A stretch of 34,230 bases of DNA from an uncultured Alphaproteobacteria bacterium (GTDB lineage: Bacteria; Pseudomonadota; Alphaproteobacteria; Rs-D84): NCBI GenBank assembly GCA_944390125.1, contig CALXOX010000004.1, positions 87,875 through 122,104 on the forward strand, written 5' to 3'. The position numbers and the translations under genes are program-made. Position 1 is the first letter of the stretch; every line of letters begins with the position of its first letter. This document shows positions 1-34,230 of this stretch, piece by piece. Below the pieces are notes generated by a model that worked only from the letters and a program-made list of their open reading frames with translations, ran no database searches and had not been told where the DNA came from.

Positions 1-228
1 AATGTTTTGAAAATTAGCCTCCATTTTAATCATTTCATCGGCTAAAATAGTATTTAAAACCCTAACGGCATCTTGGACCTTTGCACGTTCTGGCTTTGTC
101 ATCAAAGCCAGTAAAGATTGCATGACTTTTTGTGATTTTCTGGACACAAAGAATAAAACCATCAAGGCTATAAACAACAGCCCCGCCAAAGTCCCACCAA
201 TAATTAAATAAATCTGACCGACTTCCAT
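1..228 (-). CDS. Membrane-anchored protein, N-terminal part only (runs off left edge)
   Basis: The reverse strand reads open from an ATG at 228 down to base 1 (76 codons, no stop), so the gene continues outside the window. A purine-rich GGGGGG tract lies just upstream of the ATG. Residues about 5-28 are a single hydrophobic membrane segment (ending ALMVLFFVSRK), followed by a charged, probably helical stretch. That layout, a short periplasmic or absent N-tail, one anchor and then a coiled coil, is what RmuC-type recombination proteins have, and the next genes are repair genes. The visible part carries no diagnostic RmuC motif, so the function is not called. It diverges from addA across a 142-base gap. 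Confidence 0.6.
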   Translation of the reverse strand, partial: MEVGQIYLIIGGTLAGLLFIALMVLFFVSRKSQKVMQSLLALMTKPERAKVQDAVRVLNTILADEMIKMEANFQNI

Positions 229-370
229 AAAATCCCCCCGTTGTTTAATCAAGGCAAGTATACCGTGCGCATCAAAGAATACAATACAAATAGCGCAAAG
301 TATAACCAGATATATCCTTGCAGTTCTAAGAAATTTATACTAAAATCGAAAAGATAAAGCAAGGGTTATA

Positions 371-3031
371 ATGGCCAAAAAAATCATACTTTCACCAGAA
401 CAAGACAAGGCTGCAAATCCAGCAGAAAGCGTATGGGTTCAGGCCAATGCAGGTACTGGTAAAACCAGTGTTTTGGTACAAAGATTACTACGAATTTTGT
501 TCCGCAGTCAAAATATAGACACATGCGGTATTTTGTGCCTTACTTATACAAAAGCCGCTGCCGGTGAAATGCGAAACAGAATCTTGCAAAAACTACAAGA
601 TTGGGCAACTGCGACAGATGAAGAACTAACCGATTTATTAGACGGTGTTGCTGCACACAAACCAGCTTCAAAAGAAGACTTGGCGCATGCGCGTACAGTG
701 TTTTTTAAGTATATAGACGACCCCGATTTACTAAAAATAAAAACAATACACAGCTTTTGTGAAGAAATTTTAAGACAGTTTCCACTAGAGGCAGGTATAT
801 CTCCATCTTGGTCTTTAGTGTCTGACGATACACAACGTGTTTTATTACAAGACTCTTTTTCTACACTGATAAATTCGTCAAATGACGCAAGGGTAAAAGA
901 TGCTTTTGCATATTTGGTCGGCAGGATTGATGAAAATAAAGTCAGCGATTTAATGACGATACTAAGCGAAAGATACAAAGACTTCTTTCAAGTTAAAAAT
1001 TTTTCTAATTATAGAAAATACTTTATTGATACGACTAAAGATTTTTTAGAATTAAACAAGCCTGTTCAGATAGATTTTTCAGTAAAAAAATTAGAAAAAA
1101 TTATACTTTTGGCATCTGACGAGATAAAATCAGCAAAAAAGCCGGCACAATATTTAATAAACATTATCAATAAGACAAAACAGTTTATTGATAAAACTAT
1201 AGATTTTGAAGAATACAAAAGTATTTATTTGACTCAAAAAGGTACGCCAGATAAGACTGTTTCAAAAAAAGACTACTTGGTCGAAGAACAGTCCAGAGTA
1301 TATGATGTAAATCAGTATAATTTGGCGACGACTGTATTCGATGACACATTGGCAGTATTTGATTTGTCGGCGGCATTCGCAGAAATTTATGGCAAAATAA
1401 AAAAACAACGCAACTTATTGGATTTTGACGACCTTATTTTGTATACAAAAAAACTATTTTCTTCACCGGATGTTATGGGTTGGGTATTATCTCAATTAAA
1501 TGTTCATTTAACACATATACTAGTTGACGAAGCACAAGATACCAGCCCACTACAATGGGATATTCTACGCTTGCTTGCTGGCGACTTTTTTACAGACGGA
1601 AATACCGCTAAAGATCCACACTCTCTGTTTGTTGTTGGCGACACAAAGCAGTCTATATATGGCTTTCAGGGTGCTGACCCTCGGGCTTTTGACATCAGTC
1701 GAACCGAAATAGCAAATCAAATCGAACAGAATATGCGCACAATACAGGAAGTACCACTGATTCAAAGTTTTCGCTCTATGCCACAAATTTTATACGCCGT
1801 TGACACATTGTTTAATGATGAAGAAGTGAAACTAAAAACTGGTTTTATAAACAACACACATAAAAGTTTCTTTTCTGACAACAAGGCTTTTGTTGAAGTT
1901 CACAACATTGCAGAAAAAGGAACAGAAGACGCAGAGCTAAAAATGTACATAAAAAGCATTGCGACTAAAATACAATCTGTTTTAGAAGAGGACATTTTTA
2001 CTGCAGACGACATAATGGTGCTGGTTCAAAATCGTGAGCCTATGGCGCCGCTTTTGGTAAAAGAATTAAAACGCTGCGGCATTCCTGTTGCCGGAAGCGA
2101 TAGAATAAAGTTACCGGATTTTCCCGCCATAAAAGACTTACTAAACTTAGTACGTTTTTGCATCAATATTGCCGACGACTATAGTTTATGCTGCGTGTTA
2201 AAAAGTCCTATTTTTAGACTGAATGAACGTGATATTTTTAATATTTGTGAAATAAAAAATAAAGAAAATTTATCAAAAAAACAGTTGCAAAAAGACTATG
2301 TTCCAACAACCGTTTACGAGGTATTGCAAAGGACTCATCCGGACATATACAGTCTACTAGATCAAATAATAAAAGACGCAGAAGTTTTGGGGCCGTATTC
2401 GTTCTTCACTAACGTTCTAAATAAAAGCAATGTACGCGAAAGTATGATTGCTGCTTTAGGGGGGCAGATTATTGACCCACTAGAAGAATTTTTAACAATT
2501 TGTCTGTCTTATGAACGCACGCAGTGCGGAACATTGTATCACTTTTTAAAATGGTTTATTACCGGCGGCAGCACCATAAAACGCGACATGGATAATTCGT
2601 CTGGCGTAAAAATTGTTACAGTACACAGCAGCAAAGGGCTTGAAGCAAAGGTTATTTTTCTGATTGATACGGTAAGAATGCCAAAAGCAGAAAAAATCTT
2701 TCCTATAACGCCAGAGATGCAAACGGAGCAATTGCGTAAACAAGGCGAAAATCTGCCGACGCCTTGGTTATGGGCCCCAAAACGCGACAACTGTGTTTTG
2801 AGAGATAAGGCAGAAAATGCATTAAACAAAGTTAGAATCTCAGAATACTATAGATTGCTGTACGTAGCGATGACACGCGCAATAAACCGTCTTTACGTTT
2901 ATGGACACGTGCAAAAAAACAGATTGCCAGACGAATTGTCATGGCATACTCAATTATGGCGTGTCCTTTCGAATGACATACATGCGGTTAAAGTCGATGA
3001 AAGCACTATTAGGATTGAAAATGTCAAGTAA
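371..3031 (+). CDS. addA: AddA double-strand-break repair helicase, helicase part without its nuclease domain
   Basis: UvrD-like SF1A helicase subunit of the AddAB helicase-nuclease, which resects DNA ends for RecA loading. Walker A is ANAGTGKT at residues 25-32. The motif II region VDEAQDTSPLQWD lies near 385-397, a GDTKQSIYGFQGADP motif near 420, VTVHSSKGLE near 750 and LYVAMTRA near 831, so all helicase motifs are present. At 886 residues the protein is shorter than usual AddA (about 1100-1200), and it stops just where the C-terminal nuclease domain should follow. That domain is encoded in the next reading frame from 3021. An AAGGG ribosome-binding site sits 5 bases before the ATG, and TATACT at 336-341 is a possible -10. 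The usual partner addB is not in the window. Confidence 0.93.
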   Translation: MAKKIILSPEQDKAANPAESVWVQANAGTGKTSVLVQRLLRILFRSQNIDTCGILCLTYTKAAAGEMRNRILQKLQDWATATDEELTDLLDGVAAHKPASKEDLAHARTVFFKYIDDPDLLKIKTIHSFCEEILRQFPLEAGISPSWSLVSDDTQRVLLQDSFSTLINSSNDARVKDAFAYLVGRIDENKVSDLMTILSERYKDFFQVKNFSNYRKYFIDTTKDFLELNKPVQIDFSVKKLEKIILLASDEIKSAKKPAQYLINIINKTKQFIDKTIDFEEYKSIYLTQKGTPDKTVSKKDYLVEEQSRVYDVNQYNLATTVFDDTLAVFDLSAAFAEIYGKIKKQRNLLDFDDLILYTKKLFSSPDVMGWVLSQLNVHLTHILVDEAQDTSPLQWDILRLLAGDFFTDGNTAKDPHSLFVVGDTKQSIYGFQGADPRAFDISRTEIANQIEQNMRTIQEVPLIQSFRSMPQILYAVDTLFNDEEVKLKTGFINNTHKSFFSDNKAFVEVHNIAEKGTEDAELKMYIKSIATKIQSVLEEDIFTADDIMVLVQNREPMAPLLVKELKRCGIPVAGSDRIKLPDFPAIKDLLNLVRFCINIADDYSLCCVLKSPIFRLNERDIFNICEIKNKENLSKKQLQKDYVPTTVYEVLQRTHPDIYSLLDQIIKDAEVLGPYSFFTNVLNKSNVRESMIAALGGQIIDPLEEFLTICLSYERTQCGTLYHFLKWFITGGSTIKRDMDNSSGVKIVTVHSSKGLEAKVIFLIDTVRMPKAEKIFPITPEMQTEQLRKQGENLPTPWLWAPKRDNCVLRDKAENALNKVRISEYYRLLYVAMTRAINRLYVYGHVQKNRLPDELSWHTQLWRVLSNDIHAVKVDESTIRIENVK

Positions 3032-3464
3032 GATACATTTTATTTTATCTGATATAGAAAAGCAAAAGTTTGCTACTTCAACCGGCAAACAAACCCATGC
3101 TATATTGCAATATTACAGTGGTTCGAACACAAAAAATTTAGACAACGAATTATATAAAAAGTTTTCAACTAACAAAGAGTTAGATAAATTCTTTTGTGCA
3201 GATTCTAAAGCAGAAGCTCCTGTTGCCGGTTATATAAATGGCCGATTTGTAAGTCGCCGAATAGACCGTCTAGCCACCAACCATGACGACAAGACTGTTT
3301 ATATTTTAGACTACAAAACGGATTCTGACAAAAACGTATTTCACGACAAATATGTCGCGCAAATTAAAGAATACAAAACTCTTTTACATGATATATACCC
3401 AGAATATAAAATTCATGGATTTATACTGTGGATAAATGACTTTACTTTGGAAGAAATAGCATAA
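3021..3464 (+). CDS. AddA C-terminal PD-(D/E)XK nuclease domain as a separate overlapping ORF
   Basis: This 147-residue frame carries the nuclease half missing from the preceding helicase gene. It has a G..TH motif (GKQTHAIL, about 22-29), an EAPVAG..NGR..SRRIDRL stretch (about 63-80), the catalytic core YILDYKT (about 94-100), and a Y.AQ..EYKTLL tail typical of RecB/AddA nucleases. The start is set at ATG 3021, which overlaps the helicase stop by 11 bases (ATGTCAAGTAA). AGG at 3011-3013 serves as a ribosome-binding site with 7-base spacing. The same frame is open back to 2901, but the peptide there does not look like AddA, whereas the helicase frame still does. It is either a genuine two-polypeptide AddA with coupled translation, a programmed +1 shift, or a frameshift mutation or sequencing error. 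Confidence 0.85.
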   Translation: MSSKIHFILSDIEKQKFATSTGKQTHAILQYYSGSNTKNLDNELYKKFSTNKELDKFFCADSKAEAPVAGYINGRFVSRRIDRLATNHDDKTVYILDYKTDSDKNVFHDKYVAQIKEYKTLLHDIYPEYKIHGFILWINDFTLEEIA

Positions 3465-3469
3465 AATTC

Positions 3470-3499
3470 TTGAATTTTTAACAAGCCTGCGACTATAAT
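3470..3499 (+). promoter_or_regulatory. recN promoter, apparently leaderless
   Basis: TTGAAT (3470-3475) and TATAAT (3494-3499) are separated by 18 bases, a good sigma-70-type match. Only six bases separate the -10 box from the recN ATG at 3506, so transcription should begin at or next to the start codon. No ribosome-binding site is possible in such a transcript. Confidence 0.65.
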
Positions 3500-3505
3500 C
3501 AAAAC

Positions 3506-5158
3506 ATGCTAACACGTTTGTATATTTCTAATATTGTACTTATAGAAAAACTGAACCTTGAATTCGGCTCAGGACTGAATGTTTTAACTGGCGAAACCGG
3601 GGCAGGTAAAAGTATTTTATTAGACGCGCTTGCGTTGGCATTAGGCGCACGATCTGACATAGGACTTGTCAGACATGGTTGTGAAAACGCATCTGTAATT
3701 GCAGAATTCGATAACATAAGCCCTGACTTAAAGGCTTTGTTAAATGAGAACGGCATAGAGTTTGAAGATTCTTTAATACTGCGCAGAACTTTGGCCGCTG
3801 ACGGGAAAAGCCGTGCATGGGCAAATGATGTTCCTGTATCAATCAAAATATTAAAACAAATTGGCGACAACCTTGTTGAAATACATGGACAATTTGCAAA
3901 TCATACACTGTTAAACCCTGCGACACACATGAATGCATTGGATACGTTTGGTGCAATAAACGTGGCTGAATACAGTACGTTATTATCGGACGTTCATGTG
4001 AAATATAATCAGTATCACGATGCGGAAAAACGTTTGCACGAATTACAAATTATGTTGGAACGTTCAGCAAATGAACGTGATTTTCTAGAGCACAATGTAA
4101 ATGAACTTGCGGCGTTGAACGTTCAACCTGGTGAAGAAGAAGAACTTTCAAACAAACGCACTGCGATGATGAATGCAGAAAAGGATGCAGCAATTTTATC
4201 TGATGCTAATTCTGCAATGAATCCGCGCGGAGAGTCTATTGATTCTCAAATCTTTTCTGTTGCACATATTCTTGAACGAATAAAGACAGAACCAAATCCA
4301 TACAGTGAACAAATTGATGCGCTATATAACGCGGCACAAATAGTTTCTGAAGTGGCAGAAAAGCTTACGCCAAGTGACATAGACACAGATAACTTAGATA
4401 GCATTGAAGAAAGACTTTTTGCGATACGTGCAGCCGCGCGTAAACATAGAGTTTCTGCTGACGAACTGCCTGAAAAACTTAAACAAATGTCAGAGCAGTT
4501 GAATGCTATTGAAAATTCTGATGCTGAATTAAAGAAACTTACATCTGATTTAAAATTAAAAAAACAAGATTTTGATACTGCGGCGGGCGCTTTAACAGAC
4601 GCGCGCAAAAACGCGGCTAAACAATTGCGCGACAAAATATTGTCAGAACTTCCTGATTTAAAACTGGGGTCTGCAGATTTTATGGTAGAAGTAAACGCAA
4701 CATCCCCATCCACAACTGGATATGATGAAGTTACATTCATGATAAAGACAAATCCTGGCATGCCTTTTGCACCCTTGCACAAGGCAGCATCTGGCGGAGA
4801 ACTAGCGCGTTTAATGCTGGCGTTACGCGTTGTATTATCTGATAATAACGCGGCACACACGTTCATATTTGATGAAATAGATACTGGTATTAGCGGCGCA
4901 ACGGCTAGCGCTGTTGGTCAGCGTCTAAACCGCTTAGCACAATCTTCACAAGCTCTTGTGATAACACATTCTGCACAAGTTGCGGGATACGCAGATAAAC
5001 ACTTTAAGATTTCAAAACAAGTTGCCAACGAAACGACAACCACAAGCGTATCAGAAATAACCGGTGATAATCGTCTAAATGAAATTGCGCGCATAATTAG
5101 CGGTGCTGAAATAACACCAGAATCGCTTGCAACCGCAAGAACACTGATAAAATCTTAA
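3506..5158 (+). CDS. recN: DNA repair protein RecN
   Basis: SMC-like ATPase that acts at double-strand breaks with RecA. The 550-residue length is normal. Walker A GETGAGKS is at residues 29-36, a long helical and coiled-coil middle part spans about 150-390, the ABC signature ASGGELARLMLALR is near 428, and Walker B FIFDEIDTGISG near 454. A final H-loop region (VITHSAQVAGYADKHF) is also present. It lies 41 bases after the addA nuclease ORF but has its own well-formed promoter with the -10 box six bases before ATG. It converges tail-to-tail with the cysteine-rich gene, with 7 bases between stops and no visible terminator. Placement next to addA gives a double-strand-break repair cluster. Confidence 0.97.
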   Translation: MLTRLYISNIVLIEKLNLEFGSGLNVLTGETGAGKSILLDALALALGARSDIGLVRHGCENASVIAEFDNISPDLKALLNENGIEFEDSLILRRTLAADGKSRAWANDVPVSIKILKQIGDNLVEIHGQFANHTLLNPATHMNALDTFGAINVAEYSTLLSDVHVKYNQYHDAEKRLHELQIMLERSANERDFLEHNVNELAALNVQPGEEEELSNKRTAMMNAEKDAAILSDANSAMNPRGESIDSQIFSVAHILERIKTEPNPYSEQIDALYNAAQIVSEVAEKLTPSDIDTDNLDSIEERLFAIRAAARKHRVSADELPEKLKQMSEQLNAIENSDAELKKLTSDLKLKKQDFDTAAGALTDARKNAAKQLRDKILSELPDLKLGSADFMVEVNATSPSTTGYDEVTFMIKTNPGMPFAPLHKAASGGELARLMLALRVVLSDNNAAHTFIFDEIDTGISGATASAVGQRLNRLAQSSQALVITHSAQVAGYADKHFKISKQVANETTTTSVSEITGDNRLNEIARIISGAEITPESLATARTLIKS

Positions 5159-5165
5159 GTTACTT

Positions 5166-5852
5166 TTATTGTATGTATGAGCAAGGACCACTCAGAACAA
5201 ATATGCCACTTAAATCTTGATACGTTCTGTAAGTTTCTGGTATAGCACTTGAAATTGGTCCAACATTACAATCTGTTATTGTATAGCTGGGAGCTTTAGA
5301 ATTATCTGTCAAAGTTATGTAGTTATTTGCTGTCCAACCACATAATTGGGCGCCACCGTATGTCGCATACGTATTGTCAACGCATGGGCATTTTTTACAC
5401 GCACCATCAGTAGAAGCCGTCATAAGTTGCCTACTGCCATAATAACTAAGATTACAAAAACAATATAAATTCTCACAAGTATATGAATAAGTACCATCTC
5501 CATTATCAGTTTTTTTGTACGATTTGCCGCTATTCTTATCATAAACTGTAATTTGATTAGGATCATCGCATTTACATTTGTTTACGATATCTATTGTCGC
5601 ATTTGTTATACAACAGTATCTATAGTTACTATCCACACCAAATTTACTACACAAATCTGCTACAACCATTGAACCATTATACGTTGAACCGTATTGGCTC
5701 TTACACCACGAAGAACATTGAGGCGCAACAACAGAATTGTTACCTGTTTTTGGACACTCCGCCGCGAAACCGACTGTTGATGTGTATACTCCTGCAAATG
5801 ATTCAAATTCAACTAAAAACAAAAACATTAAAAATAATAAGATACTTCTCAT
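5166..5852 (-). CDS. Cysteine-rich secreted protein, function unknown
   Basis: The start is taken at ATG 5852 behind a GGGGGA ribosome-binding site; an in-frame TTG 12 bases upstream overlaps that site and is less likely. The 228-residue product begins with a signal peptide (MRSILLFLMFLFLVEF..FAG), and the mature part is crowded with cysteines in pairs and short spacings (CSSWCKS, RYCCI, CKCDD, CFCN, CKKCPC). This suggests an extracytoplasmic, disulfide-stabilised protein. I do not recognise a family. It resembles the other cysteine-rich secreted proteins of the window (23378-26929 and 33358-34230) in style but not in clear sequence. A structured element ending in a terminator hairpin lies directly upstream and may control it. 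Confidence 0.75.
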   Translation of the reverse strand: MRSILLFLMFLFLVEFESFAGVYTSTVGFAAECPKTGNNSVVAPQCSSWCKSQYGSTYNGSMVVADLCSKFGVDSNYRYCCITNATIDIVNKCKCDDPNQITVYDKNSGKSYKKTDNGDGTYSYTCENLYCFCNLSYYGSRQLMTASTDGACKKCPCVDNTYATYGGAQLCGWTANNYITLTDNSKAPSYTITDCNVGPISSAIPETYRTYQDLSGIFVLSGPCSYIQ

Positions 5853-5872
5853 CTTTTCCCCCAAAAAATCTT

Positions 5873-5902
5873 AAATTAAAAACCGCCAAAAGTTGTGGCG
5901 GT
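5873..5902 (-). terminator. Intrinsic terminator or attenuator upstream of the cysteine-rich gene
   Basis: On the minus strand ACCGCC (5902-5897) pairs with GGCGGT (5887-5882) around a 9-base loop, followed by TTTTTAATTT. It lies about 20 bases before the ATG at 5852. It could end a small RNA coming from about 6118, or act as an attenuator in the leader of the downstream gene. Confidence 0.6.
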
Positions 5903-6098
5903 CGGGGAGTTCAAAAAATCATAATCAAAGAAATGACCCCGTTGGTCTTCGAACTAAAATTCTATTTTATAACCAACAGCTCCCCGACCAATGGTCGGGG
6001 CGTACAACAAAAAAGGCGTTTCAACACGCCACAGTTGTACTGCGGATACGGTGTTTCTTAACATCGCTTTGATTATGGGCTTTTTGACGACCCCGAAC
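5901..6098 (-). ncRNA. Structured element with about 30-bp imperfect inverted ends (small RNA, leader RNA or MITE)
   Basis: The left arm (5901-5930, GTCGGGGAG...CATAATCAAAG) and right arm (6067-6098, CTTTGATTATG...CCCCGAAC) are inverted copies with few mismatches. The innermost 11 bases, CATAATCAAAG/CTTTGATTATG, pair perfectly. Inside are further hairpins: GTTGGT/ACCAAC (5941-5976), CCCCGACC/GGTCGGGG (5983-6000), and GTACAAC/GTTGTAC (6002-6040) enclosing GGCGT/ACGCC. Read on the minus strand, that GGCGT/ACGCC hairpin is followed by six Ts. A promoter-like pair (TTGTTT, TATACT) lies upstream at 6122-6150, and a terminator hairpin follows at 5902-5873. No convincing coding frame crosses it. I do not recognise a known RNA family; a mobile MITE is the main alternative. 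Confidence 0.55.
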
Positions 6099-6121
6099 CC
6101 AATATCCCTTTGGATTCGTAT

Positions 6122-6150
6122 AGTAGTATAATATATATTTAATTCGAAAA
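6122..6150 (-). promoter_or_regulatory. Promoter reading into the structured element
   Basis: On the minus strand TTGTTT is followed after 17 bases by TATACT (near 6127-6122). Transcription would start near 6115, enter the inverted-repeat element and continue toward the cysteine-rich gene. Confidence 0.5.
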
Positions 6151-6157
6151 CAAGTAG

Positions 6158-7393
6158 TTATATTTGTTTTAGTCCGTCGGCAAACTCAATAGATGCAGGT
6201 TTTTGCTTTGAATCTGCACGACTGATGATTTGATTGTCTATATCGCGAACAATAGCATAACCGCGCTGCAAAACGCTTTTATAACTTAAAGAATTCAACA
6301 TTTGATCAAGATGCGATACAGCTTGTGTCAAAGCCGCCATTCTATTCTGCAGTATGTTAGGAAATGTGCTTACATATTCCATCCTCTGGCATGCAGCGAC
6401 GATTTTATTATTTATAATAATATTCATAGTGCGTGTTAAATCGTCCAAACGCTGTTCTTGTTCCATCACAAGTTGCTTTGGATTCTTTATGTTTATCGAT
6501 TCAATACGAGATTTTGCATTAGTCAAACGTGTGGTAAAGTTATTTGATAACCTATGCCATAAGTTATCTAATTCTTGTATCAATGACAACTTTGTCGGCA
6601 CAAGAATTTCGGCTGCACCAGTCGGTGTTGGCGCACGCACATCGGCCGCAAAATCAATCAACATCCAATCCGGTTCGTGTCCGACACCGGAAATCAAAGG
6701 AATTTCGCTGGCAGCAGCAGCACGTACAACAATTTCTTCGGAAAAGGGCAATAAATCTTCTAATGCCCCACCACCACGCGCAACGATAATAACATCTACA
6801 TTTTTTACACGATTAAAGTACTCTATACCAGCCGCAACCTCGGCCGCCGCAGTTGTGCCCTGAACAGTGGCAGGATATAAAACTATTTCAACAGGGAAAC
6901 GTTCGCGCAGTCTGTTTTGTATATCTTGGAATGCGGCACCTGTCGGACTGGTGACTATACCGACACGCTGTGGGAAACGGGGCAAAGGCTTCTTTTTGGC
7001 TTGATCAAACAATCCTTCTGCTGCCAATTTGCGCTTGCGTTCTTCCAACATTTTTAAGATAGCGCCAACGCCAGCCATTTCTATTTCACTTACCACAATT
7101 TGATAATTACTGCGGGCAGGGTACGTTGTAAAACGTCCAGTTATAATTACTTCCAAGCCATCTTCTAGCTTAAACGGTACCGGAGTTCCACGCCATATAA
7201 TAACAGAAATAGCCGCACCAGCGTCTTTTATGGTCATATACATATGGCCAGACGTGGCACGCGTAATCTGCGATAACTCGCCCCGAATACGAATTCTTGG
7301 AAATGCCGTTTCTACGACATTTTTCAACAACGCGGACGCATCAGAAACACTGAATATCATGTCCGGTTGAACAAAAGACTCTGGTTTTTGCAT
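6158..7393 (-). CDS. xseA: Exodeoxyribonuclease VII large subunit
   Basis: Catalytic subunit of ExoVII, which degrades single-stranded DNA into oligonucleotides together with XseB. The N-terminal OB-fold (about 10-110) includes IRIRGELSQ and SGHMYMTIKD. The conserved nuclease region contains FPQRVGIVTSPTGAA, then VIIVARGGGALEDL and SGVGHEPDW...DVRAPTPT. A coiled-coil stretch and a short C-terminal QRGYAIVRD segment follow. At 411 residues it is somewhat shorter than the E. coli protein (about 456). The small subunit gene xseB is not adjacent. It diverges from the kinase-fold gene at 7440 across 46 bases. Confidence 0.96.
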   Translation of the reverse strand: MQKPESFVQPDMIFSVSDASALLKNVVETAFPRIRIRGELSQITRATSGHMYMTIKDAGAAISVIIWRGTPVPFKLEDGLEVIITGRFTTYPARSNYQIVVSEIEMAGVGAILKMLEERKRKLAAEGLFDQAKKKPLPRFPQRVGIVTSPTGAAFQDIQNRLRERFPVEIVLYPATVQGTTAAAEVAAGIEYFNRVKNVDVIIVARGGGALEDLLPFSEEIVVRAAAASEIPLISGVGHEPDWMLIDFAADVRAPTPTGAAEILVPTKLSLIQELDNLWHRLSNNFTTRLTNAKSRIESINIKNPKQLVMEQEQRLDDLTRTMNIIINNKIVAACQRMEYVSTFPNILQNRMAALTQAVSHLDQMLNSLSYKSVLQRGYAIVRDIDNQIISRADSKQKPASIEFADGLKQI

Positions 7394-7404
7394 GTTTTTT
7401 CTGA

Positions 7405-7410
7405 TATAAT
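7405..7410 (+). promoter_or_regulatory. Extended -10 promoter for the kinase-fold gene
   Basis: TATAAT is preceded by TGA, giving an extended -10 element; no good -35 is seen. The same TGATATAAT string precedes pfkA (19176-19184) and the small ORF at 23057, so it appears to be a recurring promoter form here. A leader of about 25 bases with GGAG follows. Confidence 0.5.
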
Positions 7411-7439
7411 TTTGAACAATAACTTATGGAGTTTATATT

Positions 7440-8438
7440 ATGCTGAATACAGGAAATTTGCAACTAATAAATACAAACCCGCCACGGGAAACGCTTGCTT
7501 ATACAGACGGCAAGTTCGTATACAAACTTCCTGTATCAAATAAAGATACTTTTCATTTGCGTACATGGCTTGAAAAGCAAAAACTTGCAAAAAAAGTATC
7601 TGATGATTTGCTAAAATTTAAAAATAATAACTACAAAATTCCACGAGTAGTAGAAGTATCAGATAAAGACTTTTTTGTAAAAGAAGAATTAGCAGTAGGG
7701 ACACCTTTAAGAACTTCTTTTGTCGAAAGTTTATCCCAAAAAGAACTTGATATAATTTACAAGGGCTTAGCTAATTTTATAAACGACATAAATCAATCCA
7801 GACCAGTATTATCTCAAAAAGATACTTTTGAAATGTCCACCAATCTTGAAGATGAAAAAATGCCAACGATGAAAGAGTTGTTGTCTAAGTTGGAAAAATA
7901 TATTCCAAAATCAGATTTACAAATTGTTTCTGATGCAAAGGATTGGTTTGATGTGGCTTCTGCAACAGACGCCAGTGTGGTTTTTTCACATGGTGATATA
8001 AATGAACATAACGTGTTCTTTAATAAAAAAACTAAAGAACTGACAATCATAGATTTTGCCGAGGCAAAATATCAAAATGCCGATTACATGTTTAACTTTG
8101 ATTACGCTCGTCTGGGGTGGTTAGACATTGAAAGGCTGATGTCAGAATACGAAAAGTTACCAAAGAAACAAAAAGTAAATATACGCTCGAATCCGAATAT
8201 AAAAAACATGCGTTTAGCATTGTATAATTTCAAAGGTTCCGTATCTGAATTTCTGCGCCAACCAAAAGTTGCAACAAAGATTCGATTGGAAATAATAAAG
8301 AAAGATATAGAAAAAATCAGAAAACTTTACAAATTAGCCCGTTCTACAGAAGAATTGACCAAGACCGATGAACTGATGCAGAACAATACAAATTCAAAAA
8401 TAATGGCTGCCAAAAAGAAGGCGGGAAACAGTAAATAA
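7440..8438 (+). CDS. APH/choline-kinase-like phosphotransferase
   Basis: The 332-residue product has the catalytic loop of the aminoglycoside phosphotransferase/kinase-like fold, SHGDINEHNVFF (about 183-194), where the Asp is the expected catalytic base and the Asn a metal ligand. IDFAEAKY near 204 is the metal-binding counterpart of DFG. The N-terminal part (residues 20-75) looks like a kinase N-lobe, with VKEELAVGTPL resembling the hinge. The C-terminus is lysine-rich. The substrate cannot be told from sequence; small-molecule kinases and house-keeping kinases of this fold look alike. GGAG lies 8 bases before ATG. It ends only 3 bases from the stop of the opposing operon. Confidence 0.75.
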   Translation: MLNTGNLQLINTNPPRETLAYTDGKFVYKLPVSNKDTFHLRTWLEKQKLAKKVSDDLLKFKNNNYKIPRVVEVSDKDFFVKEELAVGTPLRTSFVESLSQKELDIIYKGLANFINDINQSRPVLSQKDTFEMSTNLEDEKMPTMKELLSKLEKYIPKSDLQIVSDAKDWFDVASATDASVVFSHGDINEHNVFFNKKTKELTIIDFAEAKYQNADYMFNFDYARLGWLDIERLMSEYEKLPKKQKVNIRSNPNIKNMRLALYNFKGSVSEFLRQPKVATKIRLEIIKKDIEKIRKLYKLARSTEELTKTDELMQNNTNSKIMAAKKKAGNSK

Positions 8439-8441
8439 AAC

Positions 8442-8993
8442 CTACTGCTTCTGTTTATTCATCAAAATATTTACAAATACGATGTCTTCTAGGTTGATTC
8501 CAAGGTAATCTGCGAACGTGATAGCACGATTAAAGAAAAAGTTCTCGTCAATTGGCTTCCCCAAGAAATATGGTATTTCCACATACGTTCCAGCACCATT
8601 TAAAGACTGATCAAATGTCAGGTCTAAGATACTGTTATCAAATCGATTTTCCAACCAAACATGGTTCTTTAAACCATACACGCTGTTATTATCGGAATAC
8701 TGCTTTAACTGCCATATAGGTGATTCATCTGGCATTCGAAACAAATGAGTCCATGTATAACTTGCAATACCGCAAAAACCGGAAGAAAAATTAGCATTCG
8801 CCAAACGGCTTTCTTCGTACTTAGGGTTCAGAACAAGACTTCTTAATTCTTCGTTTTTAAATGTTTCACGAAATCGACGAACCATTTCTGCCAAATCATA
8901 CCGCGCGTCAAACTTTGCAGGCATACGCATAGACTTCACCTGTTGGACAAGCTTTTCCGTTGCGGCATCGTAAAAATTCTTCTTATTTGGCAT
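8442..8993 (-). CDS. Unknown protein with a possible Cys-His-Asp catalytic triad
   Basis: The start is set at ATG 8993, 12 bases after the tsaD stop; a TTG start at 9026 overlapping tsaD is possible but less likely. The 183-residue product has no signal peptide. It contains SGFCGIASYTW (Cys near 74), LKNHVWLE (His near 111) and SILDLTFDQS (Asp near 124). This Cys...NH.W...DLT.DQ order is how transglutaminase-like and papain-fold enzymes arrange their triad, so a thiol hydrolase or transferase is plausible. No family is recognised with certainty. It is the last gene of the five-gene operon starting at 11506, and translation is probably coupled to tsaD. Confidence 0.65.
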   Translation of the reverse strand: MPNKKNFYDAATEKLVQQVKSMRMPAKFDARYDLAEMVRRFRETFKNEELRSLVLNPKYEESRLANANFSSGFCGIASYTWTHLFRMPDESPIWQLKQYSDNNSVYGLKNHVWLENRFDNSILDLTFDQSLNGAGTYVEIPYFLGKPIDENFFFNRAITFADYLGINLEDIVFVNILMNKQKQ

Positions 8994-9004
8994 ATGTTTT
9001 ATCT

Positions 9005-10132
9005 TTATAGTTCTGTCAACGGCCAACGTGGACGCGGCGCAACCGGTTCTTTAACAACTTTGCCCAAGCGATAATTTTCTAATCCTGCCCACGCAATCAT
9101 GGCACCGTTATCCGTACATAAATTCATAGGAGGCGCTGCAAAAACAACATCTTGTTTAGTTGCTAATTTATCCATTGCCGCACGTATCGCGCTGTTTTTA
9201 GCAACTCCACCCGCAACAACCAAAGTCTTTGGCGCGGCATCAATTACACGTTCATCTTTGAAAGCATTTTGTAATCTATCTATAATACAATCAACAACCG
9301 CCGCCTGAAAAGATGCGCAAAAGTCATTTATAAATTCGTCAGAATAGGGCTCTTCTACACGAGACAAAAACGTTCTTGCTGCTGTTTTTATTCCACTAAA
9401 AGAAAAATCACATCCTGGTTTATCACACAAAGGCCTTGGGAAGTTAAATGCCTTTGGGTTGCCTTGTGCAGCGCGCTTATCAACAACTGGACCACCAGGG
9501 TACCCAAGTCCTAACATTTTTGCGACTTTGTCGAATGCTTCGCCTGCGCTGTCGTCAAGGGTTTGACCAATCATTTCATACTGTCCGACACCACGAACCA
9601 ACAAAATTTGGCAATGCCCACCAGATGCCAACATCAACAAATAAGGAAATTCAACAGACGTTGCACCATCTGAACCATTTGCCGCCGCCGCATGTAAACG
9701 AGGAACAAGCGCATGTCCTTCCAAATGATTTACTGCAACCAATGGTTTACCAGTCGATTGCGCAATTCCTGTTGCCGCCATCCAACCAATCAATACGCCG
9801 CCAATCAACCCAGGTCCTGCAGTGGCAGCAATAACATCTATATCTTCAATTTTCTTACCTGCAGCATCCAGTGTTTTACGTATAACGTCATCTATTGCCA
9901 ATATATGGGCACGCGCCGCTAATTCAGGCACAACACCACCATATTTTTGATGTTCAGGTATTTGAGAGTATATTATGTGAGATAAAATATTACGATCAGA
10001 ATCAACAATCGCTGCGCTGGTTTCATCACAAGAAGACTCTATCCCCAAACACAAAATAGAATGTTCTTTTCCGTGATGCTCATCACCATGTAAAGTCCCC
10101 ATATCCATACGAATTATTTTTTCTTCACTCAT
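9005..10132 (-). CDS. tsaD: tRNA threonylcarbamoyladenosine transferase TsaD
   Basis: Transfers the threonylcarbamoyl group to A37 of ANN-decoding tRNAs, working with TsaB and TsaE. Visible motifs are LGIESSCDETSAA (about 29-41), GGVVPELAARAH (about 65-76), the metal-site motif VNHLEGHALVPRL, and CTDNGAMIAWAG near the C-terminus. The 375-residue protein carries about 25 extra N-terminal residues rich in His and acidic side chains (HGDEHHGKEH) before the conserved core. The chosen start at 10132 overlaps the upstream DUF1460 gene by 4 bases (ATGA), which supports it. Internal Met codons at residues 9 and 11 are alternatives. TsaB and TsaE genes are not in the window. Confidence 0.96.
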   Translation of the reverse strand: MSEEKIIRMDMGTLHGDEHHGKEHSILCLGIESSCDETSAAIVDSDRNILSHIIYSQIPEHQKYGGVVPELAARAHILAIDDVIRKTLDAAGKKIEDIDVIAATAGPGLIGGVLIGWMAATGIAQSTGKPLVAVNHLEGHALVPRLHAAAANGSDGATSVEFPYLLMLASGGHCQILLVRGVGQYEMIGQTLDDSAGEAFDKVAKMLGLGYPGGPVVDKRAAQGNPKAFNFPRPLCDKPGCDFSFSGIKTAARTFLSRVEEPYSDEFINDFCASFQAAVVDCIIDRLQNAFKDERVIDAAPKTLVVAGGVAKNSAIRAAMDKLATKQDVVFAAPPMNLCTDNGAMIAWAGLENYRLGKVVKEPVAPRPRWPLTEL

Positions 10133-10809
10133 TTTATACTCACTAACATTATTCCAATATTTTGTTTATTCTTGGCACGGTTCATGGCATATTCATAAAA
10201 ATCAGTATCCATTACCTTTCCATATTGCGAAGATGCATGTCGCAATTTACCATCAGGTAATAAGAAACCCATATGCACCACCGCCAAGTCTGTACCTATT
10301 TTACCACTTTTTTCTGATTTTCCAGTAATAAATAATACTATCAATGACTCTGTCGGTCGTATCGCTTTTAATTCATTATAAGGGATGTAGTTCAAAGATA
10401 CTGTTTTTTTAGAAAAGTCCGTATCAATTCCATGTACAATTTTAAACCAATTTTTCTTATCAATCATGACGTTACGAACTGCTGTTTTTCCGTAATCAGC
10501 CGTAACATCTTGAACAATATCTGAATTGTTCGGTAGCCAATCTATTTCTATGAAGTGATTTCTGCTTAAAAAGTCAACATTGCCATCTTTATAACGAATT
10601 TTGTTCAGCTTTTCAACGTCACCATCCGCCAAAACAGTTTCTACAAAAGTAGTACAATCAAAAGCGTCCGTTCTAATTAAAGGGTCAGCATCTGGTAATT
10701 TTTCTTCGCCTAATGGGTCAGATTTATAAGGCGTATCTAAATACTCATAACCAATATCGGAATTTGTACACCCACATAGAGCAAACAAAGCGATAATAAG
10801 TCTTTTCAT
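10129..10809 (-). CDS. DUF1460 family lipoprotein, amidase-like
   Basis: The 226-residue product starts with a lipoprotein signal ending in LCGC (Cys14 the likely lipidated residue). The DUF1460 signature is clear: TDAFDCTTFVETVLA around Cys52, the IRYKDG...SRNHFIEIDW stretch (about 71-91), and AVVHMGFLL (His179) with RHASS. The family has an NlpC/P60-like fold, and characterised members are N-acetylmuramoyl-L-alanine amidase or peptidoglycan-fragment hydrolases. The likely role is peptidoglycan remodelling or recycling in the periplasm. It lies in the operon between a small membrane protein (7-base gap) and tsaD (4-base overlap). Confidence 0.85.
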   Translation of the reverse strand: MKRLIIALFALCGCTNSDIGYEYLDTPYKSDPLGEEKLPDADPLIRTDAFDCTTFVETVLADGDVEKLNKIRYKDGNVDFLSRNHFIEIDWLPNNSDIVQDVTADYGKTAVRNVMIDKKNWFKIVHGIDTDFSKKTVSLNYIPYNELKAIRPTESLIVLFITGKSEKSGKIGTDLAVVHMGFLLPDGKLRHASSQYGKVMDTDFYEYAMNRAKNKQNIGIMLVSIK

Positions 10810-10816
10810 AACAAAG

Positions 10817-11122
10817 TTAGTTATTTTGATTTACTTGAATTCCTGTATAGCACAAGGCGACAGCATCACGAACCGCCATTTCACCAGATTCTGGCAAAGT
10901 CGCAATTTTATCCACACATTGTACCAACAAGTCTAAATTTTCATCAGACGCGGACAGGATTTGCGCAGCAGCTGTACGTCTAGACAAATCTGCGCTGCGC
11001 CACTTTTTCAAGTTTCCGTTTTCCAAGTCGCTTGACTGCATTGCAAAAAAGAAGATTACAATAGCAAGGATTAAAACCGCAACACCAATAAAAAATCTTA
11101 AATATTTTTTCAAGAATTTCAT
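10817..11122 (-). CDS. Small membrane-anchored protein, unknown
   Basis: The 101-residue product has a basic N-terminus (MKFLKKYLR), one transmembrane helix (about 10-28) and an Ala-rich soluble part of about 70 residues with two Cys. A GGCGGAG ribosome-binding site lies a few bases before ATG. The topology is probably N-in with a periplasmic tail. No family is recognised. It is the second gene of the operon, 21 bases after the DUF2155 gene and 7 bases before the DUF1460 gene, so a cell-envelope role is a reasonable guess only. Confidence 0.7.
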   Translation of the reverse strand: MKFLKKYLRFFIGVAVLILAIVIFFFAMQSSDLENGNLKKWRSADLSRRTAAAQILSASDENLDLLVQCVDKIATLPESGEMAVRDAVALCYTGIQVNQNN

Positions 11123-11143
11123 TTCTCCGCCCCCATAAATAAA

Positions 11144-11506
11144 TTACTGCTCACATTTAACCAACCAAACATCATAGTCAGCATTCTGCAATGGATTATC
11201 CCCAGGCTCGTTGGCACTCATCCAGCCACTGAAGATCTTTCCGGAATCAGACTTAGAAATCTCTATGAACATAAAATAATTTTCAGCATCAAAAGGGTCT
11301 GTCTGTTTACAAGACCGAACCAACATATTTAATTTCTCGTATTTTGCCTCTTGGCCGACGGGCAGGGTAACAACCTGAACCTTTCCAGCAGCCTTATTCA
11401 TAATGCGAATTACCGCATTTTGGCGATCTATATATGCATTGGCAGCAGGGAATACGCCAACCGTCAGTATAAAAGCACACAAAACAGACAAAAGAACTTT
11501 TTTCAT
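11144..11506 (-). CDS. DUF2155 secreted protein
   Basis: The 120-residue product has a signal peptide (cleavage likely after ANA, residue 24). The DUF2155 pattern follows: AVIRIMNKAAGKVQVVTLPVG, then C..TDPFDAENYFMFIEI and the closing FSGWM...NPLQNADYDVWLVKC. DUF2155 is an uncharacterised, mainly alphaproteobacterial periplasmic family, so this supports the taxonomic placement. It is the first gene of the operon leading to tsaD. No ribosome-binding site precedes the ATG, because the -10 box lies just 7 bases upstream. Confidence 0.88.
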   Translation of the reverse strand: MKKVLLSVLCAFILTVGVFPAANAYIDRQNAVIRIMNKAAGKVQVVTLPVGQEAKYEKLNMLVRSCKQTDPFDAENYFMFIEISKSDSGKIFSGWMSANEPGDNPLQNADYDVWLVKCEQ

Positions 11507-11513
11507 GCTTTAT

Positions 11514-11542
11514 ATATTACATTTGGCCATCTCTAAAGTCAA
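11514..11542 (-). promoter_or_regulatory. Promoter of the DUF2155-tsaD operon, apparently leaderless
   Basis: On the minus strand TTGACT (11542-11537), a 17-base spacer and TAATAT (11519-11514) form a near-consensus sigma-70 promoter. The ATG at 11506 is 7 bases after the -10 box, so the transcript should start at the start codon. Confidence 0.7.
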
Positions 11543-11571
11543 ATTATTAAATATCATTCACTATAAAAATA

Positions 11572-11599
11572 TTGACAAAATAATAAAATGTGCTACATT
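11572..11599 (+). promoter_or_regulatory. Promoter of the AbiEii-like gene, apparently leaderless
   Basis: TTGACA (11572-11577), a 16-base spacer and TACATT (11594-11599) precede ATG 11607 with a 7-base gap. The arrangement mirrors the divergent DUF2155 promoter 30 bases away. Confidence 0.65.
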
Positions 11600-11606
11600 T
11601 TTGTAC

Positions 11607-12539
11607 ATGGTAAAGATAAACAACAATACGTACAACATACTTCGCAGAGCCCAAAATCCAACGATGGCAGAAAAGGACTATCTGGAATGTGTTGTATTAG
11701 AAAAACTTTTTGATAATGGATATTTCTGCGACAAATTTCTTTTCGCCGGTGGCGCAACATTGTCAAAAGCCTATCAATTGAGCATGCGAATAGGCCAAGA
11801 CATTGATTTGGTATACACTGGTTTTACAGAATTGCCGGACGACCACTCTCGAAAGCAATTAGAAAAATTCAAGAAACGCTTTAAAGCCAACGTCTTTGGC
11901 GAATTAAAAGCAAAAATAAATGAAACAATCAATCAAGACCATGATTTCTTGATTCTTACAGATGCTGACTGGATAGGGCTAAAGAATCCAGAAAACTTTT
12001 TAACTTCGCCGACATTACATTTGATGTACAAGTCCGAATTCTGCGCAAACCTTGGCCATATGTGCTTAGAAATAATACCGCGTAAATACTCTGACGATGC
12101 AATTGAATGCTGTGCGGTTGTTCCATACTCAATTGGACAATCTATGGGACAAATTCCAACGGTACGTTATGAAAATACGTTTTGGGATAAAGTGTATGCA
12201 CTGCATTCAAACACCTTGGCAACACGTCCACACAGTAATCAATTTTTCTCCAGACATTATTACGATGTTGCGGTCTTATCTGATTCTCAACAAATTGATT
12301 TTACAAAAACAAAAGACAAGTTGTTTGAAATAGAACGTCATCAGGCAAAATATACTTTAAAGAATTTGCCGCCGCTTGGAACTCCGGCTTCTGTTCAATT
12401 ATTACCAGACCAAGACACGTTAGACAAACTAGGTACTGATTATACACAAATGTCCGACAGATTTCTTGCGTTACGTGACGACTGGTCAAACATCGTACAG
12501 AAACTACAAATTCTAAACAACAAACTAAAAACTATATAA
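11607..12539 (+). CDS. AbiEii/AbiGii-type nucleotidyltransferase
   Basis: The start is set at ATG 11607 because the promoter lies immediately upstream and inside the longer frame. The 310-residue product has the AbiEii nucleotidyltransferase core, FAGGATLSKAY (about 47-57) and RIGQDIDLVY (about 61-70), with the two Asp expected to bind metal. The family includes the toxins of type IV abortive-infection/toxin-antitoxin systems (AbiE, MenT), which block growth by modifying RNA, but also uncharacterised orphans. No AbiEi antitoxin gene is next to it. Instead a metallophosphoesterase follows 18 bases downstream. The usual SEDIDL is GQDIDL here. Toxin activity is inference. Confidence 0.8.
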   Translation: MVKINNNTYNILRRAQNPTMAEKDYLECVVLEKLFDNGYFCDKFLFAGGATLSKAYQLSMRIGQDIDLVYTGFTELPDDHSRKQLEKFKKRFKANVFGELKAKINETINQDHDFLILTDADWIGLKNPENFLTSPTLHLMYKSEFCANLGHMCLEIIPRKYSDDAIECCAVVPYSIGQSMGQIPTVRYENTFWDKVYALHSNTLATRPHSNQFFSRHYYDVAVLSDSQQIDFTKTKDKLFEIERHQAKYTLKNLPPLGTPASVQLLPDQDTLDKLGTDYTQMSDRFLALRDDWSNIVQKLQILNNKLKTI

Positions 12540-12557
12540 TTGTTCAAAGGTGTTAAA

Positions 12558-13082
12558 ATGGCAGTATATGTGTTTTCAGATCCTCATTTTGATTCAGAAC
12601 GAATTATAGTAAATGGGAAAAGACCTTTTTCCAGCGTGGCAGAAATGAATAAAACGCTTATTACCAATTACAATATGGTTGTAAAGAAACAAGATGTTTG
12701 TTATTGGTTAGGCGACATCATGTACGATGCATCAAAAGACAAAGTTTTTAATATTTTGCGCCACATGCATGGAAGGAAATATTTAATTATGGGCAACCAT
12801 GACCGCAATCATTCTGAAACATGGTGGCTGACAAGCGGTTTTGATAAAGTCTTTTCACATCCAATTTATGATGCAGAAAACTATATTTTATTATCACACG
12901 AACCATTGCCAGAATTTGGCAACGTTCCGCCAATTGTAAATTATCATGGTCATATACATATACAAGATTATGACTTTGAAGATCACCAGCAGTGCATAAA
13001 TGTTTGTGTAGAAAAAACTGGGTATAAACCTGTGTTGCTGACAAACCCATACATACTGAATAAGCGTGTTTTTTCAAGATAA
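12558..13082 (+). CDS. Calcineurin-like metallophosphoesterase
   Basis: The start is at ATG 12558 with AAAGG 7 bases upstream; an earlier in-frame start at 12540 lacks such a site. The 174-residue product has the complete five-motif metal site: D.H (SDPHF, 8-10), GD (LGD, 52-53), GNHD (79-82), H (LSHEP, 114) and GH.H (131-134). This compact class is common in phages and in bacterial genomes and hydrolyses phosphomonoesters, phosphodiesters or cyclic nucleotides; the substrate is unknown. It is probably co-transcribed with the AbiEii-like gene 18 bases upstream. A bidirectional terminator follows. Confidence 0.88.
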   Translation: MAVYVFSDPHFDSERIIVNGKRPFSSVAEMNKTLITNYNMVVKKQDVCYWLGDIMYDASKDKVFNILRHMHGRKYLIMGNHDRNHSETWWLTSGFDKVFSHPIYDAENYILLSHEPLPEFGNVPPIVNYHGHIHIQDYDFEDHQQCINVCVEKTGYKPVLLTNPYILNKRVFSR

Positions 13083-13084
13083 TA

Positions 13085-13110
13085 AAAAATCCCGCAATTG
13101 CGGGATTTTT
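13085..13110. terminator. Bidirectional intrinsic terminator
   Basis: AAATCCCGCA/TGCGGGATTT is a perfect palindrome flanked by A- and T-tracts. It serves the metallophosphoesterase gene on the plus strand and rplS on the minus strand. Confidence 0.88.
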
Positions 13111-13129
13111 TCTATAACAAACATTTTTA

Positions 13130-13522
13130 TTATTTGTCTGCTTTCTTCTCTGCAGATGCGGCTGACAAATCTTCCACAATACGTGCTTTTTTGCCAGACA
13201 AACCGCGCAAGAAGAACAACTTTGCACGACGAACCTTACCTGTACGAACCTTTTCAATTTTTTCAATTGCTGGGCTATACAATGGGAATTTACGTTCTAC
13301 GCCAACTCCATAAGATTCACGACGTACTGTAAAGGATGCATTATTTCCTTCGCCACCGTCACGAGCAATCACGACGCCTTCAAAAACCTGAATACGGAAT
13401 TTGTCGCCATCTTTAATTTTAACGTGTACTTTGACTGTATCACCAGCTTTAAACGCTGGAATTTTTTTATCAGCCTTTAATTTTTCAACTTGGGCTGCTT
13501 CTATTTTTTTAATAATGCTCAT
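13130..13522 (-). CDS. rplS: 50S ribosomal protein L19
   Basis: The 130-residue product contains [53 protein letters not shown]-type sequence and [19 protein letters not shown], all hallmarks of L19, which lies at the 30S/50S interface. The C-terminal tail is short and Lys/Ala-rich. It is the last gene of the rpsP operon, 1 base after the trmD stop codon, and ends before a shared terminator. Confidence 0.97.
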
Positions 13523-13523
13523 T

Positions 13524-14204
13524 TTACTTTTCCTTTATTAAATCCGGACGACGTTCTTTAGTTATCTCGTCCGATTGTTGTTTCCGCCACCTTTCTATAT
13601 TGCCGTGGTGACCGGACAGCAGGACTTCTGGGACATTACGTCCACGCCATGCCGACGGGCGGGTGTACAACGGCCATTCAAGCCCCCCGATTTCGAAACT
13701 TTCATTAGCAGTAGCCTCAGCGCCACCGCCCAGTACATTATCCATCACGCGAACCACACTGTCAACAAAAACCTGCGCGGCAATTTCACCGCCAGACAGT
13801 ATATAATCACCGATAGATAACTCCATTATATCATATTCATCAATAACGCGCTGGTCTATACCTTCATAACGACCACAAAGCAGGGTATATGTTGCGTTTT
13901 TATCGCAAGCAAATTCGCGTACCATTTTTTGATTTAGTTGTGGTCCACGAGGAGAAAAATATATAATCCTTCCACGTTCTTTGACAGAATCTAATGCGTC
14001 ACCAAGAACATCTGCACGCATAACTTGACCAACGCCGCCACCGAATTGTTCATCATCTACGCTGCCATAGTTATCATGCGCAAAGTCGCGAATATTCACA
14101 GCATTATACGACCAAACGCCTTTGTTCAAAGCACGACCAACCACCCCAGCGCCAAGCGTCCCCGGAAACATTTCTGGAAAAATGGTCAGTATATTAAAAT
14201 GCAT
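13524..14204 (-). CDS. trmD: tRNA (guanine-37-N1) methyltransferase
   Basis: Methylates G37 of tRNAs reading CNN codons, preventing +1 frameshifts. The SPOUT fold is recognisable from [11 protein letters not shown] at the N-terminus, [30 protein letters not shown] and [12 protein letters not shown] (the trefoil knot and AdoMet site), and the C-terminal [12 protein letters not shown]. At 226 residues it is slightly shorter than usual. It lies in the conserved rpsP-rimM-trmD-rplS operon, but with an extra ORF between it and rimM. Confidence 0.97.
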
Positions 14205-14207
14205 GAT

Positions 14208-14531
14208 TTAACGCCCCCTGGCATCAATGTAGACTTTGTTCAACTGCATATTTTTTGTATCTGTTGTAATTTTCCCATCTACACTTAAAAAAGCCGCAGA
14301 ACAAGCCACCTTTTGTCTGGTAAGCTTACCTGTTACATACGGACATATCGCATCTGCAGGAATTATTCTGCGTCCCCAATTATCAACCGAATATTCTAAG
14401 AACTGTTTGCATACGTGAACACAGCAACAATAACGTACCCCATGTCTTTTTACCACGGGTTTTGGAACATATATATTCGTGCTGTTCTCAAACGTATACG
14501 TTTTATACATCATTTTTAGTTTTGTAGACAT
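14208..14531 (-). CDS. Unknown cysteine-containing protein inserted in the rimM-trmD operon
   Basis: The 107-residue product starts 1 base after the rimM stop (TAAAATG context) and ends 3 bases before trmD, so it is translated within the ribosomal operon. It contains YCCCVHVC near residue 34-41, plus ICPYVTGKL and VACSAAFLSVDG. Three further residues of note are the scattered basic stretches VVKRHG and WGRRI. The Cys/His content could suggest metal binding. No signal peptide or membrane segment is seen. I do not recognise the family; tight packing in an essential operon argues that it is a real gene. Confidence 0.65.
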   Translation of the reverse strand: MSTKLKMMYKTYTFENSTNIYVPKPVVKRHGVRYCCCVHVCKQFLEYSVDNWGRRIIPADAICPYVTGKLTRQKVACSAAFLSVDGKITTDTKNMQLNKVYIDARGR

Positions 14532-14532
14532 T

Positions 14533-14997
14533 TTATAAACTTATAATCTTATTTTCTAAATCAACGGTCGCGCCAACGAAAGAAACCATTTCGCCTGTAT
14601 CTAACTCTAAAATATCCCCACCACCGTAATTTTGTATATTATCAACCAATCCAATAGTTATACCGTCACGAATAACATGCATACCAATTAAATCTGTCTG
14701 ATAATATTCGCCATCTTTTAAATCAGGCAAATCTTCACGTTTTACAAACAATTCAATGCCACGCAGTAATTCCGCAGCATTTCTATCATTCACACCATCA
14801 ATTTTTGCTATTACAACCGAGGAATTTGGATTTAAAAGACGCACAAAATGAAAGCTGCCATCTGCCAGTTTGTTGCTGTGCAATTTTAAAGTCTTTAAAT
14901 CAGCGGGTGCCTGAGTATATGTCTGAACACGCACCTCACCGCGAACTCCCTGGGGTGCAACAATCTTAGCAACTAAAATTTCTTTCTGTTCCGACAT
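14533..14997 (-). CDS. rimM: 16S rRNA processing protein RimM
   Basis: The 154-residue product is a ribosome maturation factor for the 30S head, binding S19. The N-terminal RimM domain begins VAKIVAPQGVRGEVRVQTYT, followed by the PRC-barrel region with EYYQTDLIGMHVI and GGGDILELD. The length is near the family norm (about 170). It lies second in the rpsP operon, separated from rpsP by 44 bases containing a GC-rich hairpin. Confidence 0.95.
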   Translation of the reverse strand: MSEQKEILVAKIVAPQGVRGEVRVQTYTQAPADLKTLKLHSNKLADGSFHFVRLLNPNSSVVIAKIDGVNDRNAAELLRGIELFVKREDLPDLKDGEYYQTDLIGMHVIRDGITIGLVDNIQNYGGGDILELDTGEMVSFVGATVDLENKIISL

Positions 14998-15011
14998 TAT
15001 AAGCCACTTAA

Positions 15012-15033
15012 ATGCCCGGTTTTACCCGGGCAT
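15012..15033 (-). promoter_or_regulatory. Hairpin between rpsP and rimM
   Basis: ATGCCCGG/CCGGGCAT (15012-15019 and 15026-15033) forms an 8-bp stem. No T-run follows it on the minus strand, so it is not a regular terminator. It may stabilise the rpsP message or set relative expression of rimM. Confidence 0.6.
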
Positions 15034-15041
15034 CTGCAAAA

Positions 15042-15479
15042 TTATTCAGCAACAGCTTCTGTTGACGCTTCTTCAGCTGGAGCTTCTGCTGCAGCCTTTG
15101 CTGCTGCTTCAGCGGCCACTTTTTCTTCAGCTATTTTAGCCAACTTTTCCTGTTTATCTTTAATCTTCTGCAAAGTCTTTTCAGACTGCTGGTTTTTCTT
15201 GGTCTGATTTGGAACCTTACGTGCTTCTACCAAACCGGCATTAGCCAAGAATCTATAAACACGATCAGAAGGTTTTGCACCTTTTGCCAACCATGCTTTA
15301 ACTTCATCGATTTTCAACACAACACGGTTTGCATTGTCACGTGGCAGCATTGGATCATATTTACCAACGACTTCCAAAACATTACCGGAATTACGCGCAT
15401 TGCGAGAATCCGTTACAACGACATGATAATATGGGCGTTTTTTTGCACCGAAACGCGCCAATCTGATAACAGTTGCCAT
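15042..15479 (-). CDS. rpsP: 30S ribosomal protein S16
   Basis: The first 80 residues are canonical S16 ([35 protein letters not shown]). The rest of the 145 residues is a charged then Ala/Glu-rich tail ([16 protein letters not shown], then [17 protein letters not shown]) of a kind seen on S16 in many alphaproteobacteria. It is the first gene of the rpsP-rimM-X-trmD-rplS operon. GGAG lies before ATG. A leader of about 140 bases with hairpins precedes it. Confidence 0.97.
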
Positions 15480-15527
15480 AATTTTGCTCCTTATTTTATA
15501 AACTGTTTTCCCATAAAACTACATAAC

Positions 15528-15564
15528 AAAAAACTCATCAAGAGCGAACACTCGCCGGTTGATG
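15528..15564 (-). terminator. Terminator-like hairpin in the rpsP leader (possible attenuator)
   Basis: On the minus strand CATCAA (15564-15559 side) pairs with TTGATG (15541-15536) around an inner GCGAG/CGC stem, followed by AG and six Ts (15533-15528). A second stem TACGT/ACGTA lies just upstream (15570-15584). Sitting between promoter and rpsP, it looks like a transcription attenuator. Confidence 0.5.
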
Positions 15565-15626
15565 TGCCATACGTATACCACGTACTGGTTTATTTCTGAT
15601 AGCAATCTTTGGGATTTGCAAGGAAA

Positions 15627-15655
15627 ATTATGTACTAAAAAATAAAAAAAGTCAA
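15627..15655 (-). promoter_or_regulatory. Promoter of the rpsP operon
   Basis: Minus-strand TTGACT (15655-15650), a 17-base spacer and CATAAT (15632-15627). Transcription would start near 15620, giving a leader of about 140 bases. It is back-to-back with the promoter of the lipoprotein gene. Confidence 0.6.
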
Positions 15656-15672
15656 ACATTTTGTAAAATATG

Positions 15673-15681
15673 TGTTATACT
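15673..15681 (+). promoter_or_regulatory. Extended -10 promoter of the small lipoprotein gene
   Basis: TGTTATACT is an extended -10 element (TGn plus TATACT); no good -35 is seen. A leader of about 27 bases with AAGGAG at 15702-15707 follows. Confidence 0.45.
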
Positions 15682-15714
15682 CTCGTAGTAAACAAACAAC
15701 CAAGGAGAAAAAGC

Positions 15715-16125
15715 ATGAAAAAACTGTCTATTTTAGCACTAGTAGCAATTGCCTTATCCGCATGCGGCGAAAGCAAACCGACACCAGAAGACTTCAAAGC
15801 AGTTGAAGCAGAATTACAAAGCATCGCAGAAAACGGTGGCGTTCTAGCCATTTCTGCGATTGGACCTGCTGGCGACTACATTATTCCGATACCGGAAACC
15901 GAAACAATTGCAGCAATTGCCGCAAAGAAAAAAACAGTTACCTTTTTATCTGTTGAAAACCCTGCAGAACACGTGGCCGAAGGTCAGTGTATGTTGAACA
16001 TCATTCCAACAAACACCATGCAAGCCATGAATATGCCAGAAAATAAATGTAATTTCCGTTTGTTCTGTGGTTCTGCAGAAGATTTGGCAGAAGAAGTATA
16101 TGCAGTTGAATTGTGCTCAGAATAA
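15715..16125 (+). CDS. Small lipoprotein, unknown function
   Basis: The start is at ATG 15715, 7 bases after a strong AAGGAG site. The 136-residue product has a lipoprotein signal peptide with lipobox LSAC (Cys17 probably lipidated). The acidic mature part contains four more Cys near the C-terminus (GQCMLN, NKCNFRLFC, ELCSE) that may form disulfides. It should be anchored in the outer or inner membrane facing the periplasm. No family is recognised. It has its own promoter and terminator, so it is monocistronic. Confidence 0.78.
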   Translation: MKKLSILALVAIALSACGESKPTPEDFKAVEAELQSIAENGGVLAISAIGPAGDYIIPIPETETIAAIAAKKKTVTFLSVENPAEHVAEGQCMLNIIPTNTMQAMNMPENKCNFRLFCGSAEDLAEEVYAVELCSE

Positions 16126-16142
16126 ATGTAACGGGCAACAAA

Positions 16143-16166
16143 AAAATCCCCGATTGGGGATTTTTT
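16143..16166. terminator. Bidirectional intrinsic terminator
   Basis: ATCCCC/GGGGAT with loop GATT, flanked by A-tract and T-tract. It ends the lipoprotein gene on the plus strand and gdh on the minus strand. Confidence 0.88.
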
Positions 16167-16186
16167 TGTTGCAGAACTATGTACCT

Positions 16187-17440
16187 TTAGCACCAGCCAC
16201 GCAATTTCATTGCAGCCGCAACACGTTTAATAGAGTGCATATAAGCTGCTTCGCGCATTGACACATTATATTCTTCTTTAATCTTATAAATTGCATCAAA
16301 CGCGTTTTTCATTGCGACTTCTTCTTTCTTTTCTACTTCGTCTTCTTCCCAATAATAACCATAACGATTCTGGACCCATTCAAAGTAAGAAACCGTTACA
16401 CCACCTGCATTTGCCAAAATATCAGGAACAACGGTGACACCATTTTTCAACAAAATTTCTTCGCCTTCGATTGTTGTTGGGCCATTAGCACCTTCAACAA
16501 CCAAATTAGTTTTTATCAATGGCGCAGTTTCTTTATTGATTGTATTTTCCATTGCACATGGAGACAAAACATCGACATCTAATCCCCAGAACTGTTCGAT
16601 GCTTATTTCATTAGCGCCAGGGAATCCTTTTATACTGCCTTTGTTCTCTGCTTTAAATTTCATCAAAGCGTCAATATCTAAACCGTCTTCATTGAACAAT
16701 GTTGTGTTCCATTCTGCAATAGAAACAATTTTTGCTCCCATATCATGGGCACATTTCGCTGTAAAACTGCCAACATTTCCAAAACCTTGAATTGCAATTT
16801 TTGCACCATTTATATTTTTGCCCATTTTTTTCAAAGCTTCGCCCATAATGATGGAAATACCTAAACCTGTTGCAGCATTACGTCCCTTAGACCCAGCTAG
16901 TTCAACCGGTTTTCCAGTAAATGTACCAAAAGAAGATTCTCCAGATAATTTAATATACTCATCTATCATCCAAGCCATAATCTGCCCGTTGGTATTCACG
17001 TCTGGGGCAGGTACGTCTTTCTTTTCACCCAAAATAGGATAAATAGCATCTACATAACCACGGCACAAACGTTCTAATTCCCCCTGAGACAACGTCTTTG
17101 GATCAACAATAATACCACCTTTGCCGCCACCATATGGAATTCCCGTAACAGAACATTTAAAAGTCATCCAAATAGATAAGGCCGCAACTTCATCACGACT
17201 GACGTTTGGATGGAAACGAACACCGCCCTTAGACGGACCGATTGCTGTATTATGCTGCGCACGAAAACCCGTAAAAACGCGCACAGAACCATCATCCATT
17301 TTTACAGGTATAGAAACTTCAATCATACGCTGAGGATATTTTAAAATTTCATAAACATCCGCATTCATGCCCAGTTTTTCACATGCTACCTTTACGCGTT
17401 GCTGAGCACCAATTAAAGGATTTAAATTTTCATTTGCCAT
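16187..17440 (-). CDS. gdhA: Glutamate dehydrogenase (Glu/Leu/Phe/Val dehydrogenase family)
   Basis: Oxidative deamination of glutamate to 2-oxoglutarate, or the reverse. The start is at ATG 17440 behind an AGGGAG site; the longer frame to 17575 crosses the promoter and is rejected. The 417 residues match the short hexameric class. GPSKGGVRFHP and PYGGGKGGI (catalytic Lys region) lie near 75-115, the Rossmann motif GFGNVGSFTA near 215, and VEGANGPTT near 315, with C-terminal RYGYYW. Coenzyme preference cannot be read with certainty; the class is often NAD-dependent. It is a single gene with its own promoter, just upstream of the divergent tRNA-Gly. Confidence 0.94.
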   Translation of the reverse strand: MANENLNPLIGAQQRVKVACEKLGMNADVYEILKYPQRMIEVSIPVKMDDGSVRVFTGFRAQHNTAIGPSKGGVRFHPNVSRDEVAALSIWMTFKCSVTGIPYGGGKGGIIVDPKTLSQGELERLCRGYVDAIYPILGEKKDVPAPDVNTNGQIMAWMIDEYIKLSGESSFGTFTGKPVELAGSKGRNAATGLGISIIMGEALKKMGKNINGAKIAIQGFGNVGSFTAKCAHDMGAKIVSIAEWNTTLFNEDGLDIDALMKFKAENKGSIKGFPGANEISIEQFWGLDVDVLSPCAMENTINKETAPLIKTNLVVEGANGPTTIEGEEILLKNGVTVVPDILANAGGVTVSYFEWVQNRYGYYWEEDEVEKKEEVAMKNAFDAIYKIKEEYNVSMREAAYMHSIKRVAAAMKLRGWC

Positions 17441-17479
17441 AATAAAAACTCCCTTATGTTTATTTAATAGGCAACCACA

Positions 17480-17508
17480 AATGTAGGCCTGAAAAATATA
17501 AAAAGCAA
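17480..17508 (-). promoter_or_regulatory. Promoter of glutamate dehydrogenase
   Basis: Minus-strand TTGCTT (17508-17503), a 17-base spacer and TACATT (17485-17480), leaving a leader of about 30 bases with AGGGAG. Confidence 0.55.
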
Positions 17509-17577
17509 CCCGAAAACTAAATATAAGTTTTATGCTGGACTTTTTGCGACACAAGTTATAAAATCGACCCATCAATT

Positions 17578-17651
17578 GCGGGCGTGGTATAATGGTAGCA
17601 CGTCAGCTTCCCAAGCTGAAGACGAGGGTTCGATTCCCTTCGCCCGCACCA
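17578..17651 (+). tRNA. tRNA-Gly (anticodon CCC)
   Basis: The cloverleaf is complete: acceptor stem GCGGGCG/CGCCCGC, D-arm with TAATGGTAGCA, anticodon stem TCAGC/GCTGA with loop TTCCCAA (anticodon CCC, reads GGG), and T-arm GAGGGTTCGATTCCCTT. The discriminator is A and the CCA end is encoded. A possible -10 (TATAAA) lies about 20 bases upstream. Confidence 0.95.
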
Positions 17652-17663
17652 AGAATAAAAAAA

Positions 17664-17684
17664 CGGTGCAAATAAAATGCATCG
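17664..17684. terminator. Shared terminator between tRNA-Gly and the LysM operon
   Basis: CGGTGCA/TGCATCG with a 7-base loop. The minus strand continues into seven Ts, which ends the 17688-19099 operon; the T-rich plus-strand flank can end the tRNA transcript. Confidence 0.6.
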
Positions 17685-17687
17685 CTT

Positions 17688-17963
17688 TTATTTTGTACGT
17701 GTTTTACGAGATTCTTCTAACTCTTCAATCTGACGCTGGAAACTTTCATATTTCTTCTGAATAGATTTTACTAATTTCTTATTTCCATTATTTTTTTGTG
17801 CAGATTTTTTTAATGCCCCCAGTTCACGCAAAATTGTATACGCTCCCAGTGCTCTTGCACGCGTTTCCAAAGAAGAGGTTAGCGCTATCAAATTCTCTAG
17901 AAATATTTCTATTTCTGTTTTACCTTCTTTAAAACGATTAAAATCTTGACGTTTTTCATTCAT
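17688..17963 (-). CDS. Small coiled-coil protein, unknown
   Basis: The 91-residue, highly charged protein is predicted to be mostly helical with heptad-like patterning (KLVKSIQKKYESFQRQIEELEES). It has no signal peptide. Its ATG shares one base with the stop of the LysM gene (TAATG), so the two are translationally coupled and probably work together. No family is recognised. Confidence 0.7.
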   Translation of the reverse strand: MNEKRQDFNRFKEGKTEIEIFLENLIALTSSLETRARALGAYTILRELGALKKSAQKNNGNKKLVKSIQKKYESFQRQIEELEESRKTRTK

Positions 17964-19099
17964 TATTTACTTGCCCCTGTCGGTATTTGCAGCAACTGCT
18001 TAGGGTATATCAAATCAGGGTTTTCAATATTATTACGTTCCGCGATAATGCTGAACAAAACACCACGGCGCAAGAAATTACGAGCAATAATCCACAGACA
18101 ATCACCGCGACGTACCGTGTAATATGTATCATCATCACCCGTCATTTCCGGCATAACAAACTCATGCTTTACTTCTGAAATAGTGCGACCGTCTCCGTCA
18201 TGCAAACGAATTGTCAACTTATACTCTTTGCCACTCTCCAAATCACCCACATCTGCACCTAAGCCAAAATGTTTATGGTCAGAAACACGTGCGAAACCAA
18301 GATACTTATCATTCAAAGACAATGATACACGTAAGCGAGGCAATGAATCACCTGTAACGACAATTCTGCCGGTATCCAAATAATCTATTTTAGACACAAC
18401 CAAATCACCATCAACCAACATTGTTGGTGCTTGCAATAAAGTACTGCCATCAGCTGTCATCAATAAAGACACAGAATTTTGATACCCATGTTCTGAAATA
18501 TAGACAAAAACATTTTCTTCTGATTTGATATCTCCTTCGACACCAATCAAAGAAATTGTATAATTACCCGCTTCGAATGCACGTTCTGGGGAATAAACAA
18601 ATTCGCCATTTTTATCCGTTCTTTCTGTAGCAACGATGTCATTATTTATTACTATGGAAACACTTTTATTGGGCAACCAACGACCAGCAATAACCACCTT
18701 GCCAGCAGGTTCAATACGAACTATGTCAAAACTTGGCACAGGATCTTCCACAACAGCCTGTATTGTAGGTTCTGCAACAGGCGGAACTACAACAACTGTC
18801 TGGGAAGAACGATGAAAGAACGCAACCCAAACAGCAACTAAAACAACCAATACTGCACACAGGATAGGGAACCAGTATGCAGCCAATCCACTACGGCGCT
18901 GTTTTTGAGTCAGATTTACGTCTTCATTTGCTTGTGTATCTTCTTTTTTAGGATTAGGACGAGCAAAAATGTTCAAAGTCTTCAGGAAACTACGCGCAAA
19001 AGTGCGACGGTTTTCCATCCAGTCATTCTGCTGTGCAATTGCATTGTCTATCAAATCATCTGTGGAACGTTTTGTTTTTCCCATGTTATTGTTTGCCAT
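17963..19099 (-). CDS. Single-pass membrane protein with C-terminal LysM domain
   Basis: The 378-residue product has a cytoplasmic basic N-terminus (1-71), one transmembrane helix (about 72-95), then about 230 periplasmic residues that look like two Ig-like or carboxypeptidase-regulatory-type beta domains (RIEPAGKVVIAGRWLPNKSVSI, later DYLDTGRIVVTGDSLP). A LysM domain closes it (YYTVRRGDCLWIIARNF to YPKQLLQIP, about 330-375), presumably binding peptidoglycan. Family relatives in alphaproteobacteria are annotated only as LysM peptidoglycan-binding proteins. AGGAG precedes the start, and TTGACA at 19167-19162 with TAATTT or TAATAA downstream is the likely promoter. Confidence 0.86.
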   Translation of the reverse strand: MANNNMGKTKRSTDDLIDNAIAQQNDWMENRRTFARSFLKTLNIFARPNPKKEDTQANEDVNLTQKQRRSGLAAYWFPILCAVLVVLVAVWVAFFHRSSQTVVVVPPVAEPTIQAVVEDPVPSFDIVRIEPAGKVVIAGRWLPNKSVSIVINNDIVATERTDKNGEFVYSPERAFEAGNYTISLIGVEGDIKSEENVFVYISEHGYQNSVSLLMTADGSTLLQAPTMLVDGDLVVSKIDYLDTGRIVVTGDSLPRLRVSLSLNDKYLGFARVSDHKHFGLGADVGDLESGKEYKLTIRLHDGDGRTISEVKHEFVMPEMTGDDDTYYTVRRGDCLWIIARNFLRRGVLFSIIAERNNIENPDLIYPKQLLQIPTGASK

Positions 19100-19137
19100 A
19101 CCTGTTATCTCCTGAAAAAACTCGATTTACTTTGGAC

Positions 19138-19167
19138 AAATTATTACAAAAATAATTTCTTTGTCAA
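19138..19167 (-). promoter_or_regulatory. Promoter of the LysM operon
   Basis: Minus-strand TTGACA (19167-19162) followed after 18 bases by TAATTT (19143-19138); a 15-base alternative is TAATAA. It is close to the pfkA extended -10 (TGATATAAT, 19176-19184) on the other strand. Confidence 0.5.
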
Positions 19168-19175
19168 CTTATTTA

Positions 19176-19184
19176 TGATATAAT
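19176..19184 (+). promoter_or_regulatory. Extended -10 promoter of pfkA
   Basis: TGATATAAT; no good -35 at the usual spacing. GAGGAG follows 10 bases before the ATG. Confidence 0.5.
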
Positions 19185-19208
19185 TCGACGGGTAAGGCGA
19201 GGAGAAAA

Positions 19209-20288
19209 ATGAAAAGAATTGGCATTATGACAACGGGTGGAGACTGTTCTGGTTTAAACACTGTAATCCAGCGTATATACCGTGGTGCGACATTACGCGG
19301 TTGGAAAGTTATTGGCATTTTAGATGGGACAGATGGTCTATGTACAAATCCACCACGCACAATTGACTTCACAAACGACACATTACCAATAGAAAACGCA
19401 AGATTAGCGGGCAGTTTTCTACATAACGGCCGTGCGGGTGCACTGAATTTTGAGTCTGCAGCAAAATATGGAAAGCTGGAGCAATTTAACAAACAATTGC
19501 GTAAATCATTGTTAGAATTAAAACTAGATGCAATGATTCTAATTGGTGGCAATGGAAGTTTATCATTAGCTTGGCGGAATCGTGAAATTTATGCAGGGCT
19601 ACAACTTATATGCATACCAAAAACAATTGATATGGACATTCCTCTTACAGACAGGACAATTGGTTTTAATACAGCAGTTCAGCAACTAACATCATTCTGC
19701 GATCAACTGATGTTGACTGCGCGCAGCCACCACAGATGGTTTATCACACAAGCAATGGGACGTGATTGCGGGCAATTGGCGTTACATGCTGGCATAGCTG
19801 TCGGTGCAACTGCGATATTGATACCTGAAATCAAATTTAGTGTAGATTCATTGATAAAACATGTACGTAATGCACCTACAGATTACGGCATCATCATGGT
19901 ATCCGAAGGTATATCTTTGCGCGGTCATTCCGGCAAACCAGCAGATATGATTTCAAGAAAACTGACTGCTGCAGGCATTGTAAATCGTACAGCATTTCCT
20001 GAACATACACAGCGCGTTGGCGACACAACAGCCGCAGATAGAATTCTGGCAACTCGCATGGCAGATTGCGCATTACATGCAATTGAAAATAATGAAACGT
20101 ATGTTATGACTGCGGTAAATAACTGCGAATGCAAAACGATAAGTTTAGCAGACTTTTTTGCAGCAGGCTCTGTAACAGATGACCCAAACATTCCAGACTT
20201 GCAAACATCGGATGCGTACGTTTCTCCTGACGATCCTTTGTTGGATATTGCAACTGATATGGGCATATATATAGGTGAAAGCAAATAA
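19209..20288 (+). CDS. 6-phosphofructokinase with atypical active-site residues
   Basis: Phosphorylates fructose 6-phosphate, the committing step of glycolysis. The 359-residue protein has the PFK motifs GGDCSGLN (10-17), GGNGS (113-117), PKTIDMD (137-143), MGRDCG (173-178), SEG (near 233) and H..QR (near 265-268). Compared with E. coli PfkA the metal-binding Asp103 is Asn (GGNGS for GGDGS) and TIDND is TIDMD, but catalytic Asp127 is kept. The Gly/Lys combination at positions equivalent to 104 and 124 is that of the ATP/PPi hybrid group, so the phosphoryl donor (ATP or PPi) is uncertain. A Cys-containing C-terminal part (NNCECKTISL) is unusual. GAGGAG precedes the ATG. Confidence 0.9.
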   Translation: MKRIGIMTTGGDCSGLNTVIQRIYRGATLRGWKVIGILDGTDGLCTNPPRTIDFTNDTLPIENARLAGSFLHNGRAGALNFESAAKYGKLEQFNKQLRKSLLELKLDAMILIGGNGSLSLAWRNREIYAGLQLICIPKTIDMDIPLTDRTIGFNTAVQQLTSFCDQLMLTARSHHRWFITQAMGRDCGQLALHAGIAVGATAILIPEIKFSVDSLIKHVRNAPTDYGIIMVSEGISLRGHSGKPADMISRKLTAAGIVNRTAFPEHTQRVGDTTAADRILATRMADCALHAIENNETYVMTAVNNCECKTISLADFFAAGSVTDDPNIPDLQTSDAYVSPDDPLLDIATDMGIYIGESK

Positions 20289-20289
20289 A

Positions 20290-20316
20290 AACCCGCATAA
20301 ACGCGGGTTCTTTTTT
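20290..20316. terminator. Bidirectional intrinsic terminator between pfkA and secA
   Basis: AACCCGC (20290-20296) pairs with GCGGGTT (20303-20309), with a T-run on the plus side and the A-tract needed for the minus side. Confidence 0.85.
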
Positions 20317-22921
20317 ATTTCAGTTTGCCACAGCAATGCTTATATTTTAATCCTGAACCACACGGGCAGGGCGCATTTCTGCGAGCCTCACCAGCCTCAT
20401 TCAATGCTGCATCATGCTGAGCATGCTCTTGCTCTTTCTTCGCAACATCTTCACGCGTCAATTCCATACGACAAATATAAGATACCGACATAATCTTAAA
20501 ATTATTTATCGTATTCTTAAACAAATCCAGTGCCTCACGCTTGTATTCATACAGAGGATTTTTTTGTGCATAACCACGCAATCCGATTGCAGTCTGCAAA
20601 TAATCCATCTGTTGTAAATGACGTTTCCACACAGAATCCAATGCCCCCAGCATCATCTGACGAGACGCCATTTGCATCAATTCTGGTCCGTACTTTTCTG
20701 ATTGATTCTGGTATCTACGCAAAGCCAAATTATACAAAATTTCATAAGCTCTGCGTTCAGAAACAGTCTCATCCGTTTTCCACTTTTCTATATCGGTTAT
20801 ATCAAGCGCAAATACACGCAACATAGCATCATGGATTCCTTTCAAATTCCAGTCTGCCTGGTGAGATTTTTCAGGAATATTGTTTTCACAAATCATTTCT
20901 ACAACATCCCCAATCATTTCCTTTGCCAAAGACGTTAAATCTTCTGACACCATTAAATCATCACGCTGCTTATATACAACACCACGTTGTTCATTCATAA
21001 CGTCATCGTACTTCAACAGTTCTTTACGAGATTCAAAGTATCTTGCCTCGACACGTTTTTGTGCTTTTTCCAGCGCTTTCGTTATCCAAGGGTGAGTAAT
21101 TGCTTCACCAGGTTTTAGTCCCAATGTTGTCAACATACCCTGCAAACGTGCAGCACCAAAAATACGCATTAAATCATCATCTAATGCCAAAAAGAATTTA
21201 GAATCGCCTGGATCTCCCTGACGACCGCTACGACCACGCAGCTGGTTATCAATACGACGAGATTCATGACGTTCTGTACCAATTACATACAGCCCACCAG
21301 CATCCAAAACCTGCTTTTTATTTGCTTCTATTCTTGCATAAATTTCTTGTTTTTTCTCCTCAAAGTCTGAATCTTCTGGATTTAATTCTGCAATCAGTTC
21401 TTCAGCATTACCACCCAGTTTAATATCTGTACCACGACCAGCCATATTTGTTGCAATTGTAACCGCACCTGGCGCACCAGCCTGCGCAACTATTTTTGCT
21501 TCTGACTCATGGTGTTTTGCGTTTAAAACTGCTGGATTTATACCAAGTCTTTTACGAACTATGGCTGCCAATTCTTCAGATTTTTCAATAGAAACAGTTC
21601 CAACCAAAACCGGTTGTTTTCTGGACATACAGTCTTCTATTTGCTTTATAATTGCATCATACTTTTCATCTTTATTACGGTAAATTTCATCATGATGATC
21701 AATACGTGCAACAGGGCGATTTGTAGGAATTGAGACCACACGAAGTTTATATATTTCTTCAAATTCAGCCGCCTCCGTCATAGCAGTACCAGTCATACCT
21801 GATAAAACTGGGTATAAACGAAATAAATTCTGATAAGAAATACTTGAAACAGTCTGGTTTTCTGGTTGAACTTTGACATGTTCTTTAGCTTCAATTGCCT
21901 GATGCAACCCCTTACCGAAACGGCGACCTGTCATAACACGACCAGTAAATTCATCCACAATCAGAATTTCACCATCACGTACAACATAATTTACATTCTT
22001 CTGATACAAATGATGCGCCAACAAAGACTGTTGAATATGCATAACCAACGCAGCATTTTCGGACGCATATAAATTATCGCCTACTAACAACCCCGCTTCT
22101 TTCAATAACCGCGTTGCACTATCAACACCAGTTTCTGTCAAAGTCACATGGCGATCTTTTTCATCTTTCTTGTAATCATCTGGTGCCAGTTTTGCAACAA
22201 CCGCATCAACTTTTTCGTACAACTCACTAGTATCTTCTGCGGGTCCTGAAATAATCAATGGCGTACGAGCCTCATCAATCAAAATACTATCAACTTCGTC
22301 AACGATAGCATAAAATAACGGGCGCAAAACTTGTTGTGCCTTTGAAAACTTCATATTATCACGCAGATAATCAAAGCCCAATTCTGAATTAGTAACATAT
22401 GTAATATCACATGCATACGCATTACGACGCTCATCATCGGTCATATCATGTTGTATAATACCAACACTCATACCCAAGAAACGATATACCTGTCCCATCC
22501 AACTTGCGTCACGAGAAGCCAAATAATCATTCACAGTAATCAGATGCGCTCCCTTACCATGCAAAGCCTTTAAGTACAGGGCCAAAGTTGCAACCAGCGT
22601 TTTACCTTCACCAGTTTTCATTTCTGCAATCTGCCCATTTGTCAGAACCATACCACCAATCAACTGAACGTTAAAATGGCGCAACCCAATAGAACGTATA
22701 GACGCCTCACGCACGACAGCAAACGCATCTGGCAGAATATTCTTCTCTTTTTCGCCATCCGCCAAACGCTTACGTAAAACGTCAGTCTGCGAACGTAATT
22801 CTTCATCAGACATTGCATGATATTTAGGTTCCAAATCATTGATTAAAGAAACGACCTTGTCATATGACTTCACAATTCTGTCATTAGCAGAGCCTAATAT
22901 TTTCGTAATAACATTTAACAT
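20315..22921 (-). CDS. secA: Preprotein translocase ATPase SecA
   Basis: Motor that pushes unfolded precursors through SecYEG. The start is at ATG 22921 (MLNVITKIL); the longer frame crosses the promoter. Walker A MKTGEGKT lies near 101-108, the DEAD-like motif DEVDSILIDEART near 208, followed by TNMAGRGTDIKLGG and the C-terminal zinc-binding tail CPCGSGLKYKHCC. At 868 residues the length is normal. It is convergent with pfkA. It presumably exports the many signal-peptide proteins seen here. Confidence 0.98.
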   Translation of the reverse strand: MLNVITKILGSANDRIVKSYDKVVSLINDLEPKYHAMSDEELRSQTDVLRKRLADGEKEKNILPDAFAVVREASIRSIGLRHFNVQLIGGMVLTNGQIAEMKTGEGKTLVATLALYLKALHGKGAHLITVNDYLASRDASWMGQVYRFLGMSVGIIQHDMTDDERRNAYACDITYVTNSELGFDYLRDNMKFSKAQQVLRPLFYAIVDEVDSILIDEARTPLIISGPAEDTSELYEKVDAVVAKLAPDDYKKDEKDRHVTLTETGVDSATRLLKEAGLLVGDNLYASENAALVMHIQQSLLAHHLYQKNVNYVVRDGEILIVDEFTGRVMTGRRFGKGLHQAIEAKEHVKVQPENQTVSSISYQNLFRLYPVLSGMTGTAMTEAAEFEEIYKLRVVSIPTNRPVARIDHHDEIYRNKDEKYDAIIKQIEDCMSRKQPVLVGTVSIEKSEELAAIVRKRLGINPAVLNAKHHESEAKIVAQAGAPGAVTIATNMAGRGTDIKLGGNAEELIAELNPEDSDFEEKKQEIYARIEANKKQVLDAGGLYVIGTERHESRRIDNQLRGRSGRQGDPGDSKFFLALDDDLMRIFGAARLQGMLTTLGLKPGEAITHPWITKALEKAQKRVEARYFESRKELLKYDDVMNEQRGVVYKQRDDLMVSEDLTSLAKEMIGDVVEMICENNIPEKSHQADWNLKGIHDAMLRVFALDITDIEKWKTDETVSERRAYEILYNLALRRYQNQSEKYGPELMQMASRQMMLGALDSVWKRHLQQMDYLQTAIGLRGYAQKNPLYEYKREALDLFKNTINNFKIMSVSYICRMELTREDVAKKEQEHAQHDAALNEAGEARRNAPCPCGSGLKYKHCCGKLK

Positions 22922-22947
22922 ACCAAAATCCTTGTCTTTCCTTTGAT

Positions 22948-22976
22948 GGTATAGCAATTTTGAGCCTTGCGGTCAA
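22948..22976 (-). promoter_or_regulatory. Promoter of secA
   Basis: Minus-strand TTGACC (22976-22971), a 17-base spacer and TATACC (22953-22948). Confidence 0.6.
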
Positions 22977-22994
22977 GGCACTTTATGATATAAT
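22967..22994 (+). promoter_or_regulatory. Promoter of the 71-residue ORF
   Basis: TTGCGG (22967-22972), a 16-base spacer and TATAAT (22989-22994) with TGA in front (extended -10). It overlaps the divergent secA promoter, so the two may compete. Confidence 0.55.
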
Positions 22995-23056
22995 GCAAAC
23001 AAAGAAACAAACAAGTATATAAAAGCAAAAAAATACGAAAAAATAGGGGAAAGTAT

Positions 23057-23272
23057 ATGAGAGAGCAGAGCGTACGCCGCCTAAATCCGGCAAACATAAC
23101 CAGTGAAGTCTATATTATTGCACCAACACAAATCGAATATATATCTCAAATCTTTGCCGACAGCGTGGCAGACACATTAAATTTAAGAACTTTTGCTCAA
23201 AAAATTCGCCAAATCGCCGAGCAATCATTACGCACAGCCCTGTCTGCAGCCAAACACCAAGGCGAAAAATAA
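23057..23272 (+). CDS. Small protein, unknown
   Basis: The 71-residue product has AGGGGA 7-8 bases before ATG, a clear promoter and a terminator, so a real single-gene unit is likely. It has no signal peptide or membrane segment; the C-terminal half is Ala-rich helical (LRTFAQKIRQIAEQSLRTAL). No family is recognised. It is divergent from secA. Confidence 0.65.
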   Translation: MREQSVRRLNPANITSEVYIIAPTQIEYISQIFADSVADTLNLRTFAQKIRQIAEQSLRTALSAAKHQGEK

Positions 23273-23328
23273 TACGAAATGATTACAGGTATTATACGGC
23301 TAATAAACAAACGGTTTGCCTAAAGAAA

Positions 23329-23355
23329 AAACGCACAATTCTGTGCGTTTTTTTC
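23329..23355. terminator. Intrinsic terminator after the 71-residue ORF
   Basis: AAACGCACA/TGTGCGTTT with loop ATTC followed by a T-run on the plus strand; the A-tract allows use by the opposing gene as well. Confidence 0.85.
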
Positions 23356-23377
23356 TCATATTCTATTCCGATTATAC

Positions 23378-26300
23378 TTACTTCATACTATCGTCATAAA
23401 CGGAATATGTAGTGCCGCTAGACTTTATCTTCAGACTTCCGACAGTTGACGTTCCCATATTGCCATAGAAAGTCTTACCACTGATGCTAACATTCAGTGA
23501 AGGAGTAGTCTTCTTGTCGCTGCGCAGGTAAATTTTTTCACCATTTACGTTCAATACACGTCCACAGTCTCCAGCCTCGTCAGCGCCCGCGCCAGAACCA
23601 ATTGTTGTCAGTCCTGCATCACAAGCATTACGTACCCCTGCGCTACCTTGCGAAACAGTCGAAGCAGCCGCCCAATAACCAGCCCCAACATCTTCACAAG
23701 AAGTGTCATTCGCCGCTGCTATATACGCACCGCCACTGCAATAAATCTTACAGTCACTTGCTGCATCATGATTTGTTGCCGCAGTACCAGTAATTGTATA
23801 GTTGGTCAAGCAGCTGTTTACGCTACTCGTACTACCTTGTGCTACGCTGTGCGCGCCAACATACCAGTTACCACTAGGAGTTGTGCAGGCTGCATTAGCA
23901 CTTACTACTCGTGTACCAGCACTACAACTTATCTTACAATCAGTTGACGCATCGTGGTCAGTCTTTGTCGTCGTATCAGCAGTTGCATATCCAGATACAC
24001 AAGATTTTACATTTGTTCCAGATGTAGAGCCTGCGGATACTGTATGTGTCCCAGTATACCAGCTACCATCGGGTGTTGTACATGCTGCATCCGCGCTAAC
24101 AACCTGCGTACCAGCACTACAACTTATCTTACAATCCGACTTAGCATCATGATCAGCTGCCGTTGTACCACTTATAGTATAACTTGCTGGGCAAGACGTC
24201 GCTGCCGGCGATGTAGAACCATAAGCAACACTATGTGCGCCAATATACACATTGCCGCTTGTTATCGCCGAGCAAGCCGCATTAGCAGAAGTCACACGAT
24301 AACCACCAGAACAGCTTATTTTACACTGACTTGCGGAGGTCTTTCCTGCTGTAGTTGTTTCATCGTCATAGTTCGTAGGACAATTATTTTTTACACCCCC
24401 ACCACAATACGTTGCACCTGTACACTGTGACTGACCTGTACGAGTTGTTTCTGTACCACCAGTTGAATAATAACCACTGGAAACATTGTTTCTTACACCA
24501 CCGCTGCAATAATACGCATTTCCACCACAAGCAGACTGATTTGTACACTTGTTACCACTTGTGTCACAACCAGTTGTATAATATCCAGCACTTACGGTAC
24601 TGCACGCGCTAGCACCAGCCAGACTATACTTTGTGCGTCCTGAACAAGCTGAGCAACTTGTAGCAGTACTGCCATCAGTTCCTTGATACGTACCGGCAGA
24701 ACATTGGCTGCAGGTCTGACCGTTTACATATGCCCCAGCTTCAGCCTTTAATGCCGTAGTTATGCTGGCGCTGCCCCATGCACTCGCACTAGACTGAGCC
24801 TTCGTTAGTACACCAGCTGTACAGTAACTGCTTATCGCTATACCTGTCTTGGTCTCTTTACATGACGCGTAACTCGTCCAACCAGTACCACTAGCCTTCG
24901 TCCATCCACTCTCAACATCTAAACACGCCGTACAACTCGAAGCCCCAGCTGATGAGTATGTCCAGTTGGCACACGTACTACATGATGTCGCACTGCCTCC
25001 AGCGCTATATTTACCAGCACCACACTGTGTACAGGTCGCGCTAGACGTGTTGTTACCTGATATTATATAACCACCCCTCGCAGTAACCGCATAGGTCGAT
25101 GCAGGCCATGCACTACCGCTATAAGATACTGTGTTGCTCGTAACGGTCGAACAGCCAGTAATGGTCTTGCTCGGCGCCTTATATCTACAAGTCGTAGACG
25201 CATTGTACGGTGATACAGAACTATACGTTCCACCACTCGGTGATACACCACTTAGTGAACTACAAGAACTCCTTGAAGTAGAGGTAGCGTTTTGTGCAAC
25301 TCTTATTGAATACGTCGTATAATAACCACTACCAACAGATACACATCCACCACCAGCAGTAGGTACATATTCCCCAGCGTCACATTTCACTTTACATGAC
25401 GCTACACCGGCATGGCTTGATGCGGTTGTACCACTGTTACCATAGCCATTTGTTGTATTACACGAAGTGCAGCTCGCCGCACCAGCATTAGAGTACGTGT
25501 TCGTCGAACAGACCGAGCAACTTGTAGCAGTACTGCCATCAGTTCCTTGATACGTACCGGCAGAACATTGGCTGCAGGTCTGACCGTTTACATATGCCCC
25601 AGCTTCAGCCTTTAATGCCGTAGTTATGCTGGCGCTGCCCCATGCACTCGCACTAGACTGAGCCTTCGTTAGTACACCAGCTGTACAGTAACTGCTTATC
25701 GCTATACCTGTCTTGGTCTCTTTACATGACGCGTAACTCGTCCAACCAGTACCACTAGCCTTCGTCCATCCACTCTCAACATCTAAACACGCCGTACAAC
25801 TCGAAGCCCCAGCTGATGAGTATGTCCAGTTGGCACACGTACTACATGATGTCGCACTGCCTCCAGCGCTATATTTACCAGCACCACACTGTGTACAGGT
25901 CGCGCTAGACGTGTTGTTACCTGATATTATATAACCACCCCTCGCAGTAACCGCATAGGTCGATGCAGGCCATGCACTACCGCTATAAGATACTGTGTTG
26001 CTCGTAACGGTCGAACAGCCAGTAATGGTCTTGCTCGGCGCCTTATATCTACAAGTCGTAGACGCATTGTACGGTGATACAGAACTATACGTTCCACCAC
26101 TCGGTGATACACCACTTAGTGAACTACAAGAAGAACGCCCCTGTGCCCCGCCATTATAAGTCCATGTACCCCCAATACAATAATATGGCGATGTACACGA
26201 AGTACAGGTTGCACCATTCAAATACTGTCCCGCAGAGCACGTATAACTTCTAGCAGAACAAGAACTAGTTACACTCGTTGCACCGGTGCTCCCTGTCGCA

Positions 26301-26929
26301 GTAAATGACGTAGTTGTATTTGTGCCACCTGATTGGCTATAGCCAGTATTACAGGTTATTGTTGCACGTGGTGCATTGCTACTTGGCGTTGTAATACTAC
26401 AAGAACCATTTGTTGCACTACAAGTCGGTGTAACCCACACAGCATAATACGTTGCAGCAGCAGATGGCGTTATTGTAGTAACACCAGACGTTGCAGTACT
26501 ACTCGTAGACCACCCCTTAAATATCTTATTCCCATTAGTCATGGAACATGTAGAACTGTTCCATGACGGCAAAGAACAACTTGAACCTGGGGTACAAGTA
26601 ACACTACCAGCAGTAGTACTGGACGTACCACCACACGTACCTGTTCCGCCATTTTTATTTAACGTAATTTTAACTGTATTTGCCTTAGGACAAACCAAAC
26701 CACCCGTACATGTATAACCAGGCGGACATGCTTTACAAGAGTTTCCCGTCGTCAAACTGCTTGAAGATATAGTTTGACCGTTCCAAGTACTACCACAATT
26801 GGAAATATAGTACCCGGAATTACAACTTGTATACTTCATATATGTTGGACACGAATACCCCGCAGCCAAAGCATTTCCAACAAAAATAAGCATAAATAAA
26901 CAAGCTAGATAACGTAGTATTTTTGACAT
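23378..26929 (-). CDS. Giant cysteine-rich surface protein with internal duplication
   Basis: The 1183-residue secreted protein has a signal peptide (cleaved near NALAA). An early Cys-rich module with a 'CPPGYTCTGG' motif is followed by an InlB-B-repeat-like domain (about 85-165, ITLNKNGGTGTCGG...KIFKGW...YYAVW). Long arrays of GYY..., C..C and 'CSAGTYQGTDGSTATSC' modules come next, similar to GCC2/GCC3 (ephrin-receptor-like) repeats. Residues about 266-472 and 554-760 are encoded by an identical 618-bp repeat. The C-terminal half has three or four repeats of about 60 residues containing SCKISCSAGT and GAHSVA-like motifs. A Cys-free C-terminal segment of about 60 residues (NVNGEKIYLRSDKKTTPSLNV...) could be an attachment or secretion domain. 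Its function is probably adhesion or surface coat; enzyme motifs are absent. Confidence 0.9.
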   Translation of the reverse strand: MSKILRYLACLFMLIFVGNALAAGYSCPTYMKYTSCNSGYYISNCGSTWNGQTISSSSLTTGNSCKACPPGYTCTGGLVCPKANTVKITLNKNGGTGTCGGTSSTTAGSVTCTPGSSCSLPSWNSSTCSMTNGNKIFKGWSTSSTATSGVTTITPSAAATYYAVWVTPTCSATNGSCSITTPSSNAPRATITCNTGYSQSGGTNTTTSFTATGSTGATSVTSSCSARSYTCSAGQYLNGATCTSCTSPYYCIGGTWTYNGGAQGRSSCSSLSGVSPSGGTYSSVSPYNASTTCRYKAPSKTITGCSTVTSNTVSYSGSAWPASTYAVTARGGYIISGNNTSSATCTQCGAGKYSAGGSATSCSTCANWTYSSAGASSCTACLDVESGWTKASGTGWTSYASCKETKTGIAISSYCTAGVLTKAQSSASAWGSASITTALKAEAGAYVNGQTCSQCSAGTYQGTDGSTATSCSVCSTNTYSNAGAASCTSCNTTNGYGNSGTTASSHAGVASCKVKCDAGEYVPTAGGGCVSVGSGYYTTYSIRVAQNATSTSRSSCSSLSGVSPSGGTYSSVSPYNASTTCRYKAPSKTITGCSTVTSNTVSYSGSAWPASTYAVTARGGYIISGNNTSSATCTQCGAGKYSAGGSATSCSTCANWTYSSAGASSCTACLDVESGWTKASGTGWTSYASCKETKTGIAISSYCTAGVLTKAQSSASAWGSASITTALKAEAGAYVNGQTCSQCSAGTYQGTDGSTATSCSACSGRTKYSLAGASACSTVSAGYYTTGCDTSGNKCTNQSACGGNAYYCSGGVRNNVSSGYYSTGGTETTRTGQSQCTGATYCGGGVKNNCPTNYDDETTTAGKTSASQCKISCSGGYRVTSANAACSAITSGNVYIGAHSVAYGSTSPAATSCPASYTISGTTAADHDAKSDCKISCSAGTQVVSADAACTTPDGSWYTGTHTVSAGSTSGTNVKSCVSGYATADTTTKTDHDASTDCKISCSAGTRVVSANAACTTPSGNWYVGAHSVAQGSTSSVNSCLTNYTITGTAATNHDAASDCKIYCSGGAYIAAANDTSCEDVGAGYWAAASTVSQGSAGVRNACDAGLTTIGSGAGADEAGDCGRVLNVNGEKIYLRSDKKTTPSLNVSISGKTFYGNMGTSTVGSLKIKSSGTTYSVYDDSMK
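24651..25268 (-). repeat. Perfect 618-bp direct repeat, copy 1
   Basis: Identical in every base I compared to 25515-26132, at an offset of 864 bases. It lies in frame inside the cysteine-rich gene (206 codons). The unique sequence between copies is 246 bp. Confidence 0.92.
25515..26132 (-). repeat. Perfect 618-bp direct repeat, copy 2
   Basis: The partner of 24651-25268. The identity of synonymous positions implies a recent duplication or ongoing gene conversion; recombination between copies would remove exactly 288 codons. Confidence 0.92.
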
Positions 26930-27033
26930 ATAAACTTCCTACTTCTTCAAATTCTTTTTCTCTTTTATATCATATTTTATGAAAAATAGGGTATACGTTG
27001 CAAGTAAAAAAGTATGTTTTTTAGTTATTTTCA

Positions 27034-27061
27034 TTGAAAACCATAAAATCCATGATAAAGT
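27034..27061 (+). promoter_or_regulatory. rnpB promoter
   Basis: TTGAAA (27034-27039), a 16-base spacer and TAAAGT (27056-27061), preceded by TGA. The 8-base distance to 27070 fits the paired 5' end of the RNA. Confidence 0.65.
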
Positions 27062-27069
27062 ATCACGAC

Positions 27070-27395
27070 ACAGATGAGCAGAGCATAGCTGATACAATTT
27101 TGTATCAGAGGAAAGTCCGGACTGCAATGGGACAGCATATCGGCTAACGGCCGAGCGGAGCAATCCGACGATTAGAGCAACAGTGACGAATCGATTGAAA
27201 TACATCGGGTGAAACGGGCAATCTCTATGCGCAGCAACCTCAAATAGGTCCCCGACGCATGTCCCAGGCATGGGGACGGGTAGAGGGCTTGATGCCTTGT
27301 GGTAACACATGGTACAGATTGATTATGCTCGCTACCCCAGATTGGTTGAAAGACTGAATTGGGGCAGTACAGAATCCGGCTTACAGTTCATCTGT
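27070..27395 (+). ncRNA. rnpB: RNase P RNA, class A
   Basis: Catalytic RNA that trims the 5' leader of precursor tRNAs. The conserved 5' signature GAGGAAAGTCCGGACT (27109-27124) and the 3' signature ACAGAATCCGGCTTACA (27370-27386) are both present. The ends pair as helix P1, ACAGATGA (27070-27077) with TCATCTGT (27388-27395). An intervening GGGTGAAACGGGCAA-type P10/11 region and the GGTAACAC stretch fit the class A core. A terminator follows directly. Confidence 0.95.
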
Positions 27396-27401
27396 TAAAA
27401 A

Positions 27402-27422
27402 ACGCCCATTGGGCGTATTTTT
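27402..27422 (+). terminator. rnpB terminator
   Basis: ACGCCC (27402-27407) pairs with GGGCGT (27411-27416), then ATTTTTAT. Confidence 0.85.
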
Positions 27423-27428
27423 ATACAA

Positions 27429-27453
27429 TAAAAATCCCCCATAACCGGGGGAT
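27429..27453 (-). terminator. dnaK terminator
   Basis: ATCCCCC (27434-27440) pairs with GGGGGAT (27447-27453); on the minus strand the stem is followed by TTTTTATT, ending dnaK transcription. Confidence 0.85.
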
Positions 27454-27467
27454 TCTTATAACAAGGC

Positions 27468-29366
27468 TTATTTCTTTTCAGAAAAGTCTGCATCACGCGT
27501 GCCGTCTTCACCGGACTTATTTTCACCGTTTTCAGACGATGTATTAGCAGCTTCCTGAGCTGCTTTATAAACAGCTTCGCCCAACTTCATTGACTTTTCT
27601 GTCAAAGCTTCCGTCTTTGCTTTTAGGCTCTCAGCAGTTGCATCAGATTTTGCCAATTCATCAGACAACTCTTTCTTAGCATCTTCAATAGCCTTCTTTT
27701 CATCTGCGCTGATTTTGTCCCCGTGTTCTTTCAACGCCTTTTCTACTGTAAACACAGCTGTTTCTGCGTTGTTCTTGGCTTCAGCCAATTCACGTTTTTT
27801 CTTATCAGCATCAGCGTTTGCTGCGGCTTCATCAACCATACGCTGAATTTCTTCTTCAGACAAACCACCATCAGATTTAATAGAAATCGCCTGTTCTTTA
27901 CCTGTACCTTTATCTTTTGCAGAAACGTGTACAATACCGTTTGCGTCAATATCAAAAGACACTTCAATCTGTGGCATACCACGTGGAGCAGGAGCAATAC
28001 CTTCCAAATTAAATTGGCCTAACAACTTATTATCAGCTGCCATATCACGCTCGCCCTGGAATACACGAATTGTCACAGCTGACTGATTGTCTTCTGCGGT
28101 ACTAAATACCTGGGATTTTTTGGTTGGTATTGTCGTGTTACGATCAATCAAACGAGTAAATACACCACCCAAAGTTTCAATACCCAAAGACAATGGTGTT
28201 ACATCCAAAAGCAATACATCTTTTACTTCACCTTTCAGAACACCACCTTGAATTGCTGCACCTAATGCAACAACTTCATCAGGATTTACACCCTTATGAG
28301 GTTCACGACCAAAGAATTCTTTAACAACTTCTTGCACCTTCGGCATACGTGTCTGACCACCAACCAAGATGACTTCGTTTATCTGACTCTTGTCCAAACC
28401 AGCGTCTTTTAAGGCTTTACGACAAGGTTCAATTGTTTTCTGAATCAAGTCATCAACCAAAGATTCCAACTTTGCACGTGTCAATGTTGTGTTAAAGTGC
28501 TTTGGACCTGTTGCGTCTGCTGTCAAGAACGGCAAGTTGATATCTGTTGAAGTCTTAGAAGACAATTCTATTTTTGCCTTTTCTGCCGCTTCTTTCAAAC
28601 GTTGCAATGCCAACTTATCACCAGACAAATCAATACCTGTCTGACTCTTGAATTCATCAATCAAGTACTTCAAAATACGAGCATCAAAGTCAGAACCACC
28701 CAAAGCAGTATCACCATTTGTTGATTTTACTTCGAACACACCGTCAACGATTTCCAAGATAGAAATATCGAACGTACCACCACCCAAGTCATAAACAGCG
28801 ATTGTACCATTCTTATTCTTATCCAAACCATATGCCAATGCTGCAGCCGTAGGTTCATTTACAATACGCAATACGTTCAAACCTGCAATACGACCAGCAT
28901 CTTTAGTCGCCTGACGCTGAGAATCATTAAAATATGCAGGAACTGTAATAACAGCATCTGTAACTGTTTCACCTAAATAGGCTTCAGCATCTTTCTTTAA
29001 TTTGGCCAAAATCATTGCTGAAATCTGAGATGGAGCATATTTTTTACCTTCTATTTCTACCCAAGCATCACCATTATCACCAGCAACAATTTTATATGGA
29101 ACGCGTGCCGCAATTTCTTTAACAGCTGGACTATCAAAGCGCAACCCCATCAAACGTTTAATTTCATAAATAGTATTCTCTGGATTTGTTACTGCCTGAT
29201 TCTTTGCGGTAATACCAACCAACTGTTCACCATTAGACGTCATTGCGACAACGGACGGCGTTGTACGCTGACCTTCCGAGTTTTCAATAATTTTTGGGTC
29301 GCTGCCATCCATAAAGGCCATAGCAGAATTAGTCGTACCCAAGTCAATACCTAACACTTTTCCCAT
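27468..29366 (-). CDS. dnaK: Chaperone DnaK (Hsp70)
   Basis: ATP-dependent Hsp70 chaperone. The start is at ATG 29366, 8 bases after AAGGAG; a GTG at 29375 would overlap the site. The 632 residues include [12 protein letters not shown] at the N-terminus, [39 protein letters not shown], and the substrate domain with [14 protein letters not shown]. The C-terminus is [15 protein letters not shown] typical alphaproteobacterial linker and lid are present. dnaJ and grpE are not in the window. A heat-shock-type promoter precedes it. Confidence 0.98.
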
Positions 29367-29410
29367 TTTTTTCACTCCTTCAAAACTGTTTTCTTTTTTG
29401 CTGATTTACC

Positions 29411-29439
29411 ATATAGTGAACACGAAACTTTTTTTCAAG
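29411..29439 (-). promoter_or_regulatory. RpoH (sigma-32)-type heat-shock promoter of dnaK
   Basis: Minus-strand CTTGAAA (29439-29433), a 14-base spacer and CACTATAT (29418-29411) match the alphaproteobacterial RpoH pattern (CTTGAAA ... CCCATNT-like). The start would lie near 29405, giving a leader of about 40 bases. Confidence 0.6.
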
Positions 29440-29462
29440 ACCACAGGAAAAAAATAATATAA

Positions 29463-29487
29463 AAAAACCGCCCCACAGGACGGTTTT
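29463..29487 (-). terminator. rplY terminator
   Basis: AAACCG pairs with CGGTTT around a CCCCACAGGA-containing loop, and the minus strand then runs into TTTTTTTATATT. Confidence 0.75.
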
Positions 29488-29509
29488 ACAAAATTCAAAC
29501 AACTGAATC

Positions 29510-30127
29510 TTATTTTTTCGCATCAGATGCGGCAGCTGGAGCAGCTTTTGCACTATCAGCTTCTTCTGGCATTTTACCGCCAATTGTTGCGAATGCCAAT
29601 TCTGCCTGACGCAATCCTAATTCAACACCCTCTGGCAAAACCAAGTCAGAACCGTGAACAGAGTCACCAATTGTCAAATTAGTCAAGTCAATTGTAATTT
29701 TTTCTGGGATATTGTGAACCAAACCACGCAAAGCAACCTTACGTACAGCAAAGTTCAAAACGCCACCCAATTTCAAGCCCTTAGAAACATCTGCGTTGAT
29801 TACTTCAACAGGAACGCTTACACTTACAGGCTTTTTAACATCGATACGTTTAAAGTCCGCATGAATAACATTATCTGTTACAGGATGATACTGAATATCC
29901 ATCAACATTGCGTCTTCTTGACCGTTTGCTGTATCAATTTCAAACAACTTTGTACGCAAACTTGGTGTCTGCAATAACATTTCAAAATCGCGACCGTTCA
30001 ATTCAATTGAAACAGGTGCTTTCTTTTCACCGTAAATTACGGCAGGGATATTCTTGTTCTTGCGGATGCTACGTGCGGCCCCCTTGCCAGCAGCGTTGCG
30101 AATTTCTGCTTTTAATTTAATTGCCAT
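29510..30127 (-). CDS. rplY: 50S ribosomal protein L25 (Ctc type)
   Basis: Binds 5S rRNA in the large subunit. The start is at ATG 30127 (MAIKLKAEIRNAAGKGAAR) behind AAAGGA. The 205 residues give the long form: an L25 domain (about 1-90, with PAVIYGEKKAPVSIELN and YHPVTDNVIHADF) plus the C-terminal CTC beta-domain ending in an Ala/Asp/Ser-rich tail. Downstream of rsmD by 98 bases on the same strand, then its own terminator before dnaK. Confidence 0.93.
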   Translation of the reverse strand: MAIKLKAEIRNAAGKGAARSIRKNKNIPAVIYGEKKAPVSIELNGRDFEMLLQTPSLRTKLFEIDTANGQEDAMLMDIQYHPVTDNVIHADFKRIDVKKPVSVSVPVEVINADVSKGLKLGGVLNFAVRKVALRGLVHNIPEKITIDLTNLTIGDSVHGSDLVLPEGVELGLRQAELAFATIGGKMPEEADSAKAAPAAASDAKK

Positions 30128-30225
30128 TTTATATTCCTTTTTATACAAATTTTTACTTCTACGTGACCTCCAAGGGTGCCACGCGGGCCATATTATTTAC
30201 TAAAATTATCGAAAAATCAAGGTTT

Positions 30226-30789
30226 TTATTCGCCGACACGTTGTAAAAACATAAATCTAGCACGTCCATACGTCTTATCACGCAAAACTAACCAGCCATA
30301 TGGCGCGTCCTTAGCGTTTGAAGCTTCCTGTTCCCATATAACTATCGCACCCGTTCTAACACGTTTAGTCAAAGCCCTGACGAAGGCATACCCCATATCT
30401 GCCAAATCATAGGGAGCATCAACAAATATCAAGTCCGCAACCACACCGTACTTTTTTACAGCTGTAATGGCGTCCACTTGTTCTGTTATTGCAACTGTAC
30501 CGACGTTCAACAAAGCTAAATTTTTGCGGACTGTCTTGATAGATTCGGGCGCCACATCGGTAAATATTGCTTTTGAATTAGGATATCTAGACAAACATTC
30601 TATGCCAAATGCACCGCTGCCGGCAAACGCATCCCAAACCGTAAAAGCAGCGTCTGTATCAAAAAATCCTGCTGCCAGCATATTAAATAGGGCAGCACGC
30701 GCTCTGTTCTGAGTAGGTCTGGCATCACGTGGCAAAAACAACTTACGCCCATGAAAGCGCCCTGAAATGATTTGCAATTTTGAATCCAT
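30226..30789 (-). CDS. rsmD: 16S rRNA m2G966 methyltransferase RsmD
   Basis: The 187-residue Rossmann-fold methyltransferase N2-methylates G966 of 16S rRNA. ISGRFHGRKLFLP and TRPTQNRARAALFNML-like sequence at the N-terminus, then the AdoMet motif VWDAFAGSGAFGIECLSR (about 50-67), match RsmD. The catalytic motif, normally DPPY/F, reads DAPY (VDAPYDL) here. The start codon is 17 bases from that of divergent tadA, and both have a -10 box 7 bases from their ATG. Confidence 0.92.
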   Translation of the reverse strand: MDSKLQIISGRFHGRKLFLPRDARPTQNRARAALFNMLAAGFFDTDAAFTVWDAFAGSGAFGIECLSRYPNSKAIFTDVAPESIKTVRKNLALLNVGTVAITEQVDAITAVKKYGVVADLIFVDAPYDLADMGYAFVRALTKRVRTGAIVIWEQEASNAKDAPYGWLVLRDKTYGRARFMFLQRVGE

Positions 30790-30799
30790 GCGGTAAAGT
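30772..30799 (+). promoter_or_regulatory. tadA promoter, apparently leaderless
   Basis: TTGCAA (30772-30777), a 16-base spacer and TAAAGT (30794-30799); the ATG follows after 7 bases at 30807. The -35 lies inside the start of rsmD. Confidence 0.6.
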
Positions 30800-30824
30800 G
30801 TACAACATGAAGTTCATGAAGCAA
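30797..30824 (-). promoter_or_regulatory. rsmD promoter, apparently leaderless
   Basis: Minus-strand TTGCTT (30824-30819), a 16-base spacer and TACACT (30802-30797); ATG 30789 follows after 7 bases. The two -10 boxes overlap by 3 bases on opposite strands, so rsmD and tadA transcription must exclude each other. Confidence 0.6.
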
Positions 30825-31265
30825 GCCATAATTTTAGCCAAGAAAGCAAAATCTCACGAAGACGTTCCAATAGGTGCAATAATAGTTCGTGACGGCATAA
30901 TAATTTCGCGTGGTGAAAATCAAGTACAAAAGAAAAAAAATCCGACCTTACACGCGGAAATCGTTGCTATAAACCGCGCCTGCAAGAAACTTGGCACAAA
31001 GTTCTTGGACGGATGCGATATATATATTTCGCTGGAGCCTTGCGCAATGTGTGCGACAGCGATTTCTTTTGCACGTATTAAAAACGTTTATTATGCTGCA
31101 TCGGATGAAAAGGGCGGTGGAATATCACGTAATGCCAAAGTGTACGAAACAGACAGGCACTTATGGAAACCAAATGTAGTTCAAATTCCAGAATATGCTG
31201 ACGAGTCTGCCAAGTTATTGAAAGAATTTTTTGCAGAACGAAGAAAACTAAAAAACGGCGAATAA
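30807..31265 (+). CDS. tadA: tRNA-specific adenosine deaminase TadA
   Basis: Zinc deaminase converting A34 to inosine in tRNA-Arg(ACG), essential in bacteria. The start is at ATG 30807 (MKFMKQAIILAKKA); a second ATG is three codons downstream. The zinc and catalytic motif HAE is at 49-51, and PCAMC at 78-82. The 152-residue length is normal. Family members acting on guanine or cytosine share the motif, but the LHAEIVAI...ISLEPCAMC context and the fit to divergent rsmD support TadA. Confidence 0.93.
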   Translation: MKFMKQAIILAKKAKSHEDVPIGAIIVRDGIIISRGENQVQKKKNPTLHAEIVAINRACKKLGTKFLDGCDIYISLEPCAMCATAISFARIKNVYYAASDEKGGGISRNAKVYETDRHLWKPNVVQIPEYADESAKLLKEFFAERRKLKNGE

Positions 31266-31280
31266 TATCGCCGTTTTGTT
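31252..31280. terminator. Bidirectional terminator between tadA and gpmI
   Basis: AAAACGGCGA (31252-31261) pairs with TCGCCGTTTT (31268-31277); the stop codon of tadA lies in the loop side and the T-tract continues. Confidence 0.8.
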
Positions 31281-32755
31281 TAATCTACCAATGACTTTCC
31301 TGTCATATCATCGGGCTGCTGAATATTCAATAACTTCAGCATGGTCGGGGCTATATCAGCCAAACCGCCGTCATGAACATTATACTTATTATCTGATACG
31401 ACAATGAAGTTCACGGGATTGGTTGTATGCGCAGTCCAAGGCAAATTATTTTCATCGTCCCACATTCTTTCAGCATTACCATGATCAGCAGTAATCAAAA
31501 TGGTTCCCCCCAACTTTAATACTGCGGGCACCAACCTTGACAACTGTTCATCCAAGAATTCCATTGCACGAATTGCTGCTGGTTCTTTACCTGTATGCCC
31601 AACCATATCGCCATTTGCATAATTCAAAATTACCACATCAAATTCTGATAATTTTGGCAGCAATGCGTCTGTTATTTCCAAAGCTGACATTTCTGGCTTT
31701 AAATCGAATGTCGCAACATCCGGTGAAGGAATAAGTATTTTTTCTTCTCCATCAAAGTCAACATTACGTTCTGCATCAAAGAAATACGTTACATGATTAT
31801 ATTTTTCTGTTTCTGCTATACGTAATTGCGATTTACCATTTGCCGCCAATATATCACCTAATGTATTTTCTACAGCCACGTCTGGCAGCAAAGCAGGGCA
31901 CAATTCATTCAATCCTTCGCCATACTGCGAAAAACACAACATCTTGGCACCAGTTTTTAACATTGCACGAACAATTTGACGTGCACGATCACTGCGATAA
32001 TTACCAAACAAGAAACCATCTTTACTTGTAATCGGCATATCAGTGCTTATAACCGTTGGACGAATGAATTCGTCCGTTTCACCGCGTGCATAAGCGGCTG
32101 CCAAGGCATCATCTATTGTATCAGCCGTAAATTCTGCCGTTGCATTTGCTATTGCATTGAAAGCAAGTTCTGTCCTATCCAAGTTTTGATTTCTATCCAT
32201 TGCGTAATAGCGTCCAGACAAAGTACCAAAAAATGCACGTCCATCCGCAAAATAGGGCGCCAAGCTTTCTTTAATCAAATCGATATAAACGGGTGCAGAT
32301 TGTGGCGGGGTATCACGACCATCAGCGATAAAATGAATGCATAGCTTCAACCCAGAATCTAAAACGCGCTTTGCGATAACCATCATATCACGTACATCAG
32401 CATGAACACGACCATCAGACATCAAACCCGCCATATGAACCACACCATTTGATTCATGAACAGCTTTTATAAATTCATCTAGCTGCGCATTTTTATCCCA
32501 CCTTTCTAACTGGAACCTACGCAAAAATTGGTTTACAACACGACCAGAGCCAATAGTTATATGTCCAACCTCTGAATTACCCATCGTGTTTTCTGGCAAT
32601 CCAACTGCAGGGCCACTAGCATCTAGCCTTGAATGAGGATACTTTTTCAACAAATCGTTAAAAAACGGCATTTTAGCCATTAAAACAGCGTTATGTTCCG
32701 CATTTTCACGAATACCCACGCCATCCATAATGCACAAAACAAGCGGTTTATTCAT
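31280..32755 (-). CDS. gpmI: 2,3-bisphosphoglycerate-independent phosphoglycerate mutase
   Basis: Interconverts 3- and 2-phosphoglycerate with two Mn ions, independent of 2,3-BPG. The start is at ATG 32755 with GGGGG upstream; the longer frame crosses the promoter region. The 491 residues include metal-site Asp11 (IMDGVG), nucleophile Ser61 in MGNSEVGH, SDGRVHAD near 116, ADGRDTPPQSAP near 145, a GRYYAMDR motif and TADHGNAE with GHTGKEPAAIRAMEFLD. Together with the phosphofructokinase it indicates a working Embden-Meyerhof pathway. Confidence 0.97.
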   Translation of the reverse strand: MNKPLVLCIMDGVGIRENAEHNAVLMAKMPFFNDLLKKYPHSRLDASGPAVGLPENTMGNSEVGHITIGSGRVVNQFLRRFQLERWDKNAQLDEFIKAVHESNGVVHMAGLMSDGRVHADVRDMMVIAKRVLDSGLKLCIHFIADGRDTPPQSAPVYIDLIKESLAPYFADGRAFFGTLSGRYYAMDRNQNLDRTELAFNAIANATAEFTADTIDDALAAAYARGETDEFIRPTVISTDMPITSKDGFLFGNYRSDRARQIVRAMLKTGAKMLCFSQYGEGLNELCPALLPDVAVENTLGDILAANGKSQLRIAETEKYNHVTYFFDAERNVDFDGEEKILIPSPDVATFDLKPEMSALEITDALLPKLSEFDVVILNYANGDMVGHTGKEPAAIRAMEFLDEQLSRLVPAVLKLGGTILITADHGNAERMWDDENNLPWTAHTTNPVNFIVVSDNKYNVHDGGLADIAPTMLKLLNIQQPDDMTGKSLVD

Positions 32756-32812
32756 ATCTTTTTCCCCCAAGTTATTTTCACAGCGTTTGAATGTATCATA
32801 ACCGTTTTTTGA

Positions 32813-32841
32813 TTGCAAAAGAAAAAGAAAAATTGTATATA
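32813..32841 (+). promoter_or_regulatory. Promoter of the XRE regulator
   Basis: TTGCAA (32813-32818), a 17-base spacer and TATATA (32836-32841). A leader of about 40 bases follows, with GAGAGA before ATG. Confidence 0.55.
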
Positions 32842-32889
32842 TATCTAAGTATAGGAAGTATTTCATAACAACAGAGAGATAATAAAACT

Positions 32890-33309
32890 ATGAGTGGAAA
32901 ACCTTTTCAGCCAACGGCTGTTGACGAGCATATCGGTCAGCGCGTACAACTGCGCCGTGTAATGATGGGTCTATCACAGAAAGATTTAGCAAAGATTTGC
33001 GGGGTAACGTTCCAGCAAATCCAAAAATACGAAAGTGCAGGAAACAGAATTTCCGCATCGCGCCTATTTGAGCTAAGTTCTGCATTAGAAACCCCAATAT
33101 CTTTCTTTTTCATGGGTTTACCTGGTTATATGCCAGAACCTAATCGCAGCGGTCGCGTTGCCCAACGGGTTTCAGAACAAAAGGCCAACGATCCGCTTGC
33201 TAAGAATGAATCATTACAATTGATAAATTTATATTGGAAGTTGCCAAATGACGAACAACGCAAGACCATCATGAACATGCTAAAAGCTCTGAACGGCGTA
33301 GAAGCATAA
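32890..33309 (+). CDS. XRE-family helix-turn-helix regulator
   Basis: The 139-residue product has an HTH domain at about 15-68: HIGQRVQLRRVMMGLSQKDLAKICGVTFQQIQKYE, then the strongly conserved ANRISASRLFELSSALE stretch and FFFMG. This is the conserved alphaproteobacterial XRE group whose members are global or cell-cycle-linked regulators; the target is unknown here. The C-terminal helical part (LINLYWKLPNDEQRKTIMNML) is also family-like. It is a single gene with its own promoter and terminator, divergent from gpmI. Confidence 0.88.
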   Translation: MSGKPFQPTAVDEHIGQRVQLRRVMMGLSQKDLAKICGVTFQQIQKYESAGNRISASRLFELSSALETPISFFFMGLPGYMPEPNRSGRVAQRVSEQKANDPLAKNESLQLINLYWKLPNDEQRKTIMNMLKALNGVEA

Positions 33310-33333
33310 CAATAAAGAAACAATATAAATAAA

Positions 33334-33357
33334 AAAACCGCATTATGCGGTTTTTTA
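33334..33357. terminator. Bidirectional intrinsic terminator
   Basis: ACCGCAT/ATGCGGT (33337-33351), nearly perfect palindrome, with A7 on one side and T6 on the other. Confidence 0.87.
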
Positions 33358-34230
33358 TTACTGCGCAATCTTTAGTGTAGTTTGATTAAGTTTGTAATTA
33401 GATAACGTAGGCACCTTCGTTACTGCGGGAACAGCCTGCAGTAATGGTAAATCAGATCTCACCAATGTTGGTTTTTTTATGCCCTTTACACAATCTGAAT
33501 ATGCCTCTGCCTCGGCAATCATCCAGCATTGGTTATTCAACGGTGTTTCCTTTGATTGACCGGTACCATACTGCATTGTGGTCTTATCATATCCGGCCGC
33601 CGCAACACAGTAATTTGTTGACGGGGAATCTGCGTCAAATATATATCCAATATCACACTGAATACAAACACCACCGTCCGGTGACGCACCACCACGCAGA
33701 TTTTCCGTACACGGTTGGCACGTTCTGTCCGCCAATGACGGGAAAGCATAACCCTTTTCACGACATTTGTATGTATAGCATCCCATATTGTCGTTAAATT
33801 CCAACATCATTGTTGCTTCATCAAATCCATTGCTGGGCCAGTTTGAACACGTCTGGGTCAGGGCACACGCCGCTTCGTCAATGGCGACACAATCATTACC
33901 CGCCGCATTGGCAGTATATCCGTTTTTGCACAGCAGGGTTGCTTCGCCCGCGGGCCAAGCTTCTATTCCACCGCGTTTACTTTTCCACCCCTCGCGACGT
34001 GCACGAATAACATATGGTGTTGCCCAAACACCGTGTCCGCTGGCCAACCAGTCAGATACAGCCAAAATCATATCGTGTTCCTGGCCCTTATTGACACCGC
34101 AACCCTTATATTCATTCCAATGAAACATTGGTATAGCATCTTCAAACTGCGGTTCACGCGCCATAGTTAAATTATTAAAATCATCGCGACGTATTAGTGT
34201 AGAATCACACCCAGTTGGGGCGGAATCCTG
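33358..34230 (-). CDS. Cysteine-rich secreted protein, C-terminal part only (runs off right edge)
   Basis: The frame is open from 33358 through the right edge: 22 codons precede the first in-frame ATG (34164) with no stop, and that ATG has no ribosome-binding site, so the true start lies outside. The 290 visible residues contain CGVNKGQEHDMILAVSDWLASG, then a Cys-rich part (CALTQTCSNWP, NDNMGCYTYKC, CQPCTENLRGG, CIQCDIGY). These modules resemble the CxxC repeats of the large protein at 23378-26929. Its C-terminus is Cys-poor and ends LSNYKLNQTTLKIAQ. A surface or extracellular protein is inferred; function unknown. Confidence 0.75.
   Translation of the reverse strand, partial: QDSAPTGCDSTLIRRDDFNNLTMAREPQFEDAIPMFHWNEYKGCGVNKGQEHDMILAVSDWLASGHGVWATPYVIRARREGWKSKRGGIEAWPAGEATLLCKNGYTANAAGNDCVAIDEAACALTQTCSNWPSNGFDEATMMLEFNDNMGCYTYKCREKGYAFPSLADRTCQPCTENLRGGASPDGGVCIQCDIGYIFDADSPSTNYCVAAAGYDKTTMQYGTGQSKETPLNNQCWMIAEAEAYSDCVKGIKKPTLVRSDLPLLQAVPAVTKVPTLSNYKLNQTTLKIAQ

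Follow-up and report, generated by a model that had tools for sequence, protein, structure and literature searches.

The question raised by this locus is what a nested inverted repeat with its own promoter and terminator does in front of a gene for a cysteine-rich secreted protein. It lies in a 34,230-nucleotide stretch of DNA (the window) from an uncultured alphaproteobacterium, and a first-pass annotation had left it as an unrecognised fold that could be a riboswitch or attenuator, an independent small RNA or a MITE. The element is the 5′ leader of the cysteine-rich secreted-protein gene (5852-5166). On the minus strand, a promoter is followed by a structured leader of about 240 nt, a U-run, a Shine-Dalgarno sequence and the ATG at 5852 (Table 1). 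The promoter TTGTTT-17-TATACT is exactly where it had been claimed (6153-6125). The long inverted arms are real, 6087-6067 pairing with 5930-5911 to form one helix of 8 bp and one of 11 bp, and they adjoin a 5′ hairpin (6117-6095). The proposed intrinsic terminator was confirmed as a terminator-like hairpin (5903-5881) that runs into a U-run upstream of the ribosome-binding site (RBS) and the ATG. The overall description, a structured RNA with promoter and terminator of its own and the layout of an attenuator or small RNA, was upheld. An inner GGCGT/ACGCC hairpin with T6, offered as a second stop, is present in the window; its sequence and U-run are not kept in all copies.

Table 1. Features of the leader element and its gene (window coordinates)
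Feature	Position	Strand	Basis or remark
Sigma-70-type promoter	6125..6153	minus	sequence reading; position and spacing kept over 78 copies
−35 box TTGTTT	6153-6148	minus	spacer to −10 box 17 nt
−10 box TATACT	6130-6125	minus	
Complete RNA leader element	5881..6118	minus	covariance model R1, 198.1 bits, full length; score not independent, as the window copy is among the sequences used to build R1
5′ hairpin P1 (GAAUCCAA ... UUGGGUUC; loop with conserved GGGA)	6095..6117	minus	covariation
Leader target (decoy) segment, complement of the copy's own antisense segment	6067..6087	minus	covariation
Segment B (CCCCGACC), possible partner of segment C	5993..6000	minus	minimum-energy fold; weak covariation
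C4-like domain, RF02221 (sRNA-Xcc1) match	5892..5989	minus	37.4 bits, cut-off 53
Segment C (GGUCGGGGAG), 5′ strand of the closing stem	5980..5989	minus	C:D covariation
Antisense segment, counterpart of C4 loops a′/b′	5911..5930	minus	covariation
Segment D (CUCCCCGACC), 3′ strand of the closing stem, then GCCA	5900..5909	minus	
Terminator-like hairpin GACCGCCA...UGGCGGUU, then U-run	5881..5903	minus	covariation
Downstream gene (predicted to be regulated): 228-aa Cys-rich protein, hydrophobic N-terminus	5166..5852	minus	no Pfam family found

The minus strand from 6110 to 5860 folds at −89.1 kcal/mol, compared with −63.9 ± 4.7 for 200 shuffled sequences, none of which was as low (z −5.4). The plus strand of the element is also well folded (z −6.4), as expected of any inverted repeat, and the strand was therefore assigned from relatives.

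These relatives are numerous. The window's genome has a size of about 0.9 Mb, and its closest named relatives by xseA are MAGs of Candidatus Enterousia, which belongs to the alphaproteobacterial order Rs-D84, an order with reduced genomes (PMC12306168, published in 2025). Copies of the element were found by BLASTN in the window's genome and in 21 of 40 relatives, and profile searches started from them gave 68 full-length copies, 65 of them distinct. Within the genus, the covariance model R1, whose E-values are rough, detected the element in 87 of 96 genomes. It also matched every one of the 19 genomes listed for the rest of the family and, more weakly, a second family of the order; the genomes compared are mostly MAGs. 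In the window's own genome, 18 R1 matches less two reverse-strand echoes leave at least 16 places, one of them a truncated copy. Within the genus, a genome can hold up to at least 22 copies, and all copy numbers are lower bounds, 15-22 candidates having been scored per genome in the wider searches. The copies are scattered over contigs and not arrayed, and an integron-like array was rejected. No match to the window element was found by BLASTN in phage records.

Individual copies vary in arrangement and type. In G000, two tandem copies lie 77 bp apart upstream of a 65-aa ORF (L232/L229; C1:384374-384537 and 384615-384783), the first having no gene of its own. Copies L228-L236 and L238 of the same genome form a second subtype (GGUUGGAGGGC or UCAGGAGGGC..GAAUAUAUUGAAUAAGC..CCUCCAACC or CCUCCUGACC), the arm of which seems nearer to that of phage RF02221 than the arm of the window subtype.

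The fold is supported by covariation, which the first-pass annotation had set against dispersed identical copies as the mark of an RNA. In an alignment of 30 sequences, the fold composed of P1, A:D, decoy:antisense and terminator has 92.1% of its cells paired and changes on both sides in 24 of 39 pairs, and its covariation score is 0.469 as against 0.06-0.10 with the partners slid; the model, the alignment and the window copy are not independent of one another. The decoy:antisense helix has both-side changes in 14 of its 19 pairs. P1 has them in six of eight pairs, and the terminator hairpin in four of eight, with 99.5% of its cells paired. In permutation tests, which count the copies as independent although some are related, own partners bound better than swapped ones for the decoy:antisense helix (z −22), P1 (z −11.4), the terminator arms (z −10.5) and an alternative closing stem, C:D (z −10.6). 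The arm helix (P8) is supported as well, and the pairings A:D (z −2.4) and B:C (z −1.6), both seen in the minimum-energy fold, are weakly supported. The last four bases of segment D, GACC (5903-5900), are also part of the terminator, so C:D and the terminator compete for them.

The pairing is also largely copy-specific. In one genome, the antisense segments pair with their own leaders at a mean of −18.7 kcal/mol and with other leaders at −11.3. The own pairing is the best in its row for just 10 of 15 copies, the other five fitting some other leader better, and cross-talk between copies is therefore possible.

The fold, which the first-pass annotation did not recognise, has a known relative in its 3′ part, though below the threshold of the family. 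Nothing in Rfam reached a gathering threshold at the element, and by E-value RF02221 (sRNA-Xcc1) was the sole significant match (minus strand, 5989-5892; 37.4 bits against a cut-off of 53; E 7e-5 in 701 bases and 3e-5 in 321 bases). All 87 model positions (1-87) are aligned (E 3.3e-5), with the closing stem, the arm and the third hairpin matched. The L10 leader, speF and Bp1_738 matches of the same kind of search were at chance level. RF02221 also matches further copies in the genus; the best score in the window's genome is that of another copy (50.7 bits), and a single locus of the genus exceeds the cut-off (57.8 bits), a phage-type one before a Rha-like gene. RF02221 matches occur in 58 of 398 genomes of the phylum and in none of 14 control genomes. 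By sequence, the 3′ domain of the Enterousia leader is a distant relative of RF02221. The two share the C:D closing stem, an arm with an AAUA/GAAUA-like internal loop, a third hairpin, the single strand before D, an NCC(A) tail, the position in front of a gene, and a 5′ segment that pairs with the antisense segment. The Rfam model covers the 3′ domain only, unlike the full Enterousia leader, and at RF02221 loci, too, the RNA extends beyond the model and has a 5′ segment that pairs with the stretch preceding D. A same-strand gene lies downstream of most genomic RF02221 loci.

In Xanthomonas, Northern blotting and end mapping identified sRNA-Xcc1 as a discrete RNA of 88 nt (PMC2996969), and it lies upstream of symE in cassettes (PMC12444791). 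In the literature, it is treated as a trans-acting small RNA, and its homologues have been discussed as virulence or cross-kingdom RNAs (PMC12189769; PMC2996969). The RF02221 loci suggest another role. C4 RNA of phages P1 and P7 is built of three stems and three loops, and RNase P cleaves it at the 5′ end of the closing stem; target mRNAs are bound through the loops a′ and b′, of which b′ covers the RBS (PMC5320573). RF02221 follows this plan when set beside the c4-2 consensus. At 24 genomic RF02221 loci, the antisense binds its own RBS region at −18.8 kcal/mol, with permuted partners at about −14.5 (z −7.6, 0 of 2000 permutations), and at 52 non-redundant viral or proviral loci the values are −18.0 and −14.2 (z −9.9, 0 of 2000). 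Furthermore, 34 of 45 proteins downstream of viral loci match KilA-N, Bro-N, P22_AR_N, pRha or AntA. Because the antisense fits its own RBS and the cargo is of the antirepressor type, RF02221 is read as a putative C4-type antisense RNA of antirepressor leaders. No paper equating the two was found in a search limited to open-licence papers, and the C4 families RF01695 and RF02944 gave no match at the window element or at the RF02221 loci tested. Elsewhere, in L092, a c4-2 RNA (RF02944; 2958-2890, minus strand) precedes a Rha-like gene, and an RF02221 leader (1585-1501, minus strand) precedes a P22_AR_N antirepressor about 1.3 kb downstream, giving two C4-type leaders within one prophage region.

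In the Enterousia element, too, a long stem closes a structure of three stems and three loops. The element resembles C4 (RF01695; RF02944, c4-2) in carrying the antisense in a hairpin loop and single strand and in being encoded in the leader of the gene that it controls or, in Enterousia, would control. In contrast to C4, it has no RBS target, and its 5′ hairpin, long leader and terminator are additions. The Enterousia antisense shows no specific fit to its own downstream RBS (z −2.0, 49 of 2000 permutations); in the window's own genome it binds its own RBS at −12.0 and those of others at −12.1, so the classical C4 target is missing. Its fit to its own 5′ leader segment (z −22) is stronger than at phage-type loci (z −11). 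The phage-type loci keep the RBS target and differ in their cargo genes, and a terminator-like hairpin after D is found in 92% of Enterousia copies as against 10% of viral loci, with a mean of −12 kcal/mol and 6.6 U in the next ten bases in Enterousia. The RBS target was lost in Enterousia and a true terminator gained in exchange. Multicopy C4-like RNAs with a variable specificity segment are also described in a bacterial genome, as Group 1 of Acinetobacter baumannii (PMC5320573). These are described as sRNAs, whereas the Enterousia elements are leaders 26-33 nt before secreted-protein genes and have an upstream target within the same leader.

The window element is probably a domesticated phage C4-type antisense attenuator, encoded in cis, with a private specificity for each gene. 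The computations establish how it is built, that its helices covary, that the antisense mostly favours its own leader, that the element is linked to a gene, and that the RBS target is gone and a terminator has been added; processing by RNase P, a trans action and the direction of the switch are presumed. Transcription would start about 6 nt past the −10 box and give a leader of some 240 nt. This leader would contain the target segment, a C4-like domain made up of the closing stem C:D, an arm whose internal loop is conserved, and the antisense segment, and finally the terminator, immediately upstream of the RBS. Target and antisense segments would pair in cis; alternatively, C:D would close the C4-like domain and rival the terminator for GACC. 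By analogy with C4, this domain would be excised, probably by RNase P at the start of segment C (5989), and the resulting small RNA would act on new leaders of the same gene through their target segment, which would set how often polymerase passes through the terminator. In 40 of 60 copies, GCCA, GTCA or ACCA comes after the closing stem, which by sequence alone is consistent with RNase P processing of the 5′ end. In partition-function calculations on the free leader, decoy pairing and terminator dominate. Blocking the decoy, as a mimic of the bound small RNA, raised C:D in only 17 of 59 copies and loosened the terminator in 14, from which activation would follow. Repression is tentatively preferred because of the precedent of phage immunity. 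In phage P4, CI RNA immunity relies on an antisense RNA that acts on its own leader and causes premature transcription termination, and the same logic would apply if the Enterousia antisense terminates its own leader. Unlike in P4, no downstream second target was found in Enterousia.

The kinship with RF02221, whose Xanthomonas member is a discrete RNA (PMC2996969), and the C4 plan, which is that of a trans-acting RNA, argue against a purely cis-acting attenuator, the folds of which would be switched by a protein, a ligand or the kinetics of transcription and translation with no small RNA in trans. This account is rather unlikely; in its favour, antisense and target lie on one transcript, so cis pairing accounts for the covariation without a trans step, no RBS target is left in Enterousia, and the free leader already has the decoy pairing and the terminator. 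The pairing, however, is copy-specific and changes fast, which fits nucleic-acid recognition better than one ligand and points to antisense recognition rather than a ligand riboswitch. No riboswitch family of Rfam was above its cut-off at the element; a c-di-GMP-II match lay outside it at chance level (E 1.9).

The positions of promoter and ORF mark the copies as leaders. A −10 box with at least five of six matches is present in 64 of 78 copies (63 of 390 random positions), 57 copies have a promoter spacer of 17 nt, and 45 have the end of the box 6 nt upstream of the element. A same-strand ORF lies within 120 nt in 72 of the 78 copies; 70 have a same-strand Shine-Dalgarno sequence and ORF, with a median gap of 29 nt (IQR 26-33), compared with 113 of 589 random positions. 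The N-terminus is hydrophobic in 56 of 72 downstream proteins, as against 21 of 101 background ORFs, and the cysteine content is 4.1% as against 1.75%. Other downstream products are a glycosyltransferase, DNA methyltransferases, a GIY-YIG protein, a UvrD-type helicase and an outer-membrane barrel. The product of the gene after one copy (L233; G000:C1:39975-40187) carries two ribosomal L7/L12 C-terminal domains (PF00542) and is putatively secreted. The window also encodes a putative secreted, Cys-rich protein of 1183 aa with repeats and a long internal duplication (23378-26929, minus strand); no RNA element of this family was found upstream of it.

The junction between xseA and recN illustrates the linkage. 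It is essentially empty (gap of up to 75 bp) in 25 of 70 relatives with both genes in view, and it holds the RNA and one gene, in a spacer of about 0.9-1.03 kb, in the window and in L116, L120, L140, L159 and L170; L124 and L125 have a weaker copy in the opposite orientation. Orthologues of the 228-aa protein adjoin the RNA at this site in L116 (61% identical) and L120 (52%). RNA and gene are gained or lost as one unit. Comparison of filled and empty junctions by eye revealed no target duplication or terminal repeat. An independent small RNA acting in trans, with the gene behind it incidental, is very improbable given this joint presence or absence and the regular distance to the ORF, even though the element has its own promoter and terminator and sRNA-Xcc1 has been handled as trans-acting in the literature. 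A MITE or other mobile palindrome, as the first-pass annotation had also suggested, would be dispersed, multicopy and terminally inverted like the element, and can practically be dismissed: the copies are about 70-76% identical with compensatory changes, keep a fixed 26-33 nt to the ORF start, are gained and lost with a gene, and lack visible terminal repeats or target-site duplications at the occupied and empty site.

For RF02221 itself, the homologues in prophage antirepressor leaders suggest a primary role other than virulence or cross-kingdom signalling. Despite its annotation as a trans-acting sRNA, the family may mainly be the antisense domain of phage antirepressor leaders.

Genomes of Rs-D84 bacteria measure about 0.9 Mb, yet the window's genome devotes some 16 long RNA leaders, a lower bound, to secreted and accessory genes. 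If the proposal is true, an antisense mechanism of phage immunity has become a scalable collection of gene switches, each private to one gene, which would also appeal to synthetic biology. Should the released RNA work in trans, a cassette would also recognise a second copy of itself; the cassettes would then behave like prophages with their own immunity, and surface proteins could be switched one by one. It is conceivable, though less likely than not, that a genome-reduced genus runs up to about 20 mutually distinct antisense switches per genome as a heritage of phage immunity, one for each secreted, surface or defence gene and gained or lost together with it.
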